Shown here piece after piece: positions 1 through 64,000 of a DNA stretch of 64,000 nt. Source of the stretch: Simplicispira metamorpha (GTDB taxonomy: Bacteria > Pseudomonadota > Gammaproteobacteria > Burkholderiales > Burkholderiaceae_C); contig NZ_SLXH01000005.1 of the NCBI RefSeq assembly GCF_004341365.1, positions 1 to 64,000 on the forward strand, read 5' to 3'. Within the stretch, counting starts at the first letter, position 1. The number at the start of each line of letters is the position of its first letter. Position numbers and translations under genes: made by a program. Below the pieces are notes generated by a model. It was not told the origin of the DNA, did not search any database, and saw only the letters and a list, made by a program, of their open reading frames with translations.

Positions 1-207
1 AGCCTGGCCAGCCAAGACCAGACCACGGGCATCGACCAGATCAACCAGGCCATGGTGCAGATGGACCAGGTCACGCAGTCCAACGCCGCGCTGGTGGAAG
101 AGGCGGCAGCGGCCGCGCAGTCGCTGGAGCACCAGGCGCAGACGCTGGTGCAGGTAGTGAGCGTTTTCAAGACCGGCGCGTCCGGTCAGCGGGCCTTGGC
201 AGGCTGA
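1..207 (+). CDS. Methyl-accepting chemotaxis protein, C-terminal end (partial)
   Basis: The frame is open from the left edge and ends with TGA at 205-207, giving the last 68 residues of a chemoreceptor. The visible part is the distal signalling helix, polar and alanine-rich, with QINQAMVQMDQVTQ and SNAALVEEAAAAAQSL, which is typical of the end of MCP signalling domains that couple to CheW/CheA. The sensor, membrane and HAMP parts lie outside the window, so the ligand cannot be guessed. A bacteriohemerythrin gene starts 46 bp downstream on the same strand; an oxygen-binding protein next to a chemoreceptor would suit aerotaxis, but that link is inference. Confidence 0.85.
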   Translation, partial: SLASQDQTTGIDQINQAMVQMDQVTQSNAALVEEAAAAAQSLEHQAQTLVQVVSVFKTGASGQRALAG

Positions 208-253
208 ACGCCTGGGGGCCGGGGCAGATTTGGCACACACAGGAGAACCACAG

Positions 254-706
254 ATGGCTTATTTCCAATGGGCAGATGACATGGTGATCGACAACGGCCC
301 CATCGACCAAGACCACCGCAAGCTGGTGGAACAGGTCAATGCCCTGCACACCGCCACCACGGAGGGGCGCGGCCAGGAGGTGGTGGGCGCGCTGCTGGAG
401 GCGCTGATCCACGACACGGTGCAGCACATCCAGCGCGAAGAGCAGCAGATGGCGGCCCTGGGCTATCCGCACCTGGAGCAGCACCAAAAAGGGCACGCGC
501 TGTTTGTGGCCGATCTGCACGGCCTGCGCACCAAGTACCAAAGCGGGGGCATTACCGTGGCGGCGCAGCTCTCGACGCTGCTGCGCGACTGGCTGTCGCT
601 GCACATCCGGCGCTACGACAAGGAGATGGTGGGTTTCATCCGGCAAAAAGACCGCGAGGGCCGGACAGTGGCGCATTCGCGGCGCCCGGCTGCGCTACTG
701 AATTAG
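254..706 (+). CDS. Bacteriohemerythrin
   Basis: A 150-residue single-domain hemerythrin, an oxygen-carrying protein with a non-heme di-iron site in a four-helix bundle. The expected ligands are visible: His21 in QDH, His58 and Glu62 in HIQREE, His77 and His81 in HLEQHQKGH, and a C-terminal HIRRYD giving the HxxxxD pair. No signal peptide, so it is cytoplasmic. ATG 254 is chosen over an in-frame TTG at 230 because AGGAGA lies 7 bases before it. It follows a chemoreceptor gene closely. Its stop codon coincides with the edge of a dispersed intergenic repeat (704-759) that separates it from the convergent thioesterase gene. Confidence 0.92.
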   Translation: MAYFQWADDMVIDNGPIDQDHRKLVEQVNALHTATTEGRGQEVVGALLEALIHDTVQHIQREEQQMAALGYPHLEQHQKGHALFVADLHGLRTKYQSGGITVAAQLSTLLRDWLSLHIRRYDKEMVGFIRQKDREGRTVAHSRRPAALLN

Positions 707-759
707 TAGCTGCTTGCGCCCATTGGACGGGCGCTTGAAGCTGTTTTGGCTTGAAATCA
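704..759 (+). repeat. Dispersed intergenic element, copy A (forward)
   Basis: Begins TAGTAGCTGCTTGCGC and ends TTTTGGCTTGAAATC, the two conserved ends of an element seen about ten times in this window. It fills exactly the gap between two convergent stop codons. Confidence 0.7.
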
Positions 760-1179
760 GCGCGGCGCCAGCACGGCCATGGTGATGCGCGATACGCAGG
801 TCAGTTCACCCGCGTCGTTGACCATGTCGATCTGCCAGACCTGCGTGGTGCGCCCCACATGCACGGCGCGGGCCGTGCCCGTGACCCAGCCGCTGGTGGC
901 TGCGCGGATGTGGTTGGCGTTGATGTCCAGGCCCACCACACGGTGGCCTTCGGGGCTGGCGTAGTTGGCACCCATGGAGCCCAGCGTCTCGGCCAGCACC
1001 ACGCTGACGCCGCCGTGCAGCAGGCCAAACGGCTGCTTGGTGCGGTGGTCCACCGGCACGCGGCCGCGCAAAAAATCATCGCCCACCTCGGTAATTTCAA
1101 TGCCCAGGTGCGAGATGGCGGTGTTGGCGCCAGACTGTTGGATGGCGGCCAGGGAGAGGGGTTTTTTCCAGATCGGCAT
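757..1179 (-). CDS. Hotdog-fold thioesterase (PaaI/YdiI-like)
   Basis: A 140-residue hotdog protein closely resembling E. coli YdiI, which hydrolyses 1,4-dihydroxy-2-naphthoyl-CoA and other acyl-CoAs. The family signature is clear: HRTKQPFGLLHGGVSVVLAE, including the HGG loop and the catalytic glutamate of VVLAE, followed by VVGLDINANHIRA and VWQIDMVNDAGEL. It is cytoplasmic with no extra domains, and its length matches the family. It is convergent with bacteriohemerythrin and is the gene after the CoA-transferase on the same strand (177 bp gap), so an acyl-CoA housekeeping role is likely. The true substrate cannot be read from sequence. Confidence 0.85.
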   Translation of the reverse strand: MPIWKKPLSLAAIQQSGANTAISHLGIEITEVGDDFLRGRVPVDHRTKQPFGLLHGGVSVVLAETLGSMGANYASPEGHRVVGLDINANHIRAATSGWVTGTARAVHVGRTTQVWQIDMVNDAGELTCVSRITMAVLAPR

Positions 1180-1329
1180 GGGTTTTCTTCAGGCGGTGGC
1201 GGGTCACAACAAGGCGGCATTATCTGGCGCAGGGGGCACCGGCCCTGTCACTTGCGCGCCCCCGGGCCGGGGGGCGCCGCAGGCCGGGGCGGGCACTGCG
1301 GCAGGGGCGGCGTGGCGCTGGGCGTCAGC

Positions 1330-1361
1330 GCATCAACGCATCAACGCATCAACGCATCAAC
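1330..1361. repeat. Tandem repeat, four perfect 8-bp units (GCATCAAC)
   Basis: Four consecutive copies of GCATCAAC at 1330-1337, 1338-1345, 1346-1353 and 1354-1361. The last unit covers the stop codon of the CoA-transferase gene (TCA, 1357-1359), so copy number change would mostly alter the 3' untranslated region. Confidence 0.9.
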
Positions 1362-2874
1362 CGCGCATGGTGCCGGTTTCGACAAAGCGCTGGTGCCACG
1401 ACAGCGCTTCGGGCAGCAGGTGCGGCGTGTGCTGGCCACCGCCGCTGTGGCGCGCGCGCTCCAGGTAGTCGCGCAGGGCGGGGCGAAAGTCCGGGTGGGC
1501 GCATTTGTCGATGATGAGTTCGGCGCGCTGCGTGGGCGAGAGGCCGCGCAAATCGGCCAAGCCCTGCTCGGTGACGATGACCTGCACATCGTGCTCGGTG
1601 TGGTCCACGTGCGAGGCCATGGGCACGATGCACGAGATGGCACCGCCCTTGGCCACCGAGGGCGTCATGAAGAACGACAGGTAGCCGTTGCGCGCAAAGT
1701 CGCCCGAGCCGCCGATGCCGTTCATGATGCTGGTGCCCATGATGTGCGTGGAGTTGACGTTGCCGTAGATGTCGGCCTCGATCATGGCGTTCATGGCGAT
1801 CACGCCCAGGCGGCGCACCAGCTCGGGGTGGTTGCTGATCTCTTGCGGGCGCAGCACGATGCGCTGGCGGTAGAAGTCGATGTTGCGCGTGAAGTCTTCC
1901 AGCGCCGCCGGGCTCAGCGACAGCGCCGTGGCCGAGGCGCTGGCCAGCTTGCCGCTGCGCAGCATGTCCAGCATGCCGTCTTGCAGCACTTCGGTGTAGG
2001 CGGTGAGGTTCTCAAACGGCCCTTGGTTCAACCCGGCCAGCACCGCGTTGGCGATGTTGCCCACGCCCGATTGCAGCGGCAGCAGGTTGGCGGGCAGGCG
2101 GCCCAGCTTCACCTCCTGCTGCATGAACTCGATGATGTGCCCGGCAATCTGCTCGGACACCGCATCGGGTGCGGCAAACGTGGAGTTGCGGTCGGACTGG
2201 CTGGTGTGCACCACGGCAATCACCTTGCTCAGGTCGCAGCGCAGGTAGGGCTCGCCAATGCGCTCATCGGGCGCGGTCATGGGGATGGGCTTGCGGTGCG
2301 GCGGGCGGTCGGTGCCGTAGTAGATGTCGTGCATCCCTTCCAGGCCGGGGTTTTGCAGGTCGTTGACCTCCAGGATGATTTTGTCGGCCTGGTCCAGCCA
2401 GGTCTTGTTGTTGCCCACCGAGGACGACGGAATCAGGCGCCCGTCGGGCAGCACGCCGGCCACCTCCACCACCGCCACATCGAGCTTGCCCAGAAAACCG
2501 AACCAGACAAACTGCGCCATGTGCGAGAGGTGGATGTCCATGTACTGCATCTGCCCGGCATTGATGCGCTGGCGGCAGGCCGGGTCGGACTGGTAGGGCA
2601 TGCGCATTTCAATGCCGCCGACCTTGGCCAGCGCGCCGTCCAGCTCTGGCGCCGTGGAGGCGCCCGTCCACAGGCCGATCTTGAACGGCTGGCCCTGGGC
2701 GTGCAGCGCCTCGATGCGCCGCGCCAGCGCCATGGGCACCGCCTTGGGGTAACCCGCGCCGGTAAAACCGCTCATGCCCACATTGGCACCGGCAGGAATA
2801 AGCGCTGCCGCCTCGTCGGCTGACATGACGCGCTGGAGAAAGTCTGGGTGGCGTACCCGATCGGCCAAGGACAT
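1357..2874 (-). CDS. Acetyl-CoA hydrolase/transferase family protein (succinyl-CoA:acetate CoA-transferase type)
   Basis: A 505-residue class I CoA-transferase of the Cat1/AarC/YgfH type, which moves CoA between acyl-CoA and carboxylate (typically acetate and succinate) through a glutamyl-CoA intermediate. Family landmarks: GANVGMSGFTGAGYPK near the N-terminus, SSSVGNNKTWL in the middle, AYTEVLQDGML carrying the probable catalytic glutamate, and MNGIGGSGDFARN in the C-terminal half. ATG 2874 is chosen over an in-frame ATG five codons upstream because GGAG lies 7 bases before it; length then fits the family. A tandem octamer repeat overlaps the stop. It may serve acetate recycling or the TCA cycle; substrate is inference. 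Confidence 0.88.
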   Translation of the reverse strand: MSLADRVRHPDFLQRVMSADEAAALIPAGANVGMSGFTGAGYPKAVPMALARRIEALHAQGQPFKIGLWTGASTAPELDGALAKVGGIEMRMPYQSDPACRQRINAGQMQYMDIHLSHMAQFVWFGFLGKLDVAVVEVAGVLPDGRLIPSSSVGNNKTWLDQADKIILEVNDLQNPGLEGMHDIYYGTDRPPHRKPIPMTAPDERIGEPYLRCDLSKVIAVVHTSQSDRNSTFAAPDAVSEQIAGHIIEFMQQEVKLGRLPANLLPLQSGVGNIANAVLAGLNQGPFENLTAYTEVLQDGMLDMLRSGKLASASATALSLSPAALEDFTRNIDFYRQRIVLRPQEISNHPELVRRLGVIAMNAMIEADIYGNVNSTHIMGTSIMNGIGGSGDFARNGYLSFFMTPSVAKGGAISCIVPMASHVDHTEHDVQVIVTEQGLADLRGLSPTQRAELIIDKCAHPDFRPALRDYLERARHSGGGQHTPHLLPEALSWHQRFVETGTMRG

Positions 2875-2980
2875 GGAAAAACTCCGCAAGATGTGCTGGG
2901 CGCCGCAGGCTGCGGCGTGCGAAAGTTGCGGATTCTATCCGGCACACCTTGCGCTATCAGGGTTTGCCCTGACAGGGTTT

Positions 2981-4285
2981 TTACCGAGTCGGCGCGGCGG
3001 TGCCGGAGCGGTTGAGCAGCGCGTGCAACACGATGGCGCCAAACGTGGCGGTACCGATGCCGCCCAGGGCAAAGTCGCCAAACTTGAGCGTGAAATCGCC
3101 CGTGCCCAGGATGAGCGTGACAGCGGCCACGATGAGGTTTTTGTTGTCCGAGAAGTCCACCCGGTTGTCCACCCAGATTTTGGCCCCGGCCACGGCAATC
3201 AGCCCGAAAACGACGATGGAGACGCCGCCCATCACAGGCAACGGAATGGACTGGATCACGGCGCCAAACTTGGGCGAAAAGCCCAGCAGCACGGCAATCA
3301 GCGCCGCTGCCAAGAACACTGCGGTGGAGTAGATTTTGGTGGCCGCCATCACGCCGATGTTCTCGGCATAGGTGGTCACGCCGGTGCCGCCTGCTGCGCC
3401 ACTGACCATGGTGGCAATGCCGTCACCAATGAAGGCGCGGCCCATGTATTGGTCGAGGTTCTTGCCGGTCATGGCCGTCACGGCCTTGATGTGGCCCAGG
3501 TTTTCGGCCACCAGAATCACCACCACGGGCGCAATCAGCAGCATGGCCGGGCCGCTGAACACGGGGGCCGAGAAGCTGGGCAGCCCCAGCCACGGCGCCG
3601 CTGCCACCGCCGACCCATCGAGCGCCTTGCCCAGGCCCAGGCCGTTGGCCAGCAGCGCATACAGCAGGCTGGAGACGATCAGGCCCACCAGAATCAGCAA
3701 GCGCTGCACCATGCCGCGCGTGAGCACCGCCACCAGCCCGACGCAGACAAACGTCAGCGCCTGCATCCAGCTGTCAAAGTTGCTGGCGGCCATGTTCTTG
3801 ACCGGAATGCCCGCCAGGTTCAGCCCGATCACCGCCACCACGGCGCCCGTGACCACGGGCGGCATGAAGCGCTCGATCCAGCCCGTGCCCAGCACCTGCA
3901 CCACCACGCCAATGAGCGTGTAGATCAGGCCGCAGGCGATGATGCCGCCCAGCGCCAGGCCGATTTGTGCGTTGGGGCCTTTGCCGCCATAGGCCGTGGC
4001 GGCAATCACCACGCCGATGAAGGCAAAGCTCGAACCCAGGTAGCTGGGCACCTTGCCGCCGGTAATCAAAAAGAAGATCAGCGTGCCGATGCCGCTCATC
4101 AAAATGGCCAGGTTGGGGTCAAACCCCATCAGGATGGGCGCCAGCACGGTGGAGCCAAACATGGCAATCACGTGCTGCACGCCCATGGCGCCCGTTTGCG
4201 CCCAGGGCAGGCGCTCGTCGGGGCCGATCACGCCGCCTTGCAGTAGTACATCCGCGCTTTTCTCGCGCCATTTCAGCAGTCCCAT
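2981..4285 (-). CDS. uraA: Uracil-xanthine permease (NCS2 family)
   Basis: A 434-residue inner-membrane transporter of the NCS2 nucleobase:proton symporter family. The N-terminus GPDERLPWAQTGAMGVQHV is characteristic of UraA-type permeases. Further landmarks: PSYLGSSFAFIG, the NCS2 signature with VAENLGHIKAV (glutamate of TM8), and TTYAENIGVMAAT with the second glutamate of TM10. About 14 hydrophobic segments are visible. ATG 4285 is chosen because homologous permeases begin close to this point and GGA lies upstream. Uracil is the most likely substrate, xanthine the alternative. A GC-rich hairpin lies in the leader at 4335-4355. Confidence 0.9.
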   Translation of the reverse strand: MGLLKWREKSADVLLQGGVIGPDERLPWAQTGAMGVQHVIAMFGSTVLAPILMGFDPNLAILMSGIGTLIFFLITGGKVPSYLGSSFAFIGVVIAATAYGGKGPNAQIGLALGGIIACGLIYTLIGVVVQVLGTGWIERFMPPVVTGAVVAVIGLNLAGIPVKNMAASNFDSWMQALTFVCVGLVAVLTRGMVQRLLILVGLIVSSLLYALLANGLGLGKALDGSAVAAAPWLGLPSFSAPVFSGPAMLLIAPVVVILVAENLGHIKAVTAMTGKNLDQYMGRAFIGDGIATMVSGAAGGTGVTTYAENIGVMAATKIYSTAVFLAAALIAVLLGFSPKFGAVIQSIPLPVMGGVSIVVFGLIAVAGAKIWVDNRVDFSDNKNLIVAAVTLILGTGDFTLKFGDFALGGIGTATFGAIVLHALLNRSGTAAPTR

Positions 4286-4334
4286 GGTGGTTTTCCAGAT
4301 GGTGAAAGGCTGAAATGCTACGCCCAAATGCGAC

Positions 4335-4362
4335 AAGGACGGCCATGCCGTCCTTGTTTTTT
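4335..4362 (+). terminator. Perfect 9-bp hairpin followed by T-run
   Basis: AAGGACGGC, loop CAT, GCCGTCCTT at 4335-4355, followed by GTTTTTT. The T-run makes it a terminator only for forward transcription, yet no forward gene lies upstream. On the reverse strand it would be a hairpin in the uraA leader. Confidence 0.5.
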
Positions 4363-4428
4363 GCTATTTATTCAATAGCTGTTAGCGCTTACCGTGCGTG
4401 GCTTTGAGGCCAGAAAGACCTAAAAACC
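4358..4428 (+). repeat. Dispersed intergenic element, copy B (forward)
   Basis: Shows the element's landmarks: GCTATT-TATTC-AATAGC near its start, then AGCTGTTAGCGCTTACC, and GCTTTGAGGCCAGAAA near its end. It lies between uraA and the fumarylacetoacetase gene. Confidence 0.6.
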
Positions 4429-4454
4429 ATGCCACACGGTGTGGCGCCCGTGGT

Positions 4455-5804
4455 TCAGGCCACGCTGCGGGCGGGCAGCACGGTGCCACGGCATTCGCCA
4501 AAACCGATGCGTGCCGCACCGGCTTTTTCGCACCAGCCGCGCAGGATGACGGTGTCGCCATCTTCCAGGAAGCCGCGCTGCTCGTCGGGGGCGCCAGGGC
4601 CGCTCAGGGTGACGGGCTCACGGCCCCCCTTGGTCAGCTCGATCAGGGCGCCGGCCTCGGAGGGCGTGGGGCCGGAGATGGTGCCCGAGCCCAGCAGGTC
4701 GCCGGGCTGCAGGTTGCAGCCGCCCACGGTGTGGTGGGCCACCATTTGCGCAGCCGTCCAATACTGGTGGCGGAAGCTCGTTTGCGACACGCGCACCGGG
4801 CCAGCGCCCGCAGCGGTGCGCTGGGGCGTTTGCAGCAGCACTTCGAGCTGGATGTCCAGCGCGCCCTCGGCGTTGTTGCTGGCGTCATCGAGGTAGGGCA
4901 GTGGCTTGGGATCGGCAGCGGGGCGCTCCCAGGCCTGACGGTAGGGGGCCAGGGCCTCCATGGTCACGATCCAGGGCGAGACGGTGGTGGCAAAGTTCTT
5001 GGCCAGGAACGGGCCCAGGGGCTGGTATTCCCAGGCCTGGATGTCGCGCGCCGACCAGTCGTTGAGCAAGCAAATGCCGAAGATGTGCTGGTCGGCTTCG
5101 CCCAGGGCAATGGCCTCGCCCAGCGCGTTGCCCTGGCCGATGTACATGCCGACTTCCAGCTCATAGTCCAGGCGCTTGCATGGGCCGAACTCGGGGGCCG
5201 TGGCACCGGCGGGCATGTATTGGCCCAACGGGCGGCGCACTTCCTGGCCACTGACGCCAATGCTGGAGACGCGGCCGTGGTAGCCCACGGGAATCCAGCG
5301 GAAGTTGGGCAGCACGGGGTCGGTGCCGTTGTCGCCGCGCATGATCTTGCCGATGTTGGCCGAGTGGTGGACGGAGGTGTAGAAGTCGGTGTAGTCGCCG
5401 ATTTGTGCGGGCACGTTGTACTCCACGGCCACTTGCGGCACCAGGCAGCTGCGCAGGGCTTCGACCTTGGGGCCTTCAGCGCCTTCCTTGAGCAGGTCGA
5501 ACAGGCCGTGGCGCAGCGCTTGCCAGGCCTTGGGGCCCAGGGCCATCAGCACGTTGAGGTTGTGGTAAGCGCCAGCCAGGGCGGCTTCTGCGGCCAAACC
5601 TTCGAGGCAGCCCACCACCACCACCCGGGCCAGGTCGATCACCTGGTCGCCAATGGCCACGCCACCGCGAAACGCTTCGTCTTCCTGGTAGTGGCGGAAC
5701 ACGGCCAGGGGCAGGTTCTGGATGGGGAAGTCGGTGCCGGGCGTATTGGCCGAGGCCACCCAGCTGCGGGCTGCGGGATCGTGGGTGTGGTTCAGTGCGG
5801 TCAT
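4455..5804 (-). CDS. fahA: Fumarylacetoacetase
   Basis: A 449-residue fumarylacetoacetase, which cleaves fumarylacetoacetate to fumarate and acetoacetate in the last step of tyrosine/homogentisate breakdown. Landmarks: the N-terminal SH3-like part (TDFPIQNLPLAVF), DYTDFYTSVHHSANIGKIMR with the catalytic and metal region, RWIPVGYHGRVSSI, LDYELEVGMYIG with Ca-binding acidic residues, and LLNDWSARDIQAWEYQPLGP. Length fits the family. ATG 5804 matches the usual N-terminus (MTALNHTHDPAA); its ribosome site is weak. No homogentisate dioxygenase is nearby, so the rest of the pathway is elsewhere. A long perfect palindrome sits 65 bp upstream (5869-5890). Confidence 0.93.
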   Translation of the reverse strand: MTALNHTHDPAARSWVASANTPGTDFPIQNLPLAVFRHYQEDEAFRGGVAIGDQVIDLARVVVVGCLEGLAAEAALAGAYHNLNVLMALGPKAWQALRHGLFDLLKEGAEGPKVEALRSCLVPQVAVEYNVPAQIGDYTDFYTSVHHSANIGKIMRGDNGTDPVLPNFRWIPVGYHGRVSSIGVSGQEVRRPLGQYMPAGATAPEFGPCKRLDYELEVGMYIGQGNALGEAIALGEADQHIFGICLLNDWSARDIQAWEYQPLGPFLAKNFATTVSPWIVTMEALAPYRQAWERPAADPKPLPYLDDASNNAEGALDIQLEVLLQTPQRTAAGAGPVRVSQTSFRHQYWTAAQMVAHHTVGGCNLQPGDLLGSGTISGPTPSEAGALIELTKGGREPVTLSGPGAPDEQRGFLEDGDTVILRGWCEKAGAARIGFGECRGTVLPARSVA

Positions 5805-5868
5805 GCGATCAGACTTTCTGGGTAAAAAAGAGGGTGGCTTGGGCGATGGCCGGGCCACGGTGCCGTAC

Positions 5869-5890
5869 CAGGTGTCGCGCGCGACACCTG
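5869..5890. promoter_or_regulatory. 22-bp perfect palindrome upstream of fahA, probable operator
   Basis: A perfect inverted repeat with no loop, core GGTGTCGCGCGCGACACC (5871-5888) plus matching CA/TG at the ends. It lies 65 bp before the fahA start and 77 bp after the upstream kinase gene. No T-run follows on either strand, so an operator is more likely than a terminator. The regulator is not in this window. Confidence 0.55.
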
Positions 5891-5966
5891 TCGCCCACAT
5901 TGTGGTGCCTGCGGCGCCGGGCTAAAGGGGCAATCAGCGGGGGATTTTGCCGGGGAATCGGCGGCA

Positions 5967-7334
5967 TCAGGTGCGCTGCACAAACACCAGCACAAAGCGT
6001 GTGCCGCTGGCGTCGCTGTCCACCCGCACACTGCCGCCGTGCAGCTGCATGATGGAGCGCACGATGGCCAGCCCCAAGCCACCCGAGTCGCCCGGCTGCG
6101 CGCGTGCCGGGTCGCAGCGGTAAAAGCGGTCAAACAACCGGGGCAGGTGCTCGGGGGCGATGGGGGTTCCCTGGTTACTCACGGTGATCTCGGTGCCGCC
6201 CGCGCATGGCCCGCTGGCGATGCGCACAGGGCTGTCGGCGCTGCCGTAGCGCAGGGCGTTGGCAATCAGGTTGGCCAGTGCGCGGCGCAGCAGCTGCGGG
6301 TCGGCGTGCAGCGTGCCGTGGGCCGCGTTGACCAGCACGATGCCGCGCTCCTCGGCCATGCCCTCGAAGTAGTCGCACAACTGCGCCACCGTGTCTTGCA
6401 GCGCGACGGGTGCGCGGTCCACGGCGGCATCGGGCTGCTCGGCGCGGGCCAGAAACAGCATGTTGTCGATCATGCGAGCCAGGCGCTCGTACTCTTCCAG
6501 GTGCGAGGCCAGCAGGCTTTGGTACTCCTGGGGCGGACGTTCTTTGCGCAAGGCCCACTGGGTGTGGCCCAGCAGGTTGTTCAAGGGCGTGCGCATCTCG
6601 TGCGCCAGGTCTTCAGAAAAGCGCGACAGGCGGCCAAAACCGTCCTCCAGGCGCGCCAGCATGTGGTTCAGGGCCTGGCCCAGGTGCTGCAACTCGTGCA
6701 CCTGCTCAAACCCCTCCACGCGCAGGTGCAGGTGCTGTACGTCGATGGCGGCGGCGCGCGCTGCCAGGTCACGCACCGGGCGCAGGCTGCGCTGGCTCAG
6801 CGCCCAGCCCAGTGCAAACGCCAGCAGCGCGCCCGTGCCCAGCGCCAGCCACAGCTTGGTGCGGTAGGCGGCTAGCATCTGCGTGCGCTCGGCCAGCAGC
6901 TTGCCAGCCACCAGCGTCAGGTCGCGATCCCCGTGGCGCACATGCAGCCAGGCCAACCGCGAGGGCACAGCGCCGCCGCCTTCGCCCAATTGCACGGCAG
7001 CGTGGCGCGCCAGCACTGGCACGGCCAGATGCGCCGGGTTGACCTCGATGAGCGGCTGGCCCGCACTGTCGAGCACCCACAGCAGGTTCTCGCGGTTGCC
7101 CAGCATGTTGGCGTAGAGCTGGGGGCGCAGTTGCAGGGCTTCGATGCTGGCGGTGTCGTCCAGCAGCGCGCGCATGCGCTCGATGCGCCCCACCAGCGCC
7201 TGGTCGTCACGCCAGGCAATTTCGCGCTCCAGCGACTGGTACAGGTACAGGCCCAGCACGCCCAGCACCAGGGCACTGGCCAGGGCAAACAGCAGCGCCA
7301 GCCGCAGGGCCAGCGCGCGCGGCCACAGCCTCAT
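5967..7334 (-). CDS. Sensor histidine kinase, CusS/HprS (heavy-metal/redox) family
   Basis: A 455-residue inner-membrane sensor kinase, partner of the response regulator that overlaps it. Order: TM1 (about residues 9-30), periplasmic sensor domain to about 160, TM2 ([16 protein letters not shown]), HAMP ([13 protein letters not shown]), H-box [16 protein letters not shown] with the phospho-accepting histidine, N-box [10 protein letters not shown] and G-box [11 protein letters not shown]. The domain plan matches CusS, CopS, IrlS and HprS. Its ATG overlaps the regulator's stop by 4 bp (ATGA), so the two are translationally coupled. With the exported HIU-hydrolase-like gene across the promoter region, an oxidative or metal stress sensor like HprS is likely; the signal itself is inference. 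Confidence 0.9.
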
Positions 7335-8002
7335 GCCGGCACCTCCAGCGTGTAGCCCATGCCGCGCACGGTGTGGATCAGCTTGAGCGGGTAGGGGTCA
7401 TCCACCTTGGCGCGCAGGCGCCGGATGGCGACATCCACCACGTTGGTGTCGCTGTCAAAGTTCATGTGCCAGACCTGCGAGGCGATCTGCGCGCGCGAGA
7501 GCACCTCGGCCTCGCGGCTGATCAGCAGGTGCAGCAGCGCAAACTCTTTGTTGGTCAGCGTGATGCGCTCGCCCGCCCGCGTGACGCGCCGGCGCAGCAC
7601 ATCGAGCTGCAAATCGGCCACCTGGAACTGGGCCACCTCGCGCGGCGGCCCCCGGCGCAGCAAGGTGCGCACGCGCGCCAGCAGCTCGGCGTACGAAAAC
7701 GGCTTGACCAGGTAGTCGTCTGCACCCAGCTCCAGGCCCCTGACGCGGTCTTCCACGGCGTCGCGCGCCGTCAGGAACAGCACGGGCGTCTGGCTGATGC
7801 GCCGGATGATCTGCAACAGCTGCCAGCCGTCGATGCCCGGCAGCATCACGTCCAGGATGACCAGGTCGAACGCGCTCTCCTGCGCCAGAAACTGGCCGTC
7901 GATGCCGTTGTGCGCCACCTCGACCAGATACCCCGATTCGCCCAGTGCCTTGCGCAGGTAGTCTGCGGCCTTGACCTCGTCTTCCACCACCAATATGCGC
8001 AT
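7331..8002 (-). CDS. Response regulator, CusR/HprR (OmpR) family
   Basis: A 223-residue OmpR-class regulator. Receiver domain residues 1-120: acidic pair Glu7/Asp8, phospho-acceptor Asp51 in [11 protein letters not shown], Thr in FLTARD and Lys in [10 protein letters not shown]. Winged-helix DNA-binding domain after about residue 130, ending [23 protein letters not shown], as in CusR, CopR and HprR. ATG 8002 gives the canonical MRILVVEDE start. It is first in a two-gene operon with the kinase. A palindromic box at 8049-8074 resembling the CusR/HprR box (ATGACAA-TT-TTGTAAT) lies 47 bp upstream between this gene and two divergent genes, so it probably regulates both directions. Confidence 0.92.
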
Positions 8003-8048
8003 GTGCGTATGCCTCCAGGGGGCCAAGGTTAGGCGCATTCGGTGCGGG

Positions 8049-8074
8049 CGGGGATGACAATTTTGTAATCCCCG
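8049..8074. promoter_or_regulatory. CusR/HprR-type palindromic operator
   Basis: A 26-bp inverted repeat: CGGGG flanks, half-sites ATGACAA (8054-8060) and TTGTAAT (8063-8069) around TT, then CCCCG. One base pair departs from perfect symmetry. The E. coli CusR/HprR box is the closely similar ATGACAAAATTGTCAT. It sits in the divergent region between the response regulator and the heme-binding-like gene. Confidence 0.75.
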
Positions 8075-8150
8075 TGCCATCGTTTTGACGGGGTGGGATG
8101 GGCACCATCACAGGTCTTCGCTGTCCGAAGCCCCTGAAAGGAACCCGCCC

Positions 8151-8684
8151 ATGCTGTTGCGCACTGTCCCCCTGACCTTGACCGCCTTTGCGCTGTGCGC
8201 CTGCGCCGCCACCAGCGCCCTGGCAGCTCCGCCCGCACCGGCGCCCATCGCACACCAGCCCAATGTCTCGCTGGCACTGGCCAATGCGCTGGTCCATGCC
8301 ACCTTGGCCGCCTGCCACGCCGAAGGCCGCTCCGCCGTGGCAGCGGTGGTAGACCGGGGCGGCAACCTGATCGCCGTGCAGCGCGATGACAGCGTGGGCC
8401 CGCACAACACCGAGGCAGCGCAACGCAAGGCGTTCACCGCGCTATCGACCAAGACGCCCACGCGCCTGCTGGCCACCAACGCCCGGGCCAACCCCGATGC
8501 GCACAACCTCAACACCATCGGCTCCTTGCTGCTGATCGGCGGCGGTGTGCCGCTGACCATGGGCAAGGACGTGATTGGCGCCATCGGCGTGGGCGGCGCG
8601 GGCGGTGCCGCGCAGGACGAAGCCTGCGCCCTCCAGGCCATCGCCCAAGTGATGCCCAGTGCAGCACCTGCGCCAGCCCCCTGA
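8151..8684 (+). CDS. Exported GlcG/HbpS-family heme-binding-like protein
   Basis: A 177-residue protein with a signal peptide (hydrophobic stretch to about residue 26, probable cleavage after SALA) and one GlcG/HbpS domain. The family pattern is visible: LANALVHATLAACHAEGRSA, then AVVDRGGNLIAVQRDD, the SLLLIGGGVPLTMGKDVIG segment and IGVGGAGGAAQDE. HbpS-like proteins bind heme or act with redox-sensing two-component systems, which fits the CusRS/HprRS-type pair transcribed the other way. ATG 8151 is preceded by AAGGA. It is followed 55 bp later by the HIU-hydrolase-like gene, probably in one operon. Exact function unknown. Confidence 0.82.
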   Translation: MLLRTVPLTLTAFALCACAATSALAAPPAPAPIAHQPNVSLALANALVHATLAACHAEGRSAVAAVVDRGGNLIAVQRDDSVGPHNTEAAQRKAFTALSTKTPTRLLATNARANPDAHNLNTIGSLLLIGGGVPLTMGKDVIGAIGVGGAGGAAQDEACALQAIAQVMPSAAPAPAP

Positions 8685-8739
8685 TTTTGTGACGACTGAC
8701 CCGCTTTCTCCCTCAACCGCAACCCCAAGAAACCTGACC

Positions 8740-9153
8740 ATGACCTCTTCTTTCAAATCCCTGTGCGCTGGCATCGCTTTGTGCGGTGCTTCTGCCATCG
8801 CCTTTGCCGCGGGCAACCCCCTGAGCGTGCACGTGCTCAACCTGCAAGACGGCTTGCCCTCGCCGGGCGTGAAAGTGCTGCTGGAAAAACAAAGCGGCAA
8901 GGATTGGACAGCCCTGCACAGCGGCACCACCAACGAGCAAGGCCGCATCACGGCCCTCTTCCCCGAAGGCAAGGCCATGGAAAAAGGCACCTACCGCGTC
9001 ACCTTCCAGACCGGCGATTGGTTTGCCAAAAACAAGGCCAGCACCTTTTTTCCTGAAGTGCCCGTGATCTTTGCCGCAGATGGCACCGTGCCCCACTACC
9101 ACATCCCGCTGCTGCTGAGCCCCTACGGCTTCTCGACCTACCGCGGCAACTGA
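8740..9153 (+). CDS. hiuH: Exported 5-hydroxyisourate hydrolase-like (transthyretin-related) protein
   Basis: A 137-residue protein: signal peptide to about residue 23 (cleavage after AFA), then a transthyretin-like domain starting NPLSVHVLNLQDGLPSPGVKV and ending YHIPLLLSPYGFSTYRGN. HIU hydrolases end in YRGS; here the last residue is Asn. The conserved N-terminal His (SVHVL), Arg (GRITAL region) and C-terminal YRG are present. The family hydrolyses 5-hydroxyisourate from urate oxidation. In E. coli the periplasmic HiuH is controlled by HprRS, and the gene order here is analogous, which supports a stress-induced periplasmic role. That regulatory parallel is inference. Confidence 0.82.
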   Translation: MTSSFKSLCAGIALCGASAIAFAAGNPLSVHVLNLQDGLPSPGVKVLLEKQSGKDWTALHSGTTNEQGRITALFPEGKAMEKGTYRVTFQTGDWFAKNKASTFFPEVPVIFAADGTVPHYHIPLLLSPYGFSTYRGN

Positions 9154-9208
9154 GGCGGCGCGCCAGGCCCAGTGCGATCGCCGGTGCCGGGCGGGTGCGC
9201 AGGGAACT

Positions 9209-10123
9209 TCAACGCGCGGCGGGACGCCAGTTCACCAGCACGATCCCTGCGGCCACCAGCACCAGCGCCCCCACCAGGGGCAGCGTGACCGGCTCGCCCA
9301 GCCACCAAGCGCCAAACAGCAGCGCAAACACCGGCGTGAGGAAGACGAACACCGAAATTTTCGTGGCGGGGTAATGCGCCAGCATCCACATCCAGGCCAG
9401 GTAGCTGGCAAACGCCCCGACCAGCGCCTGCACCAGCAGCGAGGTGGCAGCAAAGGCGCTGATATCCAGGCTCCAGCGCTCGCCCAGCGCCAGCGACACC
9501 AGCGGCAGCACCGCCGTGCTCACGGCCACCTGATAGAACAGCTGCTTTTCCGGGGCGATGCCGCCCAAAGGCGTGCTGCGGATGACAACCGTGGTCAGCG
9601 CCCAGAGCAGGCCGCCCAGCAGCCCCAGCACATCGCCCAGCCAAGCCAGCGGCTGCGCTGCACGGGCTGCGCCCCACAGGCCATCGCCCAGCGCCCAGGT
9701 CACGCCCATGAAGGCAGCCGCCAGCCCCAGCCATTGCAGGCCCCGCAAGCGCTCGCCGGGCACAAAATGCGGCAGCAGCAGCGCCACCCAAAAAGGCGCG
9801 CTGTACAAAAACACCGTCAGGCGCGAGGCGGTGGTGTAGCGCAGCCCCGTGTACAGGCAAACAAACTCTGCGGCAAACAACGCACCGGCCAACAGACCCG
9901 GGCCCAGCGCGTGGTCGCGCCGCCACAGCGCAATGCCACGCCAGCGGCACCACAGCACCAGGGCCAGCGTGGCCAGGGCAAAACGCACAAAAGCCTGGAA
10001 CACCGGTGCCACTTCTGCCACAGTGGCCTTGACCAGCACCTGCTGCAAGCCCCAGAACAGGCAGCAAGCCAACAACAGCGACATCGCCAGGGCATCAAGG
10101 TGGGATTTGCGGGCAAAAGGCAT
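9209..10123 (-). CDS. EamA/DMT-family transporter
   Basis: A 304-residue inner-membrane protein with ten hydrophobic segments in two homologous halves, the EamA plan of the drug/metabolite transporter superfamily. Visible signs: LFWGLQQVLVKA in TM1, FVRFALATLALV in TM2, TTASRLTVFLYSAPFWVALL in TM4, and the second EamA unit starting LGLLGGLLWALTTVVIR, ending SVFVFLTPVFALLFGAWWLGEPVT. Substrate cannot be predicted; the family exports metabolites and amino acids. It converges on the hiuH-like gene and diverges from minC. Confidence 0.85.
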   Translation of the reverse strand: MPFARKSHLDALAMSLLLACCLFWGLQQVLVKATVAEVAPVFQAFVRFALATLALVLWCRWRGIALWRRDHALGPGLLAGALFAAEFVCLYTGLRYTTASRLTVFLYSAPFWVALLLPHFVPGERLRGLQWLGLAAAFMGVTWALGDGLWGAARAAQPLAWLGDVLGLLGGLLWALTTVVIRSTPLGGIAPEKQLFYQVAVSTAVLPLVSLALGERWSLDISAFAATSLLVQALVGAFASYLAWMWMLAHYPATKISVFVFLTPVFALLFGAWWLGEPVTLPLVGALVLVAAGIVLVNWRPAAR

Positions 10124-10255
10124 GCGGCATTATCCAATGCAGACCAGCGCACTGGCGGACATGTTCAGACACACCTGCCGCAGCAGGCGCGCGGTACACT
10201 TTGCGCCTTCAGAGCGCATCTTTTTTTGCCCCTCCCTAACGCACCAGTCCACCCC

Positions 10256-11023
10256 ATGGCCATTGACACTGCGGGCCAGTCCCGCGCCAGCTTTGACCTC
10301 AAGAGCGCTTCGCTGCCGGTGGTGGCTGTGGTGCTCAAGACCACCAACACCGAGGTGCTGGCTGCAGACCTGGCCCGGCGCCTGGCAGACGACCCCGGTT
10401 TTTTCGACAACGACCCCGTGCTGATTGATCTGGCACCGGTGCGCGATGCCGACGAACCCATCGACTTTGCTGCGGTGTCGGCCCTCTTGCGCCAACACCA
10501 CACGCTGCCCGTGGCCGTGCGCGGCGGCAGCCCGGCGCAGATGGAAGCGGCGCACGCTGTGGGCCTGGTGGCAGCCCCCGAGGCGCCACCGGCGCGTGTG
10601 CAACCCACACCGTCCGACCCCGCCCCCACGCCAACCGAAGCAACCCACACAGTAGAGGTGGTCGAGGTGGTGCGCGAAGTGCCCATCCCGGGCCCCGGCA
10701 CCGTGGTGGTGGACAAGCCCTTGCGCTCGGGCCAGCAGGTGTATGCGCGCGGCGCTGATCTGGTGGTGCTGGCCATGGTGAGCTTTGGCGCTGAAGTGAT
10801 TGCCGATGGCAACGTCCACGTCTACGCCCCACTGCGCGGGCGCGCCATTGCCGGAGCGCGCGGCGACACCAGCGCCCGCATTTTTACGACCTGCATGGAG
10901 CCCCAGCTGGTCTCCATTGCCGGCATCTACCGCACCACCGAAGTGGCCATACCTGCCGAGATTGCCGGCAAGCCCGCCCAGGTGCGACTCGATGGCGAAA
11001 AACTGCTCATTGAACCGCTATGA
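10256..11023 (+). CDS. minC: Septum site-determining protein MinC
   Basis: A 255-residue inhibitor of FtsZ ring assembly, first gene of minCDE. The N-terminal domain (about 1-105) contains SFDLKSASLPVVAVVLKT and the FFDNDPVLIDL strand; a Pro/Thr-rich linker follows (about 110-145); the C-terminal beta-helix dimer domain contains RSGQQVYARGADLVVLAMVS and GNVHVYAPLRGRAIAGARGD, which binds MinD. ATG 10256 gives a normal MinC length. It is followed by minD after 43 bp and minE 7 bp after that, so the three form one operon that restricts division to mid-cell by pole-to-pole oscillation. Confidence 0.96.
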   Translation: MAIDTAGQSRASFDLKSASLPVVAVVLKTTNTEVLAADLARRLADDPGFFDNDPVLIDLAPVRDADEPIDFAAVSALLRQHHTLPVAVRGGSPAQMEAAHAVGLVAAPEAPPARVQPTPSDPAPTPTEATHTVEVVEVVREVPIPGPGTVVVDKPLRSGQQVYARGADLVVLAMVSFGAEVIADGNVHVYAPLRGRAIAGARGDTSARIFTTCMEPQLVSIAGIYRTTEVAIPAEIAGKPAQVRLDGEKLLIEPL

Positions 11024-11066
11024 GCCTGTTTTTTCAGCTGCCCCCATTTCACAGGAATCTCAACCC

Positions 11067-11882
11067 ATGACCAAAATTGTCGTCGTGACTTCTGGCAAAG
11101 GTGGCGTGGGCAAAACCACCACCAGCGCCGCCTTTTCATCGGGCCTGGCGCTGCGCGGCCACAAAACCGCCGTGATCGACTTTGACGTCGGCCTGCGCAA
11201 CCTCGACCTCATCATGGGCTGTGAGCGGCGCGTGGTGTACGACATCATCAACGTCATCCAGGGCGAAGCCAACTTGAACCAGGCGCTCATCAAGGACAAG
11301 CAGTGCGACAACCTGTTCATCCTGGCCGCCTCGCAAACGCGCGACAAGGATGCGCTGGTGCTTGAAGGCGTGGGCAAAGTGCTCAAAGACCTGGCAGCCA
11401 TGGGGTTTGAGTACATCGTGTGCGACTCGCCCGCTGGCATCGAAAGCGGCGCCCTCATGGCCATGCACTTTGCCGATGAGGCCCTGGTCATCACCAACCC
11501 CGAGGTGTCATCGGTGCGCGACTCCGATCGCATTCTGGGCATGCTGGGCTCCAAAACGAAACGCGCTATCGACGGCGGCGAGCCCATCAAAGAGCACCTG
11601 CTGATCACGCGCTACAACCCGGGCCGGGTCGAAGATGGCCACATGCTGTCGCTGGAAGACATCCAGGATATTTTGCGCATTCCGCTCATCGGTGTGATTC
11701 CCGAATCCGAGGCGGTGCTGCAAGCGTCCAACCAGGGCCTGCCCGCCATCCACCTCAAAGGCACTGACGTGGCCGAGGCCTACCAGGACGTGGTGGCACG
11801 CTTTCTGGGCGAAGAACGGCCGCTGCGTTTCACGGATGCGCAAAAACCCAGCTTCTTCAAGCGCATCTTTGGCGGAAGGTAG
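11067..11882 (+). CDS. minD: Septum site-determining ATPase MinD
   Basis: A 271-residue membrane-associated ParA/MinD-type ATPase. The deviant Walker A motif is [10 protein letters not shown] with the signature lysine, switch I region [14 protein letters not shown], Walker B-like [13 protein letters not shown], and a C-terminal amphipathic membrane-targeting helix FFKRIFGGR. It recruits MinC to the membrane and is released by MinE-stimulated ATP hydrolysis. AGGAA upstream supports ATG 11067. Length matches E. coli MinD (270). Confidence 0.98.
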
Positions 11883-11889
11883 GCTGGTC

Positions 11890-12153
11890 ATGTCTTTGCT
11901 GTCCCTGTTTCTCGGAGAAAAAAAGACCTCCGCCACCGTCGCCCGCGAGCGCCTGCAAATCATCCTGGCGCACGAGCGCACGGGCCGCAGCGCCGAGATC
12001 CCTGACTACCTGCCCGCGTTGCAACGCGAGTTGCTGGAGGTGATCTCCAAATACGTCTCCATCAGCCTCAATGACATCAAGGTCAACCTGGAACGCCAGG
12101 AAAACCTGGAGGTGCTGGAAGTGAAGATCGAGCTGCCCGAAGTCGGGCGCTGA
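11890..12153 (+). CDS. minE: Cell division topological specificity factor MinE
   Basis: An 87-residue MinE. The N-terminal membrane and MinD-interacting part reads [26 protein letters not shown], split here as the MSLLSLFLG targeting segment and the [13 protein letters not shown] contact helix; the C-terminal topological specificity domain contains [15 protein letters not shown] and [13 protein letters not shown]. It stimulates MinD ATPase and drives oscillation. It starts 7 bp after minD. A short palindrome GGCCTGCACAGGCC at 12164-12177, 10 bp after the stop, may help end the operon but has only a weak T-run. Confidence 0.97.
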
Positions 12154-12188
12154 CCCCTATCGGGGCCTGCACAGGCCGTTTGCAGCAG

Positions 12189-12728
12189 TCAGAGCGGGTG
12201 CTCGGTGTAAAAGCGCCCGCCGTGGTAGAGCAGCGGCGCGGCGTCTGCGCGGTGGGTGCAGCGCTCCACTTCACCGACAAAAATCACGTGGTCGCCTTCG
12301 TCGTAGCGGCTGCGGTTGAAGCACTCGAACGTGGCCAGCGCACCATCGAGCAGCGGCGCACCGCTCACGCCGGGCGTGTGCGCCACCCCGGCCCAGCGGT
12401 CTTCTGTGCGCGAGGCAAAGCGCTCGGCCAGCGCCTTCTGATCGGCACACAGCACGTTGATGGCGTAGTGCGATCCTGCGGCAAACACCGGCATGGAAGC
12501 GGCCTTGTGCGCCAGGCTCCACAGCACCAGGGGTGGTGTCAGTGACACCGAATTGAAAGAACTGGCCGTGAGCCCCACCAACTCACCGGCGGCGCTGCGG
12601 GCCGTGACGATGGTCACCCCCGTGGCAAACATGCCCAAGGCATCGCGAAACTCACGGTGAGAAAAACTGGGTGGACGGGGCAGTACAGAAGGCGACACAG
12701 GCAGGCGGAATCGAAAAGGGAAGCCCAT
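12189..12728 (-). CDS. Flavin reductase family protein (FMN-binding split barrel)
   Basis: A 179-residue flavin reductase-like domain protein. Family pattern: REFRDALGMFATGVTIVTAR at the start, GLTASSFNSVSLTPPLVLWS as the flavin-binding loop, SHYAINVLCADQKALAERFA, and an acidic ending with HVIFVGEVE. Such proteins supply reduced FMN/FAD to two-component monooxygenases. No monooxygenase partner is nearby. ATG 12728 is preferred; an in-frame ATG lies 15 codons further upstream but the added residues are Arg/Ser-rich and unlike the family. It is divergent from a TetR regulator with a small shared promoter region, so that regulator may control it. Confidence 0.87.
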   Translation of the reverse strand: MGFPFRFRLPVSPSVLPRPPSFSHREFRDALGMFATGVTIVTARSAAGELVGLTASSFNSVSLTPPLVLWSLAHKAASMPVFAAGSHYAINVLCADQKALAERFASRTEDRWAGVAHTPGVSGAPLLDGALATFECFNRSRYDEGDHVIFVGEVERCTHRADAAPLLYHGGRFYTEHPL

Positions 12729-12766
12729 TATCGTTGTGCTGTTGCGGGCGCGGGCAGAGCGACCCG

Positions 12767-12795
12767 TTTGCAATATGAACGACGTGGTTGCAAAA
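12767..12795. promoter_or_regulatory. Inverted repeat in divergent promoter region, possible TetR operator
   Basis: TTTGCAA at 12767-12773 and TTGCAAA at 12788-12794 form an inverted pair spaced 14 bp, between the flavin reductase and TetR genes. Consistent with a TetR-family operator, but short and unproven. Confidence 0.35.
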
Positions 12796-12823
12796 CAACT
12801 TTGTCATTTATTTTTCAACCGCA

Positions 12824-13456
12824 ATGAATAAGATGGCAACCATGCAAACGCCGCAACCCAAAGTCTCTTTCAAGGAGCAGATGCACCAGGCGCGTGAGGA
12901 CGCAATCTTGCAGTCCACCTGCCGCCTGTTGAGCGACAAAGCCTACGACGCCATGACCATGGATGATGTGGCCCAGGCCGTGGGCATTGCCAAGGCCAGC
13001 CTGTATAAACATTTCTGTAGCAAGGAAGAGCTGTGCTGCGCGGCCATGGTGCAGATTTTGGGTCGCCTGCGCACTTTTCTGGACAGTCTGGCACCCGAGC
13101 AACCGCCGCTGGACAAGCTGCAAGCGCTGGTACGCTGGTCGCTACAGCGCTTGCTGGCCCACGAGATGCCGCTGCTGCCCAGCCGCAATTCATCGCTGCG
13201 CGCCGTCTTGATGGCCAACCCCAGCTACCTTGAGGGGCTGGTGGCCGTGAGTGACCAGGTGGGCCAGTGGATCACCCAGGCCCAGGCCCAAGGGGTGCTC
13301 GACCCGTCGCTGCCCCCGCTGGTGGTGCTTTACACGCTGTACGCCCGCGCCTGCGACCCGGTAGTGGGGTTTCTGAAAGAAGGCGGGCAGCACTCAGACG
13401 AAGAAATCATTGCGCTGGTGCTGCGCACCTGTTTTCAGGGGCTGGCGGCACGCTGA
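12824..13456 (+). CDS. TetR/AcrR-family transcriptional regulator
   Basis: A 210-residue regulator. The N-terminal helix-turn-helix reads AREDAILQSTCRLLSDKAYD, then AMTMDDVAQAVGIAKASLYKHF, which is a textbook TetR recognition helix followed by CSKEELCCAAM. The C-terminal two thirds is a helical ligand-binding domain with no recognisable specificity. Start is uncertain among ATG codons at 12824, 12833 and 12842, none with a strong ribosome site. Divergent from the flavin reductase gene, which it may repress; ligand unknown. Confidence 0.88.
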   Translation: MNKMATMQTPQPKVSFKEQMHQAREDAILQSTCRLLSDKAYDAMTMDDVAQAVGIAKASLYKHFCSKEELCCAAMVQILGRLRTFLDSLAPEQPPLDKLQALVRWSLQRLLAHEMPLLPSRNSSLRAVLMANPSYLEGLVAVSDQVGQWITQAQAQGVLDPSLPPLVVLYTLYARACDPVVGFLKEGGQHSDEEIIALVLRTCFQGLAAR

Positions 13457-13465
13457 ATCGGCCAG

Positions 13466-13491
13466 AAAAAAGCCCTGCACACAGGCAGGGC
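13466..13491 (-). terminator. Rho-independent terminator of the Usp gene
   Basis: On the reverse strand a GCCCTGC/GCAGGGC stem of 7 bp (13472-13491) is followed by TTTTTT (13471-13466). It lies 38 bp after the Usp stop codon and close to the convergent TetR stop. Confidence 0.75.
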
Positions 13492-13529
13492 GGCGCGGAT
13501 GGGGCGCAAACAGAAAGGCAGCAGCGCGA

Positions 13530-13952
13530 TCAGCGCACCACCAGCACAGGCACCCGGCTGTTGGCCAGCACCTGGGTGGTGATGGAGCCCAGCACCAAGG
13601 TAGCCAGCGCGCCGTGGCCGTGCGAGCCCATCACCAGCAGATCGTATTTGTCGGCTTCAGCGGCGGCGGCAATGGTTTCGCCCACATGGCCCACTTTGCT
13701 GATGGTCTGGAGCTGAATGCCTTTTTGCCCAAGGAAAGTGCGCACGGGCTCCAGCACCTTTTGTGCCTCTTCTTCGTAGTAGCTTTCTACCAGGCCCTTG
13801 TCCAGCGCGGCGCGGGCACGTGTGGGCAGGGGCAGTTGCACGTTGATAGCGGTGTAGTTGTGCATGGTGCCCAGCAGTTCTTCGTGGGCAGCCAGATAGG
13901 CCAGCATTTTTTTGGTGTAGGGGCTGCCGTCAACGGCCAACAGAATGTTCAT
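13530..13952 (-). CDS. Universal stress protein (UspA family)
   Basis: A 140-residue single Usp domain. It begins MNILLAVDGSPYTKKMLAYL, the standard first strand and acidic residue, and contains the ATP-binding pattern GSHGHGALATLVLGSITTQVL (G-2x-G-9x-G-S/T). This places it among ATP-binding Usps. ATG 13952 has CGGAG before it. It is monocistronic, with a clear terminator after it. Role in general stress survival is inferred from family. Confidence 0.92.
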   Translation of the reverse strand: MNILLAVDGSPYTKKMLAYLAAHEELLGTMHNYTAINVQLPLPTRARAALDKGLVESYYEEEAQKVLEPVRTFLGQKGIQLQTISKVGHVGETIAAAAEADKYDLLVMGSHGHGALATLVLGSITTQVLANSRVPVLVVR

Positions 13953-13991
13953 GCTTTTCTCCGAAAATGAAAGGTCAAGGCGTGCCAAACA

Positions 13992-14837
13992 TCATACGGT
14001 GACGCAGCACTGCGGCAAGAAGCTTTCCTGTTCGGCTTTACGGGCATAGCCCAGCGGATTGGCCACCACCCGGCACTGCCAGGGCGCGCCACCGGGGTGC
14101 GTTCCTTGCACGGTGTAGTCAATGGGTGTGTGCAGGTGGCCGTGCAGCCACAGCTGCGCATGCGCCAGCAAATCGTCCAGTGCATTGCAAAAACCCGCCG
14201 TGCCCGGCACCAGGCCGTAGCGCGGATCGGCACTGCGCAGGCTGGGGGCAAAGTGCGTCACGGCCACGGTGGGCCCGGCAAACGGCTGGGCCAGGGCCGC
14301 GCCCAGCCACTCCTGGCAAGTCAGCGCCTGGGTACGCAGGGCCTCGGCCAGAAATGGCTCTCCGCCGCGCGTGCCGCCGGTTTTGCGCAGGTAGAAATTG
14401 GCCGCCCGAAAGGCCTTGTCGCGCAGGCGCAGGCGCCGTGTGAGGTCGGTGCAGCGCTCGTGCTCAGCCAGCGCATCAAAGTCGCTCCACAGCGTGGTGC
14501 CGACAAAGCGCACCCCGTCCAGCACCAGCGTTTCGCGCTCCAGCCAGTGCAGGCCCAGGCGGTCGCAGGCGCGGCGCAGGCGCAGGTGGGCGGCATCAAA
14601 ATCCTGGGCGTCGTACTCGTGGTTGCCCGGCACAAAAATGACCGGCGTGGGCCAGCCCGCAAACTGCGGTAGCGGAGAAAACCGCGCCAGACCAAAGTCC
14701 CCATCGGACAGCAGCGAGCCGCTTTGGTACGAGCCGATGTCGCCCGCCAACACCAGCACATCGGCGCCGGGGGCGGGTTCGGGGGCAAAGTGCGGGTGGA
14801 CTTCGAGGTGCAGGTCAGAGAGCAGCTGGATTTTCAT
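13992..14837 (-). CDS. Metallophosphoesterase (calcineurin-like)
   Basis: A 281-residue phosphoesterase. The dinuclear metal motifs are all present: SDLHLE (DxH) at residue 7, AGDIG (GDxxx), PGNHEYD (GNHE), then THFAPS and LHGHLHTP (GHxH). These define the calcineurin-like fold that hydrolyses phosphomono- or diesters. No signal peptide. ATG 14837 gives MKIQLLSDLHLE, the usual start. Substrate is unknown; many short members act on nucleotides or cyclic nucleotides. Followed by the Usp gene on the same strand after 39 bp. Confidence 0.9.
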   Translation of the reverse strand: MKIQLLSDLHLEVHPHFAPEPAPGADVLVLAGDIGSYQSGSLLSDGDFGLARFSPLPQFAGWPTPVIFVPGNHEYDAQDFDAAHLRLRRACDRLGLHWLERETLVLDGVRFVGTTLWSDFDALAEHERCTDLTRRLRLRDKAFRAANFYLRKTGGTRGGEPFLAEALRTQALTCQEWLGAALAQPFAGPTVAVTHFAPSLRSADPRYGLVPGTAGFCNALDDLLAHAQLWLHGHLHTPIDYTVQGTHPGGAPWQCRVVANPLGYARKAEQESFLPQCCVTV

Positions 14838-15010
14838 TGGGATGGGGTCAGGGCAAAACAGGGCGTGCGCAGGATTCTGCCTTTGCTGTGGCGCACCGGG
14901 CGGCCACACGGCATCGGGCCTGCTGGCTGCACCGCCTTGGCAGGCAAAGCGTCTGCGCCACGGGCTGCCATCCGGCCCACCCGCCCCACAGGGCAGCGCG
15001 CCGCTCTTGA

Positions 15011-15081
15011 TCTGCTATAAATTGAATAGCTTATCGCGCTTGCTGCATAAGGGCTGGCGGCTGTTTTGTCTTCAAAATTGG
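15011..15081 (+). repeat. Dispersed intergenic element, copy C (forward)
   Basis: CTGCTATAAATTGAATAGC, then TTATCGCGCTTGCTGCATAA and TGTTTTGTCTTCAAAATTG. It has the short GCTAT/ATAGC inverted pair at its start and the CTTCAAA end. It lies 51 bp before the lipocalin gene, so it may be part of its leader or promoter region. Confidence 0.6.
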
Positions 15082-15131
15082 CATCGGCTGGCTAGAATGG
15101 CTGCCAGCCACCCTACAGGCCGCTCCCGCCC

Positions 15132-15734
15132 ATGTACCCCCCCCTCTCCTTCACCGCCCCGGCGCTGGCTGCACTGCTCAGTCTGGGCTGCCTCAGCGCC
15201 CTGGCCGCCGACACCGACGCCAGCAGCGCCGCATCTGTGCCCGCCGCATCCGCCAGCACCGGCGCCCTGCACCCCATCGCCACGCTCGATCTGCCGCGCT
15301 ACATGGGCACCTGGTTTGAAATTGCCAAATACCCCAACTGGTTCCAGAAGAAATGCACCGGCGCCACACAAGCCCAATACAGGCTGCAGCCAGACGACAC
15401 GGTGCAGGTCATCAACCGCTGCAGACTGCAAAACGGTGTCTTGAACGAAGCCATGGGCGTGGCCCGGCAATTGGGCGCAGCCACCTCCGCCCAATTGCAG
15501 GTGCGCTTTGCCCCGGCGTGGCTGGGCTGGCTGCCCGGGGTGTGGGGTGATTACTGGGTGATCGACCTGGACGCGCAATACCAACTGGTGGCCGTGAGCG
15601 AGCCGAAAAAAGAGTACCTGTGGATTCTGGCCAGAACGCCGCAAGTCGATGCCGCCGCCTACCAGGCCCTGCTGCAGCGGCTGGCGGGCATGGGCTTTGA
15701 CCTGGGTCGGCTCGAAACCTCGCCGCAGGACTGA
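15132..15734 (+). CDS. blc: Exported lipocalin (Blc-like)
   Basis: A 200-residue lipocalin. The first 26 residues are a signal sequence; Cys20 in SLGC may be a lipobox, though its -3 residue is not ideal, so an ordinary signal peptidase cut after ALA is the alternative. Lipocalin motif 1 is DLPRYMGTWFEIAKYPNWFQ, with the invariant GTWFEIA. Further in are GVWGDYWVIDLDAQYQ and EYLWILARTP (motif 3), as in bacterial Blc. Blc proteins sit on the outer membrane and bind lysophospholipids or fatty acids. A bidirectional terminator follows. Confidence 0.9.
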   Translation: MYPPLSFTAPALAALLSLGCLSALAADTDASSAASVPAASASTGALHPIATLDLPRYMGTWFEIAKYPNWFQKKCTGATQAQYRLQPDDTVQVINRCRLQNGVLNEAMGVARQLGAATSAQLQVRFAPAWLGWLPGVWGDYWVIDLDAQYQLVAVSEPKKEYLWILARTPQVDAAAYQALLQRLAGMGFDLGRLETSPQD

Positions 15735-15810
15735 CTGCGGCTGCGCCCCAAAGCGTCATGCGCCCTTGGCCCGGACGCATGGCCACCGCCAGCCCCTCCC
15801 ACCAGCGCCT

Positions 15811-15856
15811 ACAAAAAAGCCGCCCGGCAGCACAAGGCGGCAGAGCGGCTTTTTGT
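15811..15856. terminator. Bidirectional terminator between blc and pckG
   Basis: ACAAAAAAGCCGC at 15811-15823 pairs with GCGGCTTTTTGT at 15845-15856, giving a GC stem flanked by A- and T-runs. It lies between two convergent genes and can end both. Confidence 0.8.
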
Positions 15857-15885
15857 GGGCAGGCGCCAGCGGCGCGCGCGGTGGA

Positions 15886-17760
15886 TTACAGGGCGGCAAT
15901 ACGCTGCTCAAGGGCAGCCTTGGTTTGCAGCAGCTCTTGCGGCAGGTGGTAAGCCAGCTGCTCGAAGTGGGCGCTGTGCAGTTGCAGCTCGTCGGCCCAG
16001 GCGGCCTTGTCGATGCTGGTGACGGTGCCAAACTGCGCTGCCGAGAAGTCCAGCCCCGTCCAGTTGATTTCGCTGTACTGCGGGGCAATGCCCAGCGCCG
16101 TGTCCTGGCCGCTGGTCTGGCCTTCGATGCGGTCAATCATCCACTTGAGCACGCGCATGTTCTCGCCGTAGCCGGGCCAGACAAACTTGCCATCTTCACC
16201 CTTGCGGAACCAGTTGACGCAGAAGATCTTGGGCAGCGAGTGGCCCGTGGCTTCGAGCTTGTGCTCCATGTCCAGCCAGTGCTGGAAGTAGTCGCTCATG
16301 TTGTAGCCGCAGAACGGCAGCATGGCGAACGGATCGCGGCGCACCACGCCCTGAGCGCCAAAGGCGGCAGCGGTGGTTTCAGAGCCCATGGTGGCGGCCA
16401 TGTACACGCCTTCCATCCAGGTGCGCGCCTCAGTGACCAGCGGCACCGTGGTGGAGCGGCGGCCACCGAACATGAAGGCATCAATGGCCACACCGTTGGC
16501 ATCGTCCCACTGCGCGTCCAGCGCCGGGTTGTTGGTGGCGGCCACGGTAAAGCGCGAGTTGGGGTGGGCGGCCTTGGCGCCGGTTTCTTTGGCAATCTGC
16601 GGCGTCCAGTCGCGGCCTTGCCAGTCGATCAGGTGCTCGGGCACGGCACCGGTGTCTTTTTCCATGCCTTCCCACCACACATCGCCGTCGTCCGTGAGGG
16701 CCACGTTGGTGAAGATCACGTTCTTGTCCAGACTGCGCATGCAGTTGGGGTTGGTGTGCATGTTGGTGCCGGGGGCCACGCCAAAGTAACCGGCTTCGGG
16801 GTTGATGGCGTACATCTTGCCGTCGGCGTTGGGCTTGATCCAGGCGATGTCGTCACCGATGGTGGTGACCTTCCAGCCCGCAAAACCGGCCTCGGGCGGC
16901 ACCAGCATCGAGAAGTTGGTCTTGCCGCAGGCGCTGGGGAAGGCGGCCGCGACGTGGTACTTCTTGCCCTCGGGATTGGTCACGCCCAGGATGAGCATGT
17001 GCTCGGCCAGCCAGCCCTGGTCACGGCCCATGGTCGAGGCGATGCGCAGCGCCAGGCACTTTTTACCCAGCAGCGCATTGCCGCCGTAGCCCGAGCCATA
17101 CGACCAGATTTCGCGCGTTTCGGGGTAGTGAACGATGTACTTGGTGCTGGGGTTGCAGGGCCAGCTGGTGGTGTCTTTTTCGCCAGCGGCCAGCGGGGCG
17201 CCCACGGTGTGCATGCAAGGCACAAATTCGCCTTCCACGCCCAGCACGTCGTACACGGCCTTGCCCATGCGGGTCATCAGCTTCTGGTTCACGGCCACGT
17301 AGGCGCTGTCGGTCAGCTCCACGCCGATGTGGGCGATGTGGCTGCCCAGCGGGCCCATGGAGAACGGCACCACGTACATGGTGCGGCCCTTCATGCAGCC
17401 GTCAAACAGCGGTTGCAGCGTGGCGCGCATGTCGGCGGGGGCCATCCAGTTGTTGGTCGGGCCGGCGTCTTCTTTCTTCTCGGAGCAGATGTAGGTGCGG
17501 TCTTCAACGCGGGCCACGTCGGATGGGTCAGACCAGGCCAGGAAGCTGCCGGGGCGCTTGGCGGGGTTGAGCTTTTTGAAGGTGCCTGCATCGACGAGCT
17601 GCTGGCACAGGCGGTCGTACTCTTCCTGCGAGCCGTCGCACCAGTAGATGCTGTCGGGCTTGCACAGTGCAGCCATATCGGCAACCCAGGCGATCAGCTT
17701 GGCGTTCTTGACGTAGGCGGGGGCCTGAATATCCAGACCTTGCATGGAGGGGGCGTTCAT
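15886..17760 (-). CDS. pckG: Phosphoenolpyruvate carboxykinase (GTP)
   Basis: A 624-residue GTP-dependent PEP carboxykinase, converting oxaloacetate to phosphoenolpyruvate for gluconeogenesis. The P-loop and active-site cysteine are in [19 protein letters not shown] (GTP-type kinase motif 1a), and [20 protein letters not shown] with the metal-binding aspartate follows. Upstream are [14 protein letters not shown] and later [21 protein letters not shown]-like residues ([13 protein letters not shown]). Length is normal. AAGGAAG precedes the start. Its leader carries a terminator-like hairpin (17786-17845), so expression may be attenuated or read through from queC. Confidence 0.96.
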
Positions 17761-17779
17761 CGGGGAGCTTCCTTCAATT

Positions 17780-17845
17780 AAAAAACCGGTTTTTCAAAGA
17801 AAACGCACCCTGGCGCGGGCTCAGGTGCGGTCTTTGAAAAAACGG
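17780..17845 (-). terminator. Large hairpin with U-run in the pckG leader (terminator or attenuator)
   Basis: On the reverse strand, CCGTTTTTTCAAAGA and CGCACC pair with GGTGCG and TCTTTGAAAAACCGG across about 60 nt, and six T follow immediately. It ends about 20 nt before the pckG start and starts about 155 nt after the queC stop, so it could end queC transcription or attenuate pckG. Confidence 0.6.
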
Positions 17846-18000
17846 CTTGGAACGCTATCGGCGGGCGGCAAGAGAATGAAGCTGCCCGCAGGCAAGGCAG
17901 CTTTACAAATGGCGCGGGTCGGCTGGGATGTCGATTTTATGAATCTGCCGCACTTTTGTCTGTCAGACAGTGGGCAAAAGTATGCAAACCGTGCATGAGG

Positions 18001-18726
18001 TTATGCGCCTGCAATCGGCTTCCCGGTCTCTGCGGCCCGCCAGCGCTCGTAGCCCACGCGGCGCAGTTCGCAGGCCGGGCAGGTGCCGCAGCCATAGCCC
18101 CAGGCGTGCAGCACGTCACGCACGCCCTCGTAGCAGGTGTGCGATTGCGCCACGATGGTGGCCACCAGCGCATCGCCACCGAGCTGCTGCGCCAGTGCCC
18201 AGGTTTGCGCCTTGTCCAGCCACATCAGCGGCGTCTCGAAGGTAAAGCGCTGGCCCATGCCCAGCGACACAGCCACCTGCAACGCCTTGATGGTGTCGTC
18301 ACGGCAATCGGGGTAGCCAGAAAAATCCGTCTCGCACATGCCGCCCACCAGCGTGTGCAGGCCGCGCCGGTAGCCCACCGCCGCCGCCAGTTGGAAAAAC
18401 AGCAGGTTGCGCCCCGGCACAAAGGTGTTGGGCAGGCCCGCAGCCGTCATGGCGATGGCGGTGTCCCGCGTCAGGGCCGTGTCGCTGATCTGGCCCAGCA
18501 CGGCCAAGTCCACCACATGGTCTTCACCCAACCGCTCGGCCCAATGCGGAAACTGCGCGCGCAGCGATTGCAGCACCTGCAGCCGCACACGCATCTCCAC
18601 ATCATGGCGCTGGCCGTAGTCAAAGCCGATGGTTTCGACGTGGGCAAAGTGCGTGAGTGCCCAGGCCAGGCAGGTGGTGGAGTCCTGGCCTCCAGAAAAA
18701 AGAACCAAAGCGTGTCCGGGGCGCAT
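18001..18726 (-). CDS. queC: 7-cyano-7-deazaguanine synthase QueC
   Basis: A 241-residue ATP-dependent enzyme converting 7-carboxy-7-deazaguanine to preQ0 in queuosine synthesis. The PP-loop ATP-binding motif is [17 protein letters not shown] at residues 8-24. [19 protein letters not shown] and [13 protein letters not shown] are family markers. The zinc-binding cysteines are in SHTCYEG and [14 protein letters not shown] at the C-terminus. AGGA upstream supports ATG 18726. No other que gene is in the window. Confidence 0.95.
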
Positions 18727-18845
18727 GGGGTATTCCTCGCAAGATAGATGTGAGCCCCGGCACGTACGGCCAGGGCGGTGATTGACAAAAGGGCCGGATG
18801 GCCTGTGGGGCGCCGGGGCACTGCACTGTGCAGCGCTGGCCGCGC

Positions 18846-20054
18846 TCAGACCAGCACCGCCTCCAGCGCGGCAGCGCGCAGGTGCTCCAGCACCTCGGCC
18901 ACATGGGCCTGGCTGCGCGTTTGCAGCACCAGTTCGATCTCGACGTTTTGCGCCGACAGCAGCGTAAAAGCGCGCTGGTGGTGGACTTCTTCGATGTTGG
19001 CCCCGGTATCGGCCACGGCGGCGGTGATGCGCGCCAGCGCACCGGGCACATCGCGCGCGCTGACGCGGACACGCGCCAGCCGGCCCGAGCGCACCATGCC
19101 GCGCTCGATGATGGCGGCCAGCAGCAGCGGGTCGATGTTGCCGCCGCACAGCACCAGGCCCACGCGCTTGCCGCGAAACCGCTCGGGGTAGCGCAAGAGC
19201 GCCGCCAGCGAGGCGGCACCGGCGCCCTCGACCAGGGTTTTCTCGATCTCCAGCAGCATCAGCACGGCCTGTTCGATATCGCCCTCGTCCACCAGCAGAA
19301 AATCATCCACCAGGCGGCGGATGACCTCCTGCGTCAGCGTGCCCGGCGTGCCCACGGCAATGCCCTCGGCAATGGTCGAGGTGCCCTGCGGGTGGTGCGT
19401 GCCCAGAATGGCATTGACCATGGCCGGAAAGCGCGCCGCCTGCACGCCGATGATCTCGATGCCCGGCTGCAGCGCTTTGGCTGCCGTGGCCACGCCCGCC
19501 ATCAGCCCGCCGCCGCCAATGGCCACCACCAGCGTGTCCAGATCGGGCACGGCGCGCAGCATCTCCAGCGCCAGCGTGCCCTGGCCTGCGGCCACGGCGG
19601 GATCGTCGTAGGGGTGAACAAAGGTCAGGCCCTGGGCATCGGCCAGGGCGTAGGCGTGCGCGCGGGCCTCTTCGAGCGTGTCGCCGTGCAGCACCACCTC
19701 GGCGCCAAAGCCGCGCGTGCGTTCGACTTTCACGCTGGGCGTAAAGCGCGGCATGACGATGACAGCGCGCAGCCCCAGGCGCTGCGCGTGGTAGGCCACG
19801 CCCTGGGCATGGTTGCCCGCGCTCATGGCCACCACGCCGCGCGCGCGCTCCTCGGGCGTGAGCAGCGCCAGCTTGTTGCAGGCCCCGCGCTCCTTGAACG
19901 AGGCAGTGAACTGCAGGTTCTCGAACTTCAGAAAAATCTGCGCCCCCACGATCTGCGAGAGCGTTTTCGATTCGACGCAGGGCGTATCGAGCACCTGCCC
20001 TTGCAGACGCACAGCGGCGTCACGGATGTCTTGGAGAGAAATCATGCGCGCCAT
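18846..20054 (-). CDS. Threonine ammonia-lyase (short form with ACT domain)
   Basis: A 402-residue PLP enzyme that deaminates threonine to 2-oxobutyrate. The PLP lysine lies in [14 protein letters not shown]; the phosphate-binding glycine loop is [10 protein letters not shown]; and [13 protein letters not shown] is the family asparagine loop. After about residue 325 comes a single ACT domain ([20 protein letters not shown]). This length is the one-ACT form; classical biosynthetic IlvA has about 500 residues and two ACT-like modules, so both an isoleucine-supply and a catabolic role are possible. Two in-frame ATG codons (20054 and 20045) are near the start; neither has a clear ribosome site. 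Confidence 0.92.
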
Positions 20055-20087
20055 GGTAGTGCCGGGCAGCGCGGCGCGCCAGCGCAG

Positions 20088-21953
20088 CTACCCCCCACAC
20101 ACCCGCAGCACATCGGCCCCATAGGCTTCGAGCTTTTTCGCGCCCATGCCGCTGATGCCCTGCAAATCGGCCAGCGTGCGCGGTTGCAGCTGGGCAATGG
20201 CCGCCAGCGTCGCGTCATGAAAAATCACATACGCGGGCAGGCCATGCTCACGCGCCACTTCGGCGCGCCAGGCTTTGAGGTTGATGAAGCGCACCTGCGC
20301 GTCCTGGCCCAGGTTGGCGGCGGCAGCAGGCAGCGTGCCAGCGGGGCTGCGGCGTTTGCGGTCGCGCCCGCTGGCGGCGGCGGTGGAGGCACGCAGGCGC
20401 ACCGGCACTTCGCCGCGCAGCACCGTGCGCGAGGCGTCGGTCAGGCACAGGGTGTCAAAGCTGTGGCCGCTCTCAAGCAGCACTTTGTGCAGCCCCACCG
20501 CGCCGGTGGCCAGCAGCTGGCGCAGCACGGCGCGCAGCTGCGGCTCGGTAAATTCGGCGCCAATGCCGAAGGTGGAGATTTTGTCGTGGCCAAACTGCTC
20601 GACCTTCTCGGTCTTCTTGCCGCGCAGCACGTCCATGATGTGGCCGGTGCCAAAGCCGATGCCGCTGCTCTGGTGGACGCGGTAAATGGTGGACAGCAGC
20701 TTGCGCGCGCAATCGGTGGCGTCCCACACCTCGGGCGGGTGCAGGCAGTTGTCGCAGTTGCCGCAGGGTTCGGACGCCTCTCCAAAGTAGGCCAGCAGCC
20801 GCACGCGGCGGCAGTCGGTGGCCTCGGCCAGGCCCAGCAGGGCGTCCAGCTTGCCGCGCAGCCCCTGCTTGAATTCTTCGCCCGCCGGGCTCTCGTCGAT
20901 CATGCGCCGCTGGTTCACCACGTCCTGCAAGCCATAGGCCATCCAGGCATCGGCGGCCAGACCGTCGCGGCCCGCGCGGCCCGTTTCCTGGTAATAGCCT
21001 TCGATGTTTTTGGGCATGTCCACATGGCCTACAAAGCGCACGTCGGGCTTGTCTATGCCCATGCCAAAGGCGATGGTGGCCACCATGACGATGCCTTCTT
21101 CGCGCAAAAAGCGGTTCTGGTTTTGCTGGCGCACGTCGGCAGGCAGGCCAGCGTGGTAGGGCAGGGCGGCAATGCCCGCCTCTACCAGCGTGGCGGCCAG
21201 CTCCTCGACGCGCTTGCGCGATTGGCAATAGACCACGCCCGCATCGCCCGCGTGTTCGCGCTCGATAAAGCGCAAGAGCTGCGTGGTGGCGTCTTTTTTC
21301 TCGACGATGGTGTAGCGGATGTTGGGCCGGTCAAAGCTGCTGATGAACAGCTGCGCTTCTTCCAGGCGCAGACGCTCAATGATGTCGGCGCGCGTGAGCG
21401 CGTCGGCGGTGGCCGTGAGCGCAATGCGCGGCACCCCGGCGTAGCGCTCGTGCAGGATGGACAGCGCGCGGTACTCGGGCCGGAAGTCGTGCCCCCACTG
21501 GCTGACGCAGTGCGCCTCGTCGATGGCAAACAAGGAGAGGTGGCCTTGTTGGTACAAGTCGTCCAGCAGCCCCAGAAAGCGCGGCGTGGTCAGCCGCTCG
21601 GGCGCGGCATACAGCAGCGTGATGGCGCCGGTTTGCAGGCGCAGCTCCACGTCCTGGGTCTGCTCCCAGTCGAGCGTGGAGTTGAGAAAGGCCGCATCCA
21701 CCCCGGCCTCGTGCAGCGCGCCGACCTGGTCGTGCATGAGCGCGATCAGGGGCGAGACCACGATGGTCACGCCGCGCCCCTGCTGCTGGCGCACGATGGC
21801 GGGCACTTGGTAGCACAGCGATTTGCCCCCGCCCGTGGGCATGAGCACCAGCGCGTCGCCGCCAGCGATCACGTGGTCAACGATGGCCTCCTGCGGCCCG
21901 CGAAACGCGGGGTAGCCAAAAACGCCGTGGAGAACGGAAAGCGCAGCAGACAC
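20088..21953 (-). CDS. recQ: ATP-dependent DNA helicase RecQ
   Basis: A 621-residue 3'-5' DNA helicase for recombination and fork repair. Motifs in order: I (LMPTGGGKSLCYQVPA), Ia (VVSPLIALMHDQV), II (FAIDEAHCVSQWGHDFRPEY, DEAH), III (ALTATAD), V (TIAFGMGIDKPDVRFV) and VI (YYQETGRAGRDG). A zinc-binding RQC cysteine set follows (CRRVRLLAYFGE, CGNCDNC), then a winged helix and a C-terminal HRDC domain ending GISGMGAKKLEAYG. No ATG is available near the expected start; GTG 21953, with AAGAG upstream, gives the standard length. A copy of the dispersed repeat begins immediately upstream. Confidence 0.95.
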   Translation of the reverse strand: MSAALSVLHGVFGYPAFRGPQEAIVDHVIAGGDALVLMPTGGGKSLCYQVPAIVRQQQGRGVTIVVSPLIALMHDQVGALHEAGVDAAFLNSTLDWEQTQDVELRLQTGAITLLYAAPERLTTPRFLGLLDDLYQQGHLSLFAIDEAHCVSQWGHDFRPEYRALSILHERYAGVPRIALTATADALTRADIIERLRLEEAQLFISSFDRPNIRYTIVEKKDATTQLLRFIEREHAGDAGVVYCQSRKRVEELAATLVEAGIAALPYHAGLPADVRQQNQNRFLREEGIVMVATIAFGMGIDKPDVRFVGHVDMPKNIEGYYQETGRAGRDGLAADAWMAYGLQDVVNQRRMIDESPAGEEFKQGLRGKLDALLGLAEATDCRRVRLLAYFGEASEPCGNCDNCLHPPEVWDATDCARKLLSTIYRVHQSSGIGFGTGHIMDVLRGKKTEKVEQFGHDKISTFGIGAEFTEPQLRAVLRQLLATGAVGLHKVLLESGHSFDTLCLTDASRTVLRGEVPVRLRASTAAASGRDRKRRSPAGTLPAAAANLGQDAQVRFINLKAWRAEVAREHGLPAYVIFHDATLAAIAQLQPRTLADLQGISGMGAKKLEAYGADVLRVCGG

Positions 21954-21962
21954 AGTGGACTC

Positions 21963-22026
21963 TTGTTTTGATAGCTGCCAGCGCACACCGGGCGGGCGCT
22001 GGAGGCCGATTGGACTGGTATTTTGA
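21963..22026 (+). repeat. Dispersed intergenic element, copy D (forward)
   Basis: TTGTTTTGATAGCTGCCAGC at the start and TGGAGGCCGATTGG towards the end. It sits in the region upstream of recQ, between recQ and the divergent fmdB-like gene. Confidence 0.65.
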
Positions 22027-22178
22027 CGGCAGCAGGCACAGCGCGCACCGCCAGGGCAGGGGCGTATTGTGGACTGGGCTGGCGGGCCACAGCCGCCGCT
22101 TTGCAACCGCGCCCCGCGCGCCGAAAATACCCACCCGGGGTGCCACGCCCCTTGATACAACCTTCTCTGACCTCTGCC

Positions 22179-22415
22179 ATGCCCATCTACGAATACGCCT
22201 GCCACGACTGCGGTCACGCCTTTGAAGCCCTGGTGCGCTCCAGCACCGTGCCCGAATGCCCCGCCTGCCACTCGCTGCACCTGGAAAAGCAGCTCTCGGT
22301 GTTTGCCACCAGCAGCAGCGAATCGGCCCAGTCAACACCCCTGCCACCCAGCAGCTGCGGCGCCTGCCCCAACGCCAACGGGCCGGGCGGCTGCGGGTTT
22401 GGCGGGATGCACTGA
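22179..22415 (+). CDS. FmdB-family zinc-ribbon protein
   Basis: A 78-residue small protein starting MPIYEYACHDCGHAFEALVR with a second pair CPACHSLHLEK, the two CxxC pairs of the FmdB zinc ribbon. The tail is rich in Ser, Gly and Cys (CGACPNANGPGGCGFGGMH), as is common in this family. FmdB was first described as a putative regulator in methylotrophs; the function of most members is unknown. It is monocistronic and divergent from recQ. Confidence 0.88.
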   Translation: MPIYEYACHDCGHAFEALVRSSTVPECPACHSLHLEKQLSVFATSSSESAQSTPLPPSSCGACPNANGPGGCGFGGMH

Positions 22416-22438
22416 ATGGGGCAGCGGTGCGCCCAGCC

Positions 22439-22675
22439 TCAGGACGGCCCCGCCGGGGTGGCCGTGAGCTTGAGCCCCAGCGCGTGGATGACCTTGAGGA
22501 TGGTGCCGAAACTGGGGTTGCCCTCGCCGGACAGCGCTTTGTAAAGGCTTTCGCGCCCCAGACCGGTGTCGCGCGCAAGCTGGCTCATGCCACGGGCGCG
22601 GGCAATGTCGCCCAGTGCGGCGGCAATGAAAGCGGCGTCATCTGGCGCCTCCTCCATGCGGGCATATAAGGTCAT
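22439..22675 (-). CDS. Addiction-module antidote-like HTH protein, N-terminally short and without toxin
   Basis: A 78-residue protein with the helix-turn-helix typical of HigA-like 'putative addiction module antidote' proteins: AALGDIARARGMSQLARDTG, then LGRESLYKALSGEGNPSFGT and VIHALGLKL. Usual members are about 95-105 residues and start with a D/E-rich segment before 'DAAFIAAALGDIARA'; most of that segment is missing here. The RelE/HigB-type toxin that normally precedes it on the same strand is absent; the end of a GHKL-type ATPase gene lies there instead. It is probably a remnant left when an island inserted, though it might still bind DNA. Confidence 0.65.
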   Translation of the reverse strand: MTLYARMEEAPDDAAFIAAALGDIARARGMSQLARDTGLGRESLYKALSGEGNPSFGTILKVIHALGLKLTATPAGPS

Positions 22676-22733
22676 GTCGTGCGCTCAGTGATACCGTCGA
22701 CTGAACTCACTGCCTTGGCCTCCTATAAGCCAA

Positions 22734-24746
22734 TTACCAAAACTTGAACCAAGGCTTTGCTGGACGTGGTGCTGACGCGCGCACTGCGGTGCTAGCACTC
22801 TGCATTGCGCGAAATTTTTCTATATCGCATTGAAGGTGATGAAGCTGACCAGCAGCATCGGCCGCTCTTTTCTTTTCCGACTCGACATCGGAACGCAACC
22901 GCACAATCGTTCTCAATGCCTCGTCGAGTCGAGCCGCTTGACGTTTGTGTATGACAGACAACTCTGAATAAGCATCAGCGTTTCTGATTGCATCATTGGC
23001 TGGCTGCGTTGAGTTCACGACAGACGTATCAGGAGTCGATTTGGCAACAAGCACATGTGGCGCTGACGCGCTCACCGCGGTGCTAGCACTCTGCATTGCG
23101 CGAAATTTTTCTATATCGCATTGAAGGTGATGAAGCTGACCAGCAGCATCGGCCGCTCTTTTCTTTTCCGACTCGACATCGGAACGCAACCGCACAATCG
23201 TTCTCAATGCCTCGTCGAGTTGAGCCGCTTGACGCTTGTGTATGACAGACAACTCTGAATAAGCATCAGCGTTTCTGATTGCATCATTGGCTGGCTGCGT
23301 TGAGTTCACAACAGGCGTACCAGGAGTCGATTTGGCACTAAGCACCTTAGCCTGCTCAGCCCTCCGCCAGCCAAGACAAAGATTTCCAATAACGTTGGTA
23401 AGTGCGGTTTCGAAATCGCGTGTCACATCAGAAAAACCAGTCTTTGCGTGAACCATCTCATGGATGAGAACGCCTGCGACTGATTCGAATGAGCGAAGCT
23501 GCTTTCGGCAAATCACGATGGACGAGGTTGCTGGATCCCAACATCCTAGAGTTTGGCTGTTGCTCATCAGATCTGGTCGCATGGTGTTCGATATCCTGAT
23601 GGATTTCACATTGCCAGGCAGGCCGCCGTACGCGTCAATGATGAATGGAACAGTGTCGAAAATTTCGCGTTCTCGCGCGTCGAGCTTGCCCACTTCGACG
23701 AAATCAAATGTGAAACTGTCGTTGTAGATGTGGGTGAACTGTGTCAGATCGACCATTCGATTACCTTCGAGGTCAACCGAGTCGGCAATTTTTTCCCGAA
23801 GGTTCTCAGGAATCGTCAGGATGGTCATGCCGCTTTGCCTCGCTTGATCCATCAGATCAGGAAACCTCATCGCCTCATCAGCAGTCACCAACATGACTTT
23901 TCCCTGGGCGTTCACAATGCGGACAGCATGCTCTTGCACATCAATCCATGCCAGTTCGTCATGCATCGTGCCCTCCTGGAATCGCGAGATGTCGTCGGAA
24001 AGCTTGCGGGCTACCTCACCATTAGAAGATGCAAGAAGAATCTTCTTGACGCTATCAGTGTAGGCAGTACGCCCCACATGAGAGCGTTCCCGATTGATAG
24101 CTTTTTTGATCGCAGCATTCAAGACCGTGATGTTGTACGAGAAGAGAAAGTTGGCTTCTTCAGCTACCTTCACACCGTTGATGTAAATCGCACTGGGTCC
24201 AGAATGGCAAGTAATGATCTGGCCGAACCGCGTTGTATCCAGCAGGTTTTCATCGGAGAACTTCAGAAATAGCGCCTTCGCTGCCTTCATCTCGCTGTCC
24301 TCGGCGCCGGTGAGTTCAAATTCAGTGCCGACGAATGAAGGATCCACAGGATCCTCAATAACTGCGTGCAAAGTCAGGATGTCACCAAATCCGTGCTTGG
24401 CCGATTTGTTCGTGTGTATCGTCCCAAACCGCGATCTGATCTTCACCCGGACGTCGTGGCGCTCGAAGGTAGCAAGCGCATCTTTCAGTCCAATACCAAA
24501 GCGCCCAATAACGTTAGGGCTCTCAAGTTTCTCTTGGTTCTCGTTCTGTGTCAGATGGGTGTAACGAATGCCGCGCCCAAAGTCTCGAACGATCCAGGAT
24601 GCTCCGCGCTTCTCGATACTCACGGAAGCCGTGCCTGTCAGAATCTGCTCATCAAGTGCGTTGGCTATCACCTCCCTGATGGCATGGCGAACTTCCCAGT
24701 TTTCCAAGATCTGCTCAATGTTGAGATCGAAATTCTTACTACCCAT
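22734..24746 (-). CDS. GHKL (Hsp90-like) ATPase fused to an HExxH domain with duplicated coiled-coil tail
   Basis: A 670-residue protein I cannot assign to a named family. The N-terminus is a GHKL ATPase fold: N-box REVIANALDEQ (Glu25, Asn29, Asp32), G1 box RDFGRGI (Asp55-Gly59) and G2 box GRFGIGLKDAL. A central region contains LIHEMVHAKTG, an HExxH zinc-protease signature (His429, Glu430, His433). The C-terminus is two nearly identical 97-residue units rich in charged heptad-like sequence, probably coiled coil. ATG 24746 has GGAGGAG 5 bases upstream. Its base composition is clearly more AT-rich than its neighbours, suggesting transfer. ATPase-protease architecture and island context suggest a defence or stress role; this is inference. 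Confidence 0.75.
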   Translation of the reverse strand: MGSKNFDLNIEQILENWEVRHAIREVIANALDEQILTGTASVSIEKRGASWIVRDFGRGIRYTHLTQNENQEKLESPNVIGRFGIGLKDALATFERHDVRVKIRSRFGTIHTNKSAKHGFGDILTLHAVIEDPVDPSFVGTEFELTGAEDSEMKAAKALFLKFSDENLLDTTRFGQIITCHSGPSAIYINGVKVAEEANFLFSYNITVLNAAIKKAINRERSHVGRTAYTDSVKKILLASSNGEVARKLSDDISRFQEGTMHDELAWIDVQEHAVRIVNAQGKVMLVTADEAMRFPDLMDQARQSGMTILTIPENLREKIADSVDLEGNRMVDLTQFTHIYNDSFTFDFVEVGKLDAREREIFDTVPFIIDAYGGLPGNVKSIRISNTMRPDLMSNSQTLGCWDPATSSIVICRKQLRSFESVAGVLIHEMVHAKTGFSDVTRDFETALTNVIGNLCLGWRRAEQAKVLSAKSTPGTPVVNSTQPANDAIRNADAYSELSVIHKRQAAQLDEALRTIVRLRSDVESEKKRAADAAGQLHHLQCDIEKFRAMQSASTAVSASAPHVLVAKSTPDTSVVNSTQPANDAIRNADAYSELSVIHKRQAARLDEALRTIVRLRSDVESEKKRAADAAGQLHHLQCDIEKFRAMQSASTAVRASAPRPAKPWFKFW
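22771..23352. repeat. Direct tandem duplication, 2 x 291 bp
   Basis: Units 22771-23061 and 23062-23352 are near-identical (about a dozen differences by eye) with a period of exactly 291 bp = 97 codons, so the reading frame of the GHKL protein is kept. The substitutions concentrate at the unit edges. This looks like a recent in-frame duplication. Confidence 0.92.
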
Positions 24747-24926
24747 CTGGTCTCCTCCGTTGCTTGGCTTTAGATGCCTGTTCCGTGGTGCGTCCAAGAC
24801 GAATGCTCCCCGATATCTTGAGCTCAATTCTCTGACGCTTCAGTCAATCGAATCAAAATGCACCTGACCGAGGCTCCAGGGACAAGCAGCTGAGCTGGTA
24901 GCCCCTGCCTTTCTACAATCGCCCCC

Positions 24927-25991
24927 ATGCAAGCCCTTCACTACACCCGCGCCGCCCAACTCCCTGCCATCCTGGCCCAACGCATCGCCATCCTGGATGG
25001 CGCCATGGGCACCATGATCCAGCGCTTCAAGCTGGGCGAGGCGCAGTACCGGGGCGAGGGCTACAGCGGCCCCGATGGCGCAGGCGACCGTTTCAAAGAC
25101 TTCCCGCGCGACGTCAAGGGCAACAACGAGCTGCTCAGTCTCACGCGCCCCGACGTGATCCGCGACATCCACGAACGGTATCTGGCCGCCGGTGCCGACC
25201 TGATCGAAACCAACACCTTCGGCGCCACCACGATTGCGCAGGAAGATTACAAAATGGCCCACCTGGCGCGCGAGATGAACCTGCGTTCGGCGCAGTTGGC
25301 GCGCGCCGCCTGCGACAAGTTTTCTACGCCCGACAAGCCGCGCTTTGTCGCTGGCGCCCTCGGCCCCACGCCCAAGACCGCCAGCATCAGCCCCGATGTG
25401 AACGACCCCGGCGCGCGCAATGTCGATTTCGAGCAGCTGCGTGCGGCCTACTTCGAGCAGACCGAAGCGCTGATCGAGGGCGGCGCCGACGTGCTGCTGG
25501 TCGAGACGATTTTTGACACGCTCAATGCCAAGGCGGCGCTGTTTGCCATCGAGGAAGTGTTCGACCAAACCGGCGAGCGCCTGCCGCTCATCATCAGCGG
25601 TACCGTCACCGACGCCTCGGGGCGCATTCTGAGCGGCCAGACCGTCACCGCTTTCTGGCACAGCGTGCGCCACGCGCGCCCGCTGGCCGTGGGCCTGAAC
25701 TGCGCGCTGGGCGCGGCGCTGATGCGCCCCTACATCCAGGAGCTGGCCAAGGCCGCGCCCGACACCTTCATCAGCTGCTACCCCAACGCCGGCCTGCCCA
25801 ACCCCATGAGCGACACCGGCTTTGACGAGACGCCCGAAGTCACCAGCCGCCTGGTACACGAGTTCGCCGCCGAGGGGCTGGTGAACATTCTGGGCGGCTG
25901 CTGCGGCACCACACCCGACCACATCGGCGCCATCGCCAGCGCCGTGGCGCAGGTGCCGGGGCGCAAGATGTTCTACCCGGCGCAAGCCTGA
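24927..25991 (+). CDS. metH: Methionine synthase, homocysteine-binding part (split MetH, subunit 1)
   Basis: A 354-residue homocysteine methyltransferase domain equal to the first module of cobalamin-dependent MetH. Landmarks: [41 protein letters not shown], the zinc-ligand cysteine in VGLNCALGA and the Cys-Cys pair in [13 protein letters not shown]. The pterin, B12 and activation modules are absent here but form a separate gene at 36992-39742 on the same strand, about 11 kb away; the two proteins must act together. No SAH riboswitch is visible before this gene. Followed by a dispersed repeat copy and ttcA. Confidence 0.93.
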
Positions 25992-26053
25992 TTTTTAGGC
26001 CAAAACGGCCTCCAGCCCTTGCGCAGAGCGCGCGAGCAGCTATCGTTTTTGAT
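25991..26053 (-). repeat. Dispersed intergenic element, copy E (reverse)
   Basis: Read on the reverse strand: AATCAAAAACGATAGCTGCT at one end and GGAGGCCGTTTTGGCC near the other. It fills the gap between metH part 1 and ttcA. Confidence 0.68.
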
Positions 26054-26058
26054 TATCT

Positions 26059-26982
26059 ATGCCTTCCATTTCTGACCCCGGCGCCAGCGCCCCCGCGACC
26101 GATCCCGCCGCCACCGCCGCACACGCCGCACGCAAACTGGAAAAGCGCCTGGTGCGCCAGGTCAGCGCAGCCATTGCCGACTTTGGCCTGATCGAACCGG
26201 GCGACAAGGTGATGGTCTGCGTCTCGGGCGGCAAAGACAGCTACGGGCTGCTGGACATCCTGCGCAAGCTGCAAGCGCACGGCAACACGCCATTCGAGCT
26301 GATCGCCGTCAACCTCGACCAGAAGCAGCCGGGGTTTCCGGCCCATGTGCTGCCGCAGTACCTGGGCGGCCTGGGCGTGCCGTTCCACATCGAGACGCAA
26401 GACACCTACAGCGTGGTCAAGGCCCATGTGCCCGAGGGCAAGACCATGTGCAGCCTGTGCAGCCGCCTGCGCCGGGGCGTGCTGTACCGGCTGGCCGATG
26501 AGTTCAAGGTCACCAAAATCGCGCTGGGCCACCACCGCGACGACATGCTGCAAACCTTTTTCCTGAACATGTTCTTTGGCGGCAAGCTCAAGGGCATGCC
26601 ACCGAAGGTAGCGAGCGACCGGGGCGACCACATCGTCATCCGCCCGCTGGCCTATGTGGCCGAGGCCGACCTGGCGCGCTGGGCCGAGCTACAGCAGTTT
26701 CCGATCATTCCGTGCACGCTGTGCGGCAGCCAGGACAACCTGCAACGCCAGCAGATCGGCCAGATGCTGCGCGACTGGCAAACCCAGTACCCGGGCCGCA
26801 TCGAGAACATGGCCGCTGCGCTGCAAAACCTGGTGCCCTCGCACTGCATGGACAGCCGCCACTTCGACTTCAAGGGCCTGCAAACCACCGGCGTGGCCGA
26901 CCCCGACGGCGACACCGCGTTTGACGACGTGCCGCTGCCCAGCGCCAGCGCGCTGGCACGGATTGCCATCAGGGAACTGTGA
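26059..26982 (+). CDS. ttcA: tRNA 2-thiocytidine(32) synthetase TtcA
   Basis: A 307-residue PP-loop ATPase that thiolates cytidine 32 of some tRNAs. The PP-loop is [16 protein letters not shown]; the two iron-sulfur cysteines are in [14 protein letters not shown] and the later [32 protein letters not shown] is a family marker. The N-terminal 20 residues are low-complexity Ala/Pro/Thr. It overlaps trhP by one base (TGATG), so the two tRNA-modification genes are co-translated. Confidence 0.95.
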
Positions 26983-28367
26983 TGCCACCCCACACGCCTG
27001 AACTGCTGCTGCCCGCTGGCTCGCTCGACAAGATGCGCGCCGCCTACGACTTTGGCGCCGACGCGGTGTATGCGGGCCAGCCACGCTACTCCTTGCGCGC
27101 GCGCAACAACGAGTTCCGGCTGGAACAAATCGGCATCGGCATTGCCGAGGCGCACGCGCGGGGCAAGAAGTTCTTTGTCACCAGCAACCTGCTGCCGCAC
27201 AACGACAAGGTGCGCACCTACCTGCGCGACATAGAGCCGGTGATTGCCATGCAGCCCGACGCGCTCATCATGGCCGACCCGGGCCTGATCATGATGGTGC
27301 GCGAGCGCTGGCCGCAGGTGCCTATCCACCTCTCGGTGCAGGCCAACACCACCAACACGGCGGCGGTGAAGTTCTGGCAGCGCATGGGCGTGGCGCGCAT
27401 CATCCTGTCGCGCGAGCTGAGCCTGGACGAGGTCGAGCGCATCCGCCAGGACTGCCCGGACATGGAGATCGAAGTGTTCGTGCATGGCGCGCTGTGCATT
27501 GCCTACTCGGGGCGCTGCCTGCTCTCGGGCTACTTCAACCGGCGCGACCCGAATCAGGGCACCTGCACCAACGCCTGCCGCTGGAGCTACGCCACCCACA
27601 GCGCGGGCGTGGACGGCAACACCGGCGAGGCGGCGGCCATCGGTGCGTCTGGTGCGTCTGGCGAAGGCAGCGGTGACGGGGGCGGTAGCAGCGCTGGCCA
27701 TGGCTGCGGCAGTGACCACAGCGCGCATGGGGCTGCAACAGCCCAGCCCATCGCGTGGCTGGACGCTGCGCCACCGGCCAGCGCCCGTGCGTCGGCACTG
27801 GACGACGGCCCCGGCAGCTACATCATGAACAGCAAGGATTTGCGCGCCGTCGAGCATGTGGCCCGGCTCACGGCCATCGGTGTCGATTCGCTCAAGGTGG
27901 AAGGGCGCACCAAAAGCCTGTACTACGTGGCCCGCACCGCGCAGGTGTACCGCCGCGCCATCGACGACGCCGTGGCCGGGCGGCCTTTTGACCCGTCGCT
28001 GCTGCACGATCTGGAAGGCTTGTCCAATCGCGGCTACACCGCTGGCCTGCTGGAGCAGCGCCCGGCCCACGATTACCAGAACTACGACAGCGGCCACTCG
28101 GCCAACCAGCGCAGCCAGTTTGTGGGCGAGGTGCGCAGCGTGCAAGACGGCTGGGCCGAGATCGAAACCAAAAACCACTTCGCCGTGGGCGACCTGATCG
28201 AAGTCATCCACCCCAGCGGCAACACCACGCTGCGCCTGGCCGCCATGCGCGGCGCCGAGGGCCAGCCGCTGGCGGTGGCGCAGGGCCACCCGGTGCGGGT
28301 GTGGATTGCGCTGCCCGAGCGCTACGCGGGCGCCCTGCTGGCACGGGTGTTCGAGCCGGCGCAGTGA
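26982..28367 (+). CDS. trhP: U32-family tRNA hydroxylation protein TrhP (YegQ)
   Basis: A 461-residue U32 'peptidase' family protein related to E. coli YegQ/TrhP, needed for prephenate-dependent 5-hydroxyuridine at tRNA position 34. Markers: ELLLPAGSLDKMRAAYDFGA, DAVYAGQPRYSLRARN, the U32 signature EVFVHGALCIAYSGRC, then SGYFNRRDPNQGTCTNACRW with iron-sulfur cysteines. Between about residues 207 and 273 there is a Gly/Ser/Ala/His-rich insertion (GASGASGEGSGDGGGSS) not typical of E. coli YegQ; the core resumes at GPGSYIMNSKDLRAVEH. ATG 26982 overlaps the ttcA stop. Confidence 0.92.
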   Translation: MPPHTPELLLPAGSLDKMRAAYDFGADAVYAGQPRYSLRARNNEFRLEQIGIGIAEAHARGKKFFVTSNLLPHNDKVRTYLRDIEPVIAMQPDALIMADPGLIMMVRERWPQVPIHLSVQANTTNTAAVKFWQRMGVARIILSRELSLDEVERIRQDCPDMEIEVFVHGALCIAYSGRCLLSGYFNRRDPNQGTCTNACRWSYATHSAGVDGNTGEAAAIGASGASGEGSGDGGGSSAGHGCGSDHSAHGAATAQPIAWLDAAPPASARASALDDGPGSYIMNSKDLRAVEHVARLTAIGVDSLKVEGRTKSLYYVARTAQVYRRAIDDAVAGRPFDPSLLHDLEGLSNRGYTAGLLEQRPAHDYQNYDSGHSANQRSQFVGEVRSVQDGWAEIETKNHFAVGDLIEVIHPSGNTTLRLAAMRGAEGQPLAVAQGHPVRVWIALPERYAGALLARVFEPAQ

Positions 28368-28440
28368 TGCAAGCTGGCCTGCTGCGCGCCCGGTGCCTGG
28401 GTCGGCAGCGTGGCAGGCACTGGGCGCCGGGCTGCGGCTG

Positions 28441-28500
28441 ATTTATAGTCAAATCCGGCTCCCGCGCTGGCACAGCAAGCGCAAGCAGCTATCAAAAAAA
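28441..28500 (-). repeat. Dispersed intergenic element, copy F (reverse)
   Basis: Read on the reverse strand: TTTTTTTGATAGCTGCTTGC, then the GCCAGCGCGGGAG core and GGATTTGACTATAAAT. AGCTATC is repeated directly just beyond its end (28502-28508). Confidence 0.68.
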
Positions 28501-28565
28501 GAGCTATCAGGCGACAGCGGGCGCCCGGTAGCCGCCTGTATCCCTCCCGCAACCGGGGTAACGGC

Positions 28566-30002
28566 ATGAGCATGCAGATTGATCCTTCGCACCTCCCAGT
28601 CCAGGGCGCCCCCGGGGCAGCCCCGGTCGCTGGCACCGCGCCGGTCGCATCGGTCGCACCCGTCACACCGGCTCCGCCCGGAACGCCCGCGGCGCCCGCC
28701 CCCGCCCCGGTGGCCGCAGCACCCGCCCAGACCACGCAGGTGAACATTTCGCCGCAAGCGCGCCAGACCGTGGGCGAGGCCGCTGCCGCCCTGCAACGCC
28801 AGGGCTTGCTGCTGGATGCGCTGGCCACGGCAGCGGGCGTTCCTGCACCGGGCGCACCAGGGGCAGGGGGCGCAGGCGCGCCCGGCAGCCCCGCCACGGC
28901 AGCAACGCCCAGCCAGGCGCTGGCAGCAGCCGTCTTGGCCAATGCCACCGGCAACGCGGCCCGCAGCGCCAGCAGCAGCACGGGTGCCAGCGCCCTGCTC
29001 GGCACCAGCGCCACCGGCACCACGCCGGGCACCACCGTGCAGGCGCTGGCTGCGCCAGCGGGCACGGCCCCGGCCATGGCCATGGCCACGGGCGCCACCG
29101 TAGCGGTGCCGTCTGCCGGTGCGGCGGCATCCGTGGCCTCCAGACCATCGGTGGTGGCAGGCCCGCAAGGGCCGGGGGCGGCCACGGGCCCTGCGCCCAC
29201 CACCAGCGCGACACCCACCTGGCCCAGCGGCGGGGTCAGCGCGCCGCTGCAATCGCTGCTGGGGTCGCTGGTGCAACAGGCCACCGCCGCCGTGCTGCCC
29301 CAGCGGGTGCTGGCCATCCAACCCTGGCCACCGGCGCTACACGCCCAGGTCGATGGCGCGGCGGCGGGGCCGCGCGGTGGGGCCAACGGCCCGGCCCCGG
29401 CGCCGCTGCAAACCTGGCTGGTGCGCCAGGGTGTGGTGCAAACACCCGAAGGCGCCCGGGGCGTGTCGATGACGGTGCGGGTGCCAGCGCCCTGGCTGCA
29501 AGCGCTGGAGCAGGCACAGACAGAGGCCACGCCCACCCGGTCGTGGCAGGTGTGGCTGATACCCACCTTGCCCACGGCGCCCCCGCCCGCGCCCCCGGCG
29601 CTGCAAGCAGCGTTTGCCGGGCCATCGCAGGCGCTGCAATCGGGCACGTTTGCGCTGGCGCTGGAGTCGCCCGGCGGCGGGGCGGCGCGCACCAGCGCCT
29701 TGCTCACGCTGGAGTTGCAGCCGCTCTTGCCAGCCCCCGCCGCAGCCCAGCTGGCGGTGTATGGCCGTGATTTGCCGCACCAGCGCCAAGACCCCTGGCT
29801 GCAAATGGCAGCGCTGCAAGCCAGCGGCCAGGTCGAGCGCGATGAAGACCGCGCCCGCCACGGCAGCGCCGCGCTGTGCGATACCCCCGACTGCCCCTAC
29901 CTGGGCCGCGCCGCCTGTGTGCAGCCGTTTTGTGCGGCGCTGCGCGTAGTGCCCCAGGTGGGCGCCGCTGCGGCGCTGGGGCCGGGCCCCCACACGCCCT
30001 AA
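28566..30002 (+). CDS. Unknown Pro/Ala-rich protein with C-terminal four-cysteine motif
   Basis: A 478-residue protein I do not recognise. Residues 1-55 and about 95-235 are low-complexity Ala/Pro/Gly/Thr. Between them is a short helical island (QVNISPQARQTVGEAAAALQ). The C-terminal 200 residues look folded (LQTWLVRQGVVQTPEGARGV, SWQVWLIPTLP, AQLAVYGRDLPHQRQDPWLQ). A C-x4-C-x7-C-x4-C motif at about 438-456 (CDTPDC, then AACVQPFC) suggests a metal or disulfide site. The layout faintly recalls FliK-type proteins, but no FliK core is evident. GGGGT precedes the ATG. A long antisense frame across it is a composition shadow. Confidence 0.7.
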   Translation: MSMQIDPSHLPVQGAPGAAPVAGTAPVASVAPVTPAPPGTPAAPAPAPVAAAPAQTTQVNISPQARQTVGEAAAALQRQGLLLDALATAAGVPAPGAPGAGGAGAPGSPATAATPSQALAAAVLANATGNAARSASSSTGASALLGTSATGTTPGTTVQALAAPAGTAPAMAMATGATVAVPSAGAAASVASRPSVVAGPQGPGAATGPAPTTSATPTWPSGGVSAPLQSLLGSLVQQATAAVLPQRVLAIQPWPPALHAQVDGAAAGPRGGANGPAPAPLQTWLVRQGVVQTPEGARGVSMTVRVPAPWLQALEQAQTEATPTRSWQVWLIPTLPTAPPPAPPALQAAFAGPSQALQSGTFALALESPGGGAARTSALLTLELQPLLPAPAAAQLAVYGRDLPHQRQDPWLQMAALQASGQVERDEDRARHGSAALCDTPDCPYLGRAACVQPFCAALRVVPQVGAAAALGPGPHTP

Positions 30003-30036
30003 CGGGCTGGGGGGCGCCGCACCCGCGCCCAGAAGC

Positions 30037-31347
30037 TCAGGGGTACAAACCGCGCATTTCGCGGGCGCGCAGGATGCGCGTGCAGGCCACGATGAAGGTG
30101 GCCGTGCGCAGGCTCACGCGGTGCTCCTGGGCCACCTGCCAGACGCCGTCAAACGCCTCTTTCATGATGCGCACCAAGCGCGCGTTGATCTCGTCCTCGC
30201 TCCAGAAGAAGCTGGAAAAGTCCTGCACCCACTCAAAGTAGCTCACCGTCACGCCGCCCGCGTTGGCGATCACGTCGGGCAGCACCAGCACGCCCTTGTC
30301 GTGCAGGATGTCGTCGGCCTCGGGGGTGGTGGGGCCGTTGGCGCCCTCGATCACCAGCTTGGCCTGGATGCGCGCAGCGTTGTCTTGCGTGATCTGGCCT
30401 TCCAGCGCAGCGGGGATGAGGATGTCGCAGGCCACACCCCAAAAATCAGCGGGCGCCATGGCCTCGGCACCGGCAAAACCGCCCACGCCGCCGTGCGCTT
30501 TCACATGGGCCAACAGCGCTGGCACATCCAGGCCGCTGGAGTGGCAGATGGTGCCGGTGTGGTCTTGCACCGCCACCACCTTGGCACCGGCCTCGGCAAA
30601 CAGCTTGGCGGCTGTGCCGCCCACGTTGCCAAAGCCCTGTACGGCCACGCGCGCGCCCTCCAGCACCAGCCCCGTGCGCCGGGCCGCCTCCACGCCCACC
30701 GTGAACACGCCGCGCCCCGTGGCCTCCACACGCCCCAGCGAGCCGCCCAGCTCCACCGGTTTGCCCGTGACCACGCCGGTGGCGGTGGCGCCGGTGTTCA
30801 TGGAATAAGTGTCCATCATCCAGGCCATGATCTGGCCGTTGGTGTTCACGTCGGGGGCGGGAATGTCTTTGCTGGGGCCGATCAGCAGGCCGATCTCGCT
30901 GGTGTAGCGGCGCGTCAGGCGCTCGAGTTCGCCGCGCGAGAGGGTTTGGGGATCGACGCGCACGCCGCCCTTGGCACCGCCGTAGGGCACGTTGACGGCG
31001 GCGTTCTTGATCGACATCCAGGCCGACAGCGCCATCACCTCCGACAGCGTCACGTCCTGGTGAAACCGCACGCCGCCCTTGCCCGGGCCGCGCGAGAGGT
31101 TGTGTTGTACGCGGTAGCCCTCAAAGTGGGCGATGGTGCCGTTGTCCAGCTCGATGGGCACGTCCACGATCAGGATGCGCTTGGGGCGCTTCAAAGTCTC
31201 GACCCAGCGCGAGAGGTTGCCCAGGTAGGGCGTCACGCGCTCGACCTGTTGCAGGTAAGTGCCCCAGGGGCCAAGGTGCTCGGCTTGCAGGTACGAGGGC
31301 AGGGCGTGCGTGGGCACGGCGGGGGTGCTGGGGGTGAAAGACGACAT
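30037..31347 (-). CDS. gdhA: Glutamate dehydrogenase (Glu/Leu/Phe/Val family)
   Basis: A 436-residue oxidative deaminase converting glutamate to 2-oxoglutarate and ammonia. Landmarks: [20 protein letters not shown] with the substrate lysine, [20 protein letters not shown] with the catalytic lysine, [20 protein letters not shown], and the nucleotide-binding [20 protein letters not shown] with GFGNVG. Length fits the NAD-type hexameric family. ATG 31347 has AGGAGAG upstream. Coenzyme choice cannot be settled by eye. Confidence 0.94.
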
Positions 31348-31483
31348 GGTGCGCTCTCCTTGCGGTGGGGTGAAGGTGTGCAGGATAGACCTGCGCAGGC
31401 CGCCTGTCCAAGGCCGATTCAGAGGGGGCCATATGCCGGCCTTGCATGGCCTGCACCGCCTTGCCGGGAGAAGCAAATTGCTC

Positions 31484-31543
31484 TGTTTTTGATAGCTTTA
31501 AACGCACACCCAGCGGGCTTTAGAGGCCAAAAACACCTGAAAA
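31484..31543 (+). repeat. Dispersed intergenic element, copy G (forward)
   Basis: TGTTTTTGATAGCTTTAAAC at the start and TTTAGAGGCCAAAAACACC near the end. It lies between gdhA and the PPK2 gene. Confidence 0.65.
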
Positions 31544-31552
31544 TTGCGCAGA

Positions 31553-32446
31553 TTACTCCACCGTGAAGTGCTCCAGCGCTGGGTCGCCGCTGGGGTAGCG
31601 CAGATCGAGGTTGTGCAGCACCTCGCGCAACAGCGTGGCGATCATCAGGTTGCGGTGGGTTTTGGAGTCGGAGGGCACCACTGTCCAGGGCGCCCAGGGC
31701 GTGTGCGTGGCCGCCAGCAGCTGCTCGTAGGCGCGCTGGTAGTCTGCCCACTGCTTGCGCACGGCGATGTCGCCCATGTCGAACTTCCAGTGCTTGGCCG
31801 GGTCGTCCAGGCGCTCTTGCAGGCGCTGGCGCTGCTCGTCAAAGCCGATGTGCAGGAAGAACTTGACCACCACCGTGCCCGTCTCGCTGAGCATGCGCTC
31901 GAAGTCGTTGATGTGCGCCAGGCGCTGGCGCTGCTGCTCGGGCGTGATCCAGCCGTTGACCACGGGCACCAGCACGTCCTCGTAGTGGCTGCGGTTGAAC
32001 ACCGTCAACTCGCCCGCACCGGGCACCTGCTGGTGGATGCGCCACAGGTAGTCGTGTGCGCGCTCCACCTCTGTGGGGGCCTTCCAGCCCACGGCGTGTA
32101 CGCCCAGCGCGCTCATGCGGCCAAACACGCCACGGATGGTGCCGTCTTTGCCCGAGGTGTCCATGCCTTGCAGCACCACCAGCAGCTTGTAGCGCTTGTC
32201 GGCGTAGAGCAGGTTTTGCAGATCGTCCAGCTCCTGCGCCAGGGCTTCGACCACCGCTTTGTCCTGCACCTTGTCGCCACTGGAGAAGGGTTTGGCCGCA
32301 GCGTCCAGGGCGTTGAGCGAAAACGCTTTCTTGCCGTTGCCGTTGCCGTTCTTGCCGACCTTGTCCGGGTCGACCAGTGGTGCGGGTTGCCATGGCGCCC
32401 AGCGGTGCACCAGTTCCTTGTTTTTGCTGTCAAAGGGCGAGGTCAT
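31553..32446 (-). CDS. ppk2: Polyphosphate kinase 2 family protein
   Basis: A 297-residue single-domain PPK2, which transfers phosphate between polyphosphate and nucleotides. Walker A: VLQGMDTSGKDGTIRGVFG; Walker B and lid: TVFNRSHYEDVLVP; then a lid with RQRLAHINDFERML and the WKFDMGDIAVRKQWADYQ block typical of the family. About 300 residues with one domain is the short form acting on NMP/NDP. Glycine/asparagine-rich tract at about 31-38 (KNGNGNGKK). It is the gene before gdhA on the reverse strand order, separated by a repeat copy. Confidence 0.92.
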   Translation of the reverse strand: MTSPFDSKNKELVHRWAPWQPAPLVDPDKVGKNGNGNGKKAFSLNALDAAAKPFSSGDKVQDKAVVEALAQELDDLQNLLYADKRYKLLVVLQGMDTSGKDGTIRGVFGRMSALGVHAVGWKAPTEVERAHDYLWRIHQQVPGAGELTVFNRSHYEDVLVPVVNGWITPEQQRQRLAHINDFERMLSETGTVVVKFFLHIGFDEQRQRLQERLDDPAKHWKFDMGDIAVRKQWADYQRAYEQLLAATHTPWAPWTVVPSDSKTHRNLMIATLLREVLHNLDLRYPSGDPALEHFTVE

Positions 32447-32500
32447 GTGTGCTTCCGAAGGAGGAGGGGAGGGCCAGCATAAAACACGGGCGCACCGGAC

Positions 32501-33454
32501 TCAGGCCAGGGGCGGCACGGGCGCGGTGCGCGCGGCCACGTCGGCCTGCATCAGTGCCACAAAGCGCTGTGCGCCCAGGCCCTGCGGGCGCTCTTTGGAC
32601 CACACCAGATCCACCCACAGCTCCGTGCCGTTGCTGAGGTTGTCAAACGGCATCTGCACCAGGGTGCCCGCCGCAATGCGCGTGCGCACCAGCGCCAGCG
32701 GCTGCCAGCCCCAGCCCAGGCCCGCCTCGATCAGCCCGAGGGCGGCAATGTGGTTGTCGGTGCGCCAGTGGTGGCGGGCGAACACAAAGCGCGCATCGCT
32801 GTGGGCCAGGTCGCGCCCGGCCACCACGATCTGGCGCGTGGTGGTCAGGTGCTCTTCGCGCAGCCGGGCGCTGTCGGGGTTCTGGCCGCGCGCCACGGCG
32901 GCGGCGCGGGCCGCTTGCAGCACGGGGTGCTGGGGCGCCATCACGGCCACCAGGGTTTCGCTGCCCACTTCCTGAAAGCCCTCGCGCCCGTCGATGCTGG
33001 GGCGTTCAAACACCAGGGCCAGCTGCGCGCGCCCGGTGTGCAGCAAATCCAGCGCATCGGCCTGCGGCGCGGCCAGCACCTCGACCTGCAACAGCGGGTA
33101 CTCCTGCGCCAGCGCCGCCAGCGGGCCGCTCCAGGGGGCCGCCAGCAGTTCGGGGGCAATGGCCAGCGTCAGCCGCTCCTCCAGCCCCTGGGTCAGCGCC
33201 AGCGCCTGGGCGTTGAGTTGCTGCAACTGCGCCGCCAGCAGCCGCGCCTGGGGTTCGAGCGCGCGCGCTGCCGCCGTGGGGCGGGGTTCGCGGCCCATGC
33301 GCTCGAACAGCAACACGTCGAGTTCGGCCTCCAGGTGGCCCACGGCCATGCTGACCGCCGAGGGCACGCGCCCCAGCGCGCGCGCCGCCGCCGAGAAAGA
33401 GCCGTGGTCCAGCACGGCCAGAAAAACCTGCACGCTGTCAGAAGAAAAAGCCAT
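32501..33454 (-). CDS. LysR-family transcriptional regulator (AceR-like position)
   Basis: A 317-residue LysR regulator. The N-terminal winged helix-turn-helix reads VQVFLAVLDHGSFSAAARAL then GRVPSAVSMAVGHLEAELDV, followed by a linker helix and a periplasmic-binding-like effector domain (LTLAIAPELLAAPW onward). It is divergent from a PACE efflux gene with a 103-bp shared region, the same arrangement as AceR-AceI in Acinetobacter. It probably activates the efflux gene in response to biocide or polyamine-like ligands; the ligand is inference. A TCAGT-AAA-ACTGA palindrome lies between them. Confidence 0.9.
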   Translation of the reverse strand: MAFSSDSVQVFLAVLDHGSFSAAARALGRVPSAVSMAVGHLEAELDVLLFERMGREPRPTAAARALEPQARLLAAQLQQLNAQALALTQGLEERLTLAIAPELLAAPWSGPLAALAQEYPLLQVEVLAAPQADALDLLHTGRAQLALVFERPSIDGREGFQEVGSETLVAVMAPQHPVLQAARAAAVARGQNPDSARLREEHLTTTRQIVVAGRDLAHSDARFVFARHHWRTDNHIAALGLIEAGLGWGWQPLALVRTRIAAGTLVQMPFDNLSNGTELWVDLVWSKERPQGLGAQRFVALMQADVAARTAPVPPLA

Positions 33455-33496
33455 GGCGGAAAAGGCGCTGCGCCTGCCAGAAAAACCACCAATCTA

Positions 33497-33546
33497 TCAG
33501 TAAAACTGAAATAAGTTGACTTAACGTTTCAGAAAACAATGAATAC
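33497..33546 (+). promoter_or_regulatory. Palindrome and probable promoter of the PACE efflux gene
   Basis: TCAGTAAAACTGA (33497-33509) is a perfect inverted repeat around AAA and may be the LysR site. Just downstream are TTGACT (33516-33521) and, after 17-19 bp, ATGAATAC as a weak -10. Transcription would start only a few bases before the ATG at 33558, so the message may be almost leaderless. Confidence 0.4.
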
Positions 33547-33557
33547 ATTCGCCCCCT

Positions 33558-34007
33558 ATGCACCACAAACCTCCTTTGATTCCGGGCCTCTACGGCCTGC
33601 GCCGCCGCGTGGTCTATGTCACGCTGTACGAGTTGATCGCCATCGCCGCCGCCACCGTGGGGTTGGCCCTGCTGTCGGGGCAGGGCGCGGGGCATTCGGG
33701 GGTGGTGGCGCTGGTGGCCTCGGTGATTGCCGTGCTGTGGAACCTAGCGTTCAACGCACTGTTTGAGCGCTGGGAGTCGCGCCAGGCTGTGCGCGGGCGC
33801 AGCATGGCGCGGCGCATGGCCCATGCCATCGGCTTTGAGGGTGGGCTGGCGCTGATCCTGATACCCATCTTTGCCTGGTGGTTTGGCGTGACGCTGTGGC
33901 AGGCGCTGGTCATGGACATCGGGCTGGTGGTGTTCTTCCTGTGCTACACCTTTGCCTTCAACTGGGGCTTTGACCGGGTGTTTGGCCTGCCCGCCTCGGC
34001 AGCCTGA
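33558..34007 (+). CDS. PACE-family efflux transporter (AceI-like)
   Basis: A 149-residue inner-membrane protein with four transmembrane helices in two tandem BTP (bacterial transmembrane pair) units. The first unit starts GLYGLRRRVVYVTLYELIAI, including the membrane-embedded glutamate of the PACE family; WNLAFNALFERWE carries the conserved Asn and Trp; the second unit repeats the plan at FEGGLALILIPIFAWWFGV and ends FNWGFDRVFGLP. PACE proteins export chlorhexidine, acriflavine and polyamine-like cations by proton exchange. Paired with a divergent LysR gene. Confidence 0.92.
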   Translation: MHHKPPLIPGLYGLRRRVVYVTLYELIAIAAATVGLALLSGQGAGHSGVVALVASVIAVLWNLAFNALFERWESRQAVRGRSMARRMAHAIGFEGGLALILIPIFAWWFGVTLWQALVMDIGLVVFFLCYTFAFNWGFDRVFGLPASAA

Positions 34008-34069
34008 GGGAATGGCGTCTGGCAGGCAGCCGGTAAGCTCAGGCCCACCGCATTGCCCCAGACAACACC

Positions 34070-34135
34070 ATGAACCTTATCGAACAGCCATTCTTCAACC
34101 GCGTTGCCCCTGACCAGGTTCGGTGTCGTCATTGA
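34070..34135 (+). CDS. Short open frame before the ATPase gene, possibly a gene remnant
   Basis: ATG at 34070 followed by 20 codons (MNLIEQPFFNRVAPDQVRCR, then H) and TGA at 34133-34135, ending 15 bp before the ATPase start. No clear ribosome site and no recognised relative. It could be a leader peptide or the 5' end of a gene cut off when the ATPase/DUF4276 pair inserted. Confidence 0.2.
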   Translation: MNLIEQPFFNRVAPDQVRCRH

Positions 34136-34150
34136 CGGGGGAACGTTCTG

Positions 34151-35248
34151 ATGAAACTCAAAACCGTCACCCTGCGTGGCTACAAATCCATCGCCAATCT
34201 GGAAGCCTTCGAACTGCGCAACCTCAACGTGCTGATCGGTGCCAATGGCGCAGGTAAAAGCAACTTTATTGGCATCTTCAAGTTGCTGGCGGCGCTGGCA
34301 GATGGCAATCTACAGACCTTCGTACAGAAACAAGGCGGGCCGGATGCCTTGTTACATGGCAGCCGCAAGCGCACACAACAGATCGACGCTGAGATTTATT
34401 TCGAACCTGGGTATCAAGGAATTAGCAACGGCTACCGCATCAGCCTGACGCCCACAGCGGACAACCGTCTGATCTTTAGCCGCGAAGAAACCTGGATCGA
34501 CGGCCATTACGCAGCCAAGGCTATTTCGCTCGGCACAGCGCACGACGAAGCCAAGTTACGCGATGACCAGCAAGCTGTCAGCACCTATGTGCGTCCGGCA
34601 ATGCAAAGCTGGCGGCAGTACCACTTTCACGATACCGGCGACTCTGCCGCCGTGAAGCGCCCGCACGGTAGCAATGACAACCTGCGCCTGAAGTCGTCGG
34701 CGGACAATCTGGCTGCGTATCTGGCCATGCTCAAAAAAACATTCCCCGATGCCTACCAGCGCATCGTGGACACCATCAAGCTGGCGGCGCCCTTCTTTGG
34801 CGGTTTTGTGATCCGCGACCCCTTGCCCGAGAACATTGAGCTGGAGTGGTTCGAGCAGACTGATCCGGATACCCCCTACAAGGCGCATGTGCTCTCCGAT
34901 GGCACCTTGCGCTTTATTTGTCTGACCACGCTGCTGATGCAGCCCGCCCACCTGCTGCCTGACACGGTGCTGATCGATGAGCCAGAACTGGGCTTGCACC
35001 CCTATGCCATCAATCTGCTGGCGGACATGCTCAAGCAGGTGGCGGAAACCAAGCAGGTGATCGTTTCCACCCAATCGGTAGAGTTGCTCAATGCCTTTGA
35101 GCCGCAAGATGTAGTGGTTGTGGAGCGCGAAAGTGGCACGACGGTGCTCAAGCGGCTTGATCCGGAGGAATTGAAGGACTGGCTGGAGGACTACAACCTC
35201 GGCGACTTGTGGAAGCGCAACGTGCTGGGCGGGAGGCCGACCCGATGA
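34151..35248 (+). CDS. AAA-family ATPase (OLD/ABC-like), partner of a DUF4276 protein
   Basis: A 365-residue ABC/SMC-like ATPase of the AAA_21 type. Walker A: LNVLIGANGAGKSNFIGIFK (residues about 28-47); signature-like LSDGTLRFICLTTLL at about 246; Walker B TVLIDEPELGLHPYAINLLA at about 272-290; and a His-switch-like VIVSTQSVELLNAF. It ends with an acidic helix (LEDYNLGDLWKRNVLGG) shared by ATPases of OLD-like pairs. Its stop overlaps the next ATG by 4 bp (ATGA). Paired ATPase/TOPRIM-like proteins act as phage-defence or DNA-damage modules; no specific named system can be claimed. Confidence 0.85.
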   Translation: MKLKTVTLRGYKSIANLEAFELRNLNVLIGANGAGKSNFIGIFKLLAALADGNLQTFVQKQGGPDALLHGSRKRTQQIDAEIYFEPGYQGISNGYRISLTPTADNRLIFSREETWIDGHYAAKAISLGTAHDEAKLRDDQQAVSTYVRPAMQSWRQYHFHDTGDSAAVKRPHGSNDNLRLKSSADNLAAYLAMLKKTFPDAYQRIVDTIKLAAPFFGGFVIRDPLPENIELEWFEQTDPDTPYKAHVLSDGTLRFICLTTLLMQPAHLLPDTVLIDEPELGLHPYAINLLADMLKQVAETKQVIVSTQSVELLNAFEPQDVVVVERESGTTVLKRLDPEELKDWLEDYNLGDLWKRNVLGGRPTR

Positions 35249-35925
35249 AGCGCGTGTGCATCGTCTGCGAAGGGCAGACTGAAGAAACCTTCGTGCGGGA
35301 TGTGCTGGCACCAGCGTTTTATCACTTGAACTTGAACCTGATCCCCGAGATGGTGGAGACCTCTCCCGGCCACAAAGGTGGCGCATTGAAGTACGACCGG
35401 GTCAAACGCCACTTGCGCAATACGTTGCGGCAGAACAGCGCACCAGTAGTCACGACCTTGTTTGACCTGTATCGCCTGGACAGCGACTTCCCCAGTTTTG
35501 CTGCATCGCAAGCGCAGCCCGACTTATCTCGGCGCTTGAATGTGCTGAAACAAGCCTTGCACGCCGATGTAGTGGCCGAAGCTGGTTGTCAGCCAGAACG
35601 GTTCATCCCCTACATCCAGCCCTATGAGTTTGAAGCCCTGCTGTTCAGCGATGTGCCGACATTGACGCGCATTGAACCGGGATGGCAATCGGCAACCGCT
35701 GCACTGGCAGCGGCGCGCGCAGTTGCAGAGTCACCCGAGCACATCAACGACCGCCCCGAGACCAAGCCTGCTGCGCACCTGGAGCGCGAATTGAACAACC
35801 CCAGTTATCGCAAGCGCCGCCATGGCCCCATCGCTGCTCAGAAGATTGGGCTGGCCAAGATCGAGGCCGAGTGTGCATTCTTTGCCGCATGGCTGGCACA
35901 AATCAGGGAGTTGGCACAGCCATGA
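35245..35925 (+). CDS. DUF4276 (TOPRIM-like/RloB-like) protein
   Basis: A 226-residue protein beginning MKRVCIVCEGQTEETFVRDV. The EGxTE motif is the conserved glutamate region of TOPRIM-like nucleases in the DUF4276/RloB group; acidic TLFDLYRLDSDFP and the PYIQPYEFEALLFSD segment are further family markers, and the C-terminus carries NPSYRKRRHGPIAAQKIG. It is translationally coupled to the upstream ATPase. As a pair they resemble AAA ATPase plus TOPRIM effector systems such as PARIS and OLD; likely role is defence by nuclease or translation attack on invasion, which is inference. Confidence 0.82.
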   Translation: MKRVCIVCEGQTEETFVRDVLAPAFYHLNLNLIPEMVETSPGHKGGALKYDRVKRHLRNTLRQNSAPVVTTLFDLYRLDSDFPSFAASQAQPDLSRRLNVLKQALHADVVAEAGCQPERFIPYIQPYEFEALLFSDVPTLTRIEPGWQSATAALAAARAVAESPEHINDRPETKPAAHLERELNNPSYRKRRHGPIAAQKIGLAKIEAECAFFAAWLAQIRELAQP

Positions 35926-36088
35926 TGGCCGCACCACGGTGGATTGGCAGGTGTGCCAGAGCGTGCGTGCGCGTCTGCGGATTCTGGTGCTGCGCCGTTT
36001 GCAGAAGTGGAAGTCCCCACCAGACCAGCAGCCCAATGCAGTGGGGTTGGGGCGGGCGCTGGGCGCGCCAACCCGCAGGCTCCTGATA

Positions 36089-36841
36089 ATGGGCGCCACG
36101 ATGCGCAGCCCTTTGTCTTTTCCTTTCGTGGTGTTCTGGGGCATGTGGTGTGCCCTGGTGGCGGGTTGCGCCAGTCCGCCGCCCACGCCGCGCGGCGAGG
36201 TGCAGGGCGCTGCTGCCGCGCCCGCCGAACTGGCCCAGTCCGATGTGAACCGCCTGGCCACGCTGGCCATGCAGGAAAACCTCGACAGCCTGTACCGCCT
36301 GATGGAAAAGCTCTACCGCCGCAACCCCGCCGAGTGGCGCAAAACCAGCGCCCTGGGCCGTGAGCACGCCATGGTGCAAGTGCGCGCGGCCATCGCCCTG
36401 CGCCAGCCCTGGGCACCGCTGCAAGGCCAGCGTGACGTGGCGGCGCTGGCCCTGGCGCTGGCCCCCGAATTTGCCGACGACCGCGTGGCCGCCTTCATCC
36501 ACGCCGTGGCCGACATGCTGATCACTGCGCACGGCGGCAAGACCGAGTTTTTCCTGATCGACGGGTTGGACGCGCAGCACCTGTACAACGCCGCGCGCAA
36601 CCTGGAGGTGGCTGTGTGGATGCTGGCCCAGCGGCGCAGCGCCAAAGGCACGCCGCTGCTGCTGGCCGACGAGATCAACGCCAGCGAGCGCAACCTGAGC
36701 TACGAGCGCGAGTTTGGCAAAGTCATCGCCCGGCTCGACCTGCTGGCCCTGGTCACCACCGAGAAGTACCGCCGCGCCGTCATCGGCTATGTGCAGGGGC
36801 TGGCGGGCAGCACGTTCTTGCAGTTTTTGCCGGTGCGGTAG
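36089..36841 (+). CDS. Putative lipoprotein, unknown function
   Basis: A 250-residue protein. After MGATMRSPLSFP comes a hydrophobic segment and a good lipobox LVAGC at about residue 27, so it is probably lipid-anchored in the envelope. The mature part is helical and charged (LATLAMQENLDSLYRLMEKL, YRRNPAEWRKT, LITAHGGKTEFFLIDGLDAQ, EINASERNLSYEREFGKV). I do not recognise a domain, though such proteins are common in Burkholderiales. ATG at 36101 is an alternative start. It ends 32 bp before the SAH riboswitch of the next gene. Confidence 0.75.
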   Translation: MGATMRSPLSFPFVVFWGMWCALVAGCASPPPTPRGEVQGAAAAPAELAQSDVNRLATLAMQENLDSLYRLMEKLYRRNPAEWRKTSALGREHAMVQVRAAIALRQPWAPLQGQRDVAALALALAPEFADDRVAAFIHAVADMLITAHGGKTEFFLIDGLDAQHLYNAARNLEVAVWMLAQRRSAKGTPLLLADEINASERNLSYEREFGKVIARLDLLALVTTEKYRRAVIGYVQGLAGSTFLQFLPVR

Positions 36842-36873
36842 GGACAGCCGGGCCGCTTAAAATCGCCCGCTTC

Positions 36874-36960
36874 GCCCAAGGAGCGTTGCAACGGCCAGCC
36901 AAACCACTGGCGCTGTCAGGCTTGGGCACTGCCAACCCGCCCCCCGCAACGACGCTCGCC
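36874..36960 (+). ncRNA. S-adenosylhomocysteine (SAH) riboswitch
   Basis: Matches the SAH aptamer plan: GCCCAAG (36874-36880) pairs with CTTGGGC (36921-36927) as P1; GGAGCGTTGCAAC follows; GGCCAG and CTGGC form a hairpin; and CAACGACGCTC at 36947-36957 pairs back to GAGCG as the pseudoknot. The strand and position, 32 bp before metH, fit the known role: SAH build-up turns on methionine-cycle genes. Confidence 0.85.
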
Positions 36961-36991
36961 TGTTCCGGGTTCCATTGCACAGGTGAGTCGC

Positions 36992-39742
36992 ATGTCTGAA
37001 ATTTCCCTTCCCCCCATGAAGCTGTCGGGCCTGGAGCCGGTCTCCATTGGCGAGGGCACACTGTTTGTCAACGTCGGCGAGCGCACCAACGTCACCGGCT
37101 CCAAAGCCTTTGCCCGCCTGATCCTCAACGGCCAGTTTGAAGAGGCCCTGGCCGTGGCCCGCCAGCAGGTCGAGAACGGCGCCCAGGTCATCGACGTGAA
37201 CATGGACGAAGCCATGCTCGACAGCAAAGCGGCCATGGTGCGGTTTTTGAACCTGATGGCCTCCGAGCCCGACATCGCCCGCCTGCCGGTGATGGTGGAC
37301 AGCTCCAAGTGGGACGTGATCGAGGCGGGCCTGCGCTGCCTGCAAGGCAAGGGCATCGTCAACTCCATCAGCATGAAAGAGGGCGTAGAGGCCTTCAAAC
37401 AGCAGGCCCGGCTGGTCAGGCGCTACGGCGCCGCCGCCGTGGTGATGGCCTTTGATGAAAAAGGCCAGGCCGACACCTACGCGCGCAAGATCGAAATTTG
37501 CGAGCGCGCCTACCGCATCCTGGTCGATGAAGTGGGCTTCGCGCCCGAAGACATCATCTTTGACCCCAACATCTTTGCCGTGGCCACCGGCATTGAAGAG
37601 CACAACAACTACGCGGTGGATTTCATCGAGGCCACGCGCTGGATCAAGCAGAACCTGCCCGGCGCCAAGGTGTCGGGCGGCGTGAGCAACGTATCTTTCA
37701 GCTTCCGAGGCAACGACCCGGTGCGCGAGGCCATCCACACCGTGTTCCTGTACCACGCCATCAAGGCGGGCATGGACATGGGCATCGTCAACGCGGGCAT
37801 GGTGGGCGTGTATGACGACCTCGAACCCGTGCTGCGCGAGCGCGTGGAAGACGTGGTGCTCAACCGCCGCCCCGATGCGGGCGAGCGCCTGGTCGAAGTG
37901 GCCGAAACCGCCAAAAGCGGAGCCAAGGACGAGAGCAAAAAACTCGAATGGCGCGGTACCCCCGAGGCCCCCAAAACCGTGGCCGAGCGCCTGAGCCATG
38001 CGCTGGTGCATGGCATTACGGACTTCATCACCGAAGACACCGAGGAGGCCTACCGCGCCATCCTGGCCCAGGGCGGGCGCCCGCTGCACGTCATCGAAGG
38101 CCCGCTGATGGCGGGCATGAGCGTGGTGGGCGACCTGTTCGGCCAGGGCAAGATGTTTTTGCCGCAGGTGGTCAAATCCGCCCGCGTGATGAAGCTGGCC
38201 GTGGCGCACCTGATTCCGTACATCGAAGAAGAAAAGCGCCAGGACGAGCTGGCCGGGCGCGACGTGCGTACCAAGGGCAAGATCGTCATCGCCACCGTCA
38301 AGGGCGATGTGCACGACATCGGCAAGAACATCGTCACCGTGGTCTTGCAGTGCAACAACTTCGAGGTCATCAACATGGGCGTGATGGTGCCCTGCCACGA
38401 GATTTTGGCGCGCGCCAAGGCCGAGGGCGCCGACATCATCGGCCTGTCGGGCCTGATCACGCCCAGCCTGGAAGAAATGCAGTACGTGGCCGCCGAGATG
38501 CACAAGGACGAGCATTTCCGCGTCAAGAAAATCCCGCTCTTGATTGGCGGCGCCACCTGCAGTCGCGTACACACCGCCGTGAAAATTGCCCCGCACTACG
38601 ACGGCCCCGTGGTCTATGTGCCTGATGCGTCCCGCAGCGTGGGCGTGGCGCAAAGCCTGCTGGGCGATGGCGCTGCCGCCTTCGTGCAAGAGATCAACGC
38701 CGACTACGACAAAGTGCGCCAGCAGCACGCCAACAAAAAGCAGACGCCGCTGTGGCCGCTGGCCAAAATCCGCGCCAACAAAACGCCCATCGCCTGGGGT
38801 GCTTACCAGCCCCCGGTGCCGCGTGCGCTGGGCCGGCGCGTGTTCAAGAACTTTGACCTGGCCGAGCTGGCCGCCTTCATCGACTGGGGGCCGTTCTTCC
38901 AGACCTGGGATTTGGCCGGGCCGTACCCCGCCATCCTCACCGACGCCGTGGTGGGCGAGCAGGCGCAGCGCGTGTTTGCCGATGGTCAGGCCATGCTGAA
39001 AAAAATCATCGAAGGCCGCTGGTTGCAGGCCAGCGGCGTGATGGCGCTGCTGCCCGCCAACAGCGTGGGCGACGACATCGAGTTCTACACCGACGACACG
39101 CGCAGCGAAGTGGCCATGACCTGGTACGGCCTGCGCCAGCAAACTGAAAAGCACGCCGACGACGGCCCCAACGGCGAAAAAATCACGCGCCCCAGCCGCT
39201 GCCTGGCCGACTTTGTCGCGCCCAAGGACAGTGGCATTGCCGACTACGCGGGCCTGTTTGCCGTCACCGCCGGGCTGGGCATCGCGAAAAAAGAGCAAGC
39301 GTTTATCGACGCGCACGACGACTACTCGGCCATCCTGTTCAAGAGCCTGGCCGACCGCCTGGCCGAAGCCTTTGCCGAGTGCCTGCACCAGCGCGTGCGC
39401 ACCGACCTGTGGGGCTACGCGGCCGATGAGCAACTCACCCCCGAGCAGTTGGTGGCCGAGCAATACCGTGGCATCCGCCCCGCGCCCGGCTACCCCGCCT
39501 GCCCCGACCACAGCGCCAAGACCGAGATGTTCCGTGTGCTGCAAGCCCACGAGATCGGCATGAGCCTGACCGAGAGCCTGGCCATGAACCCGGCCGCCAG
39601 CGTCAGCGGCTTCTATATTGGCCACCCCGAGGCGGTGTATTTCAACGTCGGCAAGATTGGCGAAGACCAGCTGCGCGACCTGGCCCAGCGCCGGGGCATG
39701 GATGAGCAAGCACTGCGCCGCCTGCTGGGGCCGAACCTGTAA
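36992..39742 (+). CDS. metH: Methionine synthase, pterin/B12/activation part (split MetH, subunit 2)
   Basis: A 916-residue protein comprising the methyltetrahydrofolate-binding, cobalamin-binding and activation modules of MetH, without the homocysteine module. Pterin domain: [20 protein letters not shown] and [21 protein letters not shown]12 cap ([20 protein letters not shown]) and B12-binding [19 protein letters not shown] with the cobalt-ligand histidine. SAM-binding activation domain ends in [20 protein letters not shown] and the [18 protein letters not shown] block. ATG 36992 has AGGTGA upstream. It depends on the partner at 24927-25991 and is preceded by an SAH riboswitch. Confidence 0.96.
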
Positions 39743-39745
39743 TTG

Positions 39746-39810
39746 CAGGTAAAACTGGCATCCAGCGCTTACTGCATAAGCGCTTGCAGCTATTAATTTA
39801 ATAGTAAAAA
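39746..39810 (-). repeat. Dispersed intergenic element, copy H (reverse)
   Basis: Reverse-strand reading: CTATTAAATTAATAGCTGCA at the start, an internal perfect hairpin AGCGCTTA/TAAGCGCT at 39764-39784, and GCCAGTTTTACCTGCAATT at the end. Directly follows metH part 2, where the hairpin could help end transcription. Confidence 0.6.
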
Positions 39811-39864
39811 TCGACAAAGCCAGGCCACGCACCAGCGCGTGGGCACGGCGGTTACAGTGTTTTC

Positions 39865-40821
39865 ATGCCTCTGCCCGCTGCGCCAATCCCACCTGACTCT
39901 CCTGCCACCGCTTCTGCTGCGCCTGACGCCCCCGCGCAGACACCTGTGCCGCTGCCCCCACCAACCTGGTGGCCGGTGCGCGCCGTGCAGCTGTGGCTGG
40001 GCGCCGATGGCTTGCGCATGAGCGCAGCCATGTCGTTCTACGGCATGCTCAGCCTGGCACCGCTGCTGGTGGTGGTGGTGGCGGGCCTGGGCTGGTGGAT
40101 AGACCGGGCGCTGCTGGAGCACAACCTGCTGGAGCAAATCCGCACCTTCACCGGCGAGCGCACGGCCCAGGTGGTGCAGCAAGCGCTGGCCAGTGCGCAG
40201 GCGCCTGCACAGGGGCTGGTGGCATCGGCGATTGCGCTGCTGCTGTTGCTCTGGGGCGCAACGGGGGTGTTTGCCGAGCTGCAATCGGCGCTGGCGCGGC
40301 TGTGGCAGGAGGACAACCCCGTGCCCTCATCACGCCCGCCGTGGTGGAGCACGGTGGTGCTGCGCCTGCGCGGTCTGGCCTATGTGCTGGTGCTGGGCTT
40401 TTTGCTGCTGCTGTCGATGTTGCTGTCAGCGGTGCTGGCCGTGGCATCGGCCTGGCTGGGCGGGCTGCTGCCGTACCGGCTGCTGTGGCTGGGCTTGAGC
40501 GAGGGCGTCTCGTTTTTGTTTGCCGCAGCGCTGTTTCTGGGCCTGATGCGCATCAGCGCCGATCCCAAGCCACGCCTGCCCTACCTGGCGCAGGGGGCGC
40601 TGCTGGGCGCGGGCCTGTTCATGCTGGGGCGCCATGGCCTGTCGGCGTATTTGTCGGGGGCGGCGGTGGTGTCGGCCTACGGCGCAGCGGGCTCGCTGGT
40701 GGCGCTGCTGCTGTGGATTTACTTTTCTTCCGCCGTGCTGCTGCTGTCGGCGGGGTGCGCGCGCGCGCTGCAAGAGCGGGCGCTGCACCAGCGCACCAGC
40801 GCCCCGGCGGCAGCAGACTGA
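39865..40821 (+). CDS. YihY/BrkB-family inner-membrane protein
   Basis: A 318-residue integral membrane protein of the YihY/virulence factor BrkB (UPF0761) family. After a Pro/Ala-rich N-terminus of about 35 residues come RMSAAMSFYGMLSLAPLLVV in TM1, LLLLLWGATGVFAELQSALA with the family glutamate, then four more helices and GAAGSLVALLLWIYFSSAVL near the end. The family once thought to be RNase BN is now considered a membrane protein of unknown transport or envelope role. No operon partner is visible. Confidence 0.88.
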   Translation: MPLPAAPIPPDSPATASAAPDAPAQTPVPLPPPTWWPVRAVQLWLGADGLRMSAAMSFYGMLSLAPLLVVVVAGLGWWIDRALLEHNLLEQIRTFTGERTAQVVQQALASAQAPAQGLVASAIALLLLLWGATGVFAELQSALARLWQEDNPVPSSRPPWWSTVVLRLRGLAYVLVLGFLLLLSMLLSAVLAVASAWLGGLLPYRLLWLGLSEGVSFLFAAALFLGLMRISADPKPRLPYLAQGALLGAGLFMLGRHGLSAYLSGAAVVSAYGAAGSLVALLLWIYFSSAVLLLSAGCARALQERALHQRTSAPAAAD

Positions 40822-40887
40822 GCGCTGCGGCGCGCTGGGAGGCCAGTGGCTGCCAGCGCACGCGGTGCGCCAGCCGCCTGCACGGCC

Positions 40888-41880
40888 TCAATCCACGATG
40901 ATTTTTTGCTCTTTGATCAGTGTGGACAGGCGCTTGCCTTCGGTGCTGAGCAGGGCCTTGAACTCGGTGGTGCTCAGGGGTACGGGTTCGGCGCCCAGGT
41001 CGGCGTAGCGCGTCTTGGTGGTGGGCAGGGCCAGCGCCTTGGCCAGCGCCTTGTTCATGCGCTCGATCACGTCGGCGGGCGTGTGGTTGGGGGCCCACAT
41101 GCCAAACCAGATGTCCAGGTCGGCGTCTTTGAAGCCTTGCTCGCCCACGGTGGGCACGTCGGGGAAGAAGGGCGAGCGCTTGGCACTGACCACGCCCAGC
41201 AGCTTGACCTTGTTGGTGCGGATGTGCGGAAAGGCGATGCCAGGGTCGCACACAAAATCGGCCTGGCCGGCCATCACGTCTTGCAGCGCGGGGGCGGCGC
41301 CCCGGTAGGGCACATGGGCCACGTCGATGCCCGTGGCCAGCTTGAACAGCTCGCAGGCCAGGTGGGGCGGCGTGCCCGCACCGGCGGAGGCATACGAGAG
41401 CTTGCCCGGCTGGGCCTTGGCCATGGCCACCAGATCGCGCGTGTCTTTCACGTCCAGCTGCGGTTTGGCCACCAGGTACATCTGGGTTTTGCCCACGCCG
41501 CCCACGGGCATGAGGTCGCGCGAGGGCAGGATGCTGGACTTGAACAGCGATGGGTTGGCCGTCTCCACCGAGGTGGGAGCGATCAGGAAGGTGTAGCCAT
41601 CGCCGGGTGCGCGGATCACTTCCGAGGCGGCAATGTTGCCGCTGGCACCGGGCTTGTTGTCGATGACCACCGACTGGCCCAGCGACTCCGACAGCGACTG
41701 CGAGACGATGCGCGCCATCACGTCGGTGCTGCCGCCGGGGGCAAAGCCGACCACCACGCGGATGGGCTTGGTGGGCCAGTGGGTGCTTTGCGCCTGGGCA
41801 GCGCCCACGGCGCCAAGGGCGCACAGGGCCAGGGCCGCTTGGGCCACCGTGCGGCGGGCCAGAGAGAAAGAAAAAGTCAT
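40888..41880 (-). CDS. Bug-family tripartite tricarboxylate transporter substrate-binding protein
   Basis: A 330-residue periplasmic binding protein. Signal peptide to about residue 30 (cleavage after AQA). Bug signature: PIRVVVGFAPGGSTDVMARI, then VIDNKPGASGNIAASEVIRA and PYRGAAPALQDVMAGQADFV. Bug proteins bind carboxylates for TTT transporters or sensing. It is the last gene of the aliA-aliB-badI-badH series (80 bp after aliA), so cyclohexanecarboxylate or a related acid is a reasonable ligand; inference. No TctA/TctB membrane genes are present here. Confidence 0.9.
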   Translation of the reverse strand: MTFSFSLARRTVAQAALALCALGAVGAAQAQSTHWPTKPIRVVVGFAPGGSTDVMARIVSQSLSESLGQSVVIDNKPGASGNIAASEVIRAPGDGYTFLIAPTSVETANPSLFKSSILPSRDLMPVGGVGKTQMYLVAKPQLDVKDTRDLVAMAKAQPGKLSYASAGAGTPPHLACELFKLATGIDVAHVPYRGAAPALQDVMAGQADFVCDPGIAFPHIRTNKVKLLGVVSAKRSPFFPDVPTVGEQGFKDADLDIWFGMWAPNHTPADVIERMNKALAKALALPTTKTRYADLGAEPVPLSTTEFKALLSTEGKRLSTLIKEQKIIVD

Positions 41881-41960
41881 GGTGTTGTCTCCGTTGTGGT
41901 TGTCTTAAAAATCACCATTGGCCTGCACACCGGCCAGCGGGCCGGGGGCGGGCGGCTGTC

Positions 41961-43604
41961 TCAGAGGGCGCTGTTGCGCATCATCTCGCGCAGGCGGAAT
42001 TTCTGGATCTTTCCCGAGGGGGTGGAGGGCAGGTCGTCGCGCACCACCAGCCGCTCGGGGATGTATTGCAGGGCCACTTTCTGCGCTTTCAGAAACTCGA
42101 CGATGCCGGGCAGGTCGATGCTCTGGCCGGGCTTGGGCACGACCACGGCGCAGGCGCGCTCGCCCAGGCGCTCGTCGGGGTAGGCCACGATGGCGGCCAG
42201 GGCAATGGCCGGGTGGCGGTACAAGAGCGACTCGATCTCCACCACTGGAATGTTCTCGCCGCCCCGGATGATCACGTCCTTGCTGCGGCCCGTGATGCGC
42301 AGGTAGCCGCGTGCGTCGATGCGGGCCAGGTCGCCGGTGTCAAACCAGTCGTCGGCATCGGTGCCGTTGAGGTGCGCGCGCTTGAGGTAGCCGCCAAAGT
42401 TGGAGCACGCGCGCAGCAGCAGCTTGCCCGGCTGGTCGGGAGGCAGGGCGTTGCCATCGACATCGACCACCTTGATCTCCACGCCCGGCAGCGGGCAGCC
42501 GTCGGTGTTGAAGGCGCGCTCGTCGTCGTCATCGGGCTGGATCAGCGTGACGGCGCCGTTTTCTGTCATGCCCCAGGCAGAGATGATTTTGGTGGGCAGC
42601 ACCTGGCGGGCGCGCTCGACCAGTGCGCTGGGAATGGGCGCGCCCGCGCACAAAAAGGTGCGCAGCGTGGGGATGCTGGCCTGGGCTTCGGCCACAGTCT
42701 TGGTCAGGTCAGACAGGAACGGCGTGGAGGCCATGGTGAAGGTGGCGCCTTCGGCCTGTATCACTTCGACGGCTTTTTTCGCGTCCCAGATGTCTTGCAG
42801 CACGGCGCTGGCCTGGAGCAGGATGGGCATGAGCAGGCCGTACATGAAGCCAGTCTGGTGCGCCATGGGCGAGGCCATCAGCACCACGTCTTGCGCCCCC
42901 AGCCCCAGGCGCTGGGCGTAGGGAAGGATGTTGGCCACCACGGTGTTGGCCGAGTGCATCACACCCTTGGGCTCGCCGGTGGTGCCCGAGGTGTAGATGA
43001 CCTGCGTGATGTCGTCCGGGCCGGGGCGGTGGGCCGTGAGGATGGCGGGGGCATCGGGCTCTTTTTCCCACTCGGGGGTGGTGAGCAGGGCTTCAAAGCT
43101 GTCGGGGCCGCCACCGCCCACCACCACCACCTGCTGCAAGTGCGGCAGGTGGGCCTGCAAGCCTGTGGCCATGTGCGCGTGGTCAAAGCCCCGGAACACC
43201 TGGGGCACGATCAGCAGCTTGGCCTCGCCGTGCTGGAGCATGAAGTTCAGCTCGTGCTCGCGGAAGATGTGCATCAGCGGGTTCATCACCGCACCGATGC
43301 GCGAGCAGGCAAGGTAGGTCAGCGTGAACTGCCACCAGTTGGGCAGCTGGCAGGCCACGGTGTCGTTCTGGCGCACGCCCAGGCGGTGCAGGCCCACGGC
43401 GATGCGGTCGGCCATTTGTGCCATCTCGCGGTAGGTAAAGCGCGTGACGGTGCCCGTTTCCACGCGGTAGGCGCTCAAGGCCAACTTGTCGGGGCACTGT
43501 GCCACGCAGGCGTCCAGCGCGTCGTTGATGGTGCGGTCATGCCACAGGCCCTGGGCCACCATGCGGGCACGGCGGGGGGGCAGCAATACGGCGTCGAATT
43601 CCAT
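41961..43604 (-). CDS. aliA: Cyclohexanecarboxylate-CoA ligase-like AMP-dependent synthetase
   Basis: A 547-residue adenylate-forming acyl-CoA ligase. P-loop: VIYTSGTTGEPKGVMHSANT; A5 region GMTENGAVTLI; core motif DDWFDTGDLARIDARGYLRI; and hinge GRSKDVIIRGGENIPVVEIE, ending with catalytic lysine region TPSGKIQKFRLRE. The N-terminus MEFDAVLLPPRRARMVAQGL resembles remembered AliA of Rhodopseudomonas palustris. It would activate cyclohexanecarboxylate with ATP and CoA, feeding AliB, BadH and BadI encoded upstream. ATG 43604 has AAGGAGA 7 bases before it. Confidence 0.83.
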   Translation of the reverse strand: MEFDAVLLPPRRARMVAQGLWHDRTINDALDACVAQCPDKLALSAYRVETGTVTRFTYREMAQMADRIAVGLHRLGVRQNDTVACQLPNWWQFTLTYLACSRIGAVMNPLMHIFREHELNFMLQHGEAKLLIVPQVFRGFDHAHMATGLQAHLPHLQQVVVVGGGGPDSFEALLTTPEWEKEPDAPAILTAHRPGPDDITQVIYTSGTTGEPKGVMHSANTVVANILPYAQRLGLGAQDVVLMASPMAHQTGFMYGLLMPILLQASAVLQDIWDAKKAVEVIQAEGATFTMASTPFLSDLTKTVAEAQASIPTLRTFLCAGAPIPSALVERARQVLPTKIISAWGMTENGAVTLIQPDDDDERAFNTDGCPLPGVEIKVVDVDGNALPPDQPGKLLLRACSNFGGYLKRAHLNGTDADDWFDTGDLARIDARGYLRITGRSKDVIIRGGENIPVVEIESLLYRHPAIALAAIVAYPDERLGERACAVVVPKPGQSIDLPGIVEFLKAQKVALQYIPERLVVRDDLPSTPSGKIQKFRLREMMRNSAL

Positions 43605-43624
43605 GTTTTGTCTCCTTGATATTC

Positions 43625-43723
43625 TTAAAAACAGGAGCTGCTTGCGCACACCACGCAACGGTTTCAGGCAGTTTTCATGCTCAAAGTCTGATGGGGCGTG
43701 CGCAAGCAGCTATTCTTTTTGAA
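43625..43723. repeat. Dispersed intergenic element, copy I, with an inverted second end
   Basis: A forward copy (AGCTGCTTGCGCAC at 43636-43649, ending TTTTCATGCTCAAAG) is closed by the reverse end GTGCGCAAGCAGCT (43698-43711) and ATTCTTTTTGA. The two 14-bp arms are perfect inverted repeats separated by 48 bp. Lies between aliA and aliB. Confidence 0.65.
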
Positions 43724-43737
43724 GCGCATGGGGCACT

Positions 43738-44895
43738 TCAGGCGGGCACAAACTGGCGGCCCGCGCGGGTACGGGCGATGATGGTTTTCATGATTTGTGC
43801 CGTGCCATCGCCAATCTGAAAGCCCAGCACATCGCGCAGGCGCTGCTCCATCAGGCCGCGGTCGTAGCCGCCGTGGCCGTAGCACAGCAGGCACTGGTGG
43901 ATGGCGTCGTAGGCCAGCTTGGGGCCCCACCACTTGGCCATGCCCGCCTCGGCGGTGTGCGGCAGGCCCTTGTCTTTGAGCCACAGCCCTTGCAGGCACA
44001 GCAGGCGCGCGCCCTCGACCTCGGTGTCGAACTGCGCCAGCGGGTGCGTCACGCCCTGGAACGCCGACAGCGGCTGGCCAAACGCCTGGCGCTGGGTGAT
44101 GTATTCCCAGGTCTCGTCCAACGCCACGCGGGCCACGGCCAGCACTTGCAGACCGATGAGCGAGCGCGAGAAGTCAAAGCCGTGCATGACCTGCACAAAG
44201 CCCTTGTTCTCGTCGCCCAGGCGGTGGCTGGCAGGCACGCGCACGTTCTCGAAAAAGATGGAGCCCCGGCCAATGGCGCGCTGGCCGTGGCAGTCAAAGC
44301 GGTTGGTGGTGATGCCGGGCGTGTCCATGGGCACCAGCAGGGCGGTGACGCCGTGCGCGCCCGACTCGGGCGTGCCGGTGCGGCCAAACACCACAGTGAT
44401 GTCGGCCTGGTCAGCGGCGGAGATGGAGGTTTTTTCGCCGTTGATGACGTAAAAATCCCCATCGCGCTCGATGCGCAGGCGCAGGTTGGCGGCGTCGGAG
44501 CCACCGCGCGGCTCGGTCAGGGCGATGGCGCAGATGGCCTCGCCCGCCGTGAGCTTGCGCAGCCACGGCGCCACCACGTCGGGCTGGCCGTACTTGGACA
44601 AAATCTGCCCGTTCAGCGAGGCCAGCAGGTTCAGGTAAGAAAAGCTCAGATCAGCGCGGGCGATTTCTTCGTGCACCACACCAGCGGCCAGGCAGCCCAG
44701 CCCCAGGCCACCAAACTGCTCGGGCAGTTCGGGGCAGATGAAGCCCAGGCTGCCCATCTCGCGCAGCAGGGCGCGGTCGAGCACGCGGGTCTGGTCGCGC
44801 TCCTGGAACCCCGGGGCCACGCGCTCTTGGGCAAAGCGGCGCACGGTTTCGGCCAGGGCTTGCAGGTCTTCGTCGATGTAGGGATTCGGGTTCAT
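43738..44895 (-). CDS. aliB: Cyclohexanecarboxyl-CoA dehydrogenase-like acyl-CoA dehydrogenase
   Basis: A 385-residue FAD acyl-CoA dehydrogenase. Landmarks: PEQFGGLGLGCLAAGVVHEE, CAIALTEPRGGSDAANLRLR and the C-terminal YGHGGYDRGLMEQRLRDVL. In ordinary enzymes the C-terminal motif is YEGTSEIQ with the catalytic glutamate; here it reads IGDGTAQIM, so aspartate stands at that place. An Asp base has been reported in dehydrogenases acting on cyclohexanecarboxyl-CoA and its 1-ene product, which supports the AliB call from context. It would make cyclohex-1-ene-1-carboxyl-CoA. It lies 18 bp after badI in the same operon. Confidence 0.85.
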   Translation of the reverse strand: MNPNPYIDEDLQALAETVRRFAQERVAPGFQERDQTRVLDRALLREMGSLGFICPELPEQFGGLGLGCLAAGVVHEEIARADLSFSYLNLLASLNGQILSKYGQPDVVAPWLRKLTAGEAICAIALTEPRGGSDAANLRLRIERDGDFYVINGEKTSISAADQADITVVFGRTGTPESGAHGVTALLVPMDTPGITTNRFDCHGQRAIGRGSIFFENVRVPASHRLGDENKGFVQVMHGFDFSRSLIGLQVLAVARVALDETWEYITQRQAFGQPLSAFQGVTHPLAQFDTEVEGARLLCLQGLWLKDKGLPHTAEAGMAKWWGPKLAYDAIHQCLLCYGHGGYDRGLMEQRLRDVLGFQIGDGTAQIMKTIIARTRAGRQFVPA

Positions 44896-44913
44896 CTGCG
44901 GGACTCCTGGAGC

Positions 44914-45696
44914 TTACTTGGCGTATTTGCGGAACTCGGGCTTGCGCTTGTCTTTGAGCGCGTTCACGCCTTCGCGCGACTCTTCGGTGTCGTAGTACAG
45001 CTTGAGCGCGTACATGCCCAGGCCCGCAATGCCCGCCTGGTGGGCGGTGTCGGCGTTGAAGCTGCGCTTGGCAATGGCCAGCGCGGTGGGGCTGCGCTCG
45101 CACAGCTCTTCACCGATTTTTTGCACTTCGGCATCGAGCTGGTCGTGCGGAAAGCAGAAGTTGGCCAGGCCCATGGCCACGGCCTGCTCACCGCTGTAGC
45201 GGCGGTTGAGGTACCAGATTTCGCGCGCCTTCTTTTCGCCGACCACGCGGGCCAGAAAGGCCGTGCCGTAGCCGGGATCGACCGAACCCATCTTGGGGCC
45301 GACCTGGCCAAACTGCGCCTTGTCAGAGCAGATGGTCAGGTCGCAAATGGTGGCCAGCACATTGCCGCCGCCAATGGCAAAGCCCTGCACGCGGGCGATG
45401 ACGGGCTTGGGCACATCGCGGATGGCGGTGTGCAGCTCTTCCATGGGCAGGCCGATGGTGCCGCGCCCGTCGTAGTTGCCGTTGTGGGCCGATTGGTCGC
45501 CGCCGGTGCAGAAGGCGCGGTCGCCTGCGCCCGCCAGCACGATGCAGCCCACGTCGCGGTCGTATCCGGCCTTGTTCAGGGCGCGGATGATTTCATCGCA
45601 GGTCTGGCCCCGAAAGGCGTTCATCTTGTCGGCACGGTTGATGGTGATCCAGGCCACGCCGTTGCGCACTTCGTACAGGATGTCTTCAAAGTTCAT
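44914..45696 (-). CDS. badI: 2-ketocyclohexanecarboxyl-CoA hydrolase BadI
   Basis: A 260-residue crotonase-fold enzyme that opens the ring of 2-ketocyclohexanecarboxyl-CoA to pimeloyl-CoA. It follows remembered R. palustris BadI nearly residue for residue: ITINRADKMNAFRGQTCDEI, CTGGDQSAHNGNYDGRGT, VQGFAIGGGNVLATICDLTI and FGQVGPKMGSVDPGYGTAFL. The length is identical (260). The oxyanion-hole glycines are in GAGDRAFCTGGDQ and IGGGNV. Part of the reverse-strand badH-badI-aliB-aliA operon. Confidence 0.93.
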   Translation of the reverse strand: MNFEDILYEVRNGVAWITINRADKMNAFRGQTCDEIIRALNKAGYDRDVGCIVLAGAGDRAFCTGGDQSAHNGNYDGRGTIGLPMEELHTAIRDVPKPVIARVQGFAIGGGNVLATICDLTICSDKAQFGQVGPKMGSVDPGYGTAFLARVVGEKKAREIWYLNRRYSGEQAVAMGLANFCFPHDQLDAEVQKIGEELCERSPTALAIAKRSFNADTAHQAGIAGLGMYALKLYYDTEESREGVNALKDKRKPEFRKYAK

Positions 45697-45768
45697 GGGG
45701 TTCTTTCAAGTAATGGGTTCGCAGAGGGAAAACACAGCACGCCGTCGGGCCGCCCAAAGGCGTGGGGT

Positions 45769-46536
45769 CTAGCCGTGCATGGTCAAACCGCCCGAGACGC
45801 TGAGCACCTGGCCGGTGACAAAGCCCGCGTCGTCGCTGCCAAAGAAGGCAATGGCGCTGGCCAAGTCCTCGCCCTGGCCCAGGCGGCCCAGCGGAATGGC
45901 GCTGCGGAAGGCTTCGATCAGCTTGGCCGGATCGCGCGCACCCTCAGCCACCCCGGCCAGCAAGGCGGTGTCGGTGGGGCCGGGGCAGACCACGTTGACG
46001 GTGATGCCCTGGCGCGCGTGCTCACGGGCCAGGGTTTTGGACAGGGCCACCAGACCGCCCTTGCAGGCGGCATACACCGCCTCGCCCGAGGAGCCGCCGC
46101 GCGCCGCGTCCGACGCCACGTTGACAATGCGGCCATATTGGCGCGCCGCCATGCCGGGCAGCACGGCGTGCAGCATGTGCAGCGCGCCGGTCAGGTTGAT
46201 GTCGATGAGCTTGGCCCATTCGGCGGGCACGGTTTTGACGAAGGGCTTGAACACGTCCCAGCCCGCGTTGTTGACCAGCACGGCGATGGGGCCCAGCTGC
46301 GCCTCTACCGCAGCCACGGCGGCATCGACCTGGGCGCGGTCGGTGATGTTGCAGGCAAAGGCGGTGGCACGGCCACCTGTGGCGCGGATGTCGGCGGCCA
46401 CTTTTTCAGCAGCCTCCAGGTTCATGTCGAACACGGCCACCTGGGCGCCTTCGCTGGCAAAACGGCGGCAGGTGGCGCCACCGATGCCACCACCGCCGCC
46501 GGTCACGATGACGGTCTTGCCATCAAATCTTTGCAT
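45769..46536 (-). CDS. badH: 2-hydroxycyclohexanecarboxyl-CoA dehydrogenase BadH
   Basis: A 255-residue short-chain dehydrogenase oxidising 2-hydroxycyclohexanecarboxyl-CoA to the 2-keto form. Rossmann motif VIVTGGGGGIGGATCRRFAS, NNAGWDVFKPF (NNAG), catalytic Ser in NVASDAARGGSSGEAVYAAC and YxxxK in VYAACKGG, then VVCPGPTDTALLAGV. The pattern and length match R. palustris BadH. ATG 46536 has GGAGAAG upstream; an upstream ATG at 46656 would add a non-homologous extension. First gene of the operon, divergent from badR. Confidence 0.92.
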   Translation of the reverse strand: MQRFDGKTVIVTGGGGGIGGATCRRFASEGAQVAVFDMNLEAAEKVAADIRATGGRATAFACNITDRAQVDAAVAAVEAQLGPIAVLVNNAGWDVFKPFVKTVPAEWAKLIDINLTGALHMLHAVLPGMAARQYGRIVNVASDAARGGSSGEAVYAACKGGLVALSKTLAREHARQGITVNVVCPGPTDTALLAGVAEGARDPAKLIEAFRSAIPLGRLGQGEDLASAIAFFGSDDAGFVTGQVLSVSGGLTMHG

Positions 46537-46607
46537 ATTCTTCTCCAAGAGAGGTCTGAGGGGAGGGGGAGCATTGCTATGCTGGGGAAAGCCCTTGGGC
46601 ACAGCAC

Positions 46608-46630
46608 ATATGTCAATACATTGACGCATA
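46608..46630. promoter_or_regulatory. Palindromic site between badH and badR, probable BadR operator
   Basis: ATAT-GTCAA-TACA-TTGAC-GC-ATAT at 46608-46630. GTCAA and TTGAC are perfect inverted halves 4 bp apart. TTGACA reads as a -35 towards badH. Position and symmetry fit a MarR-family operator. Confidence 0.55.
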
Positions 46631-46679
46631 TTAGACTTGCAGCCAACGTTCCGCAAGCCACCTCGAATAGGAAAAAATA

Positions 46680-47213
46680 GTGGAAAACCCTAGAAAAAAT
46701 ACCGAAATCGCGAAGATGGAATTGGCCAACCGGCTGTTCTTTCGCCTCTACCAATGTGCAAACATGTTGCATAAAACAGGCACCCGGGCCGTAGAGGCCC
46801 AGGGGCTGACGACGCAGCAGTGGGCGGTGCTGGGGGCGCTGTCGCGGCCCGAAGCAGCCGACGGCATGAACGTGGGCGATCTGGCCCGCTACCTGATGGT
46901 GAGCCGGCAAAACCTCTCGGGCCTGCTCAGCCGCATGGAGCGCGATGGCCACCTGGCCAACGCCCCCGATGGCCGCGACCGCCGCTCGCGGCGCATCACC
47001 ATGACCGCATCGGGGCGCAAGGTGTGGATCGACGAGGCGCAGCCCAACATCCGCCGCTACTACGGACAGGCGCTGGCAGATTTTTCAGTGGGGGATATGG
47101 CGCACACCCTGCATTACCTGCTCAAGCTGCTGGACAACATGCAGCGCATTGACGGTGAGGGTGCGGCGGCCGCCGAGGACGGCCAGGAAACCACGGACGA
47201 CGCTGGCGCCTGA
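46680..47213 (+). CDS. badR: MarR-family regulator (BadR-like)
   Basis: A 177-residue MarR protein. The winged-helix core is GLTTQQWAVLGALSRP, NVGDLARYLMVSRQNLSGLL, SRMERDGHLANAPDGRDRRS with the wing arginines. Starts at GTG 46680 with AGGA upstream; ATG 46716 (MELANRLFF) is an alternative. It is divergent from badH across a short region with a clear palindrome. In R. palustris BadR, also MarR-type, controls the bad genes, so control of this operon is likely. The acidic C-terminus (EDGQETTDDAGA) is probably disordered. Confidence 0.87.
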   Translation: MENPRKNTEIAKMELANRLFFRLYQCANMLHKTGTRAVEAQGLTTQQWAVLGALSRPEAADGMNVGDLARYLMVSRQNLSGLLSRMERDGHLANAPDGRDRRSRRITMTASGRKVWIDEAQPNIRRYYGQALADFSVGDMAHTLHYLLKLLDNMQRIDGEGAAAAEDGQETTDDAGA

Positions 47214-47269
47214 GCGCCGCCCGGGTGCGCCAGCACCGCGCCGCAGGGGCGCGGTGCTGGCGCAGCGCT

Positions 47270-48043
47270 TTACTTCTCGACGAAGGCGCGCTCAATCACA
47301 AAGTCGCCCGGGCGCGTGGTGTTGCCTTCTTCAAAGTCGCGCTGCTCCAGGATGTGCTTGAGCGAGGCCAGCATTTCGGGGCTGCCGCACAGCATCACGC
47401 GGTCTTCCAGCGGGTTGAGCGCGGGCACGCCCAGGTCGGCAAACAGCTTGCCGCTCTCAATCAGGTCGTTGATGCGGCCCTGGTTCTTGAAGGGCTCGCG
47501 CGTCACGGTGGGGTAGTACTTGAGCTGCTTGCTGACCAGCTCGCCCAAAAACTCGTGCTGGGGCAGCTCCTGGGTGATGTAGTCGTGGTAAGCCAGTTCT
47601 TTGACCTCGCGCACGCCGTGCACCAGGATCACTTCCTCGAACTTCTCGTAGGTTTCCGGATCGCGGATCACGCTCATGAACGGCGCCAGGCCTGTGCCGG
47701 TGGAGAGCATGTACAGGCGCTTGGCCGGCAGCAGGTAGTCGATCAGGATGGTGCCCGTGGGCTTTTTGCCAACGATGATGGTGTCGCCCACCTGGATGTG
47801 CTGCAAACGCGAGGTCAGCGGGCCATCGGGCACCTTGATGCTCAGAAACTCCAGGTGCTCTTCGTAATTGGCACTGACGATGCTGTAGGCGCGCAGCAGC
47901 GGCTTGTCGTTGACCCTCAGGCCGATCATGGTGAAGTGGCCGTTGGAAAACCGCAGCGAGGTATCGCGGGTGGTGGTGAAGCTGAACAGCCGGTCAGTCC
48001 AGTGGTGAACCGACAGCACGCGTTCTTCAAGAAATGCGCTCAT
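47270..48043 (-). CDS. fpr: Ferredoxin--NADP reductase
   Basis: A 257-residue FAD enzyme transferring electrons between NADPH and ferredoxin or flavodoxin. FAD-binding motif PLLRAYSIVSANYEEHLEF (RxYS), the NADP-binding GTGLAPFMSVIRDPE (GTGxxP), and LCGSPEMLASLKHIL with the C-terminal substrate region ending VIERAFVEK, the usual bacterial Fpr end. ATG 48043 is chosen because homologues begin MSAFLEERV. Adjacent to the CRISPR-Cas locus but functionally unrelated as far as seen. Confidence 0.94.
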   Translation of the reverse strand: MSAFLEERVLSVHHWTDRLFSFTTTRDTSLRFSNGHFTMIGLRVNDKPLLRAYSIVSANYEEHLEFLSIKVPDGPLTSRLQHIQVGDTIIVGKKPTGTILIDYLLPAKRLYMLSTGTGLAPFMSVIRDPETYEKFEEVILVHGVREVKELAYHDYITQELPQHEFLGELVSKQLKYYPTVTREPFKNQGRINDLIESGKLFADLGVPALNPLEDRVMLCGSPEMLASLKHILEQRDFEEGNTTRPGDFVIERAFVEK

Positions 48044-48287
48044 GGTGGATAGGCAAGGAGAGTGACAAAACAGGTTCGGGCCGCAAGGTGCTGCGCCAGG
48101 GCAGGGCACACCCGCGAGGGGTGGGGCGTATTGTCCTGTAAAGCGCGGGCGGGCCTTGTCCGGGGCACACCTACTGGATACCAGGCCAAGGCAACGGGGG
48201 AGGGCACGCAGGCGCCAGACAAACTCTGGTTGGCAAAACCATGCATCGCGCTACGCTGGAGCACCTCTTCGCTCGCAGGTCTGCGCC

Positions 48288-49340
48288 ATGGAAACTTTGC
48301 CCTCTTCCGATCTCAAAACCATCCTGCACTCCCAGCGGGCCAATCTGTATTACCTGGAGCACTGCCGGGTGCTGGTCAACGGCGGGCGCGTGGAATATGT
48401 CACCGACGAAGGCAAGCGATCTTTGTACTGGAACATTCCCATCGCCAACACCACCACGGTGCTGCTGGGCACCGGCACCTCAGTCACCCAAGCGGCCATG
48501 CGCGAGCTGGCCAAGGCGGGCGTCATGGTGGGCTTTTGCGGCGGGGGTGGCACGCCGCTGTTCAGCGCCAACGAGTTTGAACAGGAAGTGGCCTGGTTTG
48601 CGCCGCAAAGCGAATACCGGCCCACTGAATACCTGCAACACTGGGCGCGTTTCTGGTTTGACGAGGCGCTGCGCCTGGCCGCAGCCAAAGCCTTGCAGTC
48701 GGCGCGCCTGCGCTACCCGTTGCGACATTGGGGCGAGCACGGGCGCGCCAAAGAAGGGGTGTTTGCCGTACCGCTCGACCGCCTTGCTGCGCTGGTCACG
48801 CAGACCACCGCCGCCGTGACCGCCGCGCCCGATGTCACGCACCTGCTGGCCCTGGAAGGGCGGTTGACCAAGCAGCTCTACCAGATGGCGGCACACGCCA
48901 CGCAAGCGGGCGATTTCACGCGCAGCGCGCGCGGCCAGAGCCGCGACCCGGCCAACACCTTCCTCGACCACGGCAACTACCTGGCCTACGGCCTGGGCGC
49001 CACCGCCACCTGGGTGCTGGGCCTGCCCGCCGCACTGGCGGTGCTGCACGGCAAGACGCGGCGCGGCGGCCTGGTGTTTGACGCGGCCGACCTGGTCAAG
49101 GACGCCATCGTGCTGCCGCAAGCTTTCATATCGGCGGCACGCGGTGACACCGAGCAGGAGTTCCGCCAGGCCTGCATCGAGCAGCTCACCCGCAAAGAGG
49201 CGCTGGATTTCATGATCGACACGCTCAAAGCCATTGCCCTGGAAACCGGGCGTCTGGCAGCTCAGGGTGCAGCACCCGGGGCGGCCAGCACGGCAGCCCC
49301 TGAAGCCGCAGTGCCCACAGCACCGGGGACTGGCGCATGA
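48288..49340 (+). CDS. cas1: CRISPR-associated Cas1 (type I-F)
   Basis: A 350-residue integrase for spacer acquisition. Metal ligands expected in Cas1 are visible: Glu190 in LLALEGRLTKQLY, His228 in FLDHGNYLAYG and the acidic pair in FDAADLVKDAIVLP (Asp265/Asp268). The N-terminus SDLKTILHSQRANLYYLEHC and the QSEYRPTEYLQ insertion are characteristic of I-F Cas1. The C-terminal 25 residues are Ala/Pro/Gly-rich. Its stop overlaps cas2/3 by 4 bp (ATGA), so Cas1 and Cas2-3 are co-translated, as expected for the I-F Cas1-Cas2/3 complex. Confidence 0.97.
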   Translation: METLPSSDLKTILHSQRANLYYLEHCRVLVNGGRVEYVTDEGKRSLYWNIPIANTTTVLLGTGTSVTQAAMRELAKAGVMVGFCGGGGTPLFSANEFEQEVAWFAPQSEYRPTEYLQHWARFWFDEALRLAAAKALQSARLRYPLRHWGEHGRAKEGVFAVPLDRLAALVTQTTAAVTAAPDVTHLLALEGRLTKQLYQMAAHATQAGDFTRSARGQSRDPANTFLDHGNYLAYGLGATATWVLGLPAALAVLHGKTRRGGLVFDAADLVKDAIVLPQAFISAARGDTEQEFRQACIEQLTRKEALDFMIDTLKAIALETGRLAAQGAAPGAASTAAPEAAVPTAPGTGA

Positions 49341-52300
49341 ACATCCTGCTGATTTGCGAGTGCGACAAACGTGCGCTGAAAGAAACCCGCCGCATCCTCG
49401 ATCAGTTTGCCGAGCGCCGAGGAGAACGCACCTGGCAAACCCCCATCACCCAGAATGGCCTCGACACCCTGCGCCGCCTGCTGCGCAAAACCGCCCGCAA
49501 AAACACCGCCGTGGCCTGCCACTGGATTCGCGGCCTCGACCACAGCGAACTGCTGTGGGTGGTGGGTGATGCGCGCCGCTTCAATGCCCAAGGCGCCGTG
49601 CCCACGCACACCACCCAGCGCAACGTGCTGCGCGCGCAGGATGAAAACGACTGGCACCATCTTCCCGCCATCAGTGCGCTCACCGCGCTGGCTGCCTTGT
49701 TGCACGATCTGGGCAAGGCTACGCAAGCGTTTCAGGATCGGCTGCACAACCCTGCGGCGCGGGAGCGCAACCACTACCGCCACGAATGGGTATCGGTGCG
49801 GTTGTTCCAGGCCTTCGTGGGCACGGACGACGATGCTGGCTGGCTGCAGCGACTGGCTACTGCATCCGATGCCGATGTGGACGCCGCCGCTTTTGAAGCG
49901 CTGTGGCTCGACAAAAGCACGCACCTGTTCTGTGATGGTCTGAGCGACGCCGGTTTCAGTGACAAACAAAAGGCCGAGCGCAATCCCTTCAAGGTACTGC
50001 CGCCCCTGGCACAAGCAGTGGCCTGGCTGGTATTGACGCACCATCGCCTGCCGTGCAAACCTGTAAAGAATGAAGCAACTGCATCGGACGAAGCGCCGGA
50101 AGGCGGTGGCTTCGCGTGGCGGCGCTTCGGTGCCAAGCCCAAATTTTTGAATCGCATCCATCTCGATGGTTTGCTGGAGCAAGTCAACGCCGACTGGAAC
50201 GAACCACGTGAATCGCCCAGCCCCACCAACCTGAGCGCCTACTGGGCTTTTCCGCACGGTCTGCCGGTGGGCAACCCAGCGTGGCGCAAGCAGGCGGCAC
50301 GCTTCGCCCGCAAACTGCAAGCCCTGCCCCCCGGCACTTTCGGCGCACTGTGGCCCGCAGACCCGTTCGTGGCCCATGTGGCGCGCTTGTGCTTGATGCT
50401 GGCCGACCACCATTACTCCAGCCTCGGCCTGCAAAAGCCTGAACAAACCAGCAGCCCTTTACGTGACCAGCCTGTGCCCGAGCGCACGGCATACCTGCAA
50501 CCGCACGCCAAGCTGCACGCCAACACCACTTCCAATGCCGCAGGAAAAAAGGTGTGCAACCAGACGCTGGACGAGCACCTGCTGGGCGTGCAGGCCCATG
50601 CCAGCGTGATCGCCCGCGCCTTGCCCAGCCTGGTGCGCAGCCTGCCCGCGTTACCGCACCACAAAAGCCTGACGAAGCGCACCAGCAACGTGCGCTTTCA
50701 ATGGCAGAACAAGGCGACCGATTTGGCTGCCAGCGTGCGCCAACACGCGGCCCAGCAAGGTGCATTCATCGTCAATATGGCGTCCACCGGCTGTGGCAAA
50801 ACACTGGGAAACGCCCGCATCATGAATGCGCTGGCTGACCCCCAACTGGGCCTGCGCTGCGCCTTCGCCATGGGTTTGCGCACGCTGACCTTGCAAACCG
50901 GGCGCAGCTTCCAGCGTGATCTGGGCCTGAGCGACGACCAACTGGCCATCAAGGTCGGCGGCGCCGCCAGCCGCGAACTGTTTGCCTACTATGAAGCCCA
51001 GGCCGAGGCCACCGGCTCGGCCTCTACACAAGAATTGCTGGATGAAGGCGGGCAGGTGCTGTTCGAGGGCAACGATCAGCACCCCTTGCTCATGCGCCTG
51101 ACCAGCGACGCGCAAACCCGCTCGCTGCTGGCGGCGCCGCTGCTGGTCTGCACCATCGACCACCTCACGCCCGCGACCGAGAGCCTGCGCGGTGGGCGCC
51201 AGATTGCGCCAATGCTGCGGCTGATGACAGGCGACCTGGTACTCGACGAGCCGGACGACTTTGACATGGCCGACCTGCCCGCACTCACCCGGCTGGTGCA
51301 TTGGGCGGGGCTATTGGGTTCGCGCGTCTTGCTGTCTTCCGCCACCTTGCCGCCCGCGTTGGTAGAAGGGCTGTATCGGGCCTACCGCGATGGGCGCACG
51401 CACTACCAGCGCCACCGGAGCGAGCGCCCCGACGAGCCGCTCAAGCTGTGCTGCCTGTGGGTGGACGAGTTTGCGCAAACCCACGCCGACTGTGCCAGCG
51501 CGAACGACTTTCGCACGGCACATGCCGAGTTCGTCCGCCGCCGCTGCGCCGCCCTGGCAAAGGCAGAGGTACGCCGCCGCGCCGAACTGGTGCCGCTGCC
51601 ATCCGATTGGCAGGGGCTGGACAAAGCCACCCGCCGTGAAAGCTTTGCCTATTTCGTGCTGCAGCACGCATGGCGCCTGCACCAGGATACGCAAAACCAT
51701 AGCATCGACCCCGCTACTGGCAAGCACGTCAGCTTTGGCCTGATCCGCATGGCCAACATCGATCCGCTGTTTGACGTGGCTTTGGCCATGTTTCGACTTG
51801 GCGCTCCGGCGGCCAACGTGCGCATCCATTTGTGCGTGTACCACTCCCAGTTCCCGCTGCTCACGCGCTCTGGCATTGAACATGAACTTGATAGTGTGCT
51901 CCATCGGCGGATCGACAAAAGCGCGGCGAATGGTGATAAAGACCCTGCCTTGCAGCGTCCCGCCGTCCGCGCCCTACTGGCCTTGTATCCAGAGCAGCAC
52001 CACCTGTTCGTCGTGCTGGGTTCACCCGTCACGGAGGTGGGACGCGACCACGACTACGACTGGGCCGTGGTGGAGCCGTCCTCCATGCGTTCGCTCATCC
52101 AGTTGGCAGGCCGGGTGCGAAGGCATCGGGCAGGCGCCGTGGAACGCACCAACATGGCGGTGCTGGACAGCAATTTGCGCAGCCTGGAGCAAAAAAATAC
52201 GGAAGACGCCGTGTATTGCAAACCCGGCTTTGAAATGAAACGGGTGCAGTCACCCAAAGGCTTGCAACCTACCGACCTGCGCGACTCAGCCACGCACTTT

Positions 52301-52906
52301 CATTTGCAATCTCACAGCTTGGCTGAGCTGTTGCCCGAGTTGACCGCCCAAGGCGGCGCCATCGACGCACAAGCCCGCATTGCACCGCGCGACAAACTGC
52401 AACCCAAAGCCCTGTGGGTGGACTTGGAGCACGCCCGTATGAGCGACACCATGTTGCCGCGCGAAGCCAGCAGCCGCTTCTTTACCCCGGTGGCGCGCGA
52501 TGCCACCTTGCATTGGTCGGCACCTGGCAGCGTGTGGCTTACCGGCTTATTACCGCAGTACCAGCGGTTCCGCTACGACCCGCAGCCCCGCGTAGATGTA
52601 GCTTTGCTGCCCGACGAGGATGCAGAGACACTGATCCTGCACCGCGTGGACGACGGCGCTGGCCCGCGTGAAAAGCTGTTTGTACCCATCCAGAGTCTGG
52701 TCACCCCTGTACCCGATTCTGAAGTGCGCGGCGAGCGCATCACTGCCTGGATGCAACTGGACTTGATACAAGCCCTACAGCAATGGGCAGAGCACCATGA
52801 CCAGCCACTGCGCCGAAGTGCTGAAAAGGTCGCCACCGCCAGCCTGCCTGATCAGCAAGAAGGCTGGCGTTGGCATCCTGTCCTGGGGTTTACGGGCAAA
52901 AACTGA
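49337..52906 (+). CDS. cas3: Cas2-Cas3 fusion (type I-F nuclease-helicase)
   Basis: An 1189-residue protein fusing Cas2 to Cas3. The Cas2-like part (about 1-90) starts MNILLICECDKRALKETRRI. The HD nuclease has LAALLHDLGKATQAFQDRL (about residue 120). The SF2 helicase has Walker A ASTGCGKTLGNARI at about 481-494, Walker B VLDEPDDFDMADLP at about 636, SATLPPA (motif III) and a motif VI-like IQLAGRVRRHRAGA near 920. It unwinds and degrades target DNA recruited by Csy Cascade and supports adaptation with Cas1. Length is normal for I-F. A reverse-strand higBA pair follows, separating it from csy1. Confidence 0.97.
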   Translation: MNILLICECDKRALKETRRILDQFAERRGERTWQTPITQNGLDTLRRLLRKTARKNTAVACHWIRGLDHSELLWVVGDARRFNAQGAVPTHTTQRNVLRAQDENDWHHLPAISALTALAALLHDLGKATQAFQDRLHNPAARERNHYRHEWVSVRLFQAFVGTDDDAGWLQRLATASDADVDAAAFEALWLDKSTHLFCDGLSDAGFSDKQKAERNPFKVLPPLAQAVAWLVLTHHRLPCKPVKNEATASDEAPEGGGFAWRRFGAKPKFLNRIHLDGLLEQVNADWNEPRESPSPTNLSAYWAFPHGLPVGNPAWRKQAARFARKLQALPPGTFGALWPADPFVAHVARLCLMLADHHYSSLGLQKPEQTSSPLRDQPVPERTAYLQPHAKLHANTTSNAAGKKVCNQTLDEHLLGVQAHASVIARALPSLVRSLPALPHHKSLTKRTSNVRFQWQNKATDLAASVRQHAAQQGAFIVNMASTGCGKTLGNARIMNALADPQLGLRCAFAMGLRTLTLQTGRSFQRDLGLSDDQLAIKVGGAASRELFAYYEAQAEATGSASTQELLDEGGQVLFEGNDQHPLLMRLTSDAQTRSLLAAPLLVCTIDHLTPATESLRGGRQIAPMLRLMTGDLVLDEPDDFDMADLPALTRLVHWAGLLGSRVLLSSATLPPALVEGLYRAYRDGRTHYQRHRSERPDEPLKLCCLWVDEFAQTHADCASANDFRTAHAEFVRRRCAALAKAEVRRRAELVPLPSDWQGLDKATRRESFAYFVLQHAWRLHQDTQNHSIDPATGKHVSFGLIRMANIDPLFDVALAMFRLGAPAANVRIHLCVYHSQFPLLTRSGIEHELDSVLHRRIDKSAANGDKDPALQRPAVRALLALYPEQHHLFVVLGSPVTEVGRDHDYDWAVVEPSSMRSLIQLAGRVRRHRAGAVERTNMAVLDSNLRSLEQKNTEDAVYCKPGFEMKRVQSPKGLQPTDLRDSATHFHLQSHSLAELLPELTAQGGAIDAQARIAPRDKLQPKALWVDLEHARMSDTMLPREASSRFFTPVARDATLHWSAPGSVWLTGLLPQYQRFRYDPQPRVDVALLPDEDAETLILHRVDDGAGPREKLFVPIQSLVTPVPDSEVRGERITAWMQLDLIQALQQWAEHHDQPLRRSAEKVATASLPDQQEGWRWHPVLGFTGKN

Positions 52907-52911
52907 AGGGG

Positions 52912-53223
52912 CTACGCCGACAGAAAGCGCAATGGATAAACCGCTTCTACGTCAGACTGCAATGCCGCATTGAGCTCTGCGGTGCGCAGATCGTAAGCAG
53001 TTTGCAGATTCAGCCAAGACTGTGCATCGCCGCCAAACGCGCGGCTCAGTCGCAGTGCGGTATCGGCGGTGACTCCCCGCCGCTCCAACACGATATCGTT
53101 GATGCGCGAAGCGGGCACGTGCAAATGCTTTGCCAACGCATTCGCGCTCAAATTCATGGGCTTGAGAAAGTCTTCCCGCAAAATTTCTCCGGGATGCACC
53201 GGGCGCATGCCATTCTTGATCAT
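52912..53223 (-). CDS. higA: HigA-family antitoxin (XRE)
   Basis: A 103-residue helix-turn-helix antitoxin. Starts MIKNGMRPVHPGEILREDFL, the HigA signature HPGEIL, followed by the HTH SANALAKHLHVPASRINDIV and TADTALRLSRAFGGDAQSWL. It neutralises HigB and represses the higBA promoter. ATG 53223 has AGGAG 7 bases upstream. It is second in the operon after higB (48 bp gap) and ends 5 bp after the end of cas2/3, so it is tightly packed into the CRISPR-Cas operon on the opposite strand. Confidence 0.92.
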   Translation of the reverse strand: MIKNGMRPVHPGEILREDFLKPMNLSANALAKHLHVPASRINDIVLERRGVTADTALRLSRAFGGDAQSWLNLQTAYDLRTAELNAALQSDVEAVYPLRFLSA

Positions 53224-53271
53224 GTTCAAACTCCTGCCCCTGTTCCCCCGAGGCGCGGGATTTTGGCTGCC

Positions 53272-53553
53272 TCAGTGGTAATCCACTATTTCCACATCAG
53301 TCGCCCCTTTGTCTGTCCAGACAAAGCAGATGCGCCACTGGTCGTTGATGCGGATGCTGTGCTGGCCTTGGCGATCCCCCACCAGCATTTCCAGCCGGTT
53401 GCCCGGCGGGCTACGCAAGAAATCCAGCGTCGTCGCGGCTTCCAGCTGAGCCAGCTTGCGTTCAGCCACATTCTGGATGTTGGCAAATTGGCGGGTTTTT
53501 CCGCTGGTGAACAGACGCTGTGTTTCCTGGCATTTAAAGGAAGTGATCGCCAT
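53272..53553 (-). CDS. higB: HigB-family toxin (RelE-like mRNA interferase)
   Basis: A 93-residue RelE-superfamily toxin. Markers: FKCQETQRLFTSGKTRQFAN, the LDFLRSPPGNRLEMLVGDRQ strand, and the active strand GQHSIRINDQWRICFVWTDK with the conserved arginines. HigB cleaves ribosome-bound mRNA. Toxin-first order with higA is normal for this family. Upstream on the same strand are a HigA-type palindrome and a crRNA-like element, so a toxin gene sits between cas2/3 and the csy genes under possible Cascade influence. Confidence 0.92.
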   Translation of the reverse strand: MAITSFKCQETQRLFTSGKTRQFANIQNVAERKLAQLEAATTLDFLRSPPGNRLEMLVGDRQGQHSIRINDQWRICFVWTDKGATDVEIVDYH

Positions 53554-53562
53554 ACAAGTTAA

Positions 53563-53588
53563 TTTATACCGCTTACCGATATTCGGTA
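53563..53588 (-). promoter_or_regulatory. higBA promoter with palindromic operator
   Basis: TACCGATATTCGGTA (53574-53588) is a perfect palindrome around TAT, and an extra half-site TACCG lies at 53567-53571. A TATAAA -10 (reverse strand, 53568-53563) follows, 9 bases before the higB start. It fits HigA autorepression. The palindrome overlaps the tail of the second degenerate repeat. Confidence 0.6.
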
Positions 53589-53667
53589 TGTCTGCCTATG
53601 CGGCAGTAAACAGAAATTTCACCCATGAGGTGACTTTTCTAAGCTGCCTTTTCGGCAGGGGTCGAAC
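53584..53667 (-). ncRNA. crRNA-like element: degenerate repeat, 24-nt spacer, degenerate repeat
   Basis: Reverse-strand order. First, a repeat-like segment (53667-53636) with stem CTGCC-GAAAA-GGCAG and the handle CTTAGAAA, equivalent to the I-F 5' handle. Then a 24-nt spacer (53635-53612) starting AGTCACCTCATGGGTG. Then a second repeat (53611-53584) whose first 20 bases GTTTACTGCCGCATAGGCAG differ from the array repeat in one base, while its last 8 bases have decayed. It could be processed by Cas6f into a crRNA-like guide. Its spacer matches a CC-flanked site 60 bp upstream (53720-53695). Confidence 0.8.
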
Positions 53668-53694
53668 CTTACACCAGGAAATAGCGCAAAAAAA

Positions 53695-53720
53695 TCATTT
53701 TATAACAATGAGTTGACTGG
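53695..53720 (-). promoter_or_regulatory. Protospacer-like target of the crRNA-like RNA, with CC PAM
   Basis: Reverse strand: CC (53720-53719) followed by AGTCAACTCATTGTTATAAA. Against the 24-nt spacer, positions 1-5 and 7-11 match; 6 and 12 are mismatched, the places where Cascade guides flip a base. About 15 of 24 match overall. The site covers the csy -35 TTGACT and the reverse-strand extended -10 TGTTATAAA (53707-53699). Confidence 0.72.
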
Positions 53721-53742
53721 AAAAAATTTTGACTGCAAGATG
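53713..53742 (+). promoter_or_regulatory. Probable promoter of the csy operon
   Basis: TTGACT (53713-53718), 17-18 bp, then TG-C-AAGATG (53734-53742) as an extended -10. Transcription would start about 80 nt before the csy1 start codon. The -35 lies inside the protospacer-like site of the crRNA-like RNA. Confidence 0.5.
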
Positions 53743-53828
53743 AAACTACAGTTGAAAAGTCAGCCAAATGGGGCAAAAAAGCTATCTACCGGTTTCAAGA
53801 TGTGTTCAGTTTTAACAGGGAGGATGAG

Positions 53829-55187
53829 TTGGAAAACAAAGAAGAATCCACTGAGCGAAGCCAGCGCATACGACAGACCATGCAGGCCCATGTAGCCAGC
53901 CGACTTGCCAAGGCATTGGCCAAGTGGGATGGCAAGAACGACGCCATGGCACGCCAGGCCATTGTTGCTGCACATGAAAAATACCAACTTGCCGCTATTT
54001 TGGAGAAAGGGCGCAAGGCCAATGGCATGACCATTGCCACCCACACGACTAAAGGCATCCATCCTGATCTCAAAATCAAGCACACCACCAACCTTGCGGT
54101 TTGCTTTGAGGAGCTTCCGACGCTTGATGAACTTGGTTCACACGTTCTGAATTCACAAGAAAGCCTTGCGGATGCAACGGGGGACGGCGCCTACAACGCC
54201 TCCGCTTATGAGCTTTACCTTTTGTTGGACTGCAAGGTGGAAGGCGCGACATTGGGAGCGCTCTTGCAGTCGAGTGACGCTGATGCGGTGAGTGCTCTTG
54301 GCCACGAGCCTGTAGAAGCAGAGCAAGTGGCGGAAGAAATCGTTTTTTTACTGGAAAACAAGTGCGTCAAGCCAGCGACACATGCACTCGGAAAGCAAAT
54401 TTACTGGCTTTCAGGAACCAACCCCTCCAGCGATAAAGACTATTGTTTATTGGCCCCGTTGTATCCGGCATCGCTGGTGCATCAAGCCTATTTACAGATT
54501 CACCCCACCAGATATGGACTGAAAAATCTGGCTGCACGCAAGGCAAGGCGTGACGGCAATGTCCATGAGTGTGCTTATGAAGAATACCCAGACTGGGCAC
54601 TCCAAAAAATGGGCGGTACCAAACCACAGAACGTGTCACACCTCAACAGTGAGCGCAGGGGTGACAACTATTTGCTGTCATCACTGCCACCGCCTGCGTG
54701 GAAAACTAATCAGCGCTACTTGCCGCTGCACGCCAACTCGGTGTTTGAGCGCGCGTTTGGCACACGGCGCACAGTGCGCGGCGCAGTCAAAACTTTCTTG
54801 GCATTTTTGCTGACCGACCCGGAACCTAATCGCCCCACTCGCCAGAAGGTGGATAACTTTCTGGACAGCTTGATAGACGAGTTGATCGTTTATGCCGGTG
54901 AATTGCAATCACAACCTGCCGGCTGGACGCTGGATAAACGCTACGAAAATTTGGCACTGCCAGAAAAGCTCTGGCTGGATCCTCAGCGGGCAGCAATGTC
55001 GGATGAAGGGGAATTTGCACAGCACTGGCTTCGCCAAGAATGGCCGACGCAAGTGGGCAAACGATTTGCACATTGGCTCAACGCCCAACTACAGGGCAAG
55101 CTCCCCGTAGGGGATGCCGAAGCGCGCGAATGGCAACGGGTGCTGTTGTCCGATGAATCGTTCATGGTTACCGGAGGCGCCGCATGA
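53829..55187 (+). CDS. csy1: Csy1 (Cas8f), type I-F Cascade large subunit
   Basis: A 452-residue Csy1, which reads the PAM and holds the crRNA 5' handle in the Csy complex. Family markers: RIRQTMQAHVASRLAKALAK at the start, THTTKGIHPDLKIKHTTNLA, the KQIYWLSGTNPSSDKDYCLL segment and TVRGAVKTFLAFLLTD later on. No ATG fits: TTG 53829 has a strong GGGAGGA 5 bases upstream and is preferred to GTG 53802. This gene is more AT-rich than csy2-cas6f. Its stop overlaps the csy2 start (ATGA). Confidence 0.93.
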   Translation: MENKEESTERSQRIRQTMQAHVASRLAKALAKWDGKNDAMARQAIVAAHEKYQLAAILEKGRKANGMTIATHTTKGIHPDLKIKHTTNLAVCFEELPTLDELGSHVLNSQESLADATGDGAYNASAYELYLLLDCKVEGATLGALLQSSDADAVSALGHEPVEAEQVAEEIVFLLENKCVKPATHALGKQIYWLSGTNPSSDKDYCLLAPLYPASLVHQAYLQIHPTRYGLKNLAARKARRDGNVHECAYEEYPDWALQKMGGTKPQNVSHLNSERRGDNYLLSSLPPPAWKTNQRYLPLHANSVFERAFGTRRTVRGAVKTFLAFLLTDPEPNRPTRQKVDNFLDSLIDELIVYAGELQSQPAGWTLDKRYENLALPEKLWLDPQRAAMSDEGEFAQHWLRQEWPTQVGKRFAHWLNAQLQGKLPVGDAEAREWQRVLLSDESFMVTGGAA

Positions 55188-56236
55188 GCCCGCCCCGCGC
55201 AACTCAACCACAGGCTGTACTGGTGCTCCCGCACCTGCGCGTACAAAACGCCAATGCCATCTCCAGCCCGCTCACGCATGGTTTTCCGTCCATCACCGCC
55301 TTCACCGGCCTGATGTGGGCGCTGGAGCGCAAGCTGGTGCAGGCGGGTATCGCACTGCAACTGCTCCAGGTCGGCGTGATCTGCCATGCGCACGACGAAC
55401 AGGTGGTCGATGGCTACGTGAAGACCTTCCGCCTCACGCGCAACCCGGTCGGCAAAGACGGCAAAACGGCAGCCATTGTGGAAGAAGGACGCATCCATCT
55501 CGACATTACTTTGGTGTTTGGGGTGGCAATGCCTGACACCGCTGCGCTGATTCAAGCAACAGAAGACCAGTCACAGGCGCTGGCACAGGAAGCTTCACAG
55601 GTGTTGTCAACGATGCGCATTGCGGGCGGCACGGTACTGCCCACACCGCCCACACCGGGCCGTCGCACACGCCCCTGGCTGGCACTGCTGCCCGAAGATG
55701 CCGAGGCCCAGGCCGCCGCGTTCAAACAATGGCGCCGCCAGTGGCTGCCCGGCTATGCGCTGGTGGGGCGCGACGATCTGCTGGCAAAACGCCTGGCCCA
55801 TCTGCAACAAACTCAGCCCGACGCCACGCTGCTCGATGCCTGGCTGCATGCCGCGCGTTTCAACCATGCGCCCATTGCGGCAGCAGAAGGTGAAGCGCCA
55901 CAGGCGGACGGCAAAGTGCGCTGGGCCGATCCGCTGCGTGGCAAGGGCGCAGGCTGGACAGTGCCCATCCCCGTGGGCTACACATCGTTGACCGGCAAGC
56001 CTTACGGCGCAGGCGAAGTAGCCCATGCGCGCGACAACACCACACCGTTTGCGTTTGTGGAGTCGGTGTACTCGCTGGGTGAATGGATCAGCCCGCACCG
56101 GCTGCACAACGTGCAATCGCTGCTCTGGGACGCCGAAACCGATAGCGAAAAAGGCCTGTACCGCTGCCGCAGCGGCTATGTGCCGCCGGACACGGATGCA
56201 GACACGTTGGATAACGATGAGCCGGATTTTGATTAA
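55184..56236 (+). CDS. csy2: Csy2 (Cas5f), type I-F Cascade subunit
   Basis: A 350-residue Cas5-like RAMP protein that pairs with Csy1 at the crRNA 5' end. Family markers: AVLVLPHLRVQNANAISSPL, THGFPSITAFTGLMWALERK, EGRIHLDITLVFGV and the C-terminal TPFAFVESVYSLGEWISPHR with LHNVQSLLWD. A region around 150-160 is Pro/Thr-rich (LPTPPTPGRRTRPW). The acidic tail ends LDNDEPDFD. Translationally coupled to csy1. Confidence 0.95.
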   Translation: MSPPRATQPQAVLVLPHLRVQNANAISSPLTHGFPSITAFTGLMWALERKLVQAGIALQLLQVGVICHAHDEQVVDGYVKTFRLTRNPVGKDGKTAAIVEEGRIHLDITLVFGVAMPDTAALIQATEDQSQALAQEASQVLSTMRIAGGTVLPTPPTPGRRTRPWLALLPEDAEAQAAAFKQWRRQWLPGYALVGRDDLLAKRLAHLQQTQPDATLLDAWLHAARFNHAPIAAAEGEAPQADGKVRWADPLRGKGAGWTVPIPVGYTSLTGKPYGAGEVAHARDNTTPFAFVESVYSLGEWISPHRLHNVQSLLWDAETDSEKGLYRCRSGYVPPDTDADTLDNDEPDFD

Positions 56237-56308
56237 CGGATGCATTGACTACACGGCGCTGTGATGTCTGCCGCGCTGTTTCCACACACTCTTTGAAAGA
56301 TTTGAACC

Positions 56309-57343
56309 ATGTCTGAAAAACTCACCACCGCCTCCGTCCTCGCCTTTGAACGCAAGCTGGACCCATCTGATGCCGTGTTCCACGCCGGCCTCTGGGCCGA
56401 CCAGGCACATGCCAACGCTTGGACACCCGTCACCGTCCGCGAGAAATCGGTGCGCGGCACCATCTCTAACCGTCTCAAGACGAAAGACCAAGACCCGGCC
56501 AAACTCGACGCTGCCATCGAAAACCCCAACCTGCAAACCGTGGACGTTGCCATGCTCCCCAGCGACGCTGACACCCTGCGCGTGCGCTTCACGCTGCGCG
56601 TGCTGGCGGGCGTGGGCACCCCATCGGCCTGCAACAGCGCCCCCTACCAAGCCAAACTGCTGAGCACCGTCAAAGGCTATGTGGACACCCACGGCTTCAC
56701 GGAGCTGGCCCAGCGCTACGCAGCCAATCTGGCCAATGGGCGCTTCTTGTGGCGCAACCGCGCAGGGGCAGAAAGCGTGCAAATTACCGTGGAGCAGTTG
56801 AAAGACGGCCAAGCCCAAAAATCCTGGTCTTTTGATGCTCTAGCCCTTGATATGCGTGCGCTTGACGCTATCAATAGTGAAGTAAAAACCCTCGGGCAAA
56901 CCATTGCCGATGGCTTGGCTGGAAAAGAACACGTCTTGCTGCAAGTGACCGCTTTTGTGCGCGTGGGCGCGGGCCAGGAGGTGTTTCCGTCGCAAGAGCT
57001 GATTCTGGACAAGGGCAGCAACAAAAAGAGCAAGACGCTCTACAAAATTGGTGAGCTGGGCAAAGAAGTAGCTGCCATGCATTCGCAAAAAATCGGCAAC
57101 GCCATCCGCAGCATCGACACCTGGTATGAGGGTGCCGAAGAGCAAGGCCCGATTGCCGTCGAGCCCTACGGCTCCGTCACCACCCAAGGCAAGGCCTACC
57201 GCCAGCCCAAACAAAAAATGGACTTCTACACACTGCTGGACAACTGGCTGCTGAAAGACCAAGCGCCCCCTTTGGAGCAGCAGCACTTTGTGATGGCAGT
57301 GCTGGTGCGCGGCGGCGTGTTTGGCGACGCGGGCAAGGAGTAA
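56309..57343 (+). CDS. csy3: Csy3 (Cas7f), type I-F Cascade backbone
   Basis: A 344-residue Cas7 RAMP protein, six copies of which coat the spacer part of the crRNA. Markers: TASVLAFERKLDPSDAVFHA, VRFTLRVLAGVGTPSACNSA, NLANGRFLWRNRAGAE, and the later KAYRQPKQKMDFYTLLDNW segment before the C-terminal VLVRGGVFGDAGKE. AAAGA precedes the ATG. It starts 72 bp after csy2 and is followed by cas6f after 5 bp. Confidence 0.97.
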   Translation: MSEKLTTASVLAFERKLDPSDAVFHAGLWADQAHANAWTPVTVREKSVRGTISNRLKTKDQDPAKLDAAIENPNLQTVDVAMLPSDADTLRVRFTLRVLAGVGTPSACNSAPYQAKLLSTVKGYVDTHGFTELAQRYAANLANGRFLWRNRAGAESVQITVEQLKDGQAQKSWSFDALALDMRALDAINSEVKTLGQTIADGLAGKEHVLLQVTAFVRVGAGQEVFPSQELILDKGSNKKSKTLYKIGELGKEVAAMHSQKIGNAIRSIDTWYEGAEEQGPIAVEPYGSVTTQGKAYRQPKQKMDFYTLLDNWLLKDQAPPLEQQHFVMAVLVRGGVFGDAGKE

Positions 57344-57348
57344 GCGCC

Positions 57349-57933
57349 ATGGCCCCCTTGAGCCACTACATCGACCTGCACCTGCGGCCCGACCCGGAAA
57401 CCACGCCCCCCCATTTGCTGGCTGCGCTGTACACGCGCTTGCACCGCGCACTGGCGGCAGCGCCCACAGCGCCAGCGGGGCCGGGCATTGCGGTGGGTTT
57501 TCCGGGCTACGACAGCCGTCGCCGCACCTTGGGCGAATGTCTGCGCCTGTACGGCGACGAGGCCACGTTGCAGCCCTGGGCCACCGGCACGTGGTTGGGC
57601 AGTTTGCGCGACCATGTCCGCAGCACCGCTCCGCTGCCGGTGCCTGCCGATGCGGCACACCGCACGCTGCGCCGCATTCAGGTCAAAAGCAGCCCCGAAC
57701 GCCTGCGCCGCCGCCTGATGAAGCGCCACCAGCTCACCGACGAACAAGCCCGCCAGCGCATCCCCGACAGCGTGGGCCGCATGACCGATTTGCCCTATGT
57801 GCAACTGGCCAGCACCAGCACGGCGCAGCAATTCAAGCTCTTCCTGGCCTTGGGGCCAGCCCAGTCGCAACCGCAGGCGGGGGACTTCAACAGCTACGGC
57901 CTGAGCGCCACCGCCACCGTGCCGTGGTTTTGA
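57349..57933 (+). CDS. cas6f: Cas6f (Csy4), crRNA-processing endoribonuclease
   Basis: A 194-residue RAMP endonuclease that cuts the CRISPR repeat at the base of its hairpin and stays bound. The catalytic histidine is expected at His32 in YTRLHRALAAA, corresponding to His29 of P. aeruginosa Csy4. The arginine-rich helix is QVKSSPERLRRRLMKRHQLT, contacting the hairpin, and the C-terminus FNSYGLSATATVPWF is the family signature. AAGGAG lies 9 bases upstream. It would process the array beginning 126 bp downstream and possibly the degenerate repeats upstream of csy1. Confidence 0.97.
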   Translation: MAPLSHYIDLHLRPDPETTPPHLLAALYTRLHRALAAAPTAPAGPGIAVGFPGYDSRRRTLGECLRLYGDEATLQPWATGTWLGSLRDHVRSTAPLPVPADAAHRTLRRIQVKSSPERLRRRLMKRHQLTDEQARQRIPDSVGRMTDLPYVQLASTSTAQQFKLFLALGPAQSQPQAGDFNSYGLSATATVPWF

Positions 57934-57966
57934 CCCTTTTTGAAGGCGCCCGCCGAGGTGGTTATG

Positions 57967-57979
57967 AATCAACAACTTA
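57967..57979 (+). promoter_or_regulatory. IHF site in the CRISPR leader
   Basis: AATCAACAACTTA is an exact match to the IHF consensus WATCAANNNNTTR. It lies 80 bp before the first repeat. IHF bending of the leader is needed for spacer integration in type I-E and I-F systems. Confidence 0.7.
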
Positions 57980-58024
57980 CGGCGGCCTGAAATAAAAGGG
58001 TTTGGACGATGGAAATGCCTGAAA

Positions 58025-58041
58025 CCCTTGCTGCGCAAGGG
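58025..58041 (+). other. Hairpin in the CRISPR leader
   Basis: CCCTTGC-TGC-GCAAGGG, a perfect 7-bp stem with a 3-base loop, ending 18 bp before the first repeat. It is unlike the repeat hairpin in sequence. It could mark the leader or shape the 5' end of the precursor RNA. Confidence 0.5.
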
Positions 58042-58059
58042 CTCCGGGCAGAATGGGCC

Positions 58060-59231
58060 GTTCACTGCCGCATAGGCAGCTCAGAAAAAGCACCGTTCCC
58101 TTATCAGTTCGCGCTCAAAGTTCACTGCCGCATAGGCAGCTCAGAAAATCTCGGCAGCGGCGCCTTGCGTGACGCCAAACGTTCACTGCCGCATAGGCAG
58201 CTCAGAAACGGATGGAAACGAGGCCAGAATGATCCCGCAAGGTTCACTGCCGCATAGGCAGCTCAGAAAACCAACCAGCCTTACATCCAGCCCGGAATTA
58301 AGTTCACTGCCGCATAGGCAGCTCAGAAAAATAAGCACTGACCCGACGTGGTACGAGTGCAGTTCACTGCCGCATAGGCAGCTCAGAAATTCACTTCATT
58401 GTCTGCGTCACGCTGCTGGCCGTTCACTGCCGCATAGGCAGCTCAGAAAATCGACGCGCAGCATGCGATCTACGAGACCGTGTTCACTGCCGCATAGGCA
58501 GCTCAGAAATTAGATGAAAAATAGACGTGGCGGCCACCCTTCGTTCACTGCCGCATAGGCAGCGCAGAAACTGGATGGCAGCCAGCGCCGTGGCCTTGAA
58601 TTGTTCACTGCCGCATAGGCAGCTCAGAAAGAAAAGCTGGAAGCCGAACTGCCAGATGGCCCGTTCACTGCCGCATAGGCAGCTCAGAAATGCTTGGCAA
58701 GGCAAAGGCCGTGCATGATGCCGTTCACTGCCGCATAGGCAGCTCAGAAATGACGTGTACCCAGTCGGCTTTACCGCTGCGAGTTCACTGCCGCATAGGC
58801 AGCTCAGAAAATTCGCCCGTGGAATCCCCCACCAGCGCCACAGGTTCACTGCCACATAGGCAGCTCAGAAAACGCCAGAAAGCGCCCCGGCCAGCCCCAG
58901 CGCGTTCACTGCCGCATAGGCAGCTCAGAAATGCGAGGCCATCGTGCAGGCCTTGGACACACAGTTCACTGCCGCATAGGCAGCTCAGAAAAGTTGACGA
59001 CAGGCCCGCAGGGGATTGCCCGAGTTCACTGCCGCATAGGCAGCTCAGAAAAATACACATGGGTTGTTCGGTTTGAAACCGAGGTTCACTGCCGCATAGG
59101 CAGCTCAAAAAACAAAACGGGCATGGGCGCACTGGCATGAAAAGTTCACTGCCGCATAGGCAGCTCAGAAAGAACTGGTACGACGCATTGGCGTGGCCCG
59201 CCAGTTCACTGCACCACAGGTAGCCCCAACC
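58060..59231 (+). CRISPR. Type I-F CRISPR array, 20 repeats and 19 spacers
   Basis: The 28-bp repeat starts GTTCACTGCCGCATAGG and ends CAGCTCAGAAA; its stem is CTGCC/GGCAG and its 3' end is the I-F handle CTCAGAAA, so it is read on the forward strand with the leader at 57934-58059. Spacers are 32 nt (15 of them) or 33 nt (4). Variants: repeat 9 (58543) has CGCAGAAA; repeat 14 (58844) has CCACATAGG; repeat 18 (59084) ends CTCAAAAA; repeat 20 (59204-59231) is badly decayed in its second half, marking the old end. Spacer targets cannot be identified by eye. Confidence 0.99.
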
Positions 59232-59247
59232 ACCCCGTCATCAGTCA

Positions 59248-59308
59248 CTTTTTGATAGCTGCTTGCGCATACCCTGCGCGGCTTACAGGCCAATTTGGCT
59301 TCAAATTC
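59248..59308 (+). repeat. Dispersed intergenic element, copy J (forward)
   Basis: CTTTTTGATAGCTGCTTGCG, then ACAGGCCAATTTGGCTTCAA. The best-preserved copy, lying between the end of the CRISPR array and the convergent AlbA-domain gene. Confidence 0.75.
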
Positions 59309-61408
59309 TCATGGCATGTGCGCTGGTGCTGGCACGGTATAGCGCTGGTCGGGGTGGTTTTCCTGCTCTGGCAGGGTGTAGGCCAGTACGCCGCTGGCCA
59401 CCATGGGGCTGAGGTAGTTGCGCACCAGTTTCTTGTGGTCTTGCTTGCCCAGGACGAGGGCAATCTCGCGCGAGCTCAGAGCGCGCCAGGCGCACAGGTC
59501 GCGCAGCAGGTCGTGCAGGGCTTCGCGGCGGGGTTTGGTGCCGGGCGCGGGGATACGCGCCAGGATGGACTCAGGAATAGACCCCAGCATCTGGTGCCCA
59601 TTTTCAATAGGCTGGAGCCCATCAGGGCCAATGTGGTGCCCATATTCGCTTGACTGGTGCCCTTTTAAAATAGGCTCCAGCCCATTCTCAGGAGGTGGTG
59701 CCTGTTCCAGAATGGGCTCCACTGGCAGCGCAGCAACAACGGGCGCTGCCAATTCGGCCAGGCGCTCCTGGGCCAGGGCGCCCAGCAGCCAGTGGGCGCG
59801 CTCGCCCTGGCCGTGCGCTTGCAGCAGGCCCAGTTGCTCCAGGCGTTGCAGGTGGGCGCTGGCGGTGGTGGCGTCGCTGCGGTTGATGGCGCTGTAGGTG
59901 GCGGCGTCGATCTGGCCGCACTCGCGCACCAGCACCAGGGCGCGGGCTTCTTCGTCGCTGAGGGCTTCGCGGGTCAGGCGGCGCAGCCAGGCGCGGTCGT
60001 CGGGGCCAAGGAACTGGTGGAACAACAACGTGGCCACAAACTGGTCGGCGCTGCGCTGCGATGCCAGGGTGGGCGGCAGCAGGTCGTGGGCCAGCATCTG
60101 CTCGCGCAGGGTGCGGATGCCGCTGCCTTTGGTGCTGGCCAGGCGCACGTCGTGCAGCACGGCGGCAATGCGCGGGTTGCGCAGCAGTGCGCCGGGTGCG
60201 TCCCACTGCGCGCTGGGTTTGAGGGCGTGGCCGGGGTTGCGGATTTCCAGCCGGTTGTCGTAGCGGATGATTTGCACCGGCGCCTGTAGCCGGTAGCTGC
60301 GGTGCAGCACGGCGTTGACGATGGCCTCGCGCACCGCGCGCTGGGGCAGGCTGTCGTCGTGGGCGGCGGGGCCGTCGGTGCCGGGGGCGGGGGCTGTGAG
60401 TTCGTAGCGCACGGCGTTGCTGGCGCGGCGGATGGCGGCCAGCAGCGGGGCGCGGATTTCTTGCGTTTCGTAGGGCGCTTCGGGGTCGGGCGCCCACACA
60501 CGGCCCGGCACGCGGATGTAGTCGATGCGCGCCATGGGCAGGCAGCGGCGCAGCGCCAGCGGTGTGCCAAACAACACGATACCGGCCACTGTGGGGCGCA
60601 GTTGTTCACCCTCGCCTTGCGCGCAGCCCAGGGCGCGCAGCAGGTCGTGGTCGTTCCAGATCAGCTCTTCGGCGCCGGGGTGGGCCTGGCGGCGCAGCTG
60701 GCGGTATTCCTCCAGCGCGGCGGGGTCGATGTCGTGCCACTGGGCATCGGGCAGCACGGCAGCGTCCAGCGTGGTGGCGTGGCGGGCGGCATACAGGGCG
60801 GCCAGATCGTCTTCGGTGCCGGGCTGGTCGCTGCTGCCAATGCGCCGGTAGGCACCGCGCGGCAGGCCCTGGTGCGCCAGAAATACCGGCTTGGTGGCGG
60901 GCGCGGCCTCGGGCAGGTAGGCGACAACCACGGTGTGCCCGGCCAGCCGCTCGGTGCGCACCTGCGGGCGCAGCGCGGTGTTGAAGGCGCTGGCGCAGTG
61001 CCGGGCCAGCTCGGCCTGCAACTGCTCGGGCTGGGCCACGCCCACGACGCGGTAGCGCGGGGGTGGCTCGGTGGTGGTGGGCGCATCGGGTGCGGGCTGG
61101 GCCTGGGGGACGGCAGATGCGGGGGCAGTGGCCTGGTCTGCGAGCGTTGCCGGGGCCGTCCAGGTGCTGGGCACCGCCGGGGCTGTCGGGGCGGCGCCAG
61201 TGCCAGGGGCGCTGGGGGCGGCGCTATCGGGCGGCACGGGCTCCAGGCCCCACAGCAGGTAGCCGCCGCCCTGCCCTGGCTCGTTGGCAAAAGCGCAGAG
61301 GGTGCGCAGGGCAGCGCGGTCTATGCGGGCGTGGCCGGGGGCTTCGATGCGGCGCGATGCGCCCAGCGACAGCAGCTCCTGCAGCAAGTCTTCTGCGGTG
61401 CGGTTCAT
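59309..61408 (-). CDS. AlbA_2 / GHKL-type (HATPase_c_4) regulator
   Basis: A 699-residue protein of the Schlafen-AlbA_2 'putative transcriptional regulator' group. N-terminal AlbA_2-like part: ALRTLCAFANEPGQGGGYLL then, after a 65-residue Pro/Ala/Thr-rich insertion, PRYRVVGVAQPEQLQAELAR. The middle contains IDYIRVPGRVWAPDPE and the GHKL-like block VREAIVNAVLHRSYRLQAPV with YDNRLEIRNPGHAL. The C-terminal third has winged-helix repeats (HLQRLEQLGLLQAHGQGERA). Start ATG 61408 with AAGGA upstream. These proteins are often beside mobile or defence loci; function is unknown. It converges on the CRISPR array. Confidence 0.82.
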   Translation of the reverse strand: MNRTAEDLLQELLSLGASRRIEAPGHARIDRAALRTLCAFANEPGQGGGYLLWGLEPVPPDSAAPSAPGTGAAPTAPAVPSTWTAPATLADQATAPASAVPQAQPAPDAPTTTEPPPRYRVVGVAQPEQLQAELARHCASAFNTALRPQVRTERLAGHTVVVAYLPEAAPATKPVFLAHQGLPRGAYRRIGSSDQPGTEDDLAALYAARHATTLDAAVLPDAQWHDIDPAALEEYRQLRRQAHPGAEELIWNDHDLLRALGCAQGEGEQLRPTVAGIVLFGTPLALRRCLPMARIDYIRVPGRVWAPDPEAPYETQEIRAPLLAAIRRASNAVRYELTAPAPGTDGPAAHDDSLPQRAVREAIVNAVLHRSYRLQAPVQIIRYDNRLEIRNPGHALKPSAQWDAPGALLRNPRIAAVLHDVRLASTKGSGIRTLREQMLAHDLLPPTLASQRSADQFVATLLFHQFLGPDDRAWLRRLTREALSDEEARALVLVRECGQIDAATYSAINRSDATTASAHLQRLEQLGLLQAHGQGERAHWLLGALAQERLAELAAPVVAALPVEPILEQAPPPENGLEPILKGHQSSEYGHHIGPDGLQPIENGHQMLGSIPESILARIPAPGTKPRREALHDLLRDLCAWRALSSREIALVLGKQDHKKLVRNYLSPMVASGVLAYTLPEQENHPDQRYTVPAPAHMP

Positions 61409-61527
61409 GGTGTTTTTTCCTTGGTATGCAGCGGCGCCAGCGCCTGCAAGTGGCCTGGCGCGGTCGGTGTGGCGCGCCATTATTGGCGCCATGGCCCCCG
61501 TGGGCGCGGCGCTATACTCGCGCCCGT

Positions 61528-61735
61528 TTGGTGCTCGCACCGCCATTGCGGCTGTGCAGTTAAACGGGAATCAGGGAGGAGGCGTCCGGCACAGGACGCC
61601 ATCCCCACCTGAGCTGCCCCCGCAACGGTAAGCGAAAGAAGGCCTGCGGCCTTCACCCCGCGTCACATATCCACTGGATCAGCCGATCCGGGAAGGGCTC
61701 ACGGGACATTTTCGCCAGCCCGGAGACCGGCCAAC
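61528..61735 (+). ncRNA. Cobalamin riboswitch
   Basis: Contains the hallmark GCTGCCCCCGCAACGGTAA (61614-61632) and the B12-box-like CAGCCCGGAGACCGGCC (61717-61733), with a hyper-GC P5-P6 region between (GGCGTCCGGCACAGGACGCC). A TATACT -10 lies just upstream (61513-61518). It precedes cobM-cbiX-cobH and should lower their expression when adenosylcobalamin is plentiful. Confidence 0.93.
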
Positions 61736-61808
61736 AGGCGGGTGCGCTTGCGCGCCCATTTCACAGAACCTGCGGGGAGGCAGGGGTCTGGGCGAATCCG
61801 GTTTTCTC

Positions 61809-61916
61809 ATGATGTCCCTGTTTTTTCTGGCCCGTGGGCCAGTGGCGCGATTGGTGTCGGGCAACGCTGCTCCCCGTGCGGGTGCTGGCGTGGCCGCTTT
61901 GCTGCGCGCAGCGTGA
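61809..61916 (+). CDS. Short open frame in the cob leader, overlapping the cobM start
   Basis: Two ATG codons at 61809 and 61812, then 34 codons (MSLFFLARGPVARLVSG...), ending TGA 61914-61916. Its stop overlaps the GTG start of cobM (61913-61915), the layout of translational coupling. A run of six T within it follows a GGGACA/TGTCCC pairing with the riboswitch region, so it may instead be part of the expression platform. Confidence 0.3.
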   Translation: MMSLFFLARGPVARLVSGNAAPRAGAGVAALLRAA

Positions 61917-62743
61917 CCGGCACGGTCTGGTTTGTGGGCGCCGGGCCGGGCGACCCCGAACTCATCACAGTCAAAGGCCGCAGCCTGATCGAGCGCGCGG
62001 GCGCCATCTTGTTTGCCGGGTCGCTGGTCAACGCGGCGGCCACCCGCTGGGCGCCGCCAGGCTGCACCATTGCCGACAGCAAAGACATGACGCTGGCGCA
62101 GATGGCCGCATGGCTGATCGAGCAAGCCCGCCAGCACACCACGGTGATTCGCCTGCAAACGGGCGACCCGGCGCTGTACGGCGCCCTCATCGAGGTGGTG
62201 CAGCCGCTGGACGCGGCGGGCGTGCCGGTGCGCGTGGTGCCGGGCGTGTCGTCGGCCATGGCCTCGGCGGCAGCGGCGGTGGAGAGCTTCACGCTGCCCG
62301 AGGTAACGCAAAGCGTGATCTTCACCCGCGTGGAGGGGCGCACGCCCATGCCCGAGGGCGAATCGCTGGCCGAGCTGGCGCGCCACCACTGCACGCTGTG
62401 CATCTTTTTGTCGATCACGCTGCTGCACAAGGTCGAGGCTGGCCTGCGCGCGGCGGGCTGGGCCGAGGACGCGCCCATGCTGGTCGTCCACAAGGCCAGC
62501 TGGCCGGGTGAAGAGCAGATCGTGCGCGGCACGCTGGCCGACATTCGCCAGCGCTGCCGCGACGCCAAGATCGTCAGCCAGGCCATGGTCATTGCCAGCC
62601 CCACGCTGGGCGCGCGCCAGTGGCCCGAGCTGGTCAAGTCCAAGCTCTACGACCCCACTTTCACCCACCGCTTCCGGCGTGCCAGCGAAGCCGCGCCCGC
62701 CCCTGCCCCGGAATTTCTGCCGACCCAACCCGCTCCCCTATGA
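61913..62743 (+). CDS. cobM: Precorrin-4 C11-methyltransferase
   Basis: A 276-residue SAM-dependent methyltransferase of the CobM/CbiF type. Markers: VWFVGAGPGDPELITVKG at the start (GAGPGDPxL), LFAGSLVN, VIRLQTGDPALYGALIE (GDPxxYG), RVVPGVSSAMASAAA and VTQSVIFTRVEGRTPMP. It methylates C-11 in B12 corrin synthesis. No ATG fits; GTG 61913 gives the family start. It overlaps the next gene by 4 bp and follows the cobalamin riboswitch by about 180 nt. Confidence 0.93.
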   Translation: MTGTVWFVGAGPGDPELITVKGRSLIERAGAILFAGSLVNAAATRWAPPGCTIADSKDMTLAQMAAWLIEQARQHTTVIRLQTGDPALYGALIEVVQPLDAAGVPVRVVPGVSSAMASAAAAVESFTLPEVTQSVIFTRVEGRTPMPEGESLAELARHHCTLCIFLSITLLHKVEAGLRAAGWAEDAPMLVVHKASWPGEEQIVRGTLADIRQRCRDAKIVSQAMVIASPTLGARQWPELVKSKLYDPTFTHRFRRASEAAPAPAPEFLPTQPAPL

Positions 62744-63705
62744 CCACGCAGCACGACACCATTCTTCTCATCGGCCACGGCTCACGCGAGAGCGAGGGCA
62801 ACGACGAAATCCACCGCTTTGTGGCGCAGTGGCGCACACGCCAGCCGGGCTGGAACATCGAGGTTTGCTTTATCGAATTTGCCCCGCCCAGCCTGCACGA
62901 TGGGCTGCTGCAAGCGGCTGCGGGCAGCGCGCGGGTGCTGGTGTTGCCGCTGATCCTGAACGCTGCCGGGCACGTGAAGATGGAAATCCCCGAGGCCATT
63001 GAGCACGCCCGCGCCCACTGCCCCGGCACCGAGTTTCTGTACGGCCCGCACCTGACGGCCTGCGACCCCATCCTGGCCGTGTTGCGGCGCAACCTGCGCC
63101 AGTGCATGGCCACGCTGGACATGCCCGACCCCACCACCACCGGCGTGGTGCTGCTGGGGCGGGGTGCGTCCGACCGCCAGGCCAATGGCGATGTGGCCAA
63201 GATGGCGCGCTGGCTGATGGAAGAAACCGACCACGAACTGGTGGACCTGGCCTTCACCGGCATCACCTGGCCCCGGCTGGAGCGCGTGGTGCAGCGCCAG
63301 GTGCAGCTGGGCATGAAGCAGGTCGTGGTGCTGCCGTATTACCTTTTTACAGGCACGCTGATGCAGCGCATTGCCCGGCAGGTGGAGCACCTGCGCCAGC
63401 AATACCCGCAGGTGCGTTTTGCGCAGGCGTCGTATTTTGGTTTTGAGAAGGAAATCTTCGCCCTGTTGGAGCAGCGTGTGGCCGACCTGCGGGCGGGCGT
63501 GCAAGACAGCCGCCTGCCCTGCGACGGCTGCAAATACCGCGAGCTGGCCCACGACCTGGGCCACGGCCACAGCCACGCACACACCCATGCCCCTGCACCG
63601 GCCACAGACGCCGTGGTGCATCTGCACCAGCACGACCATGGCCACAGCCATGCCCCCGCGCACGACGAGCACCACCCGCACAGCCACGGGGTGCTGACCG
63701 CATGA
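62740..63705 (+). CDS. cbiX: Sirohydrochlorin cobaltochelatase CbiX-like, with His-rich tail
   Basis: A 321-residue two-domain CbiX/SirB-type chelatase that inserts cobalt into sirohydrochlorin or related rings. First half: TILLIGHGSRESEGNDEIHR with the active-site histidine; second half contains GVVLLGRGASDRQANGDVAK, a duplicated domain start. CDGCKYRELAH carries two cysteines near the end. The last 50 residues are histidine-rich (HGHSHAHTHAPAP, HDHGHSHAP), a likely cobalt or nickel store. It overlaps cobM and cobH by 4 bp each (ATGA). Confidence 0.92.
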   Translation: MTTQHDTILLIGHGSRESEGNDEIHRFVAQWRTRQPGWNIEVCFIEFAPPSLHDGLLQAAAGSARVLVLPLILNAAGHVKMEIPEAIEHARAHCPGTEFLYGPHLTACDPILAVLRRNLRQCMATLDMPDPTTTGVVLLGRGASDRQANGDVAKMARWLMEETDHELVDLAFTGITWPRLERVVQRQVQLGMKQVVVLPYYLFTGTLMQRIARQVEHLRQQYPQVRFAQASYFGFEKEIFALLEQRVADLRAGVQDSRLPCDGCKYRELAHDLGHGHSHAHTHAPAPATDAVVHLHQHDHGHSHAPAHDEHHPHSHGVLTA

Positions 63706-64000
63706 GCACCGTCAACACCGTCACCGAGCAGCTCACCCGCGCCGGGCAGGCCATTGAGCACGACAGCTTTGCCATCATCGACGCCGAGGTGCCAAGCCAC
63801 GCCTACACGCCCGAGCAGTGGCCCATCGTGCGGCGCATGATCCACGCCAATGCCGACTTCGACTTCAACGGCCTGACGGACTTTCACCCCCAAGCCGTGC
63901 AGGCGGGCATGGCCGCCATGCTGCGTGGCGGCACGCCAGTGGTGGCCGATGTGGAGATGATTTGCTCGGGCCTGTCACAGCCACGGCTGGCGCACTTTGG
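63702..64000 (+). CDS. cobH: Precorrin-8X methylmutase, N-terminal part
   Basis: The first 99 residues of a CobH/CbiC protein, running off the right edge. Family markers: SFAIIDAEVPSHAYTPEQW, VRRMIHANADFDFNGLTDFH with the active-site histidine, and GTPVVADVEMICSGLS. It shifts the C-11 methyl group to C-12 to form hydrogenobyrinate. Its ATG overlaps the cbiX stop. Third gene of the riboswitch-led operon. Confidence 0.92.
   Translation, partial: MSTVNTVTEQLTRAGQAIEHDSFAIIDAEVPSHAYTPEQWPIVRRMIHANADFDFNGLTDFHPQAVQAGMAAMLRGGTPVVADVEMICSGLSQPRLAHF

Follow-up and report, generated by a model that had tools for sequence, protein, structure and literature searches.

A degenerate mini-array in the type I-F CRISPR-Cas locus of Simplicispira metamorpha probably guides Cascade to the promoter of its own csy operon

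The window, the whole 64-kb stretch of DNA analysed here, carries a type I-F locus that is complete by Pfam (cas1, cas2-3, csy1, csy2, csy3, and csy4). The cas3 gene ends at 52906, and the gap between it and csy1 is occupied by a toxin-antitoxin pair, a short CRISPR-like element, and the upstream region of the csy operon. The genes and landmarks are as follows:

52907-53828, no strand assigned: whole cas3-csy1 cassette, which holds higA, higB, the mini-array, its target, and the csy promoter and is missing from the closest relative, L010
52912-53229, minus strand: higA, HTH antitoxin gene (Pfam HTH_3, 7.5e-06), named by gene order and annotated relatives
53272-53553, minus strand: higB, RelE-like toxin gene (Pfam HigB-like_toxin, 1.6e-16)
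53568-53563, minus strand: TATAAA near the palindrome, seen by eye
53574-53588, minus strand: palindrome TACCGA-ATA-TCGGTA a short way past repeat 2 of the mini-array, probable HigA operator judging from a by-eye comparison of higBA loci
53829-55187, plus strand: csy1 (cas8f), which opens the csy operon (Pfam Cas_Csy1, 4.4e-99)
58060-59171, plus strand: canonical I-F CRISPR array of the locus, whose repeat GTTCACTGCCGCATAGGCAGCTCAGAAA serves as reference

The likely start of csy1 is a TTG preceded by a GGGAGG ribosome site. Judged by Pfam domains, the toxin-antitoxin genes form a HigBA pair, a RelE-like HigB followed by an HTH HigA, and higB lies directly downstream of the mini-array in the same orientation. 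Three further I-F arrays occur outside the window, on contigs C10 (about 805-1422), C15 (54455-55011), and C29 (3574-5093) of G000; their repeats differ in the loop, and on one side all three are flanked by the same DNA, probably a leader.

The mini-array has two repeats and spans 53663-53592 on the minus strand, between csy1 and higB:

53636-53663, minus strand: repeat 1, degenerate, GACCCCTGCCGAAAAGGCAGCTTAGAAA (Rfam CRISPR-DR4, 24.8 bits, below the gathering threshold of 35)
53643-53636, minus strand: 8-nt handle of repeat 1, CTTAGAAA
53612-53635, minus strand: guide (spacer) of 24 nt, AGTCACCTCATGGGTGAAATTTCT, with the seed at positions 1-11
53592-53611, minus strand: repeat 2, GTTTACTGCCGCATAGGCAG (Rfam CRISPR-DR4, 21.8 bits, below the gathering threshold of 35)

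It is not a canonical array, since its repeats are degenerate and its spacer has 24 nt instead of about 32 nt; like the genes of Cas-regulating RNAs (CreR), it is a mini-array of degenerate cognate repeats adjoining cas genes. A preliminary description of this DNA had reported a degenerate repeat with a proper I-F handle, and we find the CTGCC/GGCAG stem of repeat 1 intact and its handle changed at one position relative to the array repeat. Altogether, 6 of its 28 positions differ: the 5' end accounts for three of them, the loop for two, and the handle for one (C>T). The 24-nt spacer and the second repeat with a single difference over 20 bases, also described there, are seen at 53635-53592. 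Up to the point where Cas6f is expected to cut, repeat 2 agrees with the array repeat at 19 of 20 positions; it lacks the 3' handle part, and the DNA beyond 53592 is unrelated. Because Cas6f cleaves at the base of the repeat stem (PMC10651486, in the part available), the parts lost from both repeats would be dispensable for a processed I-F crRNA.

The guide has one partner, which lies upstream of csy1:

53695-53718, minus strand: target (protospacer), AGTCAACTCATTGTTATAAAATGA, matched by seed positions 1-5 and 7-11 at 10 of 10
53719-53720, minus strand: CC PAM of the target
53713-53718, plus strand: likely csy -35 box TTGACT (5/6), in phase with seed positions 1-6
53736-53741, plus strand: csy -10 box CAAGAT, weak (3/6), at a 17-bp spacing from the -35 box

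Guide and target match at positions 1-5, 7-11, 13, 15, 18, 19, and 22 (15/24) and mismatch at 6, 12, 14, 16, 17, 20, 21, 23, and 24. The earlier claim of a seed match at 10 of 11 positions, with mismatches at 6 and 12 and a CC PAM, is exact, and the 60 bp given for the distance run from the first base of the spacer to the closer end of the target. Sites with the full 10/10 seed, searched on both strands of the window with any PAM, are the spacer itself and the target only. The PAM and seed together (CCAGTCANCTCAT) occur once in the 3,778,861-base genome, at the csy target, and we estimate the chance of finding a PAM and ten fixed bases within a promoter of about 100 bp, on both strands, at 1e-5 to 1e-4. 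The statement that the target covers the csy -35 box holds for the box itself: TTGACT scores 5/6, and seed positions 1-6 are its reverse complement. It is weaker for the promoter as a whole, because the matching -10 box reaches only 3/6 and a strict scan calls no sigma-70 promoter at the target. The arrangement is nonetheless that of CreR, a PAM-flanked partial guide match at a cas promoter, with a weak promoter call in the window itself.

The csy1 loci in which we compared this arrangement came from four sources: the same family (matches in 44 of 399 genomes; 30 loci and 13 regions taken), the same order (20 of 399 genomes matched), the same class (32 of 369), and a named genome set (best 80 of 570). 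After removal of one copy (L051, of L009), two C-terminal pieces (L053 and L057), and 18 duplicates, the final set contains 152 distinct csy1 loci; a few weak or split csy1 matches were also left outside it. The csy1 gene appears as two adjacent matches, and may be broken, in G379:C2, G529:C5, G680:C71, G969:C1, and G1103:C1. A target had to be flanked by CC, lie on the same strand, match at least 9 of the 10 seed positions, and fall between the mini-array and the start of the csy1 match (at most 60 nt inside it); for loci offering two candidate mini-arrays, we retained whichever had the better target.

A minus-strand mini-array lies upstream of csy1 in 69 of the 152 loci, and 64 of these 69 have a CC-flanked cognate target matching at 9/10 or better (10/10 in 41 of the 69). 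Cultured relatives with a mini-array include Comamonas denitrificans MM2021_4 (L115), Giesbergeria anulus ATCC 35958 (L121), and Acidovorax benzenivorans D2M1 (L112). The 64 guide-target pairs represent 45 distinct seeds, counted as distinct when they differ at more than 2 of 11 positions. The five loci without such a target by script are L035 (7), L042 (8), L075 (8), L114 (none), and L124; in the last, the script was in the wrong register and a CC-flanked, seed-bearing site is visible by eye. The script identified no mini-array in the other 83 loci, the closest relative among them, and it misses some decayed mini-arrays (e.g., L098). Matches of this quality are rare in controls: 9/10 was reached by 0.047% of non-cognate spacer-interval pairs (n = 4236, similar seeds left out) and by 0.24% of shuffled seeds (n = 13800), and 10/10 never in either. 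Two loci, L022 and L178, have one guide and two CC-flanked targets about 20 bp apart, as if Cascade sites had been doubled, and the upstream region of L033 holds a second handle and a 31-nt spacer before the targeted one, possibly a two-spacer mini-array.

The 64 pairs show a regular pattern of identity. It is 0.98-1.00 at positions 1-5, 0.16 at 6, 0.89-0.97 at 7-11, 0.23 at 12, 0.77-0.92 at 13-17, 0.13 at 18, and 0.24 at 24; position 6 and positions 12 onwards had no role in the selection of sites. The Cas7 backbone of Cascade flips every sixth base, and the dips at 6, 12, 18, and 24 match the flipped positions. The tolerance at 6 and 12 that the preliminary description had assumed is thus borne out by the relatives. 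Among the 45 distinct loci, the target base is A at position 6 in 32 and at position 12 in 29, against a background of 0.29. The bias at position 6 is at least partly driven by the promoter, because T opens both hexamers; we know of no promoter explanation for the bias at position 12. The A-richness at the two flipped positions may reflect a base preference of Csy Cascade beyond the promoter sequence. The identity rhythm fits the mutational map of the Acinetobacter I-F CreA, in which positions 2-5, 7-9, and 13-17 mattered and 10, 12, 19, and 20 did not (PMC10097628, available portion). In that RNA, according to the same portion of PMC10097628, mutating any of positions 13-17 abolished repression. 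The window pairs at only 2 of these 5 positions, a level of two or fewer found in just 8 of the 64 loci (two of which have guides too short for all five), and since this third block pairs below average, repression in the window may be milder than in most relatives. Taken together, the 64 natural pairs record the partial pairing required by Csy Cascade, in which three blocks of five bases count and each sixth base does not.

One check proposed by the preliminary description was whether related I-F loci show co-variation of repeat, seed, and target. They do, both in the 64 of 69 cognate targets and in the way the partners change. Among 41 pairs with similar guides, 164 seed-side sites have changed: at 103 of them, spacer and target changed together and still match, at 16 only the spacer changed, at 30 only the target, and at 15 both changed without matching. 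The pairs share ancestry and the sites were chosen for matching, which makes this a supportive rather than a calibrated test; it is also our own, outside the published definition of CreR. The window thus holds a mini-array of clear anatomy with a unique match, and its guide and target belong to pairs that co-evolve across 64 loci.

The position of the target bears on which gene is controlled. A hexamer resembling a -10 or -35 box coincides in phase with seed positions 1-6 in 64% of the 64 loci (mean over 71 offsets 12.8%, next best 39%) and in 56% of the 45 distinct loci (mean 13.1%, next best 36%). We inspected the distance from the PAM to the csy1 start in 17 loci, the window and 16 others picked for a short distance, with starts guessed from the ribosome-site pattern. 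Fourteen relatives are compact, with 18-46 nt (ribosome site included) from the PAM to the likely start of csy1; in the window this distance is 110 nt, and in L043 and L161 no start was found by the ribosome-site pattern. These 14 relatives leave no room for a creT gene, which points to csy as the regulated operon there. The distance from the end of cas3 to the csy1 match (not to the true start codon) exceeds 150 bp in all 58 measurable mini-array loci versus 41 of 70 loci without a mini-array.

From these comparisons of sequence, we consider it very likely that the mini-array is a type I-F CreR-like gene and that Cascade represses its own csy operon through the encoded RNA. This is the reading that the preliminary description proposed, and the 64 of 69 cognate targets, the 103 of 164 co-changes, and the 14 compact relatives all favour it. 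A minus-strand transcript would carry both degenerate repeats, and cutting by Cas6f (Csy4) after each stem would release a crRNA-like RNA of about 52 nt, consisting of the handle CTTAGAAA, the 24-nt guide, and the hairpin of repeat 2. Cascade (Csy1-4) loaded with this RNA would bind the CC-flanked target by two five-base seed blocks, skipping positions 6 and 12. Distal pairing would be too little for cleavage by Cas3, so that Cascade would stay as a roadblock on the csy promoter and lower its own synthesis. The target may also overlap the CreR promoter, in which case CreR could limit itself. By analogy with published CreR, crRNAs or anti-CRISPRs occupying Cascade would derepress csy. If csy is controlled by its own complex in this way, I-F immunity would limit itself and would increase rapidly once anti-CRISPRs or new crRNAs occupy Cascade.

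Where transcription of the mini-array might begin is suggested by two candidates in the window:

53699-53707, minus strand: candidate extended -10 of the CreR promoter, inside the target, TGTTATAAA (5/6; -35 poor, 2/6)
53668-53676, minus strand: second candidate extended -10, outside the target, TGGTGTAAG (4/6; ends 4 nt before repeat 1; -35 poor)

Twelve of the 45 distinct loci (e.g., L080, L071, and L050) have a -10-like hexamer that stops 0-5 nt short of repeat 1, compared with a mean of 5.5% and at most 11% in stretches of the same width elsewhere (45 loci). At a distance of exactly 2 nt, it is present in 13% of the 45 loci, the mean over distances being 1.1%. A -10 just before repeat 1 would place the RNA start inside this repeat, which may free its 5' arm to decay. 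We had considered a CreR promoter inside the target as a general rule, and these 12 loci undo it. In 9 of the 64 loci (e.g., L012, L014, L015, and L037) the target overlaps repeat 1, at its 5' end as judged by eye, and therefore Cascade would block CreR there as well as the csy promoter. Self-repression of CreR is thus not general, and in the window it is possible.

The HigBA pair has its own distribution. We searched for HigB and HigA within 1.5 or 3 kb upstream of csy1 in the 152 loci and found relatives of HigB in 11 and of HigA in 15, every one of them between cas3 and csy1. HigB is on the strand of the mini-array in 11 of 11 loci, and the mini-array lies upstream of it in 10; in L134, higBA is present while repeat 2 and the target are damaged. 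HigB is 78-87% identical to that of the window in 9 of 10 relatives (61% over 56 residues in L043), and the same relatives are 37-49% identical in csy1 and 41-66% in cas3 over the parts covered, which suggests either a separate spread of HigB or a stronger constraint on it. HigA occurs without HigB in the cas3-csy1 gap of L107, L109 (no mini-array), L121 (partial), and L144; the toxin was probably lost there. In the closest relative, L010 (csy1 69% and cas3 79% identical over the aligned parts), cas3 runs into csy1 without a gap, so that about 920 bp of the window, with the promoter, target, guide, and higBA, are missing, and gain and loss are indistinguishable. When the gap was used as query, 36 plasmid records matched, and the gap with csy1 matched three phage records; none covers 80% of the query, and the annotated features under the listed matches are mostly toxin-antitoxin genes. 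We also considered a phage-borne guide and rejected it: the one handle-and-seed match on a viral contig lies inside a coding frame, has no repeat stem, and is probably a chance match.

The gap might accordingly be read as a portable, self-contained control cassette made of the csy promoter, a Cascade site, its guide, and HigBA. It would cut csy off from cas1-cas3 transcription and put it under Cascade, and its single Cascade site would also gate the transcript running from CreR into higBA, tying the pair to Cascade activity. We regard this as rather unlikely. A narrower version, akin to CrePA, would have CreR-loaded Cascade hold down transcription into higBA as a guard, so that loss or inhibition of Cascade derepresses the pair. 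The confinement of all 11 HigB genes to the cas3-csy1 gap on the mini-array strand, with a mini-array upstream in 10, speaks for such a guard, as does the overlap of the target with one candidate CreR promoter whose transcript would enter higBA. Yet the second candidate lies outside the target, as do the counterparts in 12 of 45 loci, and these -10 candidates led us to lower slightly our estimates for both the cassette and the guard. Nor is there a direct target: the best CC-flanked site near higB matches the seed at 6/10 in nine loci, and 8/10 is the most that any PAM allows. By eye, a -10-like box and a palindrome belong to higBA itself, and derepression would raise the antitoxin along with the toxin. 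Finally, 59 of the 69 mini-array loci have no HigB in the searched span, and CreR is therefore independent of higBA. We consider the guard unlikely.

Less probable still is a CreTA module, in which the guide would repress a small toxic RNA, creT, between the target and csy1, and loss of Cascade would kill the cell. A precedent exists in the I-F mini-array of Acinetobacter sp. WCHA45, which lies in the same gap, has a CC target, and guards a 33-bp mini-ORF toxin (PMC10097628, as far as available), and the PAM of the window lies 110 nt from the likely csy1 start. By eye, however, these 110 nt contain no short ORF with a ribosome site, and the 18-46 nt of the 14 compact relatives leave no space for a second gene. 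A creT may exist in loci with long gaps.

Autorepression through CreR also has to be set against the idea that the mini-array is the remnant of a decayed array, without present function. Two degenerate repeats, a short spacer, and weak pairing at 13-17 are what decay would leave; but the decay has spared the parts needed by Cas6f and Cascade, the full seed with its PAM occurs once in the genome, and relatives have co-evolving pairs. We hold a functionless remnant to be very improbable, if marginally less so in view of the -10 candidates next to repeat 1.

Folding gives a real caution for the CreR reading, because the lowest-energy structure of the 84-nt stretch is a rod formed by pairing between the two repeats (-31.2 kcal/mol), compared with -16.8 kcal/mol for separate repeat hairpins and -23.3 kcal/mol when a spacer hairpin is added. 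Binding by Cas6f may overcome the rod. Folding is stronger in mini-array guides than in array spacers (mean z -0.91, n = 45, versus -0.23; one-sided Mann-Whitney p 7e-4), the controls being 60 array spacers of the window genome, each cut to length twice and hence not fully independent. Guides of the higBA group fold best (mean z -2.1, n = 9); in each of the nine that were folded (53635-53612 in the window) the seed is part of the hairpin, and seven of them beat shuffles at p<=0.05. The mini-array region as a whole folds better than shuffles (z -4.0), and the spacer hairpin with the T-rich DNA after it has a terminator-like score. Reading the inverted repeats as a terminator or attenuator before higBA, and not as a guide, would suit these values, but it leaves the identity of repeat 2, the handle, and the PAM-flanked seed target unexplained and is extremely unlikely except as a possible added role.

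Cas-regulating RNAs were reportedly described by Liu et al. in Cell Host Microbe in 2023, and Shmakov et al. (NAR, 2023) are said to have found I-F1 mini-arrays partly complementary to promoters of cas8 or to toxin-antitoxin cargo and to have tested one by experiment; the loci of that study likely overlap with our data set. Autorepression by CreR is known and I-F mini-arrays have reportedly been published, and the locus in the window is a further member. Our search, mainly of freely available literature on CreR, CreTA, HigBA, and mini-arrays at cas8, found no paper on the cassette. In their available parts, three reviews describe CreR (PMC12737573, PMC13131331, and PMC12948488), and the first two also describe CrePA. 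Autorepression is given there for types I-B, I-E, and V-A (PMC13131331) or for type I and V-A (PMC12737573). As far as these parts go, published CreR and the window have in common a degenerate mini-CRISPR near cas genes with limited complementarity to a cas promoter, and autorepression, which in the window is predicted; they differ in that the window is of type I-F and has a higBA pair in the same gap.

The solitary-repeat RNA anti-CRISPRs (Racr) resemble the window in having an I-F repeat-like RNA bound by Cas6f, a binding predicted in the window, and, unlike it, are encoded by phages or plasmids, have a single repeat and no guide, and inhibit the effector (PMC10651486, in the part available). 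A lone I-F repeat at G000:C15:59871 (L182, about 6072), with an intact stem and the handle CTCATGAT, is a Racr candidate; it lies behind a gene that looks RelE-type by eye and before a phage-like gene. The Acinetobacter I-F CreTA shares with the window the cas3-csy1 gap, two degenerate repeats, the CC PAM, and the mismatch at position 6, and its repression needs the Csy complex and not Cas3 (PMC10097628, available text). The two differ in what is controlled: as described in that text, CreTA regulates a small RNA toxin, whereas the guide of the window targets the csy1 promoter.
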